NCBI GenBank assembly: GCA_905479835.1
Contig: CAJQNZ010000003.1
Location: 1 to 64,000, forward strand
DNA: 64,000 nucleotides
Source of the DNA: an uncultured Flavobacteriaceae bacterium
GTDB lineage: Bacteria > Bacteroidota > Bacteroidia > Flavobacteriales > Flavobacteriaceae
Reading direction: 5' to 3'
The stretch's first letter is position 1; every line of letters begins with the position of its first letter. The notes under the pieces were generated by a model. It ran no database searches. It was not told where the DNA came from and was given only the letters and a program-made list of their open reading frames with translations. Of this stretch, positions 1 through 64,000 are shown piece after piece. Made by a program: the position numbers and the translations under genes.

Positions 1-854
1 AGCCAAGGTCTTCCTCCAAAGTCAATGGCAACTTGCGTTAAACAATCATCCATTGGTAATAGAAATCCATAGCGTTCAATCGCTTTTTTAGAACCTAAAG
101 CCTCTATAAACGCCTCTCCTAATGTGATTGCTACATCTTCAATAGTGTGATGTTCATCAATTTCTAAATCCCCTTTTACATTGATATTTAAGTCAATACT
201 TCCATGCTTTGAAATTTGCTCTAGCATGTGATCGAAGAAGCCAATTCCAGTAGAAATTTCATTTTTTCCACTTCCATCTAAATTAACTTCAACTTCAATC
301 TCAGTTTCTTTAGTAACTCTTTTTACGAATCCAACTCTTGGTTTTGACTTTAAATACTGATAGATTTCATTCCAATTGGTTGTTGAAAGTACAGCATTTT
401 CATTTTCATCACCAATAAAAATTCCTTGACATTTTAAGTTCATTGCCAATTCTATATCAGAATCTCTATCTCCTATCACAAATGAATTATCTAAATCATA
501 ATTTCCATGTATATATTTTTGCAACAGTCCAGTCCTTGGCTTTCTTGTTGGCGCATTATCTTCAGGAAAAGATTTGTCAATCAATATTTCTGCAAACTCA
601 ATTCCTTCGTTTTCAAAAGCTTGAATAATTTTATTTTGCGCTGGCCAAAAAGTGTCTTCTGGAAACGAATCTGTTCCCAATCCATCTTGATTTGTCACCA
701 TTACCAATTCGTAATCCAATTCGTTGACAATCTTAGACAATCCTTGAAAAACTCCTGGATAAAATTCTAACTTTTCTAAACTATCTAATTGATAATCAAT
801 TGGTGGCTCAATTGCCAAAGTTCCATCTCTATCTATAAATAATACTTTCTTCAT
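1..854 (-). CDS. hisB: Bifunctional histidinol-phosphatase / imidazoleglycerol-phosphate dehydratase, 3' end cut by window edge
   Basis: Minus-strand ATG at 854 gives [24 protein letters not shown] (HAD phosphatase motif); further along [15 protein letters not shown] and [17 protein letters not shown]; overlaps the hisC stop. Confidence 0.93.
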
Positions 855-1882
855 GACGCTATTTCGTTTAAAACACTCATTAATTTTTCATTTTCTTCTT
901 TAGATCCAATAGTAACTCTAAGGCAATTTTTTATTTGCGAACTTCTATTTCTTACCACAATTCCTTGACTGATTAATTCCTTAAAAACTGAATCTGAATC
1001 TGTAAATTCAACCAATAAAAAGTTAGCATCAGAAGGATAAATTTTTTCTACACTTAGTAAATTTGACAATGCAATTCGCAATCTATTTCTTTCAAGAATA
1101 GTTTCATCAATCTGCTTTTGAATTGATTTCTTATTGTTCAAAACATTTAAAGCAGCATCAATACTCAAGGTGTTGATATTATACGGAGGCTTAATTTTAT
1201 TTAAAATTGCAATGATTTCTGGACTTGCAAATGCTGTTCCTACTCTCGCTCCAGCCAATCCGTATGCTTTACTAAAAGTCTGCAACACCACTAAATTTGG
1301 AATCTCTTCCAATAATGAAATAGCACTTTTACTTTCAGAAAAATCAATATATGCTTCATCAACAACAACCAAACCTTTAAAGTCATTAGCAATCTCTTTG
1401 ATTCTATCTGAATTCATATCGTTTCCTGTAGGATTGTTTGGCGAACAAATAAATACCAAACCTTCAGATTTTAAATTCGATTGAATCATCTGTAAAGATG
1501 GTAATTCAAACGTTTGTGTCAATGGAATCTCTACCAACTCAATATTATTAATAGCAGCAGAAACTTGATACATTCCGTATGTTGGTGGAAATATATAGGC
1601 TTTGCTTGTTTCTGGTTCACAGAACGCTCTGAATAATAAATCGATCGCTTCATCACTTCCATTTCCAATAAATATCTGCTCTAAAGGCACATTTTTCAGT
1701 TTCGAAATCTCACTCTTTAATTGCAACTGTAACGGATCTGGATATCTATTTAAATTTGTTGCATTCGGATTCTCGTTCGCGTCCAACCAAACATCAGCCT
1801 TGCCTTTAAACTCACTTCTAGCAGAACTATACGCCTGCATATTGAGTATGTTTTTACGAGTTATACTTTTTATATCAAACAT
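851..1882 (-). CDS. hisC: Histidinol-phosphate aminotransferase
   Basis: PLP aminotransferase fold motifs ([32 protein letters not shown]); his operon context. Confidence 0.96.
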
Positions 1883-3167
1883 CTTGAATCTCTTTTAGTC
1901 TTAATGTCACTGCGTTTTTGTGAGCAAATAACTGCTCTGCTTCAGCCATTAACTCAATTGCAGGACCAATATTTTGTATTCCTTCTTTTTCTAGTTTTTG
2001 GAACGTAATTTTCTTTACAAAACTATCTAACGAAACGCCACTATAATTCTTCGCATAACCGTTTGTTGGCAGCGTGTGATTTGTTCCACTTGCATAATCT
2101 CCAGCGCTTTCACAACTGTAATTACCCAAAAACACAGAACCTGCATTTATAATTTTATCTATAAAACGCTCTGAATTTTCACTCGCAATAATCAAATGTT
2201 CAGGAGCATATTGATTGCTAAAATCAATACAATCATCCAAATTATTAAGCAAAATAGATTGACTGTTTTCCAATGTTTTTGTTGCCAATTCTTTTCTTGG
2301 CAATACGGCCAATTGAATATCTAATTCTTTAGAAACCTCAGAAATAACATTCTCATTATCCGACAACAAAATAACTTGGCTATCTGCTCCGTGTTCTGCT
2401 TGCGATAATAAATCTGCTGCTACAAAAGATGGATTACATGTTGTATCAGCAATTACTAAAACTTCACTTGGTCCTGCAGGTAAATCAATCGCGATTCCTT
2501 CTTGCTGAACTAGTTCTTTTGCTTTTGCAACAAACTGATTTCCAGGTCCAAATATCTTATACACTTGTGGAACAGTTTCTGTTCCGTAAGCCATTGCTGC
2601 GATTGCTTGTGCGCCACCAACTTTAAATATTTTTGTCACACCAACGAGTGATGCTGTATATAAAATCGCTGGATTTATTGCTCCGTTTTTATCTGGAGGT
2701 GTACATAAAATGATTTCTTTGCATCCTGCAATTTTTGCTGGAATTGCCAACATTAATATCGTTGAAAATAAAGGTGCTGTTCCTCCTGGAATGTACAATC
2801 CAACTTTCTCAATCGCCACATTTTTTCTCCAACATTGTACGCCTTTTGTTGTTTCAACAATTTGTTCTTTAGCACTTTGAGAAGCGTGAAACTTTTTAAT
2901 ATTCGTTGCTGCTAATTCAATTGCATTCTTTAAATCTTCTGGAACTAATTTAACTGCTTCACTTATTACAGATTCACTAACTGTCAACGTCTTTAAAGTT
3001 GCCTTATCAAATCGTTGTGTAAAATCAAATAATGCTGTGTCTCCTTTAACTTTTACTTCAAGTAAAATATCAGAAACCACTTTGGTAAATTCATTTCGTT
3101 CAAATTCAGGTCTTGAAACTAATCCAGACCAATCTGTTCGCTTTGGATATTTAACTATTTTCATCAT
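1875..3167 (-). CDS. hisD: Histidinol dehydrogenase
   Basis: GLYIPGGTAPLFSTILMLAIPAKIAGC, GPGNQFVAKAKELV, DLPAGPSEVLVIAD motifs. Confidence 0.97.
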   Translation of the reverse strand: MMKIVKYPKRTDWSGLVSRPEFERNEFTKVVSDILLEVKVKGDTALFDFTQRFDKATLKTLTVSESVISEAVKLVPEDLKNAIELAATNIKKFHASQSAKEQIVETTKGVQCWRKNVAIEKVGLYIPGGTAPLFSTILMLAIPAKIAGCKEIILCTPPDKNGAINPAILYTASLVGVTKIFKVGGAQAIAAMAYGTETVPQVYKIFGPGNQFVAKAKELVQQEGIAIDLPAGPSEVLVIADTTCNPSFVAADLLSQAEHGADSQVILLSDNENVISEVSKELDIQLAVLPRKELATKTLENSQSILLNNLDDCIDFSNQYAPEHLIIASENSERFIDKIINAGSVFLGNYSCESAGDYASGTNHTLPTNGYAKNYSGVSLDSFVKKITFQKLEKEGIQNIGPAIELMAEAEQLFAHKNAVTLRLKEIQDV

Positions 3168-4021
3168 ACAACCATTTTATCAATAGGAACGACTAAAATT
3201 CCTTCTGCTCCTGTTGCTTTCAATTCGTCAATAACTTCCCAAAATTCCTTCTCTTTAATTACACTGTGCAATGAACTCCAACCTTCTTGTGCCAATGGCA
3301 AAATCGTTGGACTCTTTAAAACAGGTAAAATTGATGTTACTTTATCAATGTTTTCATTCGGAACATTCATTAAAATATACTTTGTGTTTTTGGCTCTTAA
3401 AACTGCTTTAATTCTGAATAACAATTTAGATAAAATCGCCTCTTTTTCTTCATTTAAGTTTTTACTTTTTGCTAATACAGCCTCTGATTTTAAGATCACT
3501 TGTGTTTCTTTCAAACCATTTTTAAAGAGTGTACTTCCTGAACTTACGATATCACAAATACCATCTGCAAGTCCAATATTTGGTGCAATTTCTACCGAAC
3601 CAGAAATTACGTGAATATCTGCTTTGATGTTGTTTTTATCAAGATATGCTTGAACAGTATTAGGATACGAAGTCGCAATCTTTTTTCCATCAAAGTAATT
3701 GATTGATTCATCTTCCACTTCCTTTGGAACTGCCAATGAAACTCTACATTTTGAAAAACCTAATTGCTCTACAACTTCAATTTGTTTTTGCTTTTCAATC
3801 AATAAATTTTCACCAACAATGGCAATATCTACAACTCCGTCTTCAAGATATTGAGGAATATCAGAGTTTCTAAGGTATAAGAGTTCGATAGGGAAATTTG
3901 CAACTTCAACCTTCAACTGATCAATTCCATTTTTAATGTTGATACCACAACTTTTTAATAGTTTGATAGAATCTTCATTTAATCTTCCACTTTTTTGAAT
4001 GGCTATTTTAAGTTTATTCAT
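3164..4021 (-). CDS. hisG: ATP phosphoribosyltransferase
   Basis: KLKIAIQKSGRLNEDS N-terminus, DGICDIVSSGSTL motif, long-form HisG C-terminal domain. Confidence 0.96.
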   Translation of the reverse strand: MNKLKIAIQKSGRLNEDSIKLLKSCGINIKNGIDQLKVEVANFPIELLYLRNSDIPQYLEDGVVDIAIVGENLLIEKQKQIEVVEQLGFSKCRVSLAVPKEVEDESINYFDGKKIATSYPNTVQAYLDKNNIKADIHVISGSVEIAPNIGLADGICDIVSSGSTLFKNGLKETQVILKSEAVLAKSKNLNEEKEAILSKLLFRIKAVLRAKNTKYILMNVPNENIDKVTSILPVLKSPTILPLAQEGWSSLHSVIKEKEFWEVIDELKATGAEGILVVPIDKMVV

Positions 4022-4071
4022 TTGTTATTTATTTTATTGCTTGAATAAAACAAGTAGATTTTTTAAATAAA

Positions 4072-4102
4072 AAAATCCGTTTGATTTACTCAAACGGATT
4101 TT
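4072..4102 (-). terminator. his attenuator terminator hairpin
   Basis: 13-bp perfect stem (4072-4084 / 4090-4102), loop TTTAC; in minus orientation followed by TTTATTT; between leader peptide and hisG. Confidence 0.88.
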
Positions 4103-4140
4103 AGAAAAATGTATATTAAATTACATATATATCAAATTCA

Positions 4141-4194
4141 TCACGCTTGGGCGTTGGTATGAAAATGATGATGATGTAATTGATTTGTATTCAT
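4141..4194 (-). CDS. his operon leader peptide MNTNQLHHHHFHTNAQA
   Basis: 17-codon ORF with 5 His codons (CAT CAT CAT CAT TTT CAT), directly upstream of a terminator hairpin and hisG; too short for the ORF track. Confidence 0.88.
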   Translation of the reverse strand: MNTNQLHHHHFHTNAQA

Positions 4195-4211
4195 TGTTTA
4201 TAATAATGGTT

Positions 4212-4242
4212 CAAATATATATCCTTTTTATCTTTTTACAAA
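4212..4242 (-). promoter_or_regulatory. his operon promoter (Bacteroidetes-type)
   Basis: Minus strand TTTG-N19-TATATTTG, matching the TTTG / TAnnTTTG consensus, about 18 nt upstream of the leader ATG. Confidence 0.7.
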
Positions 4243-4291
4243 TTCTAAATTAATTATTTTTTAAAAAAATTACGCAAACCTTTTCGAATAT

Positions 4292-5941
4292 TTACTCAAA
4301 AATCACTTTTTTCTCATTCTTAAACCAAGAATTATAATATTCTTGATGTATTTTCTCTATACTATTTCGTTTAACTTTAAGTGTTGGAGTTATCAATCCA
4401 TTATCAACAGTCCAATCTTCTTTCATAATAATAATTTTTTCAACCCTCTCAACGCTTTTAAGTATTTGATTTACTTCAACAAGTGTATCATTTAAGACTT
4501 GACTTAAAGTCTCTTTAGACATCGAATTTCCTACTTCTGATAATGTAATCAACGCAATCGGTTGTGGAATTCCAGTTCCAACAACACAAATCTGCTCAAT
4601 TGCAGGATTTTTTGCCAATTTTAATTCTATCGATGAGGGAGAAATATATTTTCCTTTGTCGGTTTTAAATTGATCTTTAATACGTCCAGTGATTGTTAAA
4701 TATCCATCGTGATCGTATTCTCCTTTATCTCCTGTTTTAAAATAACCATCTTTATCAAATACAGACGCAGTAGTCTCAGGATCTTTAAAATACCCTTTAA
4801 ACAAACATTTATTTTTTATCAATATTTCTCCTTCTAGTGATAACTTAATTTGAACATTTGGGAGTGCTTTCCCTACCGTTCCAACTTTATTTTCTCCAGG
4901 TAAATTAAAATGTGAAGAAATACAATCTTCAGTCATGCCATATCCTTGCAAAATTTCAATTCCTATTTTTTTATACCATTTCATAACACTTACCGACAAG
5001 GGTGCAGCTCCAGAAATCATAAATCCTGCATTAGAAAGTCCTAATTTTTTCTTTAACTTACTTTTTATAACATTTCTCAAAAATGGAATATTTAAAAGAA
5101 CATTTAATTTTTTCTGAGGGATATTTTCTAAAATTTTTTCTTGAAATTTTGTCCAAATTCTAGGCACTCCAAAGAAAATATCAGGTTGACACTTCTCAAG
5201 ATCCGATGCAAAGGTTTCTAAAGACTCTGGAAATGAAAATTCCGCACCAACCACCAATCCATGTGTTCCAATTCCAATACGTTCTGCTGCATGTGCTAAT
5301 GGCAAATAGGAAAATAATCTTGCTCCTTGTGGTAATTTCATAACTGAGCGTATGATACGTATACATTCCATAAAATTACCTACTGTATGAATAGCACCTT
5401 TTGGGTTTCCTGTGGTACCAGAAGTATAAATAATAGTAAAAACATCCTCTGAATTTACAGATGGAAACACCTCTATTGGTTCTTGGTTTGAGATGATTTC
5501 TTCCCATGATTGACCTTCATTCTCTCCATAGAGACCAATACTTATTTTATGAATATCAGGAATACCTAGTTTTTGAGATTGAAAATCGTCCAATTTCCCA
5601 ATAATGATTGCTTTAGACTCACTATGTTCTAAAACATGTTGAATAGAATCAGCACTTAAAGTAGGATATAATGGAATTGAAATATGTCCAGACATCATGA
5701 TTGCTAAATCTGATAGTATCCAATGAGCACAGTTTTTTGAAAGCAGTGCAATATGACTTTGCTTGGGCAAATTATAATCTCTTAATGCAGCAGCAATTTT
5801 TCGCGCTTCTTTTCCTGCTTCAGCAAAAGTATATCTGATTACAGAACCATTAATTGGTTGAACTAAGAAAGGTGCATTTGGGTTTTTTTGTTCCCAATGT
5901 AAAAAAGCCTCTATAGGTGAATTGAAATTTTCCATTGCCAC
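4292..5941 (-). CDS. AMP-dependent long-chain fatty-acid--CoA ligase
   Basis: TIIYTSGTTGNPKGAIHT, QGYGMTEDC, KTGDKGEYDHDGYLTITGRIKDQFKTDKGKYISP motifs. Confidence 0.92.
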   Translation of the reverse strand: MAMENFNSPIEAFLHWEQKNPNAPFLVQPINGSVIRYTFAEAGKEARKIAAALRDYNLPKQSHIALLSKNCAHWILSDLAIMMSGHISIPLYPTLSADSIQHVLEHSESKAIIIGKLDDFQSQKLGIPDIHKISIGLYGENEGQSWEEIISNQEPIEVFPSVNSEDVFTIIYTSGTTGNPKGAIHTVGNFMECIRIIRSVMKLPQGARLFSYLPLAHAAERIGIGTHGLVVGAEFSFPESLETFASDLEKCQPDIFFGVPRIWTKFQEKILENIPQKKLNVLLNIPFLRNVIKSKLKKKLGLSNAGFMISGAAPLSVSVMKWYKKIGIEILQGYGMTEDCISSHFNLPGENKVGTVGKALPNVQIKLSLEGEILIKNKCLFKGYFKDPETTASVFDKDGYFKTGDKGEYDHDGYLTITGRIKDQFKTDKGKYISPSSIELKLAKNPAIEQICVVGTGIPQPIALITLSEVGNSMSKETLSQVLNDTLVEVNQILKSVERVEKIIIMKEDWTVDNGLITPTLKVKRNSIEKIHQEYYNSWFKNEKKVIFE

Positions 5942-6042
5942 AAGTTAAATAAAAATTTTAATTATATATATCCAATAGATTTTAATTATAACATGTTAAT
6001 ATCTATTTATTATAAATCTATATAAATACCTAAAGATTTAAG

Positions 6043-6050
6043 TAAATTTG
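6043..6050 (+). promoter_or_regulatory. Candidate -7 element TAAATTTG upstream of katG
   Basis: Matches TAnnTTTG; 33 nt before the katG ATG; no clear -33 element. Confidence 0.4.
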
Positions 6051-6079
6051 TTGGAGAAAAAAAGTTTAAAATATATTAG

Positions 6080-8284
<2,205 letters not shown>

Positions 8285-8316
8285 GATTTTAAAAACTTAC
8301 TGTTAACAAATCATTT

Positions 8317-8346
8317 AAAAACTCTCGAAATTCTTCGAGAGTTTTT
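8317..8346 (+). terminator. Rho-independent terminator after katG
   Basis: AAAAACTCTCGAA-ATTC-TTCGAGAGTTTTT, 13-bp perfect stem. Confidence 0.88.
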
Positions 8347-8387
8347 CTTTTTATCCTTATTTTTGATAAAAAGATAAATATATACAT

Positions 8388-8888
8388 ATGGCAGTAGTAA
8401 CATTACAAGGAAATAAGTTCCACACATCAGGAAATTTACCAAATAAAGGAAGTAAGATCTCAGACTTTACATTAGTTGCAGGAGATCTTTCAGAAAAATC
8501 ATTGAGTGATTTCTCTGGATCTAGATTGATTTTAAACATATTTCCAAGTGTAGATACAGGAACTTGTGCAACATCAGTAAGAACATTTAATAAAACAGCA
8601 GCTGAACTTAACAATACGAAAGTAATTTGTATCTCTCGTGATTTACCATTTGCGCAAGGCAGATTTTGTGGAGCAGAAGGAATTGAAAATGTTGTAATGC
8701 TTTCTGATTTTGTCTCAGGAGCGTTTGGAGATTCAAATGGATTGAATTTTATTGACGGTCCATTGAAAGCACTAAACTCACGTAGTATTATTGTGTTAGA
8801 TGAAAGTGGAACTATTATCCATACCGAGCAAGTTGCAGAAACAGTAGACGAACCAAATTATGAAGCTGCATTGAATGCTTTGAAATAA
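8388..8888 (+). CDS. tpx: Thiol peroxidase
   Basis: FPSVDTGTCATSVRTFN peroxidatic Cys motif and SRDLPFAQGRFCGAEGIENV resolving Cys. Confidence 0.95.
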   Translation: MAVVTLQGNKFHTSGNLPNKGSKISDFTLVAGDLSEKSLSDFSGSRLILNIFPSVDTGTCATSVRTFNKTAAELNNTKVICISRDLPFAQGRFCGAEGIENVVMLSDFVSGAFGDSNGLNFIDGPLKALNSRSIIVLDESGTIIHTEQVAETVDEPNYEAALNALK

Positions 8889-8892
8889 TTGA

Positions 8893-9273
8893 ATGGAATC
8901 AAAAGATAATTTTCTTATTGGAAGATTAAAAAGCTTTAAATATGCTGCTAAAGGTGCATGGATACTGATTACAACCGAACATAGTATTATAGTTCAAGTA
9001 ATAATTGGGTTGATTATGACTGCCATCGGTTTTATGATGAATTTAACTACTATGGAATGGTTGTTTCAAATAATAGTAATAGGTCTTGTTCTTGTTGCTG
9101 AGGCTGCAAATACTGCAATTGAATACCTCTGTGATTTCATACATCCAGAACACCATAAAAAAATTGGTTTTATAAAAGATGTTGCAGCAGGAATTCCGTT
9201 TTTTGCATCAATATTTGCAATGATTATTGGTTTGATTATATACATTCCAAAATTTATGATAATAATTAATTAA
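8893..9273 (+). CDS. dgkA: Diacylglycerol kinase family protein
   Basis: Three TM helices with EAANTAIEYLCDFIHPEHHKKIGFIKDVAAG. Confidence 0.9.
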   Translation: MESKDNFLIGRLKSFKYAAKGAWILITTEHSIIVQVIIGLIMTAIGFMMNLTTMEWLFQIIVIGLVLVAEAANTAIEYLCDFIHPEHHKKIGFIKDVAAGIPFFASIFAMIIGLIIYIPKFMIIIN

Positions 9274-11673
9274 ATGGCTAAAAAAAAGAAAGCAATACAA
9301 TCCAAAACTAAAACTCCTCGTTTTCAAAAAACTAAAGTGTTATTAGAAGATAAACAGACTAAAACAATTATTGGGCTGTTTTTATCAATTTTTGCTATTT
9401 TTTTATTAATTGCTTTTACATCCTTTCTATTCAATTGGCATGTAGATCAAAGTGAATTGACAGAATTTACCGATAAAAAATCTACTGTCAATAATCTTCT
9501 TGGTAAAATAGGTCATTATTTAAGTGATCTTTTTATTTATAGAGGTTTTGGAATCGCTTCATTTTTGGTTCCTGTTTTACTATTTATTAGTGGAATTTAC
9601 TTGATGCTACAAGTGAGTTTAAAGCAAGTGCATAAATCTTGGTTTTGGGGAATACTTGGAATGATTTGGTTTTCAATATTATTTGCTTTTTCTACGAATG
9701 AAGGCTCACTTATTTCTGGAATTATAGGTTATGAATTGAATAATTATTTACAAGCATTTCTAGGTAATACAGGAGTTTTATTACTATTAATTTTTGCGCT
9801 TCTCTCCTATCTTGCCATTCGTTTTAAATTAAACGTACAGCATTTAACTTCTTTATTTAAGAAAAAAGAAAAAAAACAAGAGAATACAGTAAATAATGAA
9901 TCAATACTTGAAAAAAATCTTTCTCTTGATACAAACGAAAAATCAGATTTTGAATTATCTGTTGAAAATTTAAAACCTACTATTGAAAATTATTTAGGGA
10001 AAAATATAAAAGAAGAAGCAAAAGAAACAATTATAATAGATAGTAAACCAATAATTACATCTAATAAGAATATTGTTGAAGAACAAGTAACAATAGATAT
10101 TGAGAAGGTAGTTGAAGAAAAACACGAATCTTCAAATTTGTCTGATAAACTAGTAAAAGATTTTGGAAAATTTGATCCAACACTTGATTTAGGAAATTAT
10201 AAATTTCCAACACTCAATTTATTAAGAGAATTCAATGAAAGTATTTCTATAGATCAAGAAGAACTAGAAGCCAATAAAAATCGAATTGTAGAAACATTAA
10301 ATAATTATAAAATTGGTATTGCAAAAATAAAAGCAACAGTAGGTCCTACTGTTACACTATATGAAATAGTGCCTGAAGCTGGAATAAGAATTTCTAAAAT
10401 TAAAAATTTAGAAGATGATATTGCCTTATCGCTATCTGCATTGGGAATACGAATTATTGCTCCGATTCCGGGAAAAGGAACCATCGGAATTGAAGTACCT
10501 AATAAAAAGGCTACCATGGTTTCTATGAAATCAATGATTGCTTCAACAAAGTTCCAAAACTCAGAAATGGAACTTCCTATAGCATTTGGAAAAACAATTT
10601 CAAATGAAAGTTATGTGGTTGATCTTGCTAAAATGCCACATTTATTAATGGCTGGAGCAACTGGACAAGGAAAATCAGTAGGATTAAATGTTATTCTTGC
10701 TTCTTTATTGTATAAAAAACATCCTGCGGAAGTAAAATTTGTACTTGTAGATCCTAAAAAGGTAGAATTAACTCTTTTTAACAAAATTGAAAGGCATTAT
10801 CTTGCTAAACTTCCTGATTCAGAAGATGCTATTATAACTGATACGACCAAAGTAGTAAACACATTGAATTCGTTGTGTATAGAAATGGATAATCGCTATG
10901 ATCTTTTAAAGAACGCGATGGTTCGTAATATTAAAGAGTATAATGAAAAATTTAAAGCAAGAAAATTGAATCCAGAAAATGGTCATCAATTTTTACCTTA
11001 TATCGTTTTAGTTATTGATGAATTTGCTGATTTAATAATGACAGCTGGAAAAGAAGTAGAAACACCTATTGCCAGACTCGCTCAGCTTGCAAGAGCAATT
11101 GGTATACATTTAATTGTAGCTACACAACGACCATCTGTAAATGTAATTACTGGAATTATTAAAGCCAATTTCCCTGCAAGAGTTGCATTCAGAGTAACTT
11201 CCAAAATTGATTCAAGAACGATTTTAGACAATTCAGGTGCTGATCAATTGATAGGTAAAGGAGATATGTTATATTCAGGAGGAAATCAACTTGTGAGGAT
11301 TCAATGCGCATTTGTAGATACTCCAGAGATTGAAAAAATTACAGATTTTATTGGGTCTCAAAGAGCCTATCCAGAAGCATATTTATTACCTGAATATGTC
11401 GGTGAAGAAAGTGGCACAAGTCTTGATATAGATATCAACGATAGAGATACATTGTTTAAAGATGCTGCTTTAGTGATAGTTCATGCTCAACAAGGCTCGG
11501 CTTCTTTATTACAACGAAAATTAAAGCTTGGTTACAATCGTGCAGGACGTATTATTGACCAACTAGAAGCTGCAGGAATTGTAGGGCAATTCGAAGGAAG
11601 TAAGGCTAGACAAGTATTAGTTCCTGATGAAATGGCTTTAAATCAATTATTGGAAAACGAAAAAAATAATTAG
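9274..11673 (+). CDS. ftsK: DNA translocase FtsK
   Basis: N-terminal TM helices, Walker A AGATGQGKSVGLN, Walker B IVLVIDEFADLIM, C-terminal gamma winged helix. Confidence 0.96.
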   Translation: MAKKKKAIQSKTKTPRFQKTKVLLEDKQTKTIIGLFLSIFAIFLLIAFTSFLFNWHVDQSELTEFTDKKSTVNNLLGKIGHYLSDLFIYRGFGIASFLVPVLLFISGIYLMLQVSLKQVHKSWFWGILGMIWFSILFAFSTNEGSLISGIIGYELNNYLQAFLGNTGVLLLLIFALLSYLAIRFKLNVQHLTSLFKKKEKKQENTVNNESILEKNLSLDTNEKSDFELSVENLKPTIENYLGKNIKEEAKETIIIDSKPIITSNKNIVEEQVTIDIEKVVEEKHESSNLSDKLVKDFGKFDPTLDLGNYKFPTLNLLREFNESISIDQEELEANKNRIVETLNNYKIGIAKIKATVGPTVTLYEIVPEAGIRISKIKNLEDDIALSLSALGIRIIAPIPGKGTIGIEVPNKKATMVSMKSMIASTKFQNSEMELPIAFGKTISNESYVVDLAKMPHLLMAGATGQGKSVGLNVILASLLYKKHPAEVKFVLVDPKKVELTLFNKIERHYLAKLPDSEDAIITDTTKVVNTLNSLCIEMDNRYDLLKNAMVRNIKEYNEKFKARKLNPENGHQFLPYIVLVIDEFADLIMTAGKEVETPIARLAQLARAIGIHLIVATQRPSVNVITGIIKANFPARVAFRVTSKIDSRTILDNSGADQLIGKGDMLYSGGNQLVRIQCAFVDTPEIEKITDFIGSQRAYPEAYLLPEYVGEESGTSLDIDINDRDTLFKDAALVIVHAQQGSASLLQRKLKLGYNRAGRIIDQLEAAGIVGQFEGSKARQVLVPDEMALNQLLENEKNN

Positions 11674-11682
11674 TAGAAAAAA

Positions 11683-12321
11683 ATGAAAAAAATAGTAATT
11701 TTAATATTCGCATTAATAAGTTCAATTTCTTATAGTCAAGATGCTAAAGCATTATTGGATGATGTTGCTCAAAAAGTTAAATCGTATGACAATATATATA
11801 TCGAGTTTGAGCATAAACTTGACAATAGAATAGCCAATTTACATCAAGAAGCCAAAGGAAATTCTACATTACAAGGTGATTTATATCATTTTAATTATAT
11901 GGGTGCTCAGCATATGTATGATGGCACTAAAATATATATGATCATTCACGAGTTTGAAGAAGTAGTAATTAAAGAGCCTAATACTGATGATGAAACGAGT
12001 ATTACTCCTTCTAAAATGTTGACATTTTATGAAAATGGATTCACATATGATATGGATATATTACAAAATGTAAACGGCAGAAAAATTCAATTTGTAAAAT
12101 TAACTCCTATCAATAGTGACTCAGAAATGAAATCGGTTTTACTAGGAATTGACAGTGTTACGAAACATATCTATAAAGTTATTGAAACTGGTAAAGATGA
12201 TACTGTAACAACAATTACAATATCTAAATTCGTTACAAACCAACCTATTTCAGATAAGTTATTTACCTTTGACAAAGAAAAATTTACCGCAAAAGGGTAC
12301 GATATTACCGAACCAAAATAA
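11683..12321 (+). CDS. lolA: LolA-like outer-membrane lipoprotein carrier
   Basis: Signal peptide, LolA-type DVAQKVKSYDNIYIEFEHKL; conserved ftsK-lolA-lptF context. Confidence 0.85.
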   Translation: MKKIVILIFALISSISYSQDAKALLDDVAQKVKSYDNIYIEFEHKLDNRIANLHQEAKGNSTLQGDLYHFNYMGAQHMYDGTKIYMIIHEFEEVVIKEPNTDDETSITPSKMLTFYENGFTYDMDILQNVNGRKIQFVKLTPINSDSEMKSVLLGIDSVTKHIYKVIETGKDDTVTTITISKFVTNQPISDKLFTFDKEKFTAKGYDITEPK

Positions 12322-12327
12322 TACTGT

Positions 12328-13767
12328 TTGAAAAAACTTGATGTTTATATCATTAAGAGCTTTTTAAAGCCTTTTTTCGCCACATTTTTCGTCATTCTAT
12401 TTGTTCTTGTTATGCAAGGAGTTTGGTTAGGATTTGACGAGATTTCTGGTAAAGGAATAGAATTGGGTTTCATCTTAAAATTTATTGGATACTTAACATT
12501 GACGGTAGTTCCTATGGCAATGCCAATAGGAATTCTGTTATCATCTATAATGGCTGTTGGAAATTTTGCTGAAAACTATGAGTTTGCCGCAATAAAATCT
12601 GCTGGGATATCATTACGCAGGTTTATTGCTCCTATTATGTTTTTGACGATTTTCTTAAGTGGAATTAATTTCTTGTTTTTGAATTATGTATATCCACATG
12701 CAATGCTTAAACAGAAGAATATGTTTAGCAATATCAAGAAAAAACAACCAGCACTAGCATTGGTAGCTGGAAGTTTCAATACCGATATTCCTGGATATGT
12801 GATCATGTTTGACGAGAAATATGGGGAGGAACAGAATTTTTTAAAAAATGTTCAGATTTCAGATTTATCTTCTAATTATGGTAAGACAAAAGTCATTACA
12901 GCTAAAGAAGCAGAAATTACATCTGAAGAAGGGAGTCGCTATATGACCTTTATATTAAAGGATGGAAATTATTATGAAGATAATACCAATAAACGTGACT
13001 TAAAAAAGAAAAGATTAAAAATGCCTTTTTCAAAAGCTACTTTTGAAAAATATACAATTAATATTGATATCTCATCTTTTAGCAATACAGATATAGACTC
13101 TATAAGAGTTGATAAACATCAACAGATGTTGAGTTTAAAGCAATTGGTTTCTCAATCAGACACTACTAAAATTAAATTTAACAACAATCTTGCGATACGA
13201 TCCAATAATTTACATTCAAGTTTAGGAGGAAAGGAACTCCGTCCCTATCCAGATTCAATTCCAAACCAAAAATTGAATTCTGATATTTTAGAAAATTTCA
13301 ATTTAATGCAAAAAACAGGTGTTATCGCTAATGCTCAACAACATAATAAAAGAGAATTAGAAAATCTAGAGCGAAAAGTATCCATTTTTAAAAGAGAACG
13401 AAAAATCCTTAATTTATACGATTACGAATATCATTATAGAATTGCTTTTTCGTTTGCTTGCTTGGTTTTATTTTTTATTGGAGCACCTTTGGGTTCTATT
13501 ATTAGAAAAGGAGGATTTGGTTTGCCTATGGTATTGGCAATTGTTATTTTTGTGACCTATTTCTTTATCTCTTCTTTTGGAAGAAATCTAGCAGAAGAAA
13601 GTGCAATTTCAGCAGCATTGGGAGGGTGGTTATCTACATTAATTCTATTGCCTTTTGGGGTTTTATTGACACGAAGAGCTGCCAAGGATAAAGGAATTTT
13701 TAATATTGATACATTTATTGAAAACATAAAAATATTTTTTAATAAATTAATTTTCAAAAAAAATTAA
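12328..13767 (+). CDS. LptF/LptG family LPS export permease (TTG start)
   Basis: YjgP/YjgQ topology: N-terminal TM helices [24 protein letters not shown], periplasmic domain, C-terminal TMs with [16 protein letters not shown]. Confidence 0.92.
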
Positions 13768-13774
13768 AAAACAA

Positions 13775-14899
13775 ATGGAAACGATTGCAAAAAAAATTAA
13801 ACTGCATACCATAGAAGAAGCTATTGAAGATATTAAAAATGGTAAAGTTGTAATCGTTGTAGATGACGAAAACCGTGAAAACGAAGGTGATTTTATTGCA
13901 GCAGCTGAAATGGTTACACCTGAAATGATTAATTTCATGGCTACACATGGAAGAGGTCTTATCTGTGCTCCTATCACTGAAACAAGACGTACAGAATTGG
14001 ATCTTGAAATGATGGTTCAAAACAATACTGTGCTACATAACACTCAATTCACAGTATCGGTTGATTTAATAGGTCATGGATGTACCACTGGTATTTCTGT
14101 AAGTGATCGATCAAAAACGATACTTGCACTGGTAAATGATGATACCAAATCACATGATCTGGGAAAACCTGGACACATATTTCCTTTGAGAGCAAGAAAT
14201 GGTGGTGTTTTAAGAAGAACTGGACATACAGAAGCTGCGGTAGATCTTGCAAGATTGGCTGGTTTTAAGCCTGCAGGAATACTTGTTGAAATCTTAAATG
14301 AAGATGGAACTATGGCAAGATTACCTCAACTTTATGAAGTTGCAAAGCAATTTGACCTGAAATTAATCTCAATTGAAGATTTAGTTGCATACAGAATGAG
14401 ACACGATTCATTAATTGAAAAGATTGAAGATTTTAATTTAGAAACTCGTTTTGGAGAATTCAGACTTAGGGCTTATAAGCAAACAACTAATGATCAAGTA
14501 CATATTGCACTTACCACTGGTGAATGGAAAGAAGATGACAAAGTACTTATAAAAGTAAATTCTACACTTATTAATAATGCTTTGGGTTTACTGACTAATA
14601 ATCCTGACGAAAAGTTCCACCGAATATTTGATTTGATCAAGAAACAAAAAGCTGGTGCCGTTGTATTTATCAATCAAGAAAATCAATCGCAAAATTTAAT
14701 GAATGAATTAACTGCCCTTAAAGGTGAAAAATCAAATTTAAGAGTTGATATGGACGAAAAAGATTTTGGAATTGGTGCGCAAATATTACATGATTTAGGG
14801 ATTTCAAAACTGAGTGTAATGTCTAACACTTCCAGCACTGCAAAACGTGTAGGAGTTACAGGTTATGGATTAGAAATAATAGATTACGTTAATTATTAA
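13775..14899 (+). CDS. ribB: 3,4-dihydroxy-2-butanone-4-phosphate synthase with a degenerate C-terminal GTP cyclohydrolase II-like domain
   Basis: [36 protein letters not shown] motifs; C-terminus keeps TRFGEFRL and [14 protein letters not shown] but lacks the RibA zinc Cys motif. Confidence 0.92.
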
Positions 14900-14923
14900 T
14901 AGTCGTTAAACAATTTTCTTGCT

Positions 14924-15622
14924 ATGAAAAAAAGAATGTCTGTATTGCTTTTAAGTTCCTTTATTCTTTTTTCATGTGTTGAAGAGAAACAAAGAAAAGC
15001 ATCTCAAGAACAATTTGTTCTAAATATCAATATTTTAAATGCAGACGGAAATGTATCTTACTTACATAAACTTACCGATTCCAAAACTATCGTTTCAGAT
15101 TCTGCTATAATAAAAAATAATAAAGTGGTTTTTAAAGGTACTGTTGCTTATCCAGAACGATATCTACTTACTATTACAAACGTTTTTGGAGGTAAATTAA
15201 TTATTCTTGAAAATGATTCAATCAATATTGAAGCTAACAAAGATGACTTAACAAAAGCAATAATTTCAGACTCACCCATAAATACTGAACTGTCTAATGT
15301 GCAACAAAAATCAATGCGTATTTACGATAAAATGGACTTATTCTTTCCAGATTTACAACGCGCAAGACTAGAAAATGATGCTGAAAAATTAAGTGAGATA
15401 ACTTTAAAAATGAAAGCTATCGAACAAGAAAACATTGATTTTAATTATACATACGCTAGTGAAAATCCAAACTCTTATATATCAGCAATGATATTGAATG
15501 ATCTATCTAAAAGAGATTCTATAGATATTTCTAAAATAAAAAATATTTACGATACTTTCTCTGATGAAGTAAAAAAAAATGCTGATGCTGAGCAAATAAA
15601 CTTGCTACTCTCGGTTCATTAA
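14924..15622 (+). CDS. DUF4369-like lipoprotein lacking a thioredoxin domain
   Basis: Lipobox LFSCVEE; DUF4369-style beta-domain followed by a helical region; ends before any Trx fold. Confidence 0.65.
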   Translation: MKKRMSVLLLSSFILFSCVEEKQRKASQEQFVLNINILNADGNVSYLHKLTDSKTIVSDSAIIKNNKVVFKGTVAYPERYLLTITNVFGGKLIILENDSINIEANKDDLTKAIISDSPINTELSNVQQKSMRIYDKMDLFFPDLQRARLENDAEKLSEITLKMKAIEQENIDFNYTYASENPNSYISAMILNDLSKRDSIDISKIKNIYDTFSDEVKKNADAEQINLLLSVH

Positions 15623-16321
15623 AAAACTTATATCTGTATCGGTTGGAATTTCTTCTGGAGATTCATTTGGCATAAATAAACGTGCAGATAATTCTCCTTT
15701 CAATGTAACTTGGTCACCTATTACACTTAACCAACTTCCTTCTCGTAATCCTAAAACAGGAAGGCTATTAAACTTATGAAACTCCTTAATTCGTGTTTCT
15801 CGTGTTTCTCCCATATGTGTAGAAGTAGGATCTGGATCCAAATAATGTGGATTAATATTGAAATTTATAAATTGTAATGTATCGAAACTAGGAGGATAAA
15901 CAATTGGCATATCATTAGTCGTTTTTATATTTACACCAGTAATATTACTTCCAGCACTTGTACCGAAATAACGTATACCTTTATGAACACTTGTTTTTAA
16001 AACTTCTATCAAATTATTTTTATACAATTGATTTACTAGTTCGAAAGTGTTACCTCCTCCAGTAAAAATCCCTTGACATTCTTCAATCGCAGAAATAGGA
16101 TTATCAAACTCGTGAATTCCTTTTACTTTAATATCAATCTTGTCAAAGCCTTTTCTTGCAATTGCAGTGTATTCATCATATGAAATTCCTCCAGGACGCG
16201 CATAAGGAATAAAAAGTATTTCGGAAATACCTTTAAAAAATAGACTTAATTCAGGTAATATATACTCTAAATAAACTTTTCCATGAACTGTAGATGTGCT
16301 TGCTATCAATAAATTTTTCAT
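15605..16321 (-). CDS. pepE: Dipeptidase E (peptidase S51)
   Basis: KNLLIASTSTVHGKVYLEY, FTGGGNTFELVNQLY, YFGTSAGSNI; start trimmed to the internal Met at 16321 (the track ORF begins at 16348). Confidence 0.9.
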   Translation of the reverse strand: MKNLLIASTSTVHGKVYLEYILPELSLFFKGISEILFIPYARPGGISYDEYTAIARKGFDKIDIKVKGIHEFDNPISAIEECQGIFTGGGNTFELVNQLYKNNLIEVLKTSVHKGIRYFGTSAGSNITGVNIKTTNDMPIVYPPSFDTLQFINFNINPHYLDPDPTSTHMGETRETRIKEFHKFNSLPVLGLREGSWLSVIGDQVTLKGELSARLFMPNESPEEIPTDTDISFLMNRE

Positions 16322-16419
16322 CAAAATATTTTTATCAAAAATAATCAAAATAACGCTTTAACAAAAGTTTACAATTGCTTTAATAGATTTTTAGTATTTC
16401 AAAAGTTTTATTTGTGTTA

Positions 16420-17208
16420 ATGAAAAATTTGCTAACCACAATTTTATTTTTTTTATTAATATTTAATTGTTACTCACAAGATGATCGCAACAATATAAAA
16501 GGCCTTATTACACATTTTGAAACTCCTGTTCAAGATATTCATATAATAAACCTAAACTCAAACAAAGGAACTATAAGTGATACAAATGGTCGTTTTAAAA
16601 TTGATGTAATGGTAAATGACATCTTATTTATTTCACATCTAGAATATAAATCAACAAAAATAACTGTAAAACAAATAGATCTTGAAAAAGGACAGTTGAA
16701 AATTTATATAGAAACTTTCACCAATTATTTAGAAACTGTTGAATTAAAGAATCATAACTTATCAGGAAACTTACAAGAAGATACAAATAGCGTAGATATT
16801 GATACCATAATAAAAAAGTATGCACTTCAACGAAACTTTATGAAGTTAGCAGCAATGCCAAGTAAAAAAAGTAGGCAAGTAAACTTTGAAAAACCAATAC
16901 TAAATAATGTCGACCCTACTTATATCGGAGGTGGCGGAGTTAGTTTAGGTGGAATTCCAATAAGAGATAAAGAAAATGAATTAAGACGTGAATTACAGTT
17001 TAAAAAAAGTGTTCCAGATGAATTAATTCAAGATTTTGGAGAAAAATATTTTATTGAAGAATTATACATTCCCAAAGAAGAAATATACCTTTTTATAAGT
17101 TATTGTGAGTCTGAAGAAATATTCAAACTCTATAAAAATAATGAAATATTAAAAATATTGACAATTTTCACGCAAGAGAGTAAAAGATATCTTGAAATTA
17201 AAGAGTGA
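16420..17208 (+). CDS. Carboxypeptidase-regulatory-like domain protein (CarboxypepD_reg-like), secreted
   Basis: Signal peptide, IKGLITHFETPVQDIHIINLNSNKGTISDTNGRFKIDV beta-sandwich motif; no TonB plug. Confidence 0.75.
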   Translation: MKNLLTTILFFLLIFNCYSQDDRNNIKGLITHFETPVQDIHIINLNSNKGTISDTNGRFKIDVMVNDILFISHLEYKSTKITVKQIDLEKGQLKIYIETFTNYLETVELKNHNLSGNLQEDTNSVDIDTIIKKYALQRNFMKLAAMPSKKSRQVNFEKPILNNVDPTYIGGGGVSLGGIPIRDKENELRRELQFKKSVPDELIQDFGEKYFIEELYIPKEEIYLFISYCESEEIFKLYKNNEILKILTIFTQESKRYLEIKE

Positions 17209-17218
17209 AAACTGATTA

Positions 17219-18166
17219 TCAATTTTTTTTATTTCTAAACATAAAATAAAAACCAACCAATACCATTGGTATACTCAATAATTGTCCTGTATTCAACCCA
17301 AGATTAAACATAGATTCAATTCCTCCTTGACCTTCTTTTAAAAATTCAATAAAAAATCTTACAGACCATAGCAAAACCATAAATAGACCAAATAAATAAC
17401 CAGGTTTTTCCTTTTTATCCGTTTTCCAATATACAAACCAAAGTAGTATAAATACTCCTAAATAACTTAACGCTTCAAATAGTTGAGTAGGATATCTTAC
17501 AGGAACACTTGCCAGTACTTCTTTATAATTGGAACTATTACCTATTAATTGATATGCATCTTCATAATTATTTTTACTGGTAATTGTCATTGCTTCTCTT
17601 TTACCAATATCATTTCTAATAAATCGAACGCCTAGTGGCGAATCAGTTATTTTTCCTACGATCTCAGAATTCATAAAATTTCCAAGTCTTACGAACATTG
17701 CACCTGAAGCAACAGGAACAACGATCCGGTCAAGAATCCATAAGACACTTTTATATTTATATTTTCTACGATATAATATCATAGCAGTTATAATTCCTAT
17801 TGCAGCACCATGACTTGCCAATCCTGCATAACCTACAAATGAATACCCTTGAATAAAGCCAAATAAAGTACCATTGGCATCTTTAGCAATCGGTAAAAAT
17901 ATTTCTATCAAGTTATTCTTATAGCTATCCCAATTGTAGAAAAACACTTCTCCAAGTCTTGCTCCTACAAGTGTTGCAATCACAACATACATAAATAAAG
18001 AATCTACATATTCTTCAGCAACATTTTCATTTTTATATATTTTCTTCATGATCTGGATTCCCAATAAGAAAGCAATCACGAACATCAGACCATAATAACG
18101 AATCGGTAAAGGTCCTAGTCTAAAAATTTCTGGTGATGGATTCCAATCAAATACAAGTTGTAACAT
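17219..18166 (-). CDS. lgt: Prolipoprotein diacylglyceryl transferase
   Basis: RYYGLMFVIAFLLG, MFVRLGNFMNSEIVGKITDSPLGV, RYPTQLFEA motifs. Confidence 0.96.
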   Translation of the reverse strand: MLQLVFDWNPSPEIFRLGPLPIRYYGLMFVIAFLLGIQIMKKIYKNENVAEEYVDSLFMYVVIATLVGARLGEVFFYNWDSYKNNLIEIFLPIAKDANGTLFGFIQGYSFVGYAGLASHGAAIGIITAMILYRRKYKYKSVLWILDRIVVPVASGAMFVRLGNFMNSEIVGKITDSPLGVRFIRNDIGKREAMTITSKNNYEDAYQLIGNSSNYKEVLASVPVRYPTQLFEALSYLGVFILLWFVYWKTDKKEKPGYLFGLFMVLLWSVRFFIEFLKEGQGGIESMFNLGLNTGQLLSIPMVLVGFYFMFRNKKN

Positions 18167-18177
18167 ATCTATTAAAT

Positions 18178-18429
18178 TTATTTTTTATCTTTTTTTTCTG
18201 GAACTGGATCATATCCACTATTTCCCCAAGGATGACAACTTAAAATTCTTTTTATAGCCAATAATCCTCCGGAAAATACTCCATGTTTATGAAATGCTTC
18301 TATTGCATAATGTGAACATGTAGGTGAATATCTACATGATGATGGCGTATATGGCGAAATTGCTGCTTGATAAAATCGCACGACCCATATAAATGGAACT
18401 GCAAATACTATTGCCATTTTCTTAAACAT
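18178..18429 (-). CDS. yidD: Membrane protein insertion efficiency factor YidD
   Basis: [46 protein letters not shown]. Confidence 0.97.
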
Positions 18430-19910
18430 TAATTTATAGAAAAAGTTGTCCCTTCTTTTCCATCTTTCAATTGAATCCCCATTTCTAGTAATTCATCACG
18501 TATCTTATCTGATAAAGCCCAATCCTTATTATCTCGTGCATCTTTCCGCATTTGAATCAACATCTCTATAACACTAGAAAGTTTATTTTCACCATCCACA
18601 CTTTCGACAGTATCTTTCAATCCTAATACTTTATATACGAATACATGCATCGTATCTGTCAATTCAATTAAATCATCGGTAGAAATTGTTTCATTTCCTT
18701 CTTTTACAGAGTTGATAAACCTTGTCGCTTCAAATAAAGTAGCAATTAAAACAGGCGTATTAAAATCATCATTCATTGCTTCATAACAATTCTGTTTCCA
18801 AGATTGTATATTCAATGTTGAATCATTTGAAGGCACTATAATCTTTAAAGTTTTTATTGCTTCCATTAATTTAAAAAATCCTTTTTCGGAAGCCAACAAT
18901 GCAGCATCAGAAAAATCAAGAATACTTTTATAATTGGCCTGTAACATAAAGAATCGAACCACACTTGGTAAATAGGCTTTACTCAGATGCTCATTTTCTC
19001 CTGTAAAAAAATCATTAGGCAAAATATAATTTCCTGTAGATTTTGCCATCTTCTGTCCATTCAATGTCAACATATTAGTGTGCAACCAATAATTTACTGG
19101 TCCTACTCCATTGTTAATTTTTGATTGTGCAATTTCGCATTCATGATGAGGAAATTTTAAATCCATTCCTCCTCCATGAATGTCGAATGTTTCTCCAAGA
19201 TACTTCGTGCTCATTGCACTACATTCCAAGTGCCATCCAGGAAAACCATCACTCCATGGTGAAGGCCAACGCATGATATGACGCTCATCTGCTTTTTTCC
19301 AAAGTGCAAAGTCTTGAGGGTTTTTCTTTTCCGATTGACCGTCAAGAACTCTTGTATTATGAATAGAATCTTCTATATTTCTACCAGATAATATTCCGTA
19401 TTGCTCCTTTTCATTATATTTTAATACATCGAAATATACGGATCCATTTTTTTCATATGCCAATCCTTTTGACAAAATATCTTTAATAATTTCAATCTGC
19501 TCAACAATATGTCCTGTTGCTGTAGGTTCAATACTTGGTGGAAGAAAATTAAATGTATTCAATGTATTATGAAAATCTACTGTATAACGTTGAACGATTT
19601 CCATAGGCTCGAGTTGTTCTATACGAGCTTTCTTAGCAATTCTATCTTCACCTTCGTCTGCATCATTTTCTAAATGTCCTGCATCTGTAATATTACGAAC
19701 ATAACGCACTTTAAAACCCAGATGTAATAAATATCGAAAAATCATGTCAAATGACATAAACGTTCGCACATTTCCTAAATGGACATTACTATAAACTGTA
19801 GGTCCACACACATACATTCCTATCATACCTTCATTTATAGGTTTGAAATCTTCCTTCTTTTTAGAAAGGGAATTGTATACTTTGAGTGAATTTGTTTTAT
19901 ATAAATCCAT
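18429..19910 (-). CDS. cysS: Cysteine--tRNA ligase
   Basis: [43 protein letters not shown]. Confidence 0.98.
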
Positions 19911-20031
19911 AAATAATCTGTCCTTTTTAATTGTGGTAAAAATAGTAAGATTCTATCTCAGTTCAAAACAATCTATTCTTTTTAAAAAAAATCATATTTT
20001 TACAAATCTATAACACGCAAATGTTTAAAAA

Positions 20032-21018
20032 TTGAATAGTATTCATAATACTTCTGTGGATGAATTTGTAAAAGAAATACTAAATAACAATATTAGTTAT
20101 TTAAGTAGGGCAATTACATTGGTTGAAAGTAATAATTTAAAACATCAAGCAAAAGCTCATCAAATTTTAGAAAAGTGTCTTCCACATTCCAATAATTCAA
20201 TAAGAATAGGAATTACTGGTGTTCCTGGAGTAGGAAAAAGTACTTTTATTGAAGTATTTGGAAAATACCTGACAGGTCTTGGGAAAAAAGTTGCAGTATT
20301 GGCTATTGATCCGAGCAGCAGTATTCAAAAAGGAAGTATCCTTGGAGATAAAACGAGAATGCAAACGCTCGTAAATGATGACAATGCTTTTATTCGCCCT
20401 TCTCCTTCTGGAGAATCATTGGGTGGAGTTGCTAGAAAAACACGAGAAACGATTACACTATGTGAAGCAGCTGGACATGACGTGATTATTATTGAAACTG
20501 TAGGTGTAGGTCAATCAGAAACAACAGTTCATTCTATGGTAGATTTCTTTTTACTATTAAAACTTGCCAATGCTGGTGACGAATTACAAGGAATTAAACG
20601 TGGAATTATTGAAATGGCAGATGCCATTGCTATAAATAAAGCAGATGGATTGAATGTAAAAGAAACTAATCTTGCCAAAACAGAATTTGCTCGCGCTTTA
20701 CACCTTTTTCCTGCTAAAGAGAGTGATTGGATTCCGAAAGTGGTTACTTGTAGTGCTACAGAAAATATAGGTATTAAAGAGATATATGAAATGATTACTG
20801 AATACTTTACATTGACTCAAAAGAACGGTTATTTTTATCAAAAAAGGAATTTTCAAAATAAAAATTGGCTATTTGAAACAATTGACAATGAGTTGAAAAG
20901 TGACTTTTATCAAAATGATACTATTCAAAAAGAAATCGTAAAATCTATAAAAATGATTGAAAATCAAGAGATTAATCCTTTTCATGCTGCAAAAAAAATT
21001 TTAAAAATTAAAAGATAA
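20032..21018 (+). CDS. meaB: Methylmalonyl-CoA mutase-associated GTPase MeaB (TTG start)
   Basis: GITGVPGVGKSTFIE, AIDPSSSIQKGSILGDKTRM, IIIETVGVGQSE. Confidence 0.95.
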   Translation: MNSIHNTSVDEFVKEILNNNISYLSRAITLVESNNLKHQAKAHQILEKCLPHSNNSIRIGITGVPGVGKSTFIEVFGKYLTGLGKKVAVLAIDPSSSIQKGSILGDKTRMQTLVNDDNAFIRPSPSGESLGGVARKTRETITLCEAAGHDVIIIETVGVGQSETTVHSMVDFFLLLKLANAGDELQGIKRGIIEMADAIAINKADGLNVKETNLAKTEFARALHLFPAKESDWIPKVVTCSATENIGIKEIYEMITEYFTLTQKNGYFYQKRNFQNKNWLFETIDNELKSDFYQNDTIQKEIVKSIKMIENQEINPFHAAKKILKIKR

Positions 21019-21732
21019 ATGAAATATCAGTTTACAATTATTGTTCCGGTATACAATGAAGAGGATAACTTGGATCGTGTTGAAAAAGAACTTTCTAATT
21101 ATATAACAATTGCATCGGTAAAAACCAAGATACTATTTGTAAATGATGGCAGTATAGACCAGAGTCAAGCAATAATTGAGCGAATATGTTCTGAAAATAA
21201 TGATTTTTCATTCATTTCATTTGAAAAAAACAAAGGCTTAAGTGCTGCCATAAGTGCTGGTTTTCAAAATGTCGACTCTGAACTGGTAGGATATATTGAT
21301 TCTGATCTGCAGACAGATCCAAAAGACTTTAATTTACTTCTAGATCACATTGATCAATATGATTTGGTCACTGGAGTTCGATCCAATCGTAAAGATTCAT
21401 TTGTAAAAAATATGTCTTCTACAATTGCCAATGGAATTCGACGTACATTTACACATGACGGAATGGATGATACTGGTTGTCCTTTAAAAGTTATCAAAAC
21501 TGATTTTGCCAAAAAAATCCCAATGTTTAAAGGTTTGCATCGTTTTTTACCTGCAATGATTCTACTTCAAGATGGAAAAATCATGCAAATTCCTGTTTCT
21601 CACTTTCCTCGTATTGCGGGAGAAGCAAAATATGGACTTTGGAATAGATTGATAGGTCCTTTAATTGATTGTTTCGCCTATTTATGGATGAAGAAAAAAT
21701 ACATCAATTATAAGATTGAAAAAAGAGGTTAA
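21019..21732 (+). CDS. Glycosyltransferase family 2 (polyprenyl-phosphate sugar synthase-like)
   Basis: FTIIVPVYNEEDNLDRV, DSDLQTDP, DTGCPLKVI; ArnC/DPM1-like without obvious C-terminal TM pair. Confidence 0.88.
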   Translation: MKYQFTIIVPVYNEEDNLDRVEKELSNYITIASVKTKILFVNDGSIDQSQAIIERICSENNDFSFISFEKNKGLSAAISAGFQNVDSELVGYIDSDLQTDPKDFNLLLDHIDQYDLVTGVRSNRKDSFVKNMSSTIANGIRRTFTHDGMDDTGCPLKVIKTDFAKKIPMFKGLHRFLPAMILLQDGKIMQIPVSHFPRIAGEAKYGLWNRLIGPLIDCFAYLWMKKKYINYKIEKRG

Positions 21733-22355
21733 TGATGAAACCATGGATGATATATAGCATTGGTTTCTTTGCTCAGATTTTATTTTCTGGTCGCCTATTG
21801 GTTCAATGGACACTATCTGAGAGAGCTAAAAAAGTAATTACGCCTTCTCTATTCTGGCAAATGAGTTTGATTGCTTCTTTTTTATTATTTATCTATGGAT
21901 ATTTAAGAGATGATTTTGCAATTATGCTAGGTCAGTCACTTACCTATTTTATATATATAAGAAACCTGCAATTACAAGGTAAATGGAAAAAATCTCCAAA
22001 AATTCTGCGTGTATTTCTTTTTGTCTTCCCCGTTTTACTTGTGATTTATTATTACAACAACAACACATTTGATCTAGATAATTTACTGAGAAATGAAGCA
22101 ATTCCTTATTGGTTATTTACTTGGGGAATCATAGCTCAGTTGATTTTTACACTTCGATTCATTTATCAATGGATGTATTCTGAAAAAAACAAAGAATCTA
22201 TATTGCCATTTAGTTTTTGGTTATTGAGTTTAATAGGTTCTGGAATGATTTTATTTTATGCAGTTTTCAGAAAAGATCCTGTTTTATTTATTGGACATGT
22301 TTTTGGGAGTATTGTATATATAAGAAATTTAATATTACTAAGAAATGATACTTAA
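21732..22355 (+). CDS. Membrane protein with two LAB_N (lipid-A-disaccharide synthase N-terminal-like) repeats
   Basis: Two similar ~85-aa repeats: GFFAQILFSGRLLVQWTLSE..FWQMSLI..GQSLTYFIYIRNLQL and GIIAQLIFTLRFIYQWMYSE..FWLLSLI..GHVFGSIVYIRNLIL. Confidence 0.87.
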   Translation: MMKPWMIYSIGFFAQILFSGRLLVQWTLSERAKKVITPSLFWQMSLIASFLLFIYGYLRDDFAIMLGQSLTYFIYIRNLQLQGKWKKSPKILRVFLFVFPVLLVIYYYNNNTFDLDNLLRNEAIPYWLFTWGIIAQLIFTLRFIYQWMYSEKNKESILPFSFWLLSLIGSGMILFYAVFRKDPVLFIGHVFGSIVYIRNLILLRNDT

Positions 22356-23985
22356 AACCATTGAAAAACATCCAGTAACTTCTATTATTATTTTCAGTTT
22401 GCTGCTTTTATTACCCAATCTTAATTTGGCGATATTGACCATTATGGAAGCCCGAAATTTTATTACAGCAAGAGAAATGGTACAAGAAGGAAATTGGATA
22501 CTCACAACCATGAATGGAAATCCAAGGTATGAAAAACCACCTCTTCCTACTTGGTTGACAGCAATTTCTGCAATGTTGTTTGGAATGAAAAGTTTATTTG
22601 CATTAAGATTACCAGCAGCATTGATGGTTGTATTTTCTGGAGTATTCATCTATTTATTTACTAAAAAACTTACCAAAGATCAAGTATTAAGTATAGTTGT
22701 CGGATTTGTATTTATTACTTCATTTTACATCATTGGAATTATTAACGAAGCGCCTTGGGATATTTTTACACACGGTTTTATGATTGCTTCCATATATTTT
22801 TTATTCCAATTATTTGAGGAAAACTCTGATATATGGAAAAATGCAATTCTTGCAGGGATGCTAGCAGGACTATCCTTAATGAGTAAAGGTCCAGTTTCAT
22901 TGTATGCTCTCTTATTTCCTTTTGTTATATCATATGCCATAGTCTTTAAATTCAATTATTTAAAAGGGAAAATAGCACCAATTATATGTTTTATTGTATT
23001 GATGATTTCAATTGGAGGATGGTGGTTTATATATGTACGGATGGTTGATAACGAGGCTTTTATTGAAATCGCTACCAAAGAAACGTCTAATTGGGGAAGT
23101 TATAATGTACGTCCTTTTTATTATTATTGGAGTTTCTTTATTCAATCTGGAATATGGGCAATTTTAGCACTCATCGGATTGATTTATCCTTATATAATTA
23201 AGCGTATTTCGAATAAAAAAATTTACAATTTTACATTTCTTTGGACTATTATTACCTTGGTTTTATTATCTATTATTCCTGAGAAAAAATCACGGTATTT
23301 AGTTCCTATCTTATTTCCATTGGCAATAAATACTGGATTGTATGTCTATTTTTTGATTCAAAATTTCAAACATTTAAGGTTAAAAAAAGATATTGTTCCT
23401 GCTTATTTTAACTTTGGATTATTTGGGCTACTTGGTTTTGCAATTCCTATTGTTTCAATTTACTTGTTAAAAAATAAATTGGATGAATATTGGATTCCGA
23501 TTGGATTATTATCAATTTCATTGATTGCCATTGGAATCTATCTTATTAAAAGTCTCAAAGAGAAAAATATCAAAAAAGCATTTTATGGCCAAGTTGTATT
23601 TATGCTTGCTATTTTGCTTTTTGGAATGCCATTGCAAAGTAGTTTTTATGATAATTCCTATTTTCATAATATTTCACATTTGAAAAATACTGTTGAATCA
23701 CAACAAGGCATTTTTTCTTACACAATAGGAAGTTTAACACCTGAATTATTATGGTATTATGAAGGAAATATTACAGATTTATATGCACACGAAATATTAA
23801 AACTTCCGAAAGAAGAAAAGTTTGGATTACTTATAGAAAAGCAAAACAAACATTTGTTGGAATTGTTACCTTCTAGTTATTCTAAAGAATTGATAGGGAA
23901 TTTTGACTTAAACTATTTTAAGAAGAAAAGAGATAGACTTGAAAGAGATTATTACTTAATTACAAAAAACACTACTTTTGAATAA
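22345..23985 (+). CDS. ArnT-like glycosyltransferase (GT39/GT83 family membrane protein)
   Basis: EARNFITAREMVQEGNWILTTMNGNPRYEKPPLPTWLTAIS plus multiple TM helices. Confidence 0.88.
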   Translation: MILKTIEKHPVTSIIIFSLLLLLPNLNLAILTIMEARNFITAREMVQEGNWILTTMNGNPRYEKPPLPTWLTAISAMLFGMKSLFALRLPAALMVVFSGVFIYLFTKKLTKDQVLSIVVGFVFITSFYIIGIINEAPWDIFTHGFMIASIYFLFQLFEENSDIWKNAILAGMLAGLSLMSKGPVSLYALLFPFVISYAIVFKFNYLKGKIAPIICFIVLMISIGGWWFIYVRMVDNEAFIEIATKETSNWGSYNVRPFYYYWSFFIQSGIWAILALIGLIYPYIIKRISNKKIYNFTFLWTIITLVLLSIIPEKKSRYLVPILFPLAINTGLYVYFLIQNFKHLRLKKDIVPAYFNFGLFGLLGFAIPIVSIYLLKNKLDEYWIPIGLLSISLIAIGIYLIKSLKEKNIKKAFYGQVVFMLAILLFGMPLQSSFYDNSYFHNISHLKNTVESQQGIFSYTIGSLTPELLWYYEGNITDLYAHEILKLPKEEKFGLLIEKQNKHLLELLPSSYSKELIGNFDLNYFKKKRDRLERDYYLITKNTTFE

Positions 23986-23996
23986 AATTTCTTTTT

Positions 23997-24671
23997 ATGA
24001 ATTTTAAAAGTTTTACACGTACTGAAATCCTTGGGTTTATTTTTTTACTGTTAGTTTATACTTTGGGTATTTACTTTTCCAATACTGATCTAGAATACTT
24101 CAATACTTCTTACGCACAAGAAGATGGTTTTGCTGAATATGGAACTGCATTTATTCTAGGATGTATCTGTTTGTTTTTATTAAATAAACTCTTCAAATTA
24201 TGGTCTTATAAACCCATATTATGGAAGATTGGTGTGATCGGAATGGCATTGATATTTTTATTCGGTGCCGGAGAAGAAATTTCTTGGGGTCAACGAATTT
24301 TTAATATAGAATCTTCAGAGTACTTCAAGCAAAACAATGCTCAACAAGAGACCAATCTTCACAACATGGTTGTCGGTGAAACGAAAATAAACAAACTTAT
24401 TTTTAGTCAAGTATTGACTGTTGTTTTAGTAATTTACTTACTTATACTTCCAGTTCTTTATCGTAAAATCGAATCCATAAAAAAACTAGTTGAAACATTC
24501 GGAGTACCTATTCCTCAATGGAAGCATACAATTGCATTTTTACTGGCAACAGGTTTAATTATGTTTATGCCTTCTGAACGAAAATGGGAATTGTATGAAC
24601 TGGCATTTGCAGTACTATTCTTTTTGATTTTCTTAAATCCATTCAACAGTTTAGTGTATAAAGAAAAGTAG
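23997..24671 (+). CDS. Conserved multi-pass membrane protein of unknown function
   Basis: About 6 TM helices with FGAGEEISWGQRIFNIES and QQETNLHN motifs; part of the same transcription unit. Confidence 0.6.
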   Translation: MNFKSFTRTEILGFIFLLLVYTLGIYFSNTDLEYFNTSYAQEDGFAEYGTAFILGCICLFLLNKLFKLWSYKPILWKIGVIGMALIFLFGAGEEISWGQRIFNIESSEYFKQNNAQQETNLHNMVVGETKINKLIFSQVLTVVLVIYLLILPVLYRKIESIKKLVETFGVPIPQWKHTIAFLLATGLIMFMPSERKWELYELAFAVLFFLIFLNPFNSLVYKEK

Positions 24672-24674
24672 TTT

Positions 24675-25244
24675 TTACGAGAGGTATTTTGCCATAAAAT
24701 ATTTCCATAATTGGTACATCAATGTTCCATTAATAATTCCTACCATAAATCCAAAAAGCACATCTGCAGGAAAGTGAACACCAATATAGATACGGCTATA
24801 TCCAACTAATATCGCCCATATAATCAAAAAGTAAGCGAAGTATTTACTATGTTTTCTAAGTATCAATAAGAAAAATACCGCTACAGAAAGTGAGGTTGAA
24901 GCATGTGCAGAAAAGAATGAGAATCTACCTCCGCATGATGGTTTTACAAGTCGTATCAAACCATTTAAATCTTCATTAAAACAAGGACGTAGTCTTTCAA
25001 ACCCATATTTAAAAATATTCGATAATTGGTCAGAAATCGTAATTACTAGCACAACTGCTAAAACAGTAAAAACAAGTTTTTTAAAACCAAAATACTTGTA
25101 GACAAGATATAAAACGAAAAGGTAAACTGGAACAGAAGTAACTGTATAGGTCATAAATAACCAAAAAACATCCCAATTTTCTGAACCTAAATTATTAAGG
25201 TAGATTAATAATTCTATATCTAATTCTTTAATTCTTTCTAGCAT
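24675..25244 (-). CDS. Phosphatase PAP2 family protein
   Basis: KYGFERLRPC, FFSAHASTSLS, YSRIYIGVHFPADVLFG (PAP2 motifs 1-3). Confidence 0.93.
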   Translation of the reverse strand: MLERIKELDIELLIYLNNLGSENWDVFWLFMTYTVTSVPVYLFVLYLVYKYFGFKKLVFTVLAVVLVITISDQLSNIFKYGFERLRPCFNEDLNGLIRLVKPSCGGRFSFFSAHASTSLSVAVFFLLILRKHSKYFAYFLIIWAILVGYSRIYIGVHFPADVLFGFMVGIINGTLMYQLWKYFMAKYLS

Positions 25245-25273
25245 ATAACAATTATTAATCTACCGTATTATTT

Positions 25274-26359
25274 TTATTTTGAAAAAGGATACATTTCTAA
25301 CTGGAAATATAAATCCGTCTTTGGAGGGACACCACTACCTCCATATTCACCATATGCTAAATGATATGGAATAAAAAGCATGACTTTATCTCCATAATAC
25401 ATTTCTTGCAGGCCTTCTTTAAACCCTTGAACTAATCTTGCCTCCATACTATAAACACTTGCAAATGGTTCATATTGAACTTTTGGATTGTATTTCAGAT
25501 ACTCTTTCGCAACATCTTCATAATTTGTCGCCAATAATTGTCCATCTGTAAAATAAGCTGCATAATTAATTAATATACTATTTCCTATAGTTGGCTTTGG
25601 TCCTTCTCCTTTTTTCTCAAAATAAATTTTTAAACCAGAAGGTAATTCTGTTGCTTCTATTTTAAACTTTTCAATTTTATTAAGAAATTTCTCTTTCCTT
25701 TCTTCAATTGATAGAAATTGAGCGTCAAAAACTTCAAACGCTTTAAAATTTTCAGCATCACTTCCTTTTCTCACAATAACAACTTTATTCATTATTGTGT
25801 TAACTTTAGTTGAATTTACAACATCTAGACCTTTTACAATCTCTCCAAAAACAGAATGTTTTCCATCCAAATGAAGTTGAGGGCTAAGTGTAATAAAAAA
25901 TTGGCTCCCATTAGAAGCTGGACCACCATTGGCCATAGATAAAATTCCTGGCTTATGATGGCTTAACAATAATTTTCCTATAGAATCTACAGCAAATTCA
26001 TCTGCAAACTTGTATCCTGGACCTCCTGTCCCATTTATTAACGGATCACCTCCCTGAATCATAAAATCATTGGAATCACCGTTGGATTTACTTATCACTC
26101 TATGAAAAATCTTTCCATCATAAAACGGTTTACCTTTCATAGAATCTGTAACTCTTTTATTAGTTCCTTCGGCTAAAGAAACAAAATTACCAACTGTTAT
26201 AGGTGCATTTTTATAATCCAATGACAATAACATATCTCCATTATCTGTCTGTATATCAGCATAAATACCATCACCTAAATGTTTATATTTAGGATCCTCT
26301 ACTTGGCATGAATACAAGAAAAGTAAAGCAAGAATTCCAACAAATTTAAATACCCTCAT
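25274..26359 (-). CDS. Dual-family peptidylprolyl isomerase: N-terminal cyclophilin and C-terminal FKBP, lipoprotein
   Basis: LYSCQ lipobox; FHRVI..FMIQGGDP..LSMANGGPASNGSQFFITL (cyclophilin); FKBP-type VQGFKEGLQEMYYGDKVMLFIPYHLAYGE. Confidence 0.92.
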   Translation of the reverse strand: MRVFKFVGILALLFLYSCQVEDPKYKHLGDGIYADIQTDNGDMLLSLDYKNAPITVGNFVSLAEGTNKRVTDSMKGKPFYDGKIFHRVISKSNGDSNDFMIQGGDPLINGTGGPGYKFADEFAVDSIGKLLLSHHKPGILSMANGGPASNGSQFFITLSPQLHLDGKHSVFGEIVKGLDVVNSTKVNTIMNKVVIVRKGSDAENFKAFEVFDAQFLSIEERKEKFLNKIEKFKIEATELPSGLKIYFEKKGEGPKPTIGNSILINYAAYFTDGQLLATNYEDVAKEYLKYNPKVQYEPFASVYSMEARLVQGFKEGLQEMYYGDKVMLFIPYHLAYGEYGGSGVPPKTDLYFQLEMYPFSK

Positions 26360-26363
26360 TATT

Positions 26364-27071
26364 TTATTGTTTTATTATTTCTAATAATTCAATTTCAAAA
26401 ATAAGTGGCATAAACGGTTTTATTACACCAGCTCTTGGAGTTGCACCATAGGCCAATTCTTGAGGTACAAATAACCTATATTTAGATCCTACATTCATTA
26501 ATTGGATTCCTTCTATCCATCCTTTAATCATTTGATTTACATTGTGTTCATAAGGAGTCCCTCTTTCAACTGAACTGTCAAATACTATTCCATTCGTTAA
26601 AGTACCATGATAGTGCGCTTTTACTCTTGAAGTTGCTAAAGGTTTTTCTCCTGTACCTTCCTTAAGAACAATATATTGCAAGCCACTTTCTGTAACCTGA
26701 ACATTTTCTTTGGATTTGTTTTCTTCAAGAAATTTTTCTCCGGCTATCTTTGTTTCTTTATATTTTAATTCTGCATTTTTTGCCGCTTCTTGTTGTCTTT
26801 TCATTCTGAAATAATTGGTCAAAATTTCATTTACATCTTTTTCCTCTATTAGTAAATTAATAGAATCCATCCCATTTCTATAACCTTGAACAAATGCCTC
26901 TTCATTTACTTCATCAAAATTCTTTTTTAATTTAATTGCCATATCCATTCCTACAGCATAACTTACAGAATCCAATTCGGTTTCTAAAGAAATTGATGAT
27001 GAATTCTGACTATTACAAGACATCAAAGTTGATACTGTAATTACTACTACTAAAAATTTAATTGCTTTCAT
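26364..27071 (-). CDS. FKBP-type peptidylprolyl isomerase, lipoprotein
   Basis: LMSCNS lipobox; VKAHYHGTLTNGIVFDSSVERG, IKGWIEGIQLMNVGSKYRLFVPQELAYG. Confidence 0.94.
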   Translation of the reverse strand: MKAIKFLVVVITVSTLMSCNSQNSSSISLETELDSVSYAVGMDMAIKLKKNFDEVNEEAFVQGYRNGMDSINLLIEEKDVNEILTNYFRMKRQQEAAKNAELKYKETKIAGEKFLEENKSKENVQVTESGLQYIVLKEGTGEKPLATSRVKAHYHGTLTNGIVFDSSVERGTPYEHNVNQMIKGWIEGIQLMNVGSKYRLFVPQELAYGATPRAGVIKPFMPLIFEIELLEIIKQ

Positions 27072-27606
27072 TATTTCTATTTATTTTATTTAATTTAACT
27101 TTATATATTAATGGTTGTTTAACTCCTATTTTCTCTTTATCACCAGAAAAACCAAATGCATTATAAGATGGAAATAAAAAAATAATTTCTTCCTTCTCTT
27201 TCATTAATTTTAATCCATTTTGGATTCCTGATTCTATGTTTTCTTTATCAATCTTATATTTTTGAACTCCCAATGTTTTATTTGAATAAATTACATTTTC
27301 AAGCAAGTCTGATATTTCATATTCAAATTCTACTTCATCACCTATACTTGGTGTAAGAATAGACTCATTATTCTTTATGAGATATTTATACCAAAAACCA
27401 TTCTGAGAATTGTAATAAACACTTAATGTATCTTGATTCATATAATACTTTATAGCCTCTTCTTCTACAATATTTATCTTCTTGTTAAGATTGACTGAAG
27501 CTTTCATATAAGATTGAGTATGATTACTTATAGGTCTTCTTGGAAGTGGTTCTGAACAAGAATATATTAATAATAGTAGTATTATTGTAAGACTATATCT
27601 ACTCAT
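27058..27606 (-). CDS. gldI: Gliding motility-associated peptidylprolyl isomerase GldI
   Basis: LIYSCSEPLPRRPIS lipoprotein N-terminus, FKBP-like C-terminus; position between nrnA-like and FKBP genes. Confidence 0.85.
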   Translation of the reverse strand: MSRYSLTIILLLLIYSCSEPLPRRPISNHTQSYMKASVNLNKKINIVEEEAIKYYMNQDTLSVYYNSQNGFWYKYLIKNNESILTPSIGDEVEFEYEISDLLENVIYSNKTLGVQKYKIDKENIESGIQNGLKLMKEKEEIIFLFPSYNAFGFSGDKEKIGVKQPLIYKVKLNKINRNNESN

Positions 27607-28627
27607 TTGACTTTTCTAATTCATTTTTATATGCTGGAAGCAAACTTAAAAAAATCGGAATAGTTTCTTCCATTGTCACATCTGATCTTCCTCCTGCGGC
27701 ATTATCGTGTCCTCCTCCATTATAATGTTTTCTAGAAAATTTATTTACTGAAAAACTCCCTTTGGAACGGAAAGAAATTTTGATGATTTTTTGCTCTACA
27801 TCTTCAATAAAAATTGCTGCAAATAGTATTCCTTCAAGCGACAAAGCATAATTTACAACTCCTTCTGTATCTCCTTTTTGAAAATTAAATTCATTCAATT
27901 CTTTTTGCGTCAAGGTTATATACGCTGTATTAAACTCCTTTTTTACTTTTAAATTGCTCAATGCACGCCCTAGTAATTGCAGTCTACTATAGGAGTTCAC
28001 ATCATATACATTGTTATGAATACGAGCATTATCTGCTCCTTTATCAATTAAATCTGCAATAATCCGATGAGTTGTACTTGTAGTAGATGGAAAACGGAAT
28101 GAACCAGTATCGGTCATTATACCTACGTATAAGTTGGTCGCAATCGCGCTATCTATTTCATCAACTGCTTCCAACATTTCAATAAAATGATACACCATTT
28201 GGCAAGTGGAACATACAGAAATATCAGAATAGATATACTTACTTATAGATCTGTCTGGTTCTTGATGATGATCAATCATGATAAATTCTGCTTCACATGT
28301 CTCAACAGTTTTTTTCATATCTTCACCAATACGATGCAAGGCATTAAAATCCAGGAGAAATATTACAGAGGCTTCTGAAAGTGCTTTTTTTGATTGCTTA
28401 TTTTGTTTGTCAAAAAAACGAACAGAATCAGAAGAAGGCATCCATTTTAAAAAACTTGGGTAATCATTTGGCGAAACAATTGTTACATCGTGCTTCTTTC
28501 CAAGATAGTGATACATCGCAAGTGATGCTCCTATAGCGTCTCCATCAGGATTTCTATGTGGTATAATTACAATCTTTTGCGGAGAAGATAGTAACTCTTT
28601 AATGTCTTTAACCTGTTCTTTATTCAT
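27599..28627 (-). CDS. DHH/DHHA1 phosphoesterase, NrnA-like
   Basis: IIPHRNPDGDAIGASLA, IMIDHHQEPD, KHYNGGGHDNAAGG; start trimmed to MNKEQV. Confidence 0.9.
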   Translation of the reverse strand: MNKEQVKDIKELLSSPQKIVIIPHRNPDGDAIGASLAMYHYLGKKHDVTIVSPNDYPSFLKWMPSSDSVRFFDKQNKQSKKALSEASVIFLLDFNALHRIGEDMKKTVETCEAEFIMIDHHQEPDRSISKYIYSDISVCSTCQMVYHFIEMLEAVDEIDSAIATNLYVGIMTDTGSFRFPSTTSTTHRIIADLIDKGADNARIHNNVYDVNSYSRLQLLGRALSNLKVKKEFNTAYITLTQKELNEFNFQKGDTEGVVNYALSLEGILFAAIFIEDVEQKIIKISFRSKGSFSVNKFSRKHYNGGGHDNAAGGRSDVTMEETIPIFLSLLPAYKNELEKSNE

Positions 28628-28685
28628 ATGGTTGCGAATATACAATTAAAAGTTTATTTGCTATTTATTTTTAAAAAGAAAACTG

Positions 28686-28693
28686 TACATTTG
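28686..28693 (+). promoter_or_regulatory. -7 element TACATTTG upstream of ndk
   Basis: Matches TAnnTTTG, 22 nt upstream of the ndk ATG. Confidence 0.55.
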
Positions 28694-28715
28694 CAACCGA
28701 TAAAAAACAAATAAA

Positions 28716-29135
28716 ATGGCAACAAATAGAACATTCACAATGCTTAAACCTGATTCAGTAGAAAAAGGCTACATAGGCGCAATATTAGAAAAAATTAATG
28801 CTGCAGGTTTTAGAATCGTAGCAATGAAAATGACTCACATGACAACTGCTGATGCACAAGAGTTTTATGCAGTTCATAACGAACGTCCTTTTTACGGAGA
28901 ATTGGTTGAATATATGACTCGAGGTCCTATAGTAGCGGCAATTTTAGAAAAAGAGAATGCTGTTGATGATTTTAGAGCTCTGATTGGTGCTACCAATCCT
29001 GCTGATGCCGCTGAAGGAACTATACGTAAATTGTATGCTGCCTCAATGGGTGAAAATGCTGTTCATGGTTCTGATAGTGATGAAAATGCAGCAATAGAAG
29101 GTTTCTTTCACTTTTCTGGAAGAGACCAATTCTAA
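28716..29135 (+). CDS. ndk: Nucleoside-diphosphate kinase
   Basis: [39 protein letters not shown] active-site His. Confidence 0.98.
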
Positions 29136-29158
29136 AAACACATACACACAATTACATT

Positions 29159-29189
29159 AAAAAATCGATTCGTAAAGAATCGATTTTTT
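29159..29189 (+). terminator. Rho-independent terminator after ndk
   Basis: AAAAAATCGATTC-GTAAA-GAATCGATTTTTT, 13-bp stem followed by T-run. Confidence 0.9.
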
Positions 29190-29249
29190 TTTGATTACGA
29201 ATTTGATATTGTGTTCCAACTTTTTTTTTATAATTTAGCATACCATATT

Positions 29250-29621
29250 ATGCCCTACAAAATAAATATACTTAAAAAAAGAGTACTTGTCACATTTGAT
29301 GATACCGCTGCAAAAAAAGAAATTACAAATGCATTTCTTGAAATAGTTGAAACTATAGATATAAAAGAACTTAATTATATTATTTTTGATTGTTCAAAAG
29401 TAATTAATTATGTATTACCAGCAGATTATTTATGGAGAGGTAAACTTATTACCAAATTTTCTGAATCTTGGAACCCAAACATAACTATACTATGTGTTGC
29501 CACTAATCCTGAAATACGATTTATGGCTTCAGCCTTTGTAAATATTAGTGAACAATTAAAATGGAATTACAAACTTTTTAAAAATTTGAACGAGGCAATG
29601 TATTTTTTAAACAATAAATAA
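29250..29621 (+). CDS. Small orphan protein, possibly STAS-like (paralogue 1)
   Basis: Start set at MPYKINILKK; alternating beta/alpha pattern; aligned end to end with the next ORF. Confidence 0.55.
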   Translation: MPYKINILKKRVLVTFDDTAAKKEITNAFLEIVETIDIKELNYIIFDCSKVINYVLPADYLWRGKLITKFSESWNPNITILCVATNPEIRFMASAFVNISEQLKWNYKLFKNLNEAMYFLNNK

Positions 29622-29759
29622 AAGATTCTAGTTTATTTATTATAAATCATGTAATAAAACATAAAAAAATCATAGCTTGCAAGTATATTTTTCGGTTATA
29701 ATGAATCGATTTTTTTATTATAATGCTTATATTGTGAATGTAGTTTTTTAAATTAAATT

Positions 29760-30131
29760 ATGAGTAATAAAATTGATTTTTTAAAAGACAAAGTAATTGC
29801 AACTTTTGGAGAAACAATTGAAGAAAATGAGATTACAGAAGCTTTTCTTAAAATTATTGATACGATTGATATTATCAATATAAATGCAATCATTCTTGAT
29901 TGTTCTTCAACAATCAACTATACAATTCCTGCAGATTACATGTCAAGAGTAAGAATCGTTACTCAATTTTCTACGACTTGGAATCCTGAATTGGATTTCA
30001 TCTATGTAACTACCAATAAAGAGATCATCCATATGATGACTGATATTATAAATCATGACCAAGATTTAAAATGGAAATATCATATTTTTAAAAATTTAAA
30101 CGATGCAATGCATTATTTAAGTAATAAATAA
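29760..30131 (+). CDS. Small orphan protein, possibly STAS-like (paralogue 2)
   Basis: Same length and shared motifs with 29250-29621 (IIxDCSxxINYxxPADY, TxxWNP, LKWxYxxFKNLNxAMxxLxNK). Confidence 0.6.
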   Translation: MSNKIDFLKDKVIATFGETIEENEITEAFLKIIDTIDIININAIILDCSSTINYTIPADYMSRVRIVTQFSTTWNPELDFIYVTTNKEIIHMMTDIINHDQDLKWKYHIFKNLNDAMHYLSNK

Positions 30132-30185
30132 AATATTCTAATTTTTTTAATATAAATTGCATACTATTACTATTAAATATATTTC

Positions 30186-30533
30186 ATGAAAAACATCATT
30201 ATATTAATTTCCATTTTCCTTATCAATGCTTCAGGATGTAAATCCAAAAAAGCAGATACACTTCCAGATTGTGTTCAAGAAATCATTGAAGGAGTAAGTT
30301 CCGATGAGTACTCAAGACAACCAATTAAAGTTTATCAATATACGTATAATGATGAAAAAGTATTTTACATTACTTATAAGTGTTGCGATATTCCAAGTTC
30401 ATTATATAATGAAAATTGTGATGAAATATGCTCTCCTGATGGAGGAATTACAGGGAAAGGTGATGGAAAGTGTGCTGATTTTTTCGACACTCGCAGTGAT
30501 GAAAAATTGATATGGGAAGATAAAAGTAAATAA
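30186..30533 (+). CDS. Small Cys-containing lipoprotein (DUF6970-like)
   Basis: NASGCKSKK lipobox; VYQYTYNDEKVFYITYKCCDIPSSLYNENC..PDGGITGKGDGKCADF. Confidence 0.65.
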   Translation: MKNIIILISIFLINASGCKSKKADTLPDCVQEIIEGVSSDEYSRQPIKVYQYTYNDEKVFYITYKCCDIPSSLYNENCDEICSPDGGITGKGDGKCADFFDTRSDEKLIWEDKSK

Positions 30534-30830
30534 TTAAATCAGCATAATTTTATTTACTAACTCATCATCCATTTCTTCATTAATCATCTGTATGATTTTT
30601 TCTTTACCATAACTCAATTCCTCGCGTAATACAGAAGATTTTAATTTTACAATGAGTGTTTTGTTTTCTAGTTTTACGCTTTCCGTATAAGAAGCTACTC
30701 CATTTCCCATTAATCGACTCCAAGCCTCACGAATATCCATCTGCTGTATACCTTTGGTCAAGTTATTTTCTTTAATAACAACTTTCATCAAGTCTTTTAA
30801 ACTATGATATGTGTTCTCTCTTTTTCCCAT
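30534..30830 (-). CDS. DUF721 (DciA-like) family protein
   Basis: [56 protein letters not shown]; start trimmed to MGKREN, overlaps the recF 3' end. Confidence 0.87.
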
Positions 30831-31908
30831 CCAATTTAAATATTTGATAAGATTGATTTGTTTTTTTAACAACCTCTTCTGTTCTATCTGCATGCGTATC
30901 ACTGATAAATAACTGTCCAAAATCATCTTGATTGACCAATTCTATAATCTGAGAAACCCGTTTCGCGTCCAATTTATCAAAAATATCATCCAATAACAAT
31001 ATTGGTTTCACATTTGCCTGGTTTTTAATAAAATCAAATTGAGCTAATTTCAACGCAATTAAGAAAGATTTTTGTTGCCCTTGACTTCCAAATTTTTTCA
31101 CAGAATAATCTCCTATTTGAAATTGTAAATCATCCTTATGAACACCTACACTTGTATATTGAAGCATTCTATCTCTCTCAAGATTATGCAGCAATATATC
31201 AGTAAGTTTTCCTTCATTCAGTTGTGTTTTATATTTGAGGCACACTTCTTCCTTACCATTGGAAATTGAAAAGTAACGCTCCTTAAATATGGGTCCAAAT
31301 TCTTTTAAAAAGGCTTTCCTTTTATTATAAATCAAGGTTCCGTATTGTTCTAGTTGCTCATCATATACTTTTAAATTTAAAGCGTCAAAAGTTCTATTGG
31401 CAGCAAAATACTTTAACAATGAATTTCGTTGTGAAAGAACCTTATTGTAATTGATCAGCGATTTTAAATACAGTTTGTCCGATTGAGAAATCACACCATC
31501 AATAAATTTTCTCCTCGTATCACTACCTTCAGTAATTAAATCTCTATCTGCTGGAGAAATTATAACTAATGGTAAATGTCCTATATGATCAGAAAATTTT
31601 TCATATTCTTTATCATTACGCTTGATAACTTTCTTCTGACCTCTTTTTAAACTACATAAAATTGTGTCTTTTCTTTCCTTAATCTTATACTCTCCTTCTA
31701 TCATAAAGAAGTCTTCATTATGTCTTATATTCTGAGAAGCGACTGGATTAAAGTAACTTTTTCCAAAAGAAAGGTAATATATTGCATCCAATACATTGGT
31801 TTTACCTATTCCATTATCACCAACAAAACAATTAATTTTATCTTGAAAATCAAATGATTGAGATTCAAAATTTTTAAAATTAAAGAGAGATAATTTTTCT
31901 AAATACAT
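30802..31908 (-). CDS. recF: DNA replication/repair protein RecF
   Basis: [25 protein letters not shown] (Walker A); [30 protein letters not shown]. Confidence 0.97.
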
Positions 31909-31991
31909 TATTTTATATGGGTTCTAAAGAGAAAGTGCAAATTATTCATAATTTTGCGATTATAGCGTTTTTACTTTCCAATTAAAAATGA

Positions 31992-31999
31992 TACTTTTG
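31992..31999 (+). promoter_or_regulatory. -7 element TACTTTTG upstream of the TPR gene
   Basis: Matches TAnnTTTG, 22 nt upstream of the ATG at 32022. Confidence 0.5.
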
Positions 32000-32021
32000 C
32001 GCCTACAAATTTACGAAGATA

Positions 32022-32795
32022 ATGGCAACTTATAAAAAAAGAGGAAGCAAGAAAATTAAAAACGAAGCTGGAGAAGCACAATCAGCAATCGAAAGAGATA
32101 GTACAACTGCTGAAGTATTTAATACATTAGATGAAACAGCATCTAAGTCGGAAGATTGGGTGATAAAAAATCAACGCAATATTTTTATTGGATTGGGAAT
32201 TGTCGTCGCATTAATTTTGGCTTATCAAGCATATAACAACTTTGTTTCTGTACCTAATGAAAATGAAGCCGCAAATGAATTGGCTTTTCCAAAAAAATAT
32301 TTTGACCAAGCAACAAGTTCACCTGTAGCAGCAGATTCTTTATATACATTAGGTCTTGAAGGTGCTGAAGGTAAATACGGATTTATTGATATTTCGAATA
32401 AATTTTCTGGAACCAATGCAGGAAACTTGGCCAACTACTATGCTGGTATTTCTTATTTGAAAATGAAAAAATATCCTGAAGCAATTGAGTTTTTAGAAAA
32501 ATTCTCTTCTGATGATGAATTATTAGGACCTATTGCAAAAGGGGCAATTGGAGATGCATTTGCAGATTTAGACCAAGAAGATGATGCTTATGATTATTAT
32601 GTAAAAGCAGCTAACTTAAGAGATAATGATTTTACGACTCCTTTATTTTTATTAAAAGCAGCAAATACTGCTATGGAAATAGGAAAATATGGAAAAGCAC
32701 AATCAATGTATGAAAGAATTAAAAGTGATTTTCCTAATTCTGAAGAAGCTGCTAATATTGACATGTTCATAAATAAAGCGAAATACGCTCAATAA
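32022..32795 (+). CDS. Tetratricopeptide-repeat membrane-anchored protein
   Basis: One TM helix (IFIGLGIVVALILAYQAY) then TPR-like helices GNLANYYAGISYLKMKKYPEAIEFLEKF. Confidence 0.8.
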   Translation: MATYKKRGSKKIKNEAGEAQSAIERDSTTAEVFNTLDETASKSEDWVIKNQRNIFIGLGIVVALILAYQAYNNFVSVPNENEAANELAFPKKYFDQATSSPVAADSLYTLGLEGAEGKYGFIDISNKFSGTNAGNLANYYAGISYLKMKKYPEAIEFLEKFSSDDELLGPIAKGAIGDAFADLDQEDDAYDYYVKAANLRDNDFTTPLFLLKAANTAMEIGKYGKAQSMYERIKSDFPNSEEAANIDMFINKAKYAQ

Positions 32796-32878
32796 GACTG
32801 CTGGATAGTTTAGATTCATAGATGTATCGGAATTAAATTCTAACAATCTAAAAATCAAAATCACCAAATATCTGAATT

Positions 32879-33352
32879 ATGGCTACAACTAATTTATCTG
32901 ACTACGATAAAACAACTATCCCAAATGCGAAGAATCTTCGGTTTGGGATAGTTGTTTCTGAATGGAATACTGCTATTACTGAAAATCTATTTAAAGGTGC
33001 CCAAGATACTCTTCTAGAAAATGGTGTGCTAACTGAGAATATTATCCGATGGAATGTTCCTGGAAGTTTTGAATTAATTTTTGGGTGTAAAAAAATGTTA
33101 GAAACGCAGCAAGTAGATGCTATTATAGCGATAGGAAACGTTATTCAAGGGCAGACCAAGCATTTCGATTTCGTATGTGATGGTGTTACACAAGGAATTA
33201 AAGACTTGAATCTTGTCTATGATATTCCTACTATTTTCTGTGTGCTTACCGATAATACAATGCAGCAATCCATTGATCGTTCTGGTGGCATTCACGGAAA
33301 CAAAGGTGTAGAATGTGCTGTTGCCGCTATTAAAATGGCTATGATAGGATAA
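32879..33352 (+). CDS. ribH: 6,7-dimethyl-8-ribityllumazine synthase
   Basis: FGIVVSEWN, VPGSFELIFGCKKM, GNVIQGQTKHFDFVCDGVTQGI. Confidence 0.97.
   Translation: MATTNLSDYDKTTIPNAKNLRFGIVVSEWNTAITENLFKGAQDTLLENGVLTENIIRWNVPGSFELIFGCKKMLETQQVDAIIAIGNVIQGQTKHFDFVCDGVTQGIKDLNLVYDIPTIFCVLTDNTMQQSIDRSGGIHGNKGVECAVAAIKMAMIG
32910..32957. repeat. Long inverted repeat (hairpin) inside the ribH 5' coding region
   Basis: 16-bp perfect arms AAACAACTATCCCAAA (32910-32925) / TTTGGGATAGTTGTTT (32942-32957) plus inner CGAAG-AAT-CTTCG. Confidence 0.9.
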
Positions 33353-33507
33353 CCTATTCTATTTTTATTTTAACTTTCTTGTTAACAATTTTTAAGAACT
33401 GATAAGAGGAATTCTTTCTCTTTTTAAGTATCTTTGATTTTTATGCTAGTGAAGTGTTATTTTGACTAAATAAATGATATTCACTTCATCTTTTTAATTA
33501 TCTATAA

Positions 33508-33789
33508 ATGGCACTATTTAAAACTCGTTCATATTATGTTTTTGATTATAAACCTCGTTTTTACGATGAGCGAAAAGAGCGTATTCAAGATTTAGAAAAA
33601 AAATATAGTGCTGAAAATTCTGATAAAGAAATCTCAAAAATCCATTTGACAAAAAATAACTTAAAAAATGATTGGATAAAAAGTAAATCGAAAGGGAGAG
33701 ATAGCGCAACAATGAAAAGACTTGCAATCATTATTACTATTTTAGTAGGATTAGCAACCTATATCTTTGACCTACATAGATTGTTTTAA
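33508..33789 (+). CDS. Small conserved protein with C-terminal TM helix, unknown function
   Basis: 93 aa; charged N-terminus, C-terminal LAIIITILVGLATYIFDLHRLF; stop overlaps the mutL start. Confidence 0.7.
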   Translation: MALFKTRSYYVFDYKPRFYDERKERIQDLEKKYSAENSDKEISKIHLTKNNLKNDWIKSKSKGRDSATMKRLAIIITILVGLATYIFDLHRLF

Positions 33790-35621
33790 TGTCAGATATC
33801 ATACAACTATTACCTGATCATGTAGCAAACCAAATTGCTGCTGGAGAAGTCGTCCAAAGACCTGCTTCAGTTGTGAAAGAATTGCTTGAAAATTCCATTG
33901 ATGCTGGAGCATCTTCTATCAAATTATTGATTAAAGATGCAGGAAAATCACTAATTCAAGTAATTGACAATGGGAAAGGAATGAGCGAAACAGATGCAAG
34001 ATTGTCTTTCGAACGTCATGCTACTTCCAAAATTCGTGTTGCTGAAGATTTGTTCAATCTTCAATCTAAAGGTTTCAGAGGTGAAGCTCTTGCGTCGATT
34101 GCTGCAATCGCTCATGTAGAATTAAAAACTAAACAGGAAAATCAAGAAATAGGAGTTTCTATTAAAATTGAAGGAAGTACAATTCAGTCACAAGAATTAG
34201 TTTCTACTTCCAAAGGTACTTCGATTGCTGTAAAAAACTTGTTTTACAACATTCCTGCAAGACGTAATTTTTTAAAATCCAATACTGTTGAAACTAGACA
34301 TATTATTGACGAATTTCAACGTGTAGCTCTCGCTCATCCATCGATAGCATTTTCAATGTATCACAATGAAAGTGAGGTCTACAGATTATCTTCAAGCAAT
34401 TTACGTCAACGTATTGTTGCTATATTAGGAAAAAAAACAAATGAAAAATTAGTTCCAATTGATGAAATTACCGATGTAATGACGATAACTGGATTTGTAT
34501 CAAAACCAGAATATGCCAAGAAAAAGAGAGGCGAGCAATTCTTTTTTGTGAACGATCGTTTTATTAAGAATTCGTATCTTCATCATGCGATTGTGAATGC
34601 TTTTGATGGATTGCTTGGAACTGGATATCATCCATCCTATTTTTTGTACTTAACTGTTCCTACAAAAACTATTGATATCAATATCCATCCTACTAAAACA
34701 GAAATAAAATTTGACAATGAACAGATTTTATATGCGATCCTTCGCTCGACAGTTAAACATAGTTTAGGTCAATACAATGTTGTACCTGCATTAGATTTTA
34801 ACCGAGATTCTACCTTAGATGTTCCATATGATTTTAAGGATAAAAAATTTAATTCAGAACCAAATATTAAAGTAAATCGAGATTTTAATCCTTTTAAAAA
34901 TTCTGTACAGAAAGACATTCAATTTCCATACAAACGAGAGAAATCAGCTCAATGGGAAAGCTTGTACACAGACATTGACTCATCTCAAAAAGACATCAAT
35001 TCAACTGAATATAAGGAAGATACAATTGACAATCAATTATTTACTGAAAAAGAAACTATAAGTAAAACACATCAAGTACATCGTAAATACATCCTAAGTA
35101 CGATAAAATCTGGCGTTGTTTTTATTCATCAGAACTTAGCACATCAACGCATTCTATATGAAGAATATTTAGAAAATATTACCGTTAAAGATGCAATGAG
35201 TCAACAATTATTATTTCCATTGGTCATAAATTTCAATAAAGATGATATCCTATTGATTAAAGAAATTAAACCTGATCTTGAAAGCGCTGGATTTTTATTT
35301 GACAAAATAAAAGATGAAACCATTGTAGTAAAAGGAATTCCAACATCAATCAATGAAAGTCAAGTAACTATTATTATGGAACAATTACTTGAGGATATAA
35401 AAAATGAAATTCCTGATACCAGTTTCAGCCAACTAGATATCATGGCAAAAAGTCTTGCAAAAAGCATGGCAATTAAAACAGGTACGTTACTCTCATTGAC
35501 AGAACAAGAAGATATCGTAGGTCGCTTATTTTCATGCAAAGAACCTAATCACTCGCCTTATGGCAAACCAACATTTATTTCTATGGAAATCAATGAAATT
35601 GATAAAAAATTCGGGATATGA
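33789..35621 (+). CDS. mutL: DNA mismatch repair protein MutL
   Basis: LPDHVANQIAAGEVVQRPASVVKELLENSIDAGA, DNGKGM, FRGEALASIAAIAHV. Confidence 0.98.
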   Translation: MSDIIQLLPDHVANQIAAGEVVQRPASVVKELLENSIDAGASSIKLLIKDAGKSLIQVIDNGKGMSETDARLSFERHATSKIRVAEDLFNLQSKGFRGEALASIAAIAHVELKTKQENQEIGVSIKIEGSTIQSQELVSTSKGTSIAVKNLFYNIPARRNFLKSNTVETRHIIDEFQRVALAHPSIAFSMYHNESEVYRLSSSNLRQRIVAILGKKTNEKLVPIDEITDVMTITGFVSKPEYAKKKRGEQFFFVNDRFIKNSYLHHAIVNAFDGLLGTGYHPSYFLYLTVPTKTIDINIHPTKTEIKFDNEQILYAILRSTVKHSLGQYNVVPALDFNRDSTLDVPYDFKDKKFNSEPNIKVNRDFNPFKNSVQKDIQFPYKREKSAQWESLYTDIDSSQKDINSTEYKEDTIDNQLFTEKETISKTHQVHRKYILSTIKSGVVFIHQNLAHQRILYEEYLENITVKDAMSQQLLFPLVINFNKDDILLIKEIKPDLESAGFLFDKIKDETIVVKGIPTSINESQVTIIMEQLLEDIKNEIPDTSFSQLDIMAKSLAKSMAIKTGTLLSLTEQEDIVGRLFSCKEPNHSPYGKPTFISMEINEIDKKFGI

Positions 35622-36349
35622 TGAATAAAATTACAGAAGCAGTAAAACATTTGATCATTATTAATGTGATCCTATTTGTTGTTGTCTTTTATTTAAAATT
35701 AGGTTTTGGTGATGAACTGGCATTGTATTTTCCAAAAAATGAACAGTATGGAATATGGCAATATATCACTCATATGTTCATGCACGGAAGTCCTATGCAC
35801 TTGCTATTTAATATGTATGGATTATGGGCTTTTGGAACTCCGCTTGAGCAGATGTGGGGACGCAATAAGTTTCTGTTTTTCTATTTTTCAGCAGGATTAG
35901 GTGCTGGAATTATTTATACTTTAGTTAATTATTATCAGTTTACTGGAGTTTATGATCAGTTGATTGAAATGGGAATATCTTCTAATGAAATTCAAAACAT
36001 TTTAAATACTGGAAGTTATAACGAAGCAATTATATCAATTTCAAATGAGAAAATGACTGAATTTTACATGACATACCACACTCCAGCAGTTGGAGCATCT
36101 GGAGCGGTATATGGAGTTCTAGTAGCATTTGCAATGGCATACCCTAATTCTAAACTTGCATTGATCTTTTTCCCAGTTCCTATTGCTGCTAAATACTTTA
36201 TTCCTGTAATTATTCTTGGAGATTTATTTTTCGGAGTGACTAAATATTCGGTTGGAAATATTGCTCATTTTGCACATATTGGTGGTGCATTGATCGGTTT
36301 TATAATCGCGTGGTCATGGAAAAACAATCAATTTAAACGTTGGGATTAA
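35618..36349 (+). CDS. Rhomboid family intramembrane serine protease
   Basis: GASGAVYGVLVAF (catalytic Ser) and NIAHFAHIGGALIG (catalytic His). Confidence 0.93.
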   Translation: MMNKITEAVKHLIIINVILFVVVFYLKLGFGDELALYFPKNEQYGIWQYITHMFMHGSPMHLLFNMYGLWAFGTPLEQMWGRNKFLFFYFSAGLGAGIIYTLVNYYQFTGVYDQLIEMGISSNEIQNILNTGSYNEAIISISNEKMTEFYMTYHTPAVGASGAVYGVLVAFAMAYPNSKLALIFFPVPIAAKYFIPVIILGDLFFGVTKYSVGNIAHFAHIGGALIGFIIAWSWKNNQFKRWD

Positions 36350-37173
36350 TGCGTTTCATAACAGACATACAAAGAGAATATAAAAGAGCAACTATCGTAG
36401 AAAAAATTATCTATATCAATGTTGTCTTGTTTCTTTTCATGCTTTTTGCCAAATCTTTTACTACCAATTGGTTTACATTAACTTCTAGTAGTATCATTTT
36501 CTTTTCTAAACCTTGGACCATATTTACCTACGGATTTTTCCATAGTAATTTTCCACATATACTTTTTAACCTTATTTTCTTATACTATATAGGGAACTTA
36601 TTCATTAATTTTTTTACAATAAAACAGTTTCTAAATTATTATTTATTGGGTATTTTATTTGGCGGAATTGCATTTTTAGTTTTTAATCCTGGAGGTTATT
36701 TGATTGGTGCTTCTGCAGGTTTAATGGCTATTCTTGTAGGAATTGCAACGAAGATTCCTACTTACGAAATTAGATTTAATTTAATAGGAAGCGTAAAGCT
36801 TTGGATCATTGCAGCCATCTATATAGGAATCAGTATCATCGGCCTAGAAAGCACTAATTCTGGTGGAAATATAGCGCATCTTGGTGGAGCATTATTGGGA
36901 TTTATATACACGAAACAACTAGAAAGAGGCAATGATATAGGTAAGGTATTTGAAAATATAATTGGTTTTTTTACGAATTTATTGAAACCAAAACAAAAAA
37001 AATCCTTGCGTACAGTCCATAAAAAAACAACTATAAAAAGAAAACCTACGGCAAAAGAATCTTCTGAAAAACAGAAACAAATTGATTTAATACTTGATAA
37101 AATAAGTAAATCTGGATATGAAAGTCTGAGTAAAGAAGAAAAAGATTTTCTATTTAAAGTAGGCGAAAAATAA
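36340..37173 (+). CDS. Rhomboid family intramembrane serine protease
   Basis: IGASAGLMAILVGIA and GGNIAHLGGALLGF; cytosolic C-terminal tail. Confidence 0.9.
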   Translation: MGLMRFITDIQREYKRATIVEKIIYINVVLFLFMLFAKSFTTNWFTLTSSSIIFFSKPWTIFTYGFFHSNFPHILFNLIFLYYIGNLFINFFTIKQFLNYYLLGILFGGIAFLVFNPGGYLIGASAGLMAILVGIATKIPTYEIRFNLIGSVKLWIIAAIYIGISIIGLESTNSGGNIAHLGGALLGFIYTKQLERGNDIGKVFENIIGFFTNLLKPKQKKSLRTVHKKTTIKRKPTAKESSEKQKQIDLILDKISKSGYESLSKEEKDFLFKVGEK

Positions 37174-37175
37174 AA

Positions 37176-38210
37176 ATGCGCATGAAAAAATTATCTTGGG
37201 TGGATAAATTATTATTTGTGATTAATTCTTTATTCGCATTCTTACTTTTGCTTTCTTATATCATCCCTTTTATTCCTCCTTCCAGGTTTTCTTCTATTTC
37301 AATTCTCAGTCTTATAATTCCAGTATTGCTAGTTATCAATTTACTTTTTGCTGTTTACTGGATTGTAAAATTAAAAAAGCAATTTATTGTATCTATTCTT
37401 GTTTTATTAATTGGATTTCAACATGTAAATGCATTGTACCAAATAGCAGAGAAAAAAATACTTCTCACAGATGATATAAAAATCATGAGTTATAACGTAC
37501 GATTGTTCAATCTTCATAAAGTAAAAAAAATTAATGAAGATCAAATGATAAAACATGTTGAAGATTTTGTAAAAAAAACAGATCCTGACATTCTATGCTT
37601 TCAAGAGTTTATAACTTCACTATCTACTTCTTTTTCATACCCTTATAAGCATATAGCTAAGAATACAAGTACAAATAACACTTATTTTGGTCAAGCTATT
37701 TTTTCAAAATATAGAATTATAAATTCTGGTTCTTTAAATTTTAAAAACAGTATAAATAATGTTATTTATGCTGATATAATTAAAGAAAAAGATACCATAA
37801 GAGTTTATAATGTCCATCTTGAGTCACAAAAAATTCAACTGGACAAAGAAAATTTAGGTGAAAAAAATTCAGAAAAATTAATACAAAGATTACAGAATAC
37901 CTTTAAAAAACAAGAAGAACAAGCAATGGAATTGATAGCGCATGAAAAGAGTTGTTCTTATAAAATATTGATGTCTGGAGATTTTAACAATACGGCTTTT
38001 TCATGGGTATACAGAAAATTAAAAGGGAATAAGCAAGATGCTTTTATAAAGGCAGGAAAAGGATTTGGAAAAACATATGACTATCCATTTCCTTCCAGAA
38101 TAGATTTTATATTGGTTGGTAAAGAATTTAATGTGAATAACTATAAAACATATTCAGATAATTTTTCAGATCATTTTCCAATAATGGCTAGAGTTAATCT
38201 TAACGAATAA
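37176..38210 (+). CDS. Endonuclease/exonuclease/phosphatase family membrane protein
   Basis: TM N-terminus; IMSYNVRLFN, PDILCFQEF, LMSGDFNNTAFSWVYR, SRIDFILV, SDHFPIMARV. Confidence 0.93.
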   Translation: MRMKKLSWVDKLLFVINSLFAFLLLLSYIIPFIPPSRFSSISILSLIIPVLLVINLLFAVYWIVKLKKQFIVSILVLLIGFQHVNALYQIAEKKILLTDDIKIMSYNVRLFNLHKVKKINEDQMIKHVEDFVKKTDPDILCFQEFITSLSTSFSYPYKHIAKNTSTNNTYFGQAIFSKYRIINSGSLNFKNSINNVIYADIIKEKDTIRVYNVHLESQKIQLDKENLGEKNSEKLIQRLQNTFKKQEEQAMELIAHEKSCSYKILMSGDFNNTAFSWVYRKLKGNKQDAFIKAGKGFGKTYDYPFPSRIDFILVGKEFNVNNYKTYSDNFSDHFPIMARVNLNE

Positions 38211-38329
38211 GAAATTGGTTTTGAGTATCTGATATCTCTTATCTGGCATCTCGTATCTTAAATTATTTAATCTTGGCTTTAGACTCTTAACTCTTTTTTA
38301 CCTTGATTCTTTTGTCTTTAAAAAAACTA

Positions 38330-39943
38330 TCAATTTTTCTGAACTCGCTTAAGCGTCAACATATTGGTAGGACTCACACCCAATCCTTTGATATTTTTTC
38401 TTGTAAATCGAACTACTTCATCATAATACAATGGAATGACTGGCGCTTTACTCATTACCAAACTATCCATTTTCTGATATAATAAATAGCGTTCTGAATT
38501 GTCTGTAATAGTGATAGCTTTTTCATACCAATTATCATATAAGTTGTCTTGAAAATGAGTGTAGTTAGGACCATTTGGCGTGAAATTTTTACTATAAAAT
38601 AATGACAAGTAATTCTCGGCATCTGGATAATCTGCAACCCAACTTGCTCTAAAAATAGGCAAATTCCCTTTTGATTTATCTTGACGCAGATTGGAAGGAG
38701 GAACTACATCAATAGTTACCTTCAATCCAAGGTTTCCAACTTCTCGTTGAATAAATTCACATAAATCAACATATTGTCCATTGGTTGTGATGGTTATTTC
38801 TGGAAAACTATTTCCAGATTCTAACTTGTATTTTTCAATCAATTCTTTTGCTTTTTCTGGTTGATACGTATACCCTTCCATTTTATTAAAACTAGGTAAA
38901 CCCATCGGAATAAATCCATGAACAGCAGGAATTCCTATTCCATTTCTTAAATAAAGAATCATTTTTTCTCTGTCAAAACTATAATTTATAGCCTTTCTTA
39001 TCAATTCAGATTGTGTAGGGTCATCAGAAGCATTCATGAAAATCCCAAGATATTCAGTATTCAGATAAGGAGCTTTAACCATCGAAACCACATTACTATA
39101 TCGGATATCAAGCTCTCCATCTACAGTCAATATATCATCTTTATAAGAAGGATCAATACTATTTAAAAAATCAATAGAACCTTGTATGAACTGCAAAAAT
39201 TCGCTTTGCTTATCAGGTAAAAAAGTAATTGCAACGGATTCAAGATATGGAAGTTGAGTTCCATTTGCATCTCGTTCATAAAAATGATTGTTTTTTCTTA
39301 AGACCAATTTTGTATTTTCCACCCACAATTTAAATTTGAATGGTCCAGTCCCTATAGGATTGGAGCGGAAATTTGATCCAAAAAAATCAACAGCTTCTTG
39401 AGGTACAACAGAACAATATTTCATTCCTAGCAATCCTAAAAATGGCGGGAAAGATTTTTTCAATTCCATAACAAAAGTACTATCGTTCTCTGCATGAAAA
39501 TTATTCACATGCTGCATGGTCCATTTTCCAGGAGATGCAACTTTTGGGCTACTTAACCTATCGAAAGAGTATTGAAAATCATGAGCAGTCACAACTCGCG
39601 TAGAATCTTTCCCAAATAGTTCATGCTTATGAAATCTCACATCACTTCTAAGATGAAACGTATAAGTTTTTCCGTCTTCTGAAATATCCCAAGAAGTAGC
39701 AATATCTGGCTGAACATTCAATTGATCATCTAGTTGCACCAATCCATTAAACAATTGATTCACTGCCCAAATATCTGAAATATCCTTCGCGAATGCTGGA
39801 TCGAGTGATAAAATATTCGAATGTTCATTATAACGAAATACTTGTGAATCATTATAATTTACCGATTGCTTATTACAAGAAATAAAAATAATCCCTGTGA
39901 ATATAATAAATGAAACGAACCTACTTTTTCCTTTTTTCTGCAT
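38330..39943 (-). CDS. ABC-type peptide/oligopeptide substrate-binding lipoprotein (SBP family 5)
   Basis: FISCNKQ lipobox from the internal Met at 39943; LDPAFAKDISDIWAVNQLFNGLVQLD, FHLRSDVRFH, NPIGTGPFKFKLW. Confidence 0.93.
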   Translation of the reverse strand: MQKKGKSRFVSFIIFTGIIFISCNKQSVNYNDSQVFRYNEHSNILSLDPAFAKDISDIWAVNQLFNGLVQLDDQLNVQPDIATSWDISEDGKTYTFHLRSDVRFHKHELFGKDSTRVVTAHDFQYSFDRLSSPKVASPGKWTMQHVNNFHAENDSTFVMELKKSFPPFLGLLGMKYCSVVPQEAVDFFGSNFRSNPIGTGPFKFKLWVENTKLVLRKNNHFYERDANGTQLPYLESVAITFLPDKQSEFLQFIQGSIDFLNSIDPSYKDDILTVDGELDIRYSNVVSMVKAPYLNTEYLGIFMNASDDPTQSELIRKAINYSFDREKMILYLRNGIGIPAVHGFIPMGLPSFNKMEGYTYQPEKAKELIEKYKLESGNSFPEITITTNGQYVDLCEFIQREVGNLGLKVTIDVVPPSNLRQDKSKGNLPIFRASWVADYPDAENYLSLFYSKNFTPNGPNYTHFQDNLYDNWYEKAITITDNSERYLLYQKMDSLVMSKAPVIPLYYDEVVRFTRKNIKGLGVSPTNMLTLKRVQKN

Positions 39944-40430
39944 AAAATGATTTATCAGCAACATAAATAGTCTTAACAAGATGAGCAAAAATTATGGTTG
40001 CATCATGATTTGTAATATCAAGTTTTTTAATCCAATTGACTTCTCCTTTTTCTGCAACTTCACTTTTAATACGATCAACTTCTTCATTTGAAAATATAAA
40101 ATTAGCATATGCGTCAGATTTTGCTGGACGTTTATATCGAATTTCTGCATGTTTATCCCATACTATATAGTCATTTCCTAGTATCTGAATTAATTGGATC
40201 ATATAAATAGGATCAGTTGCTGAAAATAAACTACCCCCAAATATTGTTCCTGCATAATTTCTATTTTTATAATTCAACGGAATTTTTACATTTACCTCGT
40301 ACAATCCTTTTGATACATTTGTGATTTTCCCTACAGATCGCCGATACATTGGAGACCAATTAAAACCATATTTATAAATATCTTCAACTGAAAAAATATT
40401 TTTTAATAAACTAGTCAATTTAGCGTACAT
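39921..40430 (-). CDS. DUF4442 (hotdog/thioesterase-like) protein
   Basis: YRRSVGKITNVSKGLYEVNVKIPLNYKNRNYAGTIFGGSLFSATDP. Confidence 0.85.
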   Translation of the reverse strand: MYAKLTSLLKNIFSVEDIYKYGFNWSPMYRRSVGKITNVSKGLYEVNVKIPLNYKNRNYAGTIFGGSLFSATDPIYMIQLIQILGNDYIVWDKHAEIRYKRPAKSDAYANFIFSNEEVDRIKSEVAEKGEVNWIKKLDITNHDATIIFAHLVKTIYVADKSFYAEKRKK

Positions 40431-40756
40431 TAACTTTTATTTTTTTCAAATTCATATTCTCTTTCTACTTTACAGATTCTTACTTTAAAGTTTTTATACC
40501 ATACACTCCTACCCTTTTCTCGAACTTCGGTATGCTCCATATGCATTTTCCAGTTTTTTATGGCTTCTATACTTTCCCAATAAGAAACTGTAATCCCAAT
40601 TTCATTTCGTGCGGACTCCATACCTAGAAATCCTTCTTGTTGAGATACCAATTCCATCATTCTCTCTGATGCTTCATTATATCCAGACTCTCCTTCAGTC
40701 ATTATAGAAGTGAAAATTACTGCGTAATATGGTGCATGCGGTGTTCTAGCAATCAT
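40430..40756 (-). CDS. Antibiotic biosynthesis monooxygenase (ABM) domain protein
   Basis: Ferredoxin-like fold: YYAVIFTSIMTEGESGYNEASERMMELVSQQEGFLGMESARNEIGITVSYWESIEAIKNWKMHMEH. Confidence 0.87.
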   Translation of the reverse strand: MIARTPHAPYYAVIFTSIMTEGESGYNEASERMMELVSQQEGFLGMESARNEIGITVSYWESIEAIKNWKMHMEHTEVREKGRSVWYKNFKVRICKVEREYEFEKNKS

Positions 40757-41262
40757 AATTCTAATATATATTTATTCTCAGGAATCTGTAAATCTTTAGA
40801 AATGTAATTTTTGACAAATTGAAATTTGGCTTTTTGAATCATTTTTTCTGAAGCAATATTATCTGGTGAAACACAAGCAATCAATTTTTTAAACCCAACA
40901 TTTTTAGCATAAAAAATCATTCCTTTTAATATTTCATTTCCATAACCATTTCCCCAATATTTTTCTAAAAAACGATACCCAATTTCGTCTTGATTCTCAT
41001 CATCTTTAATAAAAGCAATGGAACCTACAAATTGAGAATCCTGTTTTCTTTCAAGAGCATAAATCCAAAAATCATTATTTTCAATATCATACTTTTCAAT
41101 CAAGTCTACTAAATCTTGTTTATCCTCTTCATAAGTCATCTCTTTATCTCTTACATAGCGCATTACGTTTATATTTCCCTGCATTTCATGAAATGGTACT
41201 ATATCATCCATTTCCAGTTTTCTAACAAGCAAACGCTTGGTTTCAAAAATCAGTTCCATCAA
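40753..41262 (-). CDS. GNAT family N-acetyltransferase (RimJ/RimL-type)
   Basis: FETKRLLVRKLEMDDIVPF, YRFLEKYWGNGYGNEILKGMIFYA, VSPDNIASEKMIQKAKF. Confidence 0.93.
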   Translation of the reverse strand: MMELIFETKRLLVRKLEMDDIVPFHEMQGNINVMRYVRDKEMTYEEDKQDLVDLIEKYDIENNDFWIYALERKQDSQFVGSIAFIKDDENQDEIGYRFLEKYWGNGYGNEILKGMIFYAKNVGFKKLIACVSPDNIASEKMIQKAKFQFVKNYISKDLQIPENKYILEL

Positions 41263-41284
41263 CCTATAGAATTATAATTTATTG

Positions 41285-41292
41285 TAAATTTG
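41285..41292 (+). promoter_or_regulatory. -7 element TAAATTTG upstream of mtaB
   Basis: Matches TAnnTTTG, 20 nt upstream of the ATG at 41313. Confidence 0.5.
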
Positions 41293-41312
41293 CATACGAT
41301 AAAAGTACAGTA

Positions 41313-42647
41313 ATGAACTCACAAAAAAAAGTCGCTTTTTATACTTTAGGTTGTAAATTGAATTTTTCTGAAACTTCAACAATTGCACGTGATTTTCAGA
41401 ATGAAGGTTTTGAACGTGTAGAATTTCAAGAGAAAGCAGATATTTATGTGGTAAACACCTGTTCTGTAACTGAGAATGCAGATAAGCGCTTTAAATCAGT
41501 TGTGAAATCTGCTTTGAAAAAAAATAGTAATGCGTTTATGATTGCTATTGGTTGTTATGCTCAATTGAAACCTGAGGAATTGGCTGCTGTTGATGGTGTT
41601 GATTTAGTGCTCGGAGCAACGGAAAAATTCAAAGTAACTGACTATATCAATGACTTATCCAAAAATGATATGGGAGCAATTCATTCTTGTGAAATTGAAG
41701 ATGCTGATTTTTATGTTGGTTCCTACTCTATTGGTGATCGAACACGTGCCTTTTTAAAAGTTCAAGATGGTTGCGATTATAAATGTACTTATTGCACAAT
41801 ACCGCTTGCTCGTGGGATTTCTAGAAGTGACTCATTGGAAAATGTCATACAGAATGCTAAAGAAATTTCTGAAAAAGGTATTAAAGAAATTGTCCTGACA
41901 GGAGTTAATATTGGGGATTATGGAAAGGGAGAATTTGGCAATAAAAAACACGAACATACTTTTTATGAATTGGTGCAAGCACTTGACAAAGTAAATGGTA
42001 TCCACAGATTGCGTATTTCTTCAATTGAGCCTAATTTATTGAAAGATGAAACCATACAATTTGTTGCATCTTCGGATAGTTTCGTACCACATTTTCATAT
42101 TCCTTTACAGAGTGGAAGTGATGTGTTATTAAAAAAAATGAAGCGTCGCTATATGCGAAAAGTATATGATGACCGCGTTGCTAAAATCAAAGAAGTCATG
42201 CCCAATGCCTGTATAGGTGTTGATGTTATTGTTGGTTTTCCAGGAGAAACTGATGAATTGTTTCTGGAAACCTATACGTACTTGAATGAATTGAATATTT
42301 CATACTTACACGTATTTACATATTCTGAAAGACCAAATACAGAAGCATATGATATGGAAGATGTTGTACCTAAAAATATTCGTGCAAAACGCAGTAAAAT
42401 GCTCCGAGGCTTATCGGTGAAGAAACGAAGAGCATTCTATGAAAGTCAGATTGGAAATTCATTGACTGTTTTATTTGAAAGTGAAAATAAGGAAGGTTAT
42501 ATTCACGGTTTTACTGAGAATTATGTCAAGGTAAAAACTCATTGGAATCCTAAACTAGTCAATACCCTTAACACTGTAATTTTAACCAAGATTGATGAAG
42601 ATGGATTGGTACGATTTGAGTTTGCTAAATCAGAAATAACAGCGTAG
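41313..42647 (+). CDS. mtaB: tRNA (N6-threonylcarbamoyladenosine(37)-C2)-methylthiotransferase MtaB
   Basis: FYTLGCKLNFSETSTIARDF, NTCSVTENAD, KVQDGCDYKCTYCTIPLARG radical-SAM motif, C-terminal TRAM-like domain. Confidence 0.96.
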   Translation: MNSQKKVAFYTLGCKLNFSETSTIARDFQNEGFERVEFQEKADIYVVNTCSVTENADKRFKSVVKSALKKNSNAFMIAIGCYAQLKPEELAAVDGVDLVLGATEKFKVTDYINDLSKNDMGAIHSCEIEDADFYVGSYSIGDRTRAFLKVQDGCDYKCTYCTIPLARGISRSDSLENVIQNAKEISEKGIKEIVLTGVNIGDYGKGEFGNKKHEHTFYELVQALDKVNGIHRLRISSIEPNLLKDETIQFVASSDSFVPHFHIPLQSGSDVLLKKMKRRYMRKVYDDRVAKIKEVMPNACIGVDVIVGFPGETDELFLETYTYLNELNISYLHVFTYSERPNTEAYDMEDVVPKNIRAKRSKMLRGLSVKKRRAFYESQIGNSLTVLFESENKEGYIHGFTENYVKVKTHWNPKLVNTLNTVILTKIDEDGLVRFEFAKSEITA

Positions 42648-42717
42648 TAGTTATGAAAATACTTAAATATACATATGTAAAAGTTCTATTTTTATAATTA
42701 TTTTTGGAAAAAAAATT

Positions 42718-43242
42718 ATGAAAAAGTTAATCTCACATGTACTTGTGATAATTATAGTTACTTTATTTATTGCTTGTTCCAATAATAAAGATCAAAATTC
42801 TCATACTGGATCCTGGGAATTAAATGAATGGAAAGTTGATAAAGCACTTGATTTAAATGGAGATGATAAAAGTCATCAAGATTTATTAAAAGAGTTTGGT
42901 TGTCTTAAGGGTTCAACATTGGAAATAAAAAATGATAATACTGCAACACTTTCTTTGAGTTCTGATGTAAAATTTTATATAGAACCAATTGAAAATATAG
43001 TTCTAGAAAAAGCACCTATCATGACCATTTGCGGTACGGATTCTGAAAAACTACCAACTAGTTATTCTTATACCTTAGTAGAAGAGATACTAACTCTTGA
43101 AAGTGATACGGAAACCATTAAATTAATTTTAAATAAAAACACGTTATCCATGAAGGTTTCTAGTAGTTTTAAAGCTTATAATTCTTCTACCGATGAAATC
43201 ATTTTCTCACAAGATGGAACGTATCTTTTCACTAAAAAATAA
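42718..43242 (+). CDS. Lipocalin-like/DUF5004-type lipoprotein
   Basis: LFIACSNN lipobox; GSWELNEWKVD..LKEFGCLKGSTLEIKNDNTATLS. Confidence 0.6.
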   Translation: MKKLISHVLVIIIVTLFIACSNNKDQNSHTGSWELNEWKVDKALDLNGDDKSHQDLLKEFGCLKGSTLEIKNDNTATLSLSSDVKFYIEPIENIVLEKAPIMTICGTDSEKLPTSYSYTLVEEILTLESDTETIKLILNKNTLSMKVSSSFKAYNSSTDEIIFSQDGTYLFTKK

Positions 43243-43245
43243 GAA

Positions 43246-43905
43246 TTGAATAAAACGCATATTTATTGTGTGCCAGGACTAGCGGCAAATATAAAAATTT
43301 TTGAAAATCTCCAATTTTCAAAAAATCTATACGAAGTACATTATATTGAATGGTTGGTTCCTGAATATACACATGAACCTATTGAAGATTATGCAAAACG
43401 CATGTGTGAAACTATCACCGAAGAAAATGTTATATTGCTAGGAGTATCGTTTGGAGGAATTATGGTTCAAGAAATGAGTAAAATCATTCGCCCAAAAAAA
43501 ACAATTCTGATTTCAAGTGTAAAAAATTCAAATGAATTGCCAAGAAGGTTAAAAGTTGCAAAATCAACGAAAGCCTACAAGTTATTCCCAACAAAGTTAC
43601 TTTCCAATCTTGAGGAGCATGTTAAAATATATTTTGGAGACATTGGTAAAAAAAGAATGGACATGTATCGCACCTATATGTCAATGCGAGATGAAGTGTA
43701 TTTAAAATGGGCTGTTTACAATGTACTGCATTGGAAACAAAACAATAATTTAGAAAACATACTTCATATCCATGGTACTTCGGATGGTGTTTTTCCTGTA
43801 AAACATATTAAAGGCTATATTAAAATTGAAGGAGGAACACATGTCATGGTCATTACAAGGGCCAAACAGATCGTTAAACTTATTGAAGAAGAAATAAATA
43901 AATAA
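43246..43905 (+). CDS. Alpha/beta hydrolase (TTG start)
   Basis: HIYCVPGLAANIKIFENL, LLGVSFGGIMVQEM nucleophile elbow, C-terminal IEGGTHVMVI. Confidence 0.88.
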   Translation: MNKTHIYCVPGLAANIKIFENLQFSKNLYEVHYIEWLVPEYTHEPIEDYAKRMCETITEENVILLGVSFGGIMVQEMSKIIRPKKTILISSVKNSNELPRRLKVAKSTKAYKLFPTKLLSNLEEHVKIYFGDIGKKRMDMYRTYMSMRDEVYLKWAVYNVLHWKQNNNLENILHIHGTSDGVFPVKHIKGYIKIEGGTHVMVITRAKQIVKLIEEEINK

Positions 43906-44069
43906 ATAAATAAATAGTTGACAAGTTTTTCAAAAAATACATCTCTAAAACGTATTTCCAAACTATAAAATTCTTATCATTGAGTTTAAATGAAAAAAAT
44001 ATTTCTTAAATCGTTTAGAAACGGTAAAGAAATTGTTATATAAATATATCACTATAAAAAAATTGAAAA

Positions 44070-45002
44070 ATGAATAAGTCTACTCGAATACTCACAATAT
44101 TAAGCATCATCTTAATTGCTGGTGTTTTAATCAATGCCACACAGAAACCTACAGATGATTTTCAAACAGAAGAACTTCTAATTTCTGATAAAAATACAAG
44201 TGAATTATATGAAATTAAGGCTTTAAAAATTCCATCAAATTTAAATTTTGCAGGAGAACGAGTTCCAATTGAAAAAAACAACATTCGAGAACGTATGGAT
44301 CGTGAATTACTTGTCAATACGTATTGGCAATCCAATGGTTTATTAATGTTTAAAAGAGCCAATAAATACTTCCCAATTATAGAGCGAATATTGGCAGAAA
44401 ACGGGATTCCAGACGACTTTAAATACCTTGCAGTTGCAGAAAGTGCATTATTAGTAAACAACCCTTCTTCTGCGAGAGCCTCTGGACTTTGGCATTTTTT
44501 ACCTAGTACTGCAAAAGAAAAAAGATTTAAATTAGAAGTGAATAAAAATGTTGATGAACGCTATCATATTGAGAAATCTACAGTTGCTGCTGCAATCTAT
44601 TTAAAGGCAGCAAAAAACAAATTTGGTTCATGGACACTTGCCGCTGCATCTTATAATGCTGGAGTTGGTAGAGTTTCTGGAAATTTAAAAACACAAGGAG
44701 TAACTAGTTATTATGATGCCTTATTACCTGATGAAACGGAACGATACGTGTTTAGAATATTGGCAATTAAAGAAGTCATGAGTAATCCTAAGAAATATGG
44801 ATTCCTATTTGACCAAGAAGATTTATACCAACCTGAACAGACCTATACTGTTGAAGTAGATACTGTGATTACTAATATTGCTTCTTTTGCTAAGAAATTT
44901 GGAACAAATTATAAAGAATTAAAAATTCACAATCCATGGCTTCGAGAGAATAAATTAAACAACGCCTCTAGAAAGAAATACGAAATTAAATTGCCACGAT
45001 AG
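44070..45002 (+). CDS. Lytic transglycosylase (MltD-like) with C-terminal LysM-like domain
   Basis: PDDFKYLAVAESALLVNNPSSARASGLWHFLPSTAK, AAASYNAGVGRV. Confidence 0.93.
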   Translation: MNKSTRILTILSIILIAGVLINATQKPTDDFQTEELLISDKNTSELYEIKALKIPSNLNFAGERVPIEKNNIRERMDRELLVNTYWQSNGLLMFKRANKYFPIIERILAENGIPDDFKYLAVAESALLVNNPSSARASGLWHFLPSTAKEKRFKLEVNKNVDERYHIEKSTVAAAIYLKAAKNKFGSWTLAAASYNAGVGRVSGNLKTQGVTSYYDALLPDETERYVFRILAIKEVMSNPKKYGFLFDQEDLYQPEQTYTVEVDTVITNIASFAKKFGTNYKELKIHNPWLRENKLNNASRKKYEIKLPR

Positions 45003-45031
45003 AGCAACCCACTAATTAAGATATTTATAAA

Positions 45032-45574
45032 ATGATTCACAAGTTTAAATTTATAGTAATCTTAATTATATTTTTTTATTCTAATTCACTAGTTGCACAA
45101 AATAAAACTGTAGAAACAACTGGTGATATTCTACTTATTGCATTGCCATCAACTGCAATGGCAACAACACTCATCAAAGGTGATAAAAAAGGAACTTGGC
45201 AATTGTCTAAAGGGTTTGTTTTAAATGCGGCTGTAACCTATACCCTAAAAAAAATCGTAAAAAAACAGAGACCAGATTTAAGTGATTATGATTCATTTCC
45301 CTCTGGTCATACATCTATAGCTTTTCAAAGTGCTGCATTTATGCAACAACGATATGGGTGGAAAATAGGAATCCCTTTTTATGCATTGGCAAGTTTTACT
45401 GCATACTCTAGAGTTGAAGCGAAAAAACATGAAGTTTCTGACGTAATAGTAGGCGCAATAATAGGTGCAGGAAGTAGTTATTTATTTACAACTCCCTACC
45501 AAAAAGAGCATTATGAAATTACGTTTAACAGTGATGATAAAGGGTATTTACTAGGGTTTAAGTATACATTTTAA
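45032..45574 (+). CDS. Phosphatase PAP2 family protein
   Basis: KKQRPDLSDYDSFPSGHTSIAFQSAAF, YSRVEAKKHEVSDVIVGA. Confidence 0.93.
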   Translation: MIHKFKFIVILIIFFYSNSLVAQNKTVETTGDILLIALPSTAMATTLIKGDKKGTWQLSKGFVLNAAVTYTLKKIVKKQRPDLSDYDSFPSGHTSIAFQSAAFMQQRYGWKIGIPFYALASFTAYSRVEAKKHEVSDVIVGAIIGAGSSYLFTTPYQKEHYEITFNSDDKGYLLGFKYTF

Positions 45575-45612
45575 GTATATTCAAAATAAAATTGTTTAAA
45601 AGATAATCCTAA

Positions 45613-46554
45613 TTACAACTCAGAAACTTTTACTTTCAGTGCTTTAAATTCTTGTATTATTTCATTGACGATTTCAGCAGCAGGTTTTATATCGTGAATC
45701 AATCCAGCAATCTGACCTATTTCCAATTCACCATTATCAAGATCACCTTCAAACATTCCTTTTTTTGATCTTCCTCTACCCAATAATTCTTTTAGCTGTT
45801 CTGGAGTCGGATTCTGAGTATACAACTCTTTAACTTGAGTATAAAATTTGTTTTTTATCAATCGCACAGGAGCCAACTCTTTTAAGGTCAATTCAGTTTC
45901 ACCATCAAGAGTATCAACTACTTTTTGCTTAAAATTAATATGAGCTGATGACTCTTCACTAGCCACAAATCTGCTTCCTATCTGAACACCATCCGCACCT
46001 AAAACCATAGCGGCAAGCATTCCTCTTCCACTTGCAATTCCACCTGCAGCAATTAAAGGAATTGAAATTTTTTCTTTAACCATAGGAAGTAAAGTAAATG
46101 TAGTCGTCTCTTCTCTTCCGTTATGTCCTCCTGCTTCAAATCCTTCCGCAACCACAGCATCTACTCCTGCTTCTTGAGATTTCAAGGCAAACTTTACACT
46201 ACTTACAACATGTACAACAATAATTCCTTTCCCTTTTAAAAATGAAGTCCACGTTTTGGGATTTCCAGCCGAAGTAAAAACAATTTTTACACCTTCTTCC
46301 ACTATAATATTCATAATCTCCTCTACTTGAGGATAGAGCATCGGAACATTCACTCCAAAAGGTTTGTCAGTAGCCTTCTTACATTTCTGAATATGTTCTC
46401 GTAAAATTTCTGGATACATACTTCCAGCACCTATCAATCCTAGACCTCCTGCATTTGAAACCGCAGAAGCCAATTTATAGCCACTATTCCATATCATTCC
46501 TGCTTGAATGAGTGGATATTCGATATTAAAAAGTTGTGTGATTTTATTATGCAT
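45613..46554 (-). CDS. Nitronate monooxygenase / FabK-like FMN protein
   Basis: YPLIQAGMIWNSGYKLASAVSNAGGLGLIGAGSM, AEGFEAGGHNGREETTTFTLLP, GADGVQIGSRFVASEES. Confidence 0.94.
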   Translation of the reverse strand: MHNKITQLFNIEYPLIQAGMIWNSGYKLASAVSNAGGLGLIGAGSMYPEILREHIQKCKKATDKPFGVNVPMLYPQVEEIMNIIVEEGVKIVFTSAGNPKTWTSFLKGKGIIVVHVVSSVKFALKSQEAGVDAVVAEGFEAGGHNGREETTTFTLLPMVKEKISIPLIAAGGIASGRGMLAAMVLGADGVQIGSRFVASEESSAHINFKQKVVDTLDGETELTLKELAPVRLIKNKFYTQVKELYTQNPTPEQLKELLGRGRSKKGMFEGDLDNGELEIGQIAGLIHDIKPAAEIVNEIIQEFKALKVKVSEL

Positions 46555-46563
46555 TGTATAAAA

Positions 46564-47751
46564 TTAAGAAATTACTCCAGAACCAATCAATTCCTCTTCT
46601 TTATACCAAGCCACAAATTGCCCTTCTGTGATGGCTGATTGTGCATTTTCAAATGATACATATAATCCATTTTCAACTTTAAAAAGTGTTGCTCTTTCTA
46701 GTTTTTGACGGTATCGAATTCTTGCTTCTACTTCCATGGTTTCTCCATTTTTCAAGGCAAGATCTTCTCGTATCCAATGCAACTCTTCATTGGTAACAAA
46801 TAAAACATTGCGATACAATCCACGGTGATCCTTCCCTTCTCCTGTGTAAATTACATTCTCTTCAACGTCCGTTGAAACGACAAATAGTGGTTCTTTCATT
46901 CCTCCTACTGCCAATCCTTTTCGCTGACCATTGGTAAAATAATGAGCCCCTTGATGCTTTCCTACAACGACTCCATCTTCTTGCGAATAATTATATTTAG
47001 TTGAATGAAATTTTAACTCTGCTTCTTTATCGCTGAATCTTGGAATAGACCTACCATACAACTCAGAATCAGAAGGTATCTTCACAATCAAGCCTTCTTT
47101 TGGTTGTAATTGTTGTTGTAAAAAGTCTGGCAACTTTACTTTTCCAATAAAACACAATCCTTGTGAATCTTTTTTATCAGCAGTGATTAAATCTTGTTCT
47201 GCAGCAATCTGACGAACTTCCGGCTTGGTCAACTCACCTATCGGAAATAAAGATTTTGCCAATTGTTTTTGTGATAATTGACACAAGAAATAAGATTGAT
47301 CTTTATTGTCATCTTTTCCAGCCAATAACTGAAAAATTTCTTTTCCTTCTTTTTCAAATGATGTTTTCCGACAATAATGACCTGTAGCAACGTAATCAGC
47401 TCCTAAATCCATGGCGATTTTCATAAACACGTCAAATTTTATTTCACGGTTACACAATACATCAGGATTAGGCGTACGTCCTAGTTCATATTCACGGAAC
47501 ATATAATCCACAATCTTTTCTTTATACTCAGCACTAAGGTCAACAACTTGAAAAGGAATTCCAAGTTTCTCAGCAACAATCATTGCATCATTACTATCCT
47601 CAAGCCAAGGGCATTCATTGGAAATGGTAACTGATTCATCAAGCCAATTTTTCATAAAAAGACCTATTACTTCATATCCTTGCTCTTGCAAGAGATAGGC
47701 TGCTACACTGCTATCAACACCTCCAGAAAGACCTACAATAACGCGTTTCAT
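46564..47751 (-). CDS. mnmA: tRNA 2-thiouridine(34) synthase MnmA
   Basis: [56 protein letters not shown]. Confidence 0.98.
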
Positions 47752-47771
47752 TTTTTTAACATTTTAAGGTG

Positions 47772-47779
47772 CAAAGATA
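47772..47779 (-). promoter_or_regulatory. -7 element TATCTTTG (minus) upstream of mnmA
   Basis: Matches TAnnTTTG, 20 nt upstream of the mnmA ATG. Confidence 0.5.
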
Positions 47780-48128
47780 GTGATAAGTTTGTTGATAGAA
47801 AAAAACCTAAAAACCATTAATAATTAATTATACAGCAGTGAGAAACATAGTATGTGTATGTGTGCTTATAAGTGTAATAGACAAAAACATGTATTTCTAA
47901 TACATACATAGTATTGTTAGCTATAATTAACTAGAAATCGAAAAAAACACGAATGAAATTAAACAAAACTGTTCGCTTATCTACAAGTTCAATCTGTAAG
48001 GTATTCAAATCAGTAACTGAGAAATTATTTATAGTTTATCTAGCAATGAAATAAAAAACTATTTGCCATTATTGAAATAAAAAAAAATGTGATGAATCTT
48101 AAGAATGAATAATAGAAATTAACTGCGA

Positions 48129-50570
48129 CTAGTAATTATCCACATCCACGATAAACTTAATAGGACGAAAATCTTTTACCGCTTGAAACACGTTTTTAAT
48201 ACGCTGTATATTTTCTTTGGTCGCTTTCAGAGATTGTGTAGGAGGAATTTTAATCATCACTTGTTGAATATACTGGTTTCGAATTCTAGAAACCGAAGGT
48301 GTTGTAGGTCCCAATACATTCGTTTTAAAAACATTAACAAGTGCTTTACCGAGCCATAGCATCCCATGATTCACTTTATTAAAATCACGGTGTTTCAATA
48401 CAATTTTTACCATTCGATAATACGGAGGATAGTGGTATTGCCAGCGTTCTTGTAACTGTTCTTTGAACATCTCTTCATAAGAATGAGTCGATACTTGTTG
48501 TAAGATCTGATGATAAGGATTGAAGGTCTGAATGGCAACTTTACCTCTTTTCTTGGTTCTACCTGCACGACCAGAAACTTGAACCATCAATTGATAACTT
48601 CGTTCATGTGCACGGAAATCAGGAAAATTCAACATATGATCCGCATTTAAAACTCCGACGAGAGAAACATTGCTGAAATCCAGCCCTTTGGAAAGCATTT
48701 GAGTTCCTACAAGAATATCTATTTCTTGGGCTTGAAATTGCCCAATTATTTTTTGATATCCGTATTTTCCTCTTGTTGTATCAAAATCCATTCTTCCTAT
48801 AGTTGCATCTGGAAGTAGTTCTTTCAATTCTAGTTCTATTTGTTCAGTCCCAAAACCTTTGGTATTCAATTCTTGACTTCCACAAGCACCACAACTATAT
48901 TGCATCGCTTGATGATGTGAACAGTAATGACAACGCAATTCGTTTTTAAACTTGTGATAGGTTAAACTCACATCACAATTGGGACATTGAGGTGATATCC
49001 CACATGTTTTACATTCTACAATAGGTGAAAAACCTCTACGATTTTGAAATAATATTACTTGCTCTTTTTCTTCTAATGCTTCGGTAATCAAAGCTAATAA
49101 TCGATCCGAAAAATGACCGTTCATTCTTTTTTTACGATGCTTTTCTTTAATGTTTACCAATTCAATTTCTGGCAACAACACATTTCCATAACGTCTATCA
49201 AGTCGTATCAACCCATATTTATCTTCAATTGCATTCTGATAGGTCTCTATTGAAGGAGTTGCTGAACCCAATAATGTTTTTGCTTGATGCATCTTTGCCA
49301 ACACAATTGCTGCATCTCTCGCTTGATATCTTGGCGCTGGATCGAATTGCTTATAGGAAGTTTCATGTTCCTCATCTACGATGATCAATCCAAGATTGGA
49401 ATACGGTAAAAATAACGAAGAACGCGCTCCGATAATAATCTGAGCTTTGGAACTGAAATTCAATACATTATTCCACACTTCTACACGTTCATTCATAGAA
49501 TACTTTGAATGAAAAACCGCGACTTTTTCTCCAAAATAATTCTGCAATCTATCAATCAATTGTGTGGTCAATGCAATCTCAGGAAGCAAGTATAGTACTT
49601 GTTCTCCATTATCAAGAACCTCTTGAATTAATTTAACATACACCTCCGTTTTACCACTACTTGTAATTCCAAATAATAGCGAAGTATCTTTTTCTTCAAA
49701 TGTTTTTTTTATTTCTTCAAATGCCTTTTGCTGGTATTCATTCAATTTCTTAAAATCTGAAGTTTCGCCTTTGAAATTGACGCGATCCATTTGAATAAAA
49801 TAAAATTCTAGAATTTCTTTTTCGACCAATGCTTTAATAACTGCAGCAGAAGTCATAGATATTCCAATTAAATCGGTAACTTTAATCGGTTTTTTAGTAC
49901 TTATTTTTAATTGAAAATAAGAAAGAACTGCTTCGCGCTGTTTCTTGGCTCTTGACAATGATTCTAATAACTCCTCTAATTTATCTTCTGTATATATTGG
50001 ATTTATACGAACGTACTTTACCAACTTTGGTGTATACTGTTCATAAATCTGTTCTTTTAAAGTGATTGCTTCCTTCTCAATCATTGAATTCAATATCGGA
50101 AATACTGTTTTCTTTCCTATAATTTCAACCGTCTGATGAATCGTTAATTGAGAATGGTTCTGTAAAGCTTCAAAAATTAAAAATTGGTCGTTATCCAGTA
50201 AACTTTCGTCAGTAAATGACTCATTTTTAAGAATAATCGTTTCACTTTCAAGTAAAAATGCTGATGGTAATGCCGCTCGATATACATCTCCAAGTGTGCA
50301 CATATAGTAATCAGAAATCCATTTCCAGTGTTGCAATTGAATTTCGTTGACAATAGGAGTTTCATCCAATATCTGATGAATATCCTTTGCGTCATAACCT
50401 TTTGGAGGGTTTTTATGGATTTCAAAAACCAATCCTGTATAAATCTTACTTTTGCCAAATTCAACCGCAACACGCATCCCTTTTTTCAAGAACTGTGCTT
50501 CTGCTTCTGTTATTTGATAAGTAAATAACTTAGGAAGTGGAATCGGTAATATGACGTTTATAAAATAGAT
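48129..50570 (-). CDS. priA: Primosomal protein N' (replication restart helicase); start extended to a non-canonical ATC at 50570
   Basis: GITSSGKTEVYVKLI, IIVDEEHETSYKQFDPAPRYQARDAA, zinc Cys cluster; the extension encodes PriA-like YFINVILPIPLPKLFTYQITEAEAQFLKKGMRVAVEFG. Confidence 0.92.
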   Translation of the reverse strand: MYFINVILPIPLPKLFTYQITEAEAQFLKKGMRVAVEFGKSKIYTGLVFEIHKNPPKGYDAKDIHQILDETPIVNEIQLQHWKWISDYYMCTLGDVYRAALPSAFLLESETIILKNESFTDESLLDNDQFLIFEALQNHSQLTIHQTVEIIGKKTVFPILNSMIEKEAITLKEQIYEQYTPKLVKYVRINPIYTEDKLEELLESLSRAKKQREAVLSYFQLKISTKKPIKVTDLIGISMTSAAVIKALVEKEILEFYFIQMDRVNFKGETSDFKKLNEYQQKAFEEIKKTFEEKDTSLLFGITSSGKTEVYVKLIQEVLDNGEQVLYLLPEIALTTQLIDRLQNYFGEKVAVFHSKYSMNERVEVWNNVLNFSSKAQIIIGARSSLFLPYSNLGLIIVDEEHETSYKQFDPAPRYQARDAAIVLAKMHQAKTLLGSATPSIETYQNAIEDKYGLIRLDRRYGNVLLPEIELVNIKEKHRKKRMNGHFSDRLLALITEALEEKEQVILFQNRRGFSPIVECKTCGISPQCPNCDVSLTYHKFKNELRCHYCSHHQAMQYSCGACGSQELNTKGFGTEQIELELKELLPDATIGRMDFDTTRGKYGYQKIIGQFQAQEIDILVGTQMLSKGLDFSNVSLVGVLNADHMLNFPDFRAHERSYQLMVQVSGRAGRTKKRGKVAIQTFNPYHQILQQVSTHSYEEMFKEQLQERWQYHYPPYYRMVKIVLKHRDFNKVNHGMLWLGKALVNVFKTNVLGPTTPSVSRIRNQYIQQVMIKIPPTQSLKATKENIQRIKNVFQAVKDFRPIKFIVDVDNY

Positions 50571-50576
50571 ACTGTC

Positions 50577-50981
50577 TTAATCTTGAAGTAATACTGTCTT
50601 TATCATGGCAAGAATTTCTTTCTCTTTCTGGTTTTTACCATAGAATGCATCAGCAATTGAAATACAGGTTCTCCATATCGTTCTATCAACTTTAGCCGAA
50701 AACAACTCTTGATTAGTTGTTTTAAACTCTTCAAAGTCTTTTACAAAATCAAGTGCGTGATCTTCAAATTTACTTGCGTATAAAAAATCAAAAACTATTT
50801 CAATTTGATAAGAAGCATCACCTCCAAATTCATCTGTAACATCATCTAATGATAACCAATGTGAACTTACAACTTTTTTCAAGGCTTCATATTCGTCTTT
50901 ACGCACAACGGCATCTGATGCGGCAACTGCGTAAAATAACTTCCCTAAATTTTGATAAAATTTATTTACTTGTATATCCAT
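50577..50981 (-). CDS. TerB-like small protein of unknown function
   Basis: 134 aa, all-helical: LGKLFYAVAASDAVVRKDEYEALKKVVSSHW; same reading frame as priA, separated by one stop. Confidence 0.65.
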   Translation of the reverse strand: MDIQVNKFYQNLGKLFYAVAASDAVVRKDEYEALKKVVSSHWLSLDDVTDEFGGDASYQIEIVFDFLYASKFEDHALDFVKDFEEFKTTNQELFSAKVDRTIWRTCISIADAFYGKNQKEKEILAMIKTVLLQD

Positions 50982-51153
50982 AATTATTAGTTTTAAAAAT
51001 CATTCCAAATTTACACTTTTTTAAATTTTAACCTTCTTTATTAATCAAATAAAAAATCTGATCGTCTTATTAAAAAATAACAATGCTTTTTGAAGGTATT
51101 CAATGTGTGACTGCTGATGAGTGTTACACTCTGAGCAGTGGTCACTGATCGGT

Positions 51154-51188
51154 GGTCTCTGAGCGGAGTCGAAGAATTTCAAGAGACC
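51154..51188. repeat. Intergenic inverted repeat with GAGCGGAGTCGAAG core
   Basis: GGTCTCT ... AGAGACC arms flanking GAGCGGAGTCGAAG; core resembles the element at 63133-63190. Confidence 0.55.
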
Positions 51189-51319
51189 TCGAATTGTGAT
51201 ATTTTACTTATTTAAAAAAAAATAAACCTCTGTAGATCAATTATTTAAAAATTTATTGTGCTTTTTTTTACTCTAAAATACTATTGTTAATTCGCATATA
51301 CAATCTGTTATTTATTTTT

Positions 51320-51334
51320 TGGCACGCTGTTTGT
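51320..51334 (+). promoter_or_regulatory. Sigma54 (RpoN)-like promoter TGGCACG-N4-TTGT
   Basis: TTGGCACGCTGTTTGTAA: exact -24 box and spacing, -12 box TTGT instead of TTGC; about 57 nt upstream of the ATG. Confidence 0.55.
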
Positions 51335-51390
51335 AATTAGTAAATCGTATAACTAACCATTATTGTATTAACTTTTAAAAACCACACATT

Positions 51391-52563
51391 ATGAAAAACA
51401 AAATAATCTTAATTGTCGCAATTGTACTTTCAGCAATTTCATTGCAAAATTCAAAAACGTATGCAAACAATTTATCAGCAACAATTTACAACTCGAATGA
51501 CAACTCAATGACATTTGTAGAAAATGGGATTACGTTTTCTATTTTTAAAAATGGAGAATTTGATTTTTTTATCAATGAACTAGGGAATGGTATTGGTGTA
51601 AGTTATGAAAGTCCTGGAGTAAGTATAAGTTATAATTCAGGTTTTGATTATGATCCGTATATACAATATGATACGTATGGAGCCGTAATCCAAATAGAAA
51701 ACACACCTATTTATTATGACAATTTTGGACGTATCAATCGTGCAGGAACTATCAATATTCACTACAACTCAGGAAGATTGAATAGAATAGGAAACTTAAA
51801 TATATTCTACAATAACTATGGTCGCTATTCTCATTGTAATGGTTACATAAACAATTTTAATAGAACTTACGTGTATCATCCTTACCATAACTGGTTTATA
51901 AGACCATATATAGGATTCAATATTGTACGATTTAATTCATATAGACATAACTATAGTCCTTATAGACATACTTATTACAGAGACCATAGATATGCATATA
52001 GACACAGTAATGATAGATTTGATATTCGTCAGAGAAAAAGAAACACTTACAAAACACATTCTTCAAAAAGAAGAAATCAAGTACATAATGATTACAGAAG
52101 AACTGCTTCTAATAATTCTAAAGGTGTAAAAAGAGGAAATACTAGAAGAATTGCTGAAAGAAATGACAATACTACTAGAAGAAATAATAGTACTGTAAGA
52201 AGAACTCAGGGTAGCAAACAAGGTCGAGTAAGAACATCTGGAAATACAACTCCAAGATTTAAAAATAATAGTAGTATTTCAACAAGAAGTTCAGAAAGAA
52301 GGAATACAACTTCTCCAAGACAACGCTCAACACAGACGCGTCAAGGGACTAGTACAAGACAAAAATCATCTGAAATTGCTCGAAGAACTCAAAGACCGGC
52401 TCAGACAAGACAAAAATCGTCGAGAACTGTTCAGAGAAGTAAACCGACACAGACTCGTCAAAGACAATCAACAACAAGAAAGTCTCCAAGCAGAAGTTCT
52501 TCATCACAACGCAGTGCTTCTAGATCAAAGTCAAGAAGTTCAAGAGGAACAGCAAGAAGATAA
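51391..52563 (+). CDS. Secreted bipartite protein: Tyr/Asn/Gly-rich N-terminal region, His/Tyr/Arg linker, Arg/Ser/Thr/Gln-rich C-terminal tail
   Basis: Signal peptide MKNKIILIVAIVLSAISLQNSKTYA; repeated TRQ(K/R)SS-like units in the tail. Confidence 0.75.
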   Translation: MKNKIILIVAIVLSAISLQNSKTYANNLSATIYNSNDNSMTFVENGITFSIFKNGEFDFFINELGNGIGVSYESPGVSISYNSGFDYDPYIQYDTYGAVIQIENTPIYYDNFGRINRAGTINIHYNSGRLNRIGNLNIFYNNYGRYSHCNGYINNFNRTYVYHPYHNWFIRPYIGFNIVRFNSYRHNYSPYRHTYYRDHRYAYRHSNDRFDIRQRKRNTYKTHSSKRRNQVHNDYRRTASNNSKGVKRGNTRRIAERNDNTTRRNNSTVRRTQGSKQGRVRTSGNTTPRFKNNSSISTRSSERRNTTSPRQRSTQTRQGTSTRQKSSEIARRTQRPAQTRQKSSRTVQRSKPTQTRQRQSTTRKSPSRSSSSQRSASRSKSRSSRGTARR

Positions 52564-52585
52564 AATAAACCCCAATCTATATATA

Positions 52586-52618
52586 AAAACCCTTTATAAT
52601 TTTATTATGAAGGGTTTT
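52586..52618. terminator. Shared bidirectional terminator hairpin between convergent genes
   Basis: AAAACCCTTTATAAT-TTT-ATTATGAAGGGTTTT, 15-bp stem with one G-U; overlaps the 3' end of the minus-strand methyltransferase. Confidence 0.78.
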
Positions 52619-53822
52619 CGCTTTCTTTTCTGTTTTCCTTATCAATACCTTCTTCTCCTTCTTTTTTAGGCCTTACTTTTCGAGTACCTTCATACATATC
52701 ATAGCGTACAAAACGACAATCCAAATCTCCATTTTTAAGTGGTATTCTCTTTGAAGTACGAAGACCAACATACTTCAACGCTTCTAAATCAGAAGTAATA
52801 AACCATACTCGTGAATCTGGATAACCATTTTTTAAGGTATCCCCTATTTTCTTATAAAATTCTTCCGTGTCAATATTCAGTCGCTCTCCATATGGAGGAT
52901 TGAATAAAATTGTTGTCGATCCAAATACTTCTTTTACTGAATTGAAAAAGTTCACATGATGCACACCTATAAAGTCTGAAAGATTGGCACTTTCAACATT
53001 TTCATTGGCTTTTCTTACTGCAGATGGAGCTTTGTCAAATCCCATTATTTTATGACTAGGACTTACAATTTTTTTCAATAATGAATCTTGTATGATGTAA
53101 TATAAATCTTCATCGTAATCATCCCATTTTTCAAACCCAAATTCTGGTCTATTAATATTAGCAGGAATTCTACAAGCAATCATCGTAGCTTCAATCAATA
53201 TGGTTCCAGAACCACACATAGGATCTATAAAATTACTTGATCCATTGTATCCTGATAATAAAACAAGTCCAGCAGCAAGCACTTCGTTGATTGGTGCAAT
53301 ATTGGTTGAAGTTCTATAGCCTCTTTTATGCAAAGAATCTCCAGATGAATCCAATGAAACCGTACAAATATCTTTCTGAATATGTATATGAATTTTAAGG
53401 TCTGGATGTTTTATATCTACATTAGGTCGTTTACTATATTTATGTCTAAAATAATCTGCAATTGCATCTTTGGACTTTAAAGAAATAAAATGCGAATTGG
53501 TTGTGAAAAATTTAGAATTCACAACAGAACCTATTGAAAATGTACTATCAACATTCATATAATCTTCCCAACGGATTTTCTGAAGCCCTTCATATAGGTC
53601 GTCTTCATCGTATACTCTGAAAGATTTAATCGGTTTCAATATTCGAATTGCTGTTCTTAAAGCAATATTAACCTTATACATAAAGCCTTTGTCACCAGAA
53701 AAAGAAACGCTTCTAACACCTTTCTTAACATCTTGTGCTCCAAGATTTTTTAATTCAGTTTCCAATACTTCTTCCAATCCAAACATGGTTGTGGCAACCA
53801 TCTTAAAGTTTTCGTTCATCAT
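52605..53822 (-). CDS. THUMP-domain class I SAM-dependent RNA methyltransferase (RlmL/Trm14-like)
   Basis: THUMP-like N-terminus, FIDPMCGSGTILIEATMIACRIPANINR, LFNPPYGERL. Confidence 0.92.
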   Translation of the reverse strand: MMNENFKMVATTMFGLEEVLETELKNLGAQDVKKGVRSVSFSGDKGFMYKVNIALRTAIRILKPIKSFRVYDEDDLYEGLQKIRWEDYMNVDSTFSIGSVVNSKFFTTNSHFISLKSKDAIADYFRHKYSKRPNVDIKHPDLKIHIHIQKDICTVSLDSSGDSLHKRGYRTSTNIAPINEVLAAGLVLLSGYNGSSNFIDPMCGSGTILIEATMIACRIPANINRPEFGFEKWDDYDEDLYYIIQDSLLKKIVSPSHKIMGFDKAPSAVRKANENVESANLSDFIGVHHVNFFNSVKEVFGSTTILFNPPYGERLNIDTEEFYKKIGDTLKNGYPDSRVWFITSDLEALKYVGLRTSKRIPLKNGDLDCRFVRYDMYEGTRKVRPKKEGEEGIDKENRKESENPS

Positions 53823-53856
53823 CTGTAATTTGTTGCAAAGGTAGTGGAAAAAGATG

Positions 53857-53864
53857 TACTTTTG
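53857..53864 (+). promoter_or_regulatory. -7 element TACTTTTG upstream of the methyltransferase gene
   Basis: Matches TAnnTTTG, 17 nt upstream of the ATG at 53882. Confidence 0.45.
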
Positions 53865-53881
53865 TTCTTGAAATAATAATT

Positions 53882-54616
53882 ATGAACACCTCAACGGATT
53901 GGTTTGCATCGTGGTTTGACACGAAATTCTACCATATTTTATATAAACACAGAGATCATAAAGAAGCACAGCTTTTTATGACCAATCTTGTTTCGTTTTT
54001 ACATCTTAAAAAAGGGAATAAAGTTTTGGATCTTGCATGTGGTAAAGGTCGTCATTCTCTTTTTTTAAATTCATTAGGTCTTGATGTTATTGGTGCTGAT
54101 TTATCAAAAAACAGTATTGATTATGCCAATCAATATAAAAATGATACGTTGGAATTCGTTCAGCATGATATGAGAGTTCCTATGAAAAAAAAATACGATG
54201 CAATTTTTAATTTATTTACAAGTTTTGGCTATTTTGAAAATGACGAAGAAGATATTCAAGTTTTAGAAAATATTAAAAACGGGTTAAAAGATGAAAATAG
54301 TGTGGCTGTCATTGATTTTTTAAATGTTGAATATGCAGTAAAAAATCTAGTAAAGAAAGAAACTATTGTAAAGGAACAGGCAACATTCAATATTGAAAAA
54401 TCTCTTTCAAAAGGTTATATTGTTAAAGAAATTGAAGTGGTTGTAGATCAGGAAAGTACTACATATTTTGAAAGGATAAAATATCTAGACCTGCCAAAAA
54501 TGGAATCTTACTTAGACAAAGTTGGATTAAAATTGAAGTATATTTTTGGAGATTATGACTTGAACGAATTTGACTTAAAAAATTCACCTAGATTAATTTT
54601 AATTGTTTCAAAATGA
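53882..54616 (+). CDS. Class I SAM-dependent methyltransferase
   Basis: VLDLACGKGRHSLFLNSLGLDVIGADLS (motif I), YDAIFNLFTSFGYF. Confidence 0.93.
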   Translation: MNTSTDWFASWFDTKFYHILYKHRDHKEAQLFMTNLVSFLHLKKGNKVLDLACGKGRHSLFLNSLGLDVIGADLSKNSIDYANQYKNDTLEFVQHDMRVPMKKKYDAIFNLFTSFGYFENDEEDIQVLENIKNGLKDENSVAVIDFLNVEYAVKNLVKKETIVKEQATFNIEKSLSKGYIVKEIEVVVDQESTTYFERIKYLDLPKMESYLDKVGLKLKYIFGDYDLNEFDLKNSPRLILIVSK

Positions 54617-55278
54617 ATTTATTAGTGTTGTTTTTATCAGTAATTTTTGGAGTTGGGATTGTATATCTCTTGAAGCCTAAACCAAGATTTACACAAGTAC
54701 TACTTTCTTTTAGTGGTGCTTATTTACTAGCCATTACAATTACTCATTTATTACCTGAGGTATTTTATTCAGGAAATAAAAATATGGGTATTTTCATTAT
54801 TTTGGGACTATTGATTCAATTGATTATGGATTATTTTTCAAAAGGTGCAGAACATGGACACATTCATCATCATGGAACTAATTTTCCTGTTATTTTATTT
54901 GTGAGCTTGTTTTTACATGCATTTATGGAAGGAATTCCATTGGCCAATGATGAGCATCAAGAATTGCTATGGGCGATTGTAGTTCACAAAATTCCTATTA
55001 CCATTGTCCTTGGAAGTTTTTTGGTACACTCTAAAGCGTCCTTTGTTAAATGTATTTCCTTGTTGTTTTTATTTGCATTAATGTCACCCTTAGGAAGTGT
55101 TATAGGAGCAAATACAGATTTCATCATCAATTATCAAACTGAAATTACAGCCATCATTATTGGAATATTTTTACATATTTCTACAATTATCATTTTTGAA
55201 AGTAGTGAAAATCACAAATTTAATATCGCAAAGTTTGTTGCTATTGTTTTGGGATTTGGAGTAGCGATGATTTTTTAA
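54613..55278 (+). CDS. ZIP family metal transporter
   Basis: ITHLLPEVFY, FLHAFMEGIPLAND, AIVVHKIPITIVLG TM motifs. Confidence 0.92.
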   Translation: MNLLVLFLSVIFGVGIVYLLKPKPRFTQVLLSFSGAYLLAITITHLLPEVFYSGNKNMGIFIILGLLIQLIMDYFSKGAEHGHIHHHGTNFPVILFVSLFLHAFMEGIPLANDEHQELLWAIVVHKIPITIVLGSFLVHSKASFVKCISLLFLFALMSPLGSVIGANTDFIINYQTEITAIIIGIFLHISTIIIFESSENHKFNIAKFVAIVLGFGVAMIF

Positions 55279-55316
55279 TTTGCAACATCACTGATGAACT
55301 GGATACGCATCAATCT
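55272..55316 (-). pseudogene. Duplicate of the recQ 3' terminus (encodes RLMRIQFISDVAN-stop)
   Basis: 44/45 nt identical to 56276-56320, same orientation, no upstream recQ ORF; flanks the 55484-56182 gene. Confidence 0.88.
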
Positions 55317-55400
55317 TTATTCATTATCAACAACGTCTATTTAGTTGGCTTTGGATTGGTATTGATGATATAGATTTACTTACAACTTATTTATTATATA

Positions 55401-55426
55401 ATAAATACCAAATATTTGGTTTTTAT
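55401..55426. promoter_or_regulatory. Palindromic site ATAAATACCAAATATTTGGTTTTTAT
   Basis: 12-bp perfect CCAAATATTTGG core with near-palindromic flanks, just upstream of a TATATTTG -7 element. Confidence 0.45.
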
Positions 55427-55443
55427 TATATTTAAAAATAACC

Positions 55444-55451
55444 TATATTTG
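55444..55451 (+). promoter_or_regulatory. -7 element TATATTTG
   Basis: Matches TAnnTTTG, 32 nt upstream of the ATG at 55484. Confidence 0.5.
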
Positions 55452-55483
55452 ATTTATTATAAAATTTTAACCAAAAAAAAATT

Positions 55484-56182
55484 ATGAAATCTTTATCACT
55501 ATTATTAACTTTATTTATTACAATTAGCTTATCTGCCAATAACTTAACTTTTGAATCTGAAGAAAATATTCTCCTTGTTGGAAAAAAACGAATTGATTTT
55601 GGTTGCTCAGTTACTGATGCTGACATTTTTGTAAATGGAAAATTACTTGGAAAAGGTAATATGGAAATAACCGTTCCATCAAAAGGATGCCTTACTGTTG
55701 TTGTTCAGAAAGTTGGGTATTTAACTGAAAGAATAGAATTCTGTAATAAAAAAGGAATGCCAAATCCTCCAAAATCATTTTATGTTGAAATGCGTAGAGA
55801 TGATTCATATGATGCTTCGATTCAGACTGATATTGCCAACGTAGACATAGAATTAAAAACTACAATGGAAAAAGACAAAGCATGGAAATTGATCAACCAA
55901 ATTGTATTATCATATATTGATGTTATTGAAATGACTGATAAAGAAACGGGGTATTTAAGAACATCGTGGTCTTTAAAATCTTTTTTACAAAATACTATTA
56001 GAACAAGAATCATCATTAAAGAGTCTTCAAGTGAACCATTAGTTTTTAAAGTAAAACTTGTAAGTGAAGCATCTTCAATGGCTATGACAAGTGTTAAAAG
56101 TGATGAATTATATAAAGAATGGGATCGTGTATTAAGAAGTTATTCTAATGTGATTTCTGAATTTCAGGCTAGAATGAAATAA
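55484..56182 (+). CDS. Secreted PEGA-like domain protein of unknown function
   Basis: Signal peptide; VTDADIFVNGKLLGKGNMEITVPSKGCLTVVVQKVGYLTERIEF is PEGA-like; C-terminal alpha/beta region unassigned. Confidence 0.65.
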   Translation: MKSLSLLLTLFITISLSANNLTFESEENILLVGKKRIDFGCSVTDADIFVNGKLLGKGNMEITVPSKGCLTVVVQKVGYLTERIEFCNKKGMPNPPKSFYVEMRRDDSYDASIQTDIANVDIELKTTMEKDKAWKLINQIVLSYIDVIEMTDKETGYLRTSWSLKSFLQNTIRTRIIIKESSSEPLVFKVKLVSEASSMAMTSVKSDELYKEWDRVLRSYSNVISEFQARMK

Positions 56183-56200
56183 TATTAATTTTTTTATTGC

Positions 56201-56236
56201 AAAAAAACCAGAGAATTCAAATTCTCTGGTTTTTTT
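56201..56236. terminator. Bidirectional rho-independent terminator
   Basis: AAAAAAACCAGAGAAT-TCAA-ATTCTCTGGTTTTTTT, 16-bp stem between convergent genes. Confidence 0.9.
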
Positions 56237-56278
56237 AATTAATTGAAAAATGTCAATTTATTTGAGGATGTCTCATTT

Positions 56279-58471
56279 TTAATTTGCAACATCACTGATG
56301 AACTTGATACGCATCAATCTCAATTCGTCGTCATCATAATCACCATCAAACTCAGTTAAAGCAGCTTCTATTCCATCTGTCTCTGCCTCCATGAAGTAAT
56401 CATAGATTTCTTCTTGTTGCTCTTCGTCTAGTACTTCATCAAGATGATAATCAATATTTAATTTGGTACCCATAAAAACAATACGTTGCATCTCTATAAT
56501 TAATTCATTGAATTCCAACCCTTTTGATTTCGCAATTTCTTCCAGTCGTATTTTTTTATCCGTATTCTGTATAATTGATAATTTTAATGATGAATTAACA
56601 CCTGTACTTTTTACAACAAGATCTTCTGGCCTTAGAATATCATTTTCTTCAACATAGTTGGCTATTAAAACAAGAAAGTCTTTACCGAATTTTTTAGCCT
56701 TTCCTTCACCTACTCCATAAACATTGGAAAGTTCTTCCATAGAGATAGGATATTTCAAAGTCATATCGTCTAATGAAGGATCTTGAAATACAGCAAATGG
56801 TGGCACTCCTTGACGTACAGCCACACTTTTACGTAATTCTTTCAACATTTTCATCAACTTCTCGTCAGTACTTACAGCAGCACCTTTGGCATTAGAAATA
56901 ATACCTTCATCACTTTCAGTGCTATATGTATGATCTTCAGACATCATAAAAGATACCGGTGAATCAATAAAATCATTTCCTTTTTGAGTTAATTTAACGA
57001 CACCATATTCTTCTATTTCTTTTCGTATTAAATTGGCAACCAATACTTGGCGTAAAAGCGCCATCCAGTATAATGCTGGTTTATCTTTCCCTTTTCCAAA
57101 GAAAGGTTGCTCTGTCGTTTTATGAGATTGCAACATCGCATTGCTATTTCCAAAAATTGTATTCACTACTTCTTTAGGCTTGTATTTTTCTTTAGTCAAT
57201 AAAATAGTCTCCAACATCAATTTGACATCGTTTTTGGCTTCCATTTTCTTTTTTGGATTCCTTACGTTATCATCCATATCGGCACCTAAGCCATTTACTT
57301 CATCAAAATCTTCTCCGAAATAATGCAATAAATATTTTCTACGACTCATAGAAGTTTCTGCATAACCTACAACTTCCTGCAAAAGAGCATGACCTACTTC
57401 CTGTTCTGCAACAGGTTTTCCAGACATGAATTTTTCAAGTTTCTCAATATCTTTATATGCATAATACGCAAGACAATATCCTTCACCATCATCTCTTCCT
57501 GCTCTTCCTGTTTCTTGATAATAACTCTCAAGGCTTTTTGGGATATCATGATGTATCACAAATCGAACATCAGGTTTATCAATTCCCATTCCAAATGCTA
57601 TAGTTGCAACTACCACATCTGCATCTTCCATTAAAAACATGTCTTGATGTTTTGCTCTAGTTTTCGCATCCAGTCCTGCATGATATGGCACTGCTTTGAT
57701 ATTGTTCACTTGAAGCACTTGAGCTACTTCTTCTACTTTCTTTCGGCTCAAGCAATAAATAACACCAGACTTTCCGTCGTATTTTTTTACAAATCGTATA
57801 ATATCTTTATTAACATCCGTTGTTTTAGGTCTGACATCATAAAATAAATTAGGGCGATTAAAAGACGCTTTAAATGTTGTAGCATCAGACATTCCAAGAG
57901 TTTTAAGAATATCTTCTTGTACTTTAGGTGTTGCTGTTGCAGTAAGACCTATAATAGGCAAGTCACCTATTTTATTAATAATAGTACGTAAATTTCTATA
58001 TTCAGGACGGAAATCATGTCCCCATTCTGAGATACAATGTGCTTCATCTATTGCGACAAAAGAAATTTTTTGTGCTTTTAAAAAATTCACATACTCTTCT
58101 TTAGTCAATGATTCTGGTGCAACATATAATAATTTAGTAACACCTGATTCAATATCTGCCTTTACCGCTGCTACTTCTCCTTTATTTAAAGAAGAATTTA
58201 ATACATGAGCAATTCCAATTTCAGAAGAAATCCCGCGAATAGCATCCACCTGATTTTTCATTAATGCAATCAATGGAGAAACAATAATAGCTGTTCCTTC
58301 TTGCATTAAAGCTGGCAACTGATAACATATTGATTTACCTCCTCCTGTAGGCATAATGGCAAATGTATTATCACCTGCCAAAAGGCTCTTTATTACTTGC
58401 TCCTGAAGCCCTTTAAATTGTGTGAATCCAAAATATTTTTTTAGTGCTCCATGTAAATCGATTTCCTTCAC
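56279..58471 (-). CDS. recQ: ATP-dependent DNA helicase RecQ
   Basis: MPTGGGKSICYQLPAL, AIDEAHCISEWGHDFRPEYR, QETGRAGRDDGEGYC, HRDC domain. Confidence 0.97.
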   Translation of the reverse strand: MKEIDLHGALKKYFGFTQFKGLQEQVIKSLLAGDNTFAIMPTGGGKSICYQLPALMQEGTAIIVSPLIALMKNQVDAIRGISSEIGIAHVLNSSLNKGEVAAVKADIESGVTKLLYVAPESLTKEEYVNFLKAQKISFVAIDEAHCISEWGHDFRPEYRNLRTIINKIGDLPIIGLTATATPKVQEDILKTLGMSDATTFKASFNRPNLFYDVRPKTTDVNKDIIRFVKKYDGKSGVIYCLSRKKVEEVAQVLQVNNIKAVPYHAGLDAKTRAKHQDMFLMEDADVVVATIAFGMGIDKPDVRFVIHHDIPKSLESYYQETGRAGRDDGEGYCLAYYAYKDIEKLEKFMSGKPVAEQEVGHALLQEVVGYAETSMSRRKYLLHYFGEDFDEVNGLGADMDDNVRNPKKKMEAKNDVKLMLETILLTKEKYKPKEVVNTIFGNSNAMLQSHKTTEQPFFGKGKDKPALYWMALLRQVLVANLIRKEIEEYGVVKLTQKGNDFIDSPVSFMMSEDHTYSTESDEGIISNAKGAAVSTDEKLMKMLKELRKSVAVRQGVPPFAVFQDPSLDDMTLKYPISMEELSNVYGVGEGKAKKFGKDFLVLIANYVEENDILRPEDLVVKSTGVNSSLKLSIIQNTDKKIRLEEIAKSKGLEFNELIIEMQRIVFMGTKLNIDYHLDEVLDEEQQEEIYDYFMEAETDGIEAALTEFDGDYDDDELRLMRIKFISDVAN

Positions 58472-58499
58472 TATCTTATGATTTTATCCTAATTTTAAA

Positions 58500-58507
58500 T
58501 ACATTTG
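58500..58507 (+). promoter_or_regulatory. -7 element TACATTTG upstream of kdsD
   Basis: Matches TAnnTTTG in the recQ-kdsD divergent intergenic region. Confidence 0.5.
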
Positions 58508-58550
58508 CAACTAAAGATATAATTTTTTTTTCAATCCAAAAAATCAATTT

Positions 58551-59516
58551 TTGAAATCAGAAAATAGTATTATCGAAATTGCGAAACATACGATCATCAC
58601 CGAAAGTGATGCAATAGCGAATTTAATCAATTATGTTGGTGAATCCTTTGAAAATTCAGTTAAACTTATTCACAATTCCAATGGAAGATTAATCATAACT
58701 GGAATTGGCAAAAGCGCTATTGTAGCCAATAAAATTGTAGCGACTTTAAATTCTACAGGGACTCCTTCCATTTTTATGCATGCAGCAGACGCCATACATG
58801 GAGATTTAGGTATTGTTCAAAAAGACGATGTAATCATATGCATTTCCAATAGTGGAAACACTCCAGAAATAAAAGTATTGGTTCCTTTGATAAAAAATTA
58901 CGGAAATAAAATTATTGCAATTACTGGAAATGTTGATTCATTCCTTGGGCAAGAAGCAGATCATGTGTTGAGTTCTTATATAGAAAAAGAAGCATGTCCC
59001 AATAATCTTGCACCGACTTCTAGTACAACTGCTCAAATGGTTATAGGTGATGCACTAGCTGTATGTTTACTTAGTCTTAATGATTTTTCAAGTAAAGACT
59101 TTGCAAAATATCATCCTGGAGGAGCATTAGGTAAAAAATTATATTTACGTGCTAGTGATTTAATTGCTAAGAATGAAAAACCACAAGTAAATTCTACATC
59201 ATCTGTTAAGGATGTAATTGTTGAAATTTCTCAAAAAAGATTGGGCGCAACAGCAGTATTAGAAAATGATAAAATTGTTGGGGTTATCACAGATGGAGAT
59301 ATTCGTAGGATGTTGAAAGACTCCAATGATTTCTCAAATTTGATTGCAAGTGACATTATGAGTTCAGATCCAAAAAGTATCACAACTGATGCAATGGCTG
59401 TTGATGTATTGGAAATTATGGAATCTCATAATATTTCTCAGATTCTTGTTACAGAAAATGACAACTATGCAGGAGTTGTTCACCTACACGATTTAATTAA
59501 AGAAGGAATTTTTTAA
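58551..59516 (+). CDS. kdsD: KpsF/GutQ-type D-arabinose 5-phosphate isomerase (SIS + CBS domains, TTG start)
   Basis: GRLIITGIGKSAIVANKIVATLNSTGTPSIFMHAADAIHGDLG, ISNSGNTPEIK, two CBS domains. Confidence 0.95.
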   Translation: MKSENSIIEIAKHTIITESDAIANLINYVGESFENSVKLIHNSNGRLIITGIGKSAIVANKIVATLNSTGTPSIFMHAADAIHGDLGIVQKDDVIICISNSGNTPEIKVLVPLIKNYGNKIIAITGNVDSFLGQEADHVLSSYIEKEACPNNLAPTSSTTAQMVIGDALAVCLLSLNDFSSKDFAKYHPGGALGKKLYLRASDLIAKNEKPQVNSTSSVKDVIVEISQKRLGATAVLENDKIVGVITDGDIRRMLKDSNDFSNLIASDIMSSDPKSITTDAMAVDVLEIMESHNISQILVTENDNYAGVVHLHDLIKEGIF

Positions 59517-60314
59517 ATGGTAAAAAATGAAATGTCTTTTCTCAACCATCTAGAAGAATTAAGATGGCACTTAGTGAGATCATTTCTTGCAATATGTATT
59601 GTCGCTGTTTTTATATTTGCTTTCAGTACATTTATTTACGAAAATTTTTTATTTGCACATTTAAAGGGAGACTTTCCAACCTATCAATGGTTGTGTAATC
59701 TTGCAAATTCATTTGGGTTTGAAAGTGATTTTTGCACAGTTTCATTAATGAACAAAATGCAAAGCCTTGCTCCTACAGGTCAGATCATGAACTTGATATG
59801 GACTGCTTTCATTCTCGGAGTAATAATCGCTTTTCCTTATATTCTATGGGAAATGTGGAGGTTTATAAGTCCAGGACTTCATAAGCAAGAACGCAAGAAA
59901 TCTAAAGCTTTTATTTTTTACGCATCTTTTTTATTTTTTATAGGAGTGTTGTTTAGTTATTATGTAATCGCTCCATTATCTGTTTACTTTTTTTACAATT
60001 TTGAAATTACAACTATGATTGAAAATAAATTTGACTTTAAATCACATGTCAACCTTATTACAAGTACAATACTTGGCGTTTCTTTAATGTTTGAATTACC
60101 AGTTATTATTTATTTTTTAACAAAAATGGGCTTGGTAACTCCAACTTTTTTAAAGAAGTATCGAAAAATCGCGTTGGTATTAGTCCTTACATTATCTGCA
60201 GTAATTACGCCTCCAGATATCGCAAGTCAAATAATTGTGACAATTCCTATCATGTTTTTATATGAAATAAGTATTTTTATATCAAAAAGTGTCCTAAAAA
60301 ATCAAACCAAATAA
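59517..60314 (+). CDS. tatC: Sec-independent protein translocase TatC
   Basis: MSFLNHLEELRWHLVRSF, FPYILWEMWRFISPGLHKQERK, LSAVITPPDIASQ. Confidence 0.97.
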   Translation: MVKNEMSFLNHLEELRWHLVRSFLAICIVAVFIFAFSTFIYENFLFAHLKGDFPTYQWLCNLANSFGFESDFCTVSLMNKMQSLAPTGQIMNLIWTAFILGVIIAFPYILWEMWRFISPGLHKQERKKSKAFIFYASFLFFIGVLFSYYVIAPLSVYFFYNFEITTMIENKFDFKSHVNLITSTILGVSLMFELPVIIYFLTKMGLVTPTFLKKYRKIALVLVLTLSAVITPPDIASQIIVTIPIMFLYEISIFISKSVLKNQTK

Positions 60315-60658
60315 TGTCAAATCAAGTTACAGAATTTAACGAATATCGCGAAAAGATGAACGACAACATCTTGAAGGATAATAATAAAATAATTAAACGT
60401 ATTTTTAATCTTGACACCAATGCATTTGCCGAAGGTCATCTTGACGTGAAAACCAAAGAATTGTTGGGTTTAGTTGCTTCAACTGTTTTACGTTGTGATG
60501 ATTGTATCAAGTACCATTTGGGAAAATGTCATGAAATCGGATTGACTAAAGAACAAGTTATTGAATCTCTATCGATTGCAACGCTCGTAGGCGGAACTAT
60601 TGTAATTCCTCACTTAAGAAGAGCCTATGAATATTGGGATGAATTAGAAAAAAACTAA
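60314..60658 (+). CDS. Carboxymuconolactone decarboxylase / AhpD-like family protein
   Basis: LGLVASTVLRCDDCIKYHLGKCHEIGLTKEQVIE CxxC motif. Confidence 0.93.
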   Translation: MSNQVTEFNEYREKMNDNILKDNNKIIKRIFNLDTNAFAEGHLDVKTKELLGLVASTVLRCDDCIKYHLGKCHEIGLTKEQVIESLSIATLVGGTIVIPHLRRAYEYWDELEKN

Positions 60659-60661
60659 ACG

Positions 60662-61396
60662 ATGATTTTAAGAGCAGATAATATTCAGAAAAAATATGGA
60701 AGCCGCACGGTTGTAAAAGGAATTTCATTGCAAGTTGAACAGGGTGAAATTGTAGGTCTTCTTGGTCCCAATGGCGCAGGAAAAACAACTTCTTTCTATA
60801 TGATTGTTGGGATGATCCAGCCCAATGATGGTCGGATATTTTTGGATGATAAGGAAATTACTACCGATGCAATGTATAAACGTGCGCAGAAAGGAATTGG
60901 TTATCTAGCTCAAGAAGCTTCAGTTTTTAGAAAATTATCAGTTGAAGATAATATTTTATCTGTTCTTCAATTTACGGATCTTTCCAAAAAAGAACAGCAT
61001 GAAAAAATGGAATCTCTTATAGAAGAATTCAGTTTAGGTCACGTAAGAAAAAATCGTGGTGATTTACTTTCTGGAGGAGAACGTAGGCGTACAGAAATTG
61101 CGCGTTGTCTTGCTTCTGATCCTAAGTTTATTCTTCTTGACGAACCCTTTGCTGGTGTTGATCCTATTGCTGTTGAAGATATTCAGAGTATTGTTGCCCA
61201 ACTTAAAAACAGGAATATTGGAATTCTTATTACCGATCATGATGTGCAAGCAACACTTGCGATTACGGATAAAACCTATTTAATGTTTGAAGGTGGAATT
61301 TTAAAGGAAGGAACTCCTGAAGAATTGGCGCAGGATGAGACGGTACGTAGAGTTTATCTTGGTAAAGATTTTGAACTAAAAAAGAAGAAATTTTAA
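60662..61396 (+). CDS. lptB: LPS export ABC transporter ATP-binding protein
   Basis: [73 protein letters not shown]. Confidence 0.97.
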
Positions 61397-61936
61397 TTAT
61401 TTCCTCCAAAGTGCTTGAATATATTCATGAGTAGTAAGATATTCTTCTTTTAATTCTTTTAAATATTTCAACACTTTTTCTCTTGATTCATATTCAGGTC
61501 GCAAACAATCTTCAATTTCTGAATCAAATACTGTTAACACTAAATACCAATTTCCTATTCTAGAAAAGTGAATATCTTCTAAAAGAGGACTGTTTCCTTT
61601 TGACTCTAATTCTGCATCAATTATTATCGGAATTAAATTAACTGTCTTGGTAGGAATTTCACTTTCATAAAAAGACAGAAAATATTCTTTTCCATCAATA
61701 AAAAAAGGAACATTCCACTCAACATCCTTATGCTTTAAGTCATACTTCATATTGATAAAGTTATAAAACTCATCAGCATCTTTGGGATCCTTAAAAATAA
61801 AAGAATGAAATCTTGGAAGATCTCGCTTAAATTTCTTGGCAAGCATTACTTTATTATCCTTAATAGTAGGAGCAATTCTAAGTGGAATACAAGAAGTAAG
61901 CAATAATAAAGTCAATAGAATTAAAATCTTCTTCAT
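61397..61936 (-). CDS. Lipoprotein of unknown function
   Basis: LLTSCIPLRIAPTIKDNKVMLAKKFKRDLPRFHSFIFKDPKDADEFYNF; lipobox. Confidence 0.65.
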   Translation of the reverse strand: MKKILILLTLLLLTSCIPLRIAPTIKDNKVMLAKKFKRDLPRFHSFIFKDPKDADEFYNFINMKYDLKHKDVEWNVPFFIDGKEYFLSFYESEIPTKTVNLIPIIIDAELESKGNSPLLEDIHFSRIGNWYLVLTVFDSEIEDCLRPEYESREKVLKYLKELKEEYLTTHEYIQALWRK

Positions 61937-62028
61937 AGATATATGAGTTTGATAAATAACATCAATATTTATACCAATAGAAGTAATTTTATGGAAATTA
62001 AATTCATCATATTGATAAAGAAAAAGTA

Positions 62029-62775
62029 TTAATTCTTAATCAACATTGTTTTTATCAATGAAAACAAGATATACGATACTATAATTAATGGAATGGCAAC
62101 AAATTTAAGTGTTATCAATAAAACAAGTGATAGTAATAAAAAGATATAAATTATCGCATTGTTTTTCCAAGAAAGATCCTTTAATTTTAAGGCAAACAAA
62201 GGCAGATTGGCATTCATCAAATAACTCAACAAGAGAGTTACTCCAATTAAAAACCATTTGTTGTGAATAAAATCTATTGCAGATTCACAAGAACTGTAGT
62301 GCATGATAAATGGTAAGGATATGACAAACAAAGTTGCTGCAGGAGTCGGCAAACCAATGAAAGAAGAAGTTTGTCGCTCGTCAATATTAAAATTTGCCAA
62401 GCGATATGCTGCAGCCAATGAAAACAAGAAACCTATTAGCGGAACATAAGAAATTCCTTCTGTAAAAAAAGAAGTTGCCAATAATCCTTTTTCATTCCAT
62501 ACTCCAGAAGTATTTTTCAATAATTGATAGAGAATAATTCCAGGAACTACGCCACTTGTCACCATATCTGCTAATGAATCCAGTTGTTTTCCCAATTCGC
62601 TCTGAACATTTAAAAGCCTTGCAATCAATCCATCGAAAAAATCAAAAAATATTCCAATCAATACAAATATTCCAGCCAACATCAGTTTTCCTTCCACTGC
62701 GAGCATTACTGCAATGATTCCTGATAATAAGTTTAATAATGTGATAAAATTAGGGATATGACTTTTTATATTCAT
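62029..62775 (-). CDS. pssA: CDP-diacylglycerol--serine O-phosphatidyltransferase
   Basis: DFFDGLIARLLNVQSELGKQLDSLADMVTSGVVPG (CDP-alcohol phosphatidyltransferase motif). Confidence 0.94.
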   Translation of the reverse strand: MNIKSHIPNFITLLNLLSGIIAVMLAVEGKLMLAGIFVLIGIFFDFFDGLIARLLNVQSELGKQLDSLADMVTSGVVPGIILYQLLKNTSGVWNEKGLLATSFFTEGISYVPLIGFLFSLAAAYRLANFNIDERQTSSFIGLPTPAATLFVISLPFIMHYSSCESAIDFIHNKWFLIGVTLLLSYLMNANLPLFALKLKDLSWKNNAIIYIFLLLSLVLLITLKFVAIPLIIVSYILFSLIKTMLIKN

Positions 62776-62988
62776 TTGAAATAATTTTTAGTAAATATAA
62801 TAAAATTGTGATGTATGAAAAACATTAATTGATTGTCCTTAAAATGGTGTAAAGCGACAAGGTATATCATTCTAAACTATTTTACTGAATTGATAATTTT
62901 TCTGATACCACCTAAATTAAAATCAATTCTAAAATGTCAGTTCGAGTGTTTTTTTTTGGCAAAAAAAATGTTTTAAGAACTCCTTTAT

Positions 62989-63079
62989 TAACAAAAATTC
63001 TGATTCTCGATACAAATTTCACTCATTTCTATCGAAAATTCACTGGAATTGACAGAATTTTATAAAAATATCTAATAGG
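62989..63079. repeat. Direct repeat copy A of composite intergenic element
   Basis: 88/91 nt identical to 63261-63351; contains an inverted GTATCGAGAA module. Confidence 0.9.
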
Positions 63080-63132
63080 CAACTACAATGCTCACGTTCT
63101 TATTAAAGAAATAATGACATAAAAGCAAAAAA

Positions 63133-63190
63133 TGTCTCCTCGAGCGCAGTCGAGAGGTTTTTAAAGTTCTCGACTGCGCTCGAACAGACA
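63133..63190. repeat. Long palindromic intergenic hairpin (TCGAGCGCAGTCGAGA)
   Basis: TGTCT-CC-TCGAGCGCAGTCGAGA-N12-TCTCGACTGCGCTCGA-AC-AGACA; 16-bp perfect inner stem. Confidence 0.92.
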
Positions 63191-63260
63191 ATACTAAAGT
63201 GCTGAAAACAGTTCAGTAAATTATTTTTTTGGAAAAAAAATATATCGAGAACTCATTTAG

Positions 63261-63351
63261 TAACAAAAATTCTGATTCTCGATACAAATTTTACTCATTT
63301 CTATCGAAAATTCACAGGAATTGGCAGAATTTTATAAAAATATCTAATAGG
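63261..63351. repeat. Direct repeat copy B of composite intergenic element
   Basis: 88/91 nt identical to 62989-63079, offset 272 nt. Confidence 0.9.
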
Positions 63352-63424
63352 TAATTACTAGTTCGTTAATAACAATGAAATGAACAAAAAAATAGTATTT
63401 TTATAAAAAATTTCTATTCTTACA

Positions 63425-64000
63425 ATGCCATTAGTTAAATCTACCTATGTTCCCAGTTTTTTATTCAAAAACGCTCACTATAACACCATATATAGAACTT
63501 TTTTTATGGACGAAAAAGTTGCTTTCTACAGAGAAAGATTAGAATTAAAAGATGGTGATTTTATGGATTTGGATATTTCGTCTGTCAATTCCAAAACTGT
63601 TGTTATTGCACTCCACGGGCTTGAAGGCAGTTCGCAATCCACTTATATTCTTACAGCTACTCAAAAATTTACTAAAGAAAAAATTGACGTGATAGCAGTA
63701 AATCTTAGAGGATGTAGTGGTGAGCAGAATAGACTACTCCCTACCTATCATAGCGGAAAAACGGAAGACCTTGATGAAGTTGTAAAACATGTAGAAACAA
63801 ACTTTAATTATGATCAAATTATTCTTCTAGGCTATAGCCTTGGAGGAAATATTACCTTAAAATATGTAGGAGAGAAAAAAGATACTATTTCTTCTAAAAT
63901 AAAATGTGCTGTAGCAATTTCAGTTCCTTGTGATTTAACCACTTCTTCATCGGCATTATCTCAACTTAAAAACATGCCATATATGGCTAAATTTATGCAG
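63425..64000 (+). CDS. YheT-family alpha/beta hydrolase, 3' truncated by window edge
   Basis: ATG at 63425 gives MPLVKSTYVPSFLFKNAHYNTIYRTFF; VVIALHGLEGSSQSTYI; NLRGCSGEQNRLLPTYHSG; LLGYSLGGNITLKY. Confidence 0.92.
   Translation, partial: MPLVKSTYVPSFLFKNAHYNTIYRTFFMDEKVAFYRERLELKDGDFMDLDISSVNSKTVVIALHGLEGSSQSTYILTATQKFTKEKIDVIAVNLRGCSGEQNRLLPTYHSGKTEDLDEVVKHVETNFNYDQIILLGYSLGGNITLKYVGEKKDTISSKIKCAVAISVPCDLTTSSSALSQLKNMPYMAKFMQ

Follow-up and report, generated by a model that had tools for sequence, protein, structure and literature searches.

Organization of the hisG upstream region

The window analyzed here, a stretch of 64,000 nucleotides from an uncultured Flavobacteriaceae bacterium, begins with a group of his genes on its minus strand (Table 1). 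The gene upstream of hisG, which encodes an acyl-CoA ligase on the same strand, ends at 4292, and the interval between the two holds a predicted promoter, a short leader open reading frame whose ATG lies 17 nt from that promoter, and a hairpin of 13 perfect pairs closed by a 5-nt loop (AAAATCCGTTTGA-gtaaa-TCAAACGGATTTT, 4102-4072). The initial annotation had listed a promoter, the leader codons with their TGA, a 13-bp hairpin, a T-run and hisG in this order, and a second reading of the minus strand recovered every one of them exactly as quoted. The predicted fold of the leader region is far more stable than that of dinucleotide shuffles (z = -6.5; 0 of 200 shuffles as good).

Table 1. Features of the his locus and its leader region in the window.
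Feature	Position	Strand	Description
Promoter	4242-4212	minus	TTTG 4242-4239, 19 nt, TATATTTG 4219-4212; putative, Bacteroidota -33/-7 type
Leader peptide ORF MNTNQLHHHHFHTNAQA	4194-4141	minus	17 codons; ATG at 4194, TGA 4143-4141
Arm 1 AATTACAT	4181-4174	minus	Leader codons pairing with arm 2 in the MFE fold
Control codons	4176-4159	minus	Four tandem His 4176-4165 and a fifth 4161-4159
Antiterminator 5' arm B, CAAGCG-t-GAT	4149-4140	minus	Spans the last two codons and the stop; pairs with 4099-4091
Arm 2 ATGTAATT	4126-4119	minus	Just 3' of the leader stop; MFE fold
Intrinsic terminator	4102-4065	minus	5' arm C 4102-4090, loop 4089-4085, 3' arm D 4084-4072
T-run	4075-4069 and 4067-4065	minus	Seven T in the first part; after and overlapping arm D
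Element E GTTTTATTCAAGC	4051-4039	minus	Complementary to C and loop GTTTGAGTAAA; over 8 nt to the hisG start TGAATAAA
hisG, ATP phosphoribosyltransferase	4021-3164	minus	ATG at 4021; NCBIfam TIGR00070, 186.9 bits
hisD, histidinol dehydrogenase	3167-1875	minus	Overlaps the hisG end; NCBIfam TIGR00069
hisC, histidinol-phosphate transaminase	1882-851	minus	NCBIfam TIGR01141
Probable hisB (phosphatase and dehydratase)	854-3	minus	ORF reaching past the contig end; identity by sequence reading

Distribution of the leader upstream of hisG

A PF01634 search of 151 genomes from the same family as the window, almost all of different genera, identified hisG in 126, and 110 of the hisG upstream regions, one per genus, were taken for comparison. 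We infer the labels Flavobacteriaceae, for this sample, and Bacteroidia, for the wider ones described below. The initial annotation had proposed such a comparison of related hisG upstream regions, and the outcome was uniform: the leader and hairpin layout, with a His-rich ORF and a terminator, is found in 110 of 110 family genera. The leader was recovered by rule in 107 of these regions, and the remaining three (L007, L008 and L043) show the same layout on reading, with MQNIKLHTHQFSIAQVR, MQMKYIHTHLIFRAQAR and MINSSAHHRFYTIAQAR, respectively. A hairpin separates leader and hisG in every family locus (110/110), its position having been set by eye in L100 and misplaced by the script in L002. Every family leader counted holds 3-6 His codons.

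The rule "short ATG ORF with three nearby His" selected 105 of the 110 family regions and 27 of 30 hisG loci in an independent class-level sample. Applied to shuffled sequence or the opposite strand, the same rule gave 0-1, and with any residue other than His it never selected more than 11 of 110, so the His-rich leader is not a product of chance. Two further loci of the class sample, L221 and L233, have shorter His runs on reading, and L234 has none.

Searches with a covariance model of the element found matches in other families of the order and in other orders of the class, and 51 of the 53 loci taken from these searches adjoin hisG directly upstream. Weak matches (E above about 1e-4) are mostly ordinary terminators of unrelated genes and are real only beside hisG. 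One genome, G202, has two strong matches (L205 and G202:C57:62670-62786), of which at least one (L205) precedes a hisG; two hisG copies or a mixed assembly are possible.

Of the 106 loci listed, most have a TTTG-ending -7-like box 5-20 nt 5' of the leader ATG. The box ends only 5-8 nt before the ATG in L022, L029, L063, L090 and others, and given this short gap the leader ORF of several genera may be carried on a leaderless or almost leaderless mRNA.

Mutually exclusive pairings in the leader RNA

Terminator pairing between arms C and D is kept in 98.3% of pair cells of the family alignment, with six pairs showing changes on both sides. The hisG leader L197 (G174:C21) has His codons, an antiterminator arm, a terminator-like stem and element E, and is without a T-run; this copy may act on translation or be decaying.

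The initial annotation described an attenuator without naming an antiterminator. The parts that it did state hold, and the missing partner was found at the end of the leader, where CAAGCG-u-GAU (4149-4140) can pair with AUCCGUUUG (4099-4091) in the 5' arm of the terminator. Across the family the leader end, mostly CAAGCGAGG or CAGGCGAGG, forms this duplex with CCCGUUUG of the terminator 5' arm, leaving a single base bulged. An alignment of 43 sequences (A1) keeps 90.2% of B:C pair cells with four pairs changed on both sides, a covariation that is modest within the family because many of these positions are nearly invariant there; its score was reached by 0 of 500 shuffles, and versions of the pairing slid along A1 are only 21-50% paired. 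Compensatory changes include A-U in the window, L022 and L059 where most leaders have G-C, and U-A for C-G in L050, while L060 keeps a full antiterminator in quite different letters. Cognate B:C duplexes are more stable than swapped ones both within the family (-11.66 vs -10.94 kcal/mol, p = 3e-8) and in 44 class loci whose terminators are of unrelated sequence (-12.0 vs -9.0 kcal/mol, p = 1.5e-7); kinship among sequences inflates these and the other pairing p-values, and the class set is the better evidence.

In the minimum free energy fold, arm 1 within the leader codons pairs with arm 2 beyond the stop. In the family, cognate arms again form the more stable protector pairing (-9.49 vs -7.53 kcal/mol for swapped arms, p = 1e-9), and cognate arms also beat swapped arms in the class (p = 1e-3). 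CAT makes up 405 of the 446 leader His codons (L001-L110), against 75 of 160 in the initial stretch of hisG, a preference that is perhaps needed for the protector pairing.

A fixed spacing and selection on RNA at the leader end

In 78 of 95 leaders, 21 nt separate the final His codon of the run from the conserved GCG of arm B, irrespective of whether three or four His make up the run; ten more leaders score 13 on account of an overlapping GCG located 8 nt earlier. Arm B ends at or beside the stop codon in most loci. With the size of the ribosome footprint taken as an assumed value, this constant spacing and the end of B at the stop fit the geometry expected of a stalled ribosome: B would stay accessible while the ribosome is halted at the His codons and be occluded once it has reached the stop. 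The 21-nt ruler would then be a measure of the stalled ribosome's edge.

The Ala codon within B is GCG in 91 of 95 leaders, compared with 165 of 1495 Ala codons in hisG. L090, L063 and L100 keep the same B RNA in a different reading frame, and L083, L088 and L095 keep it with a stop (TAG/TAA) in place of the leader Gln codon just before the antiterminator arm. Frozen wobble bases, together with frame and stop changes that preserve the RNA, indicate that selection at the leader end acts on RNA and not on peptide.

An element complementary to the terminator arm near the hisG start

A further segment, element E, is complementary to the terminator 5' arm and loop in 65 of 99 genera (91 of 140 loci), ends mostly 13-17 nt before the hisG ATG, and is absent from roughly a third of the genera. 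Loop bases change together with E, the same columns showing T-A, A-T, C-G and G-C pairs, and the E-loop pairing gave p < 0.0005 in an anchored permutation test. E also pairs with the hisG start codon in 26 of 99 genera, compared with an expectation of 4.3 by shuffling; nearly all of these genera have a hisG starting ATGAGT, and E:hisG-start pairing was rejected as a general rule. C:D is usually as stable as C:E or more so, and we accordingly make no claim that C:E displaces the terminator.

In F. johnsoniae, structure in the vicinity of the start codon tunes translation initiation (PMC6847099). In read-through RNA, E could block the hisG start, and C with its loop, once free of D, could take E away. 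We suggest tentatively, from these complementarities, that C might be a three-way hub, pairing with B under starvation, with D in termination or, together with the loop, with E, and that E might sequester the hisG start in part of the family. If so, hisG would be controlled by a single rearrangement at the levels of both transcription and translation, in bacteria without Shine-Dalgarno sites.

A candidate histidine attenuator and its alternatives

On the comparative evidence, the hisGDCB operon is very likely controlled by this element as a histidine-specific, ribosome-mediated transcription attenuator. The initial annotation had proposed ribosome-mediated attenuation, and this is well supported by the sequence comparisons: a short leader ORF rich in codons for the operon's own amino acid, an intrinsic terminator between this ORF and the first gene, a covarying antiterminator whose formation excludes the terminator, fixed spacing, and a protector pairing that would make termination the default are all present and conserved. 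Counting against it, the antiterminator duplexes are short (-9.5 kcal/mol for B:C in the window) and face a strong terminator.

From these parts, their conservation, the exclusive pairings and the spacing, all read directly in the sequences, we infer termination, read-through and a response to histidine as follows. RNA polymerase would start about 10 nt before the leader ATG, and a ribosome would trail it through the leader. When charged His-tRNA is plentiful, the ribosome would reach the stop and cover B, so that C:D forms and transcription ends at the T-run. When His-tRNA is short, the ribosome would stall on the His codons with its leading edge just before B; B could then pair with C, the terminator could not form and hisG would be transcribed. 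Were no ribosome loaded, pairing of arms 1 and 2 would fold up the B region, leaving C:D to form and transcription to terminate. The cell, on this evidence, very probably makes histidine only when it is short of histidine.

Part of the same evidence could be read otherwise. Since the acyl-CoA ligase gene lies on the same strand and ends at 4292, the hairpin might serve only as its terminator, with the His-rich ORF an accident, but leader, promoter and hairpin travel with hisG in 110 genera, the shuffled and opposite-strand controls give 0-1, and the hairpin pairs with the leader's end, which together make this reading extremely improbable. It is very improbable that the leader is instead a functional small His-rich peptide, for instance a metal-binding one, with the RNA pairing secondary: the peptide sequence is indeed conserved (HHHHFH.C.QA), but its C-terminal conservation belongs to the RNA, as the frozen wobble bases and the frame changes and early stops that keep the RNA argue, and apart from its His run the peptide is different in loci outside the family.

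Control of hisG might also be mainly translational, the leader deciding whether E pairs with C and the loop or with the hisG start and the terminator playing a minor part. The covarying C:E pairing in 65 of 99 genera is in keeping with this, as is L197, which keeps the leader, B, C:D and E yet is without a T-run, but nearly all other loci keep a strong terminator with its T-run, roughly one genus in three lacks E and start-codon pairing is confined to 26 of 99, so that we regard it as quite improbable. A T-box, metabolite riboswitch or protein-binding leader has a precedent in the T-boxes of Firmicutes his operons (PMC9413887), but no Rfam family scored above threshold in the window or in the leaders of ten diverse loci, and a control-codon ruler has no role in such systems; we consider its probability practically negligible. 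Searches of the window and these ten leaders with the T-box covariance model gave no match, and Rfam his_leader, the proteobacterial family, gave none at its gathering score or at E <= 10.

A copy with Asn codons upstream of asnB

In one genome, G462, a duplicated his-type element lies upstream of asnB (L160 / L193, G462:C205; MKTQTHNNNRFFALASR). Asn codons replace the His codons in this copy, and the rest closely resembles the genome's own hisG leader (L207, MNFQSHNHHHFLA). Of 21 AsnB orthologues of the class examined, only that of G462 is preceded by an Asn leader, which is absent at the 20 others. The copy is possibly an asparagine attenuator and, although a single case, would fit well with codon-specific sensing; it amounts to a natural codon-swap experiment.

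Relation to known leaders and implications

The initial annotation had likened the locus to enterobacterial his operons. The architecture bears this out, as enterobacterial hisL (Rfam his_leader) also has tandem His codons in a short leader, a protector, an antiterminator and a terminator directly before hisG; in descent the element is not enterobacterial, no Rfam family having been matched. The leader RNA described here is much shorter than that of enterobacterial hisL, its antiterminator arm lies in the last leader codons and the stop, and it has a Bacteroidota promoter and no Shine-Dalgarno context. Reviews place His attenuators in the Proteobacteria, with scattered Firmicutes cases as predictions (PMC9413887, PMC2965389). 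The Firmicutes candidates (PMC9413887; hisS/hisZ leaders, PMC2965389) resemble the present element in having 3-5 tandem His codons, a terminator and an antiterminator and in being predicted by comparison only, but they belong to another phylum, are unrelated in sequence and occur sporadically, whereas the element is nearly universal in the sampled family.

The mechanism is already known, and the element is not wholly unreported. A 2021 study of F. psychrophilum describes a structured 5' element that precedes hisG, is conserved in further genera of the Flavobacteriaceae and has no Rfam match; it also notes leader-peptide clues upstream of amino-acid operons and suggests leader-peptide attenuation for them (PMC9723704). 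That element, as described there, is almost certainly the one analyzed here; its anatomy, antiterminator, spacing, covariation and class-wide range are not described in the main text of that study (PMC9723704). In the text of a 2021 survey of his genes in the superphylum we found no such leader, and attenuation is mentioned once, for enterobacteria (PMC8305728). Element E and the single asnB copy with Asn codons are possibly new, and these two, together with the class-wide range and the ruler, should be fresh to specialists.

Judging from its range among the sampled genomes, control of hisG by attenuation looks ancestral to a whole class within the Bacteroidota. Bacteroidota are without Shine-Dalgarno sites, and transcription-translation coupling has been little studied in them; the element offers a ready test of whether the ribosome trails RNA polymerase closely enough to attenuate in these bacteria.
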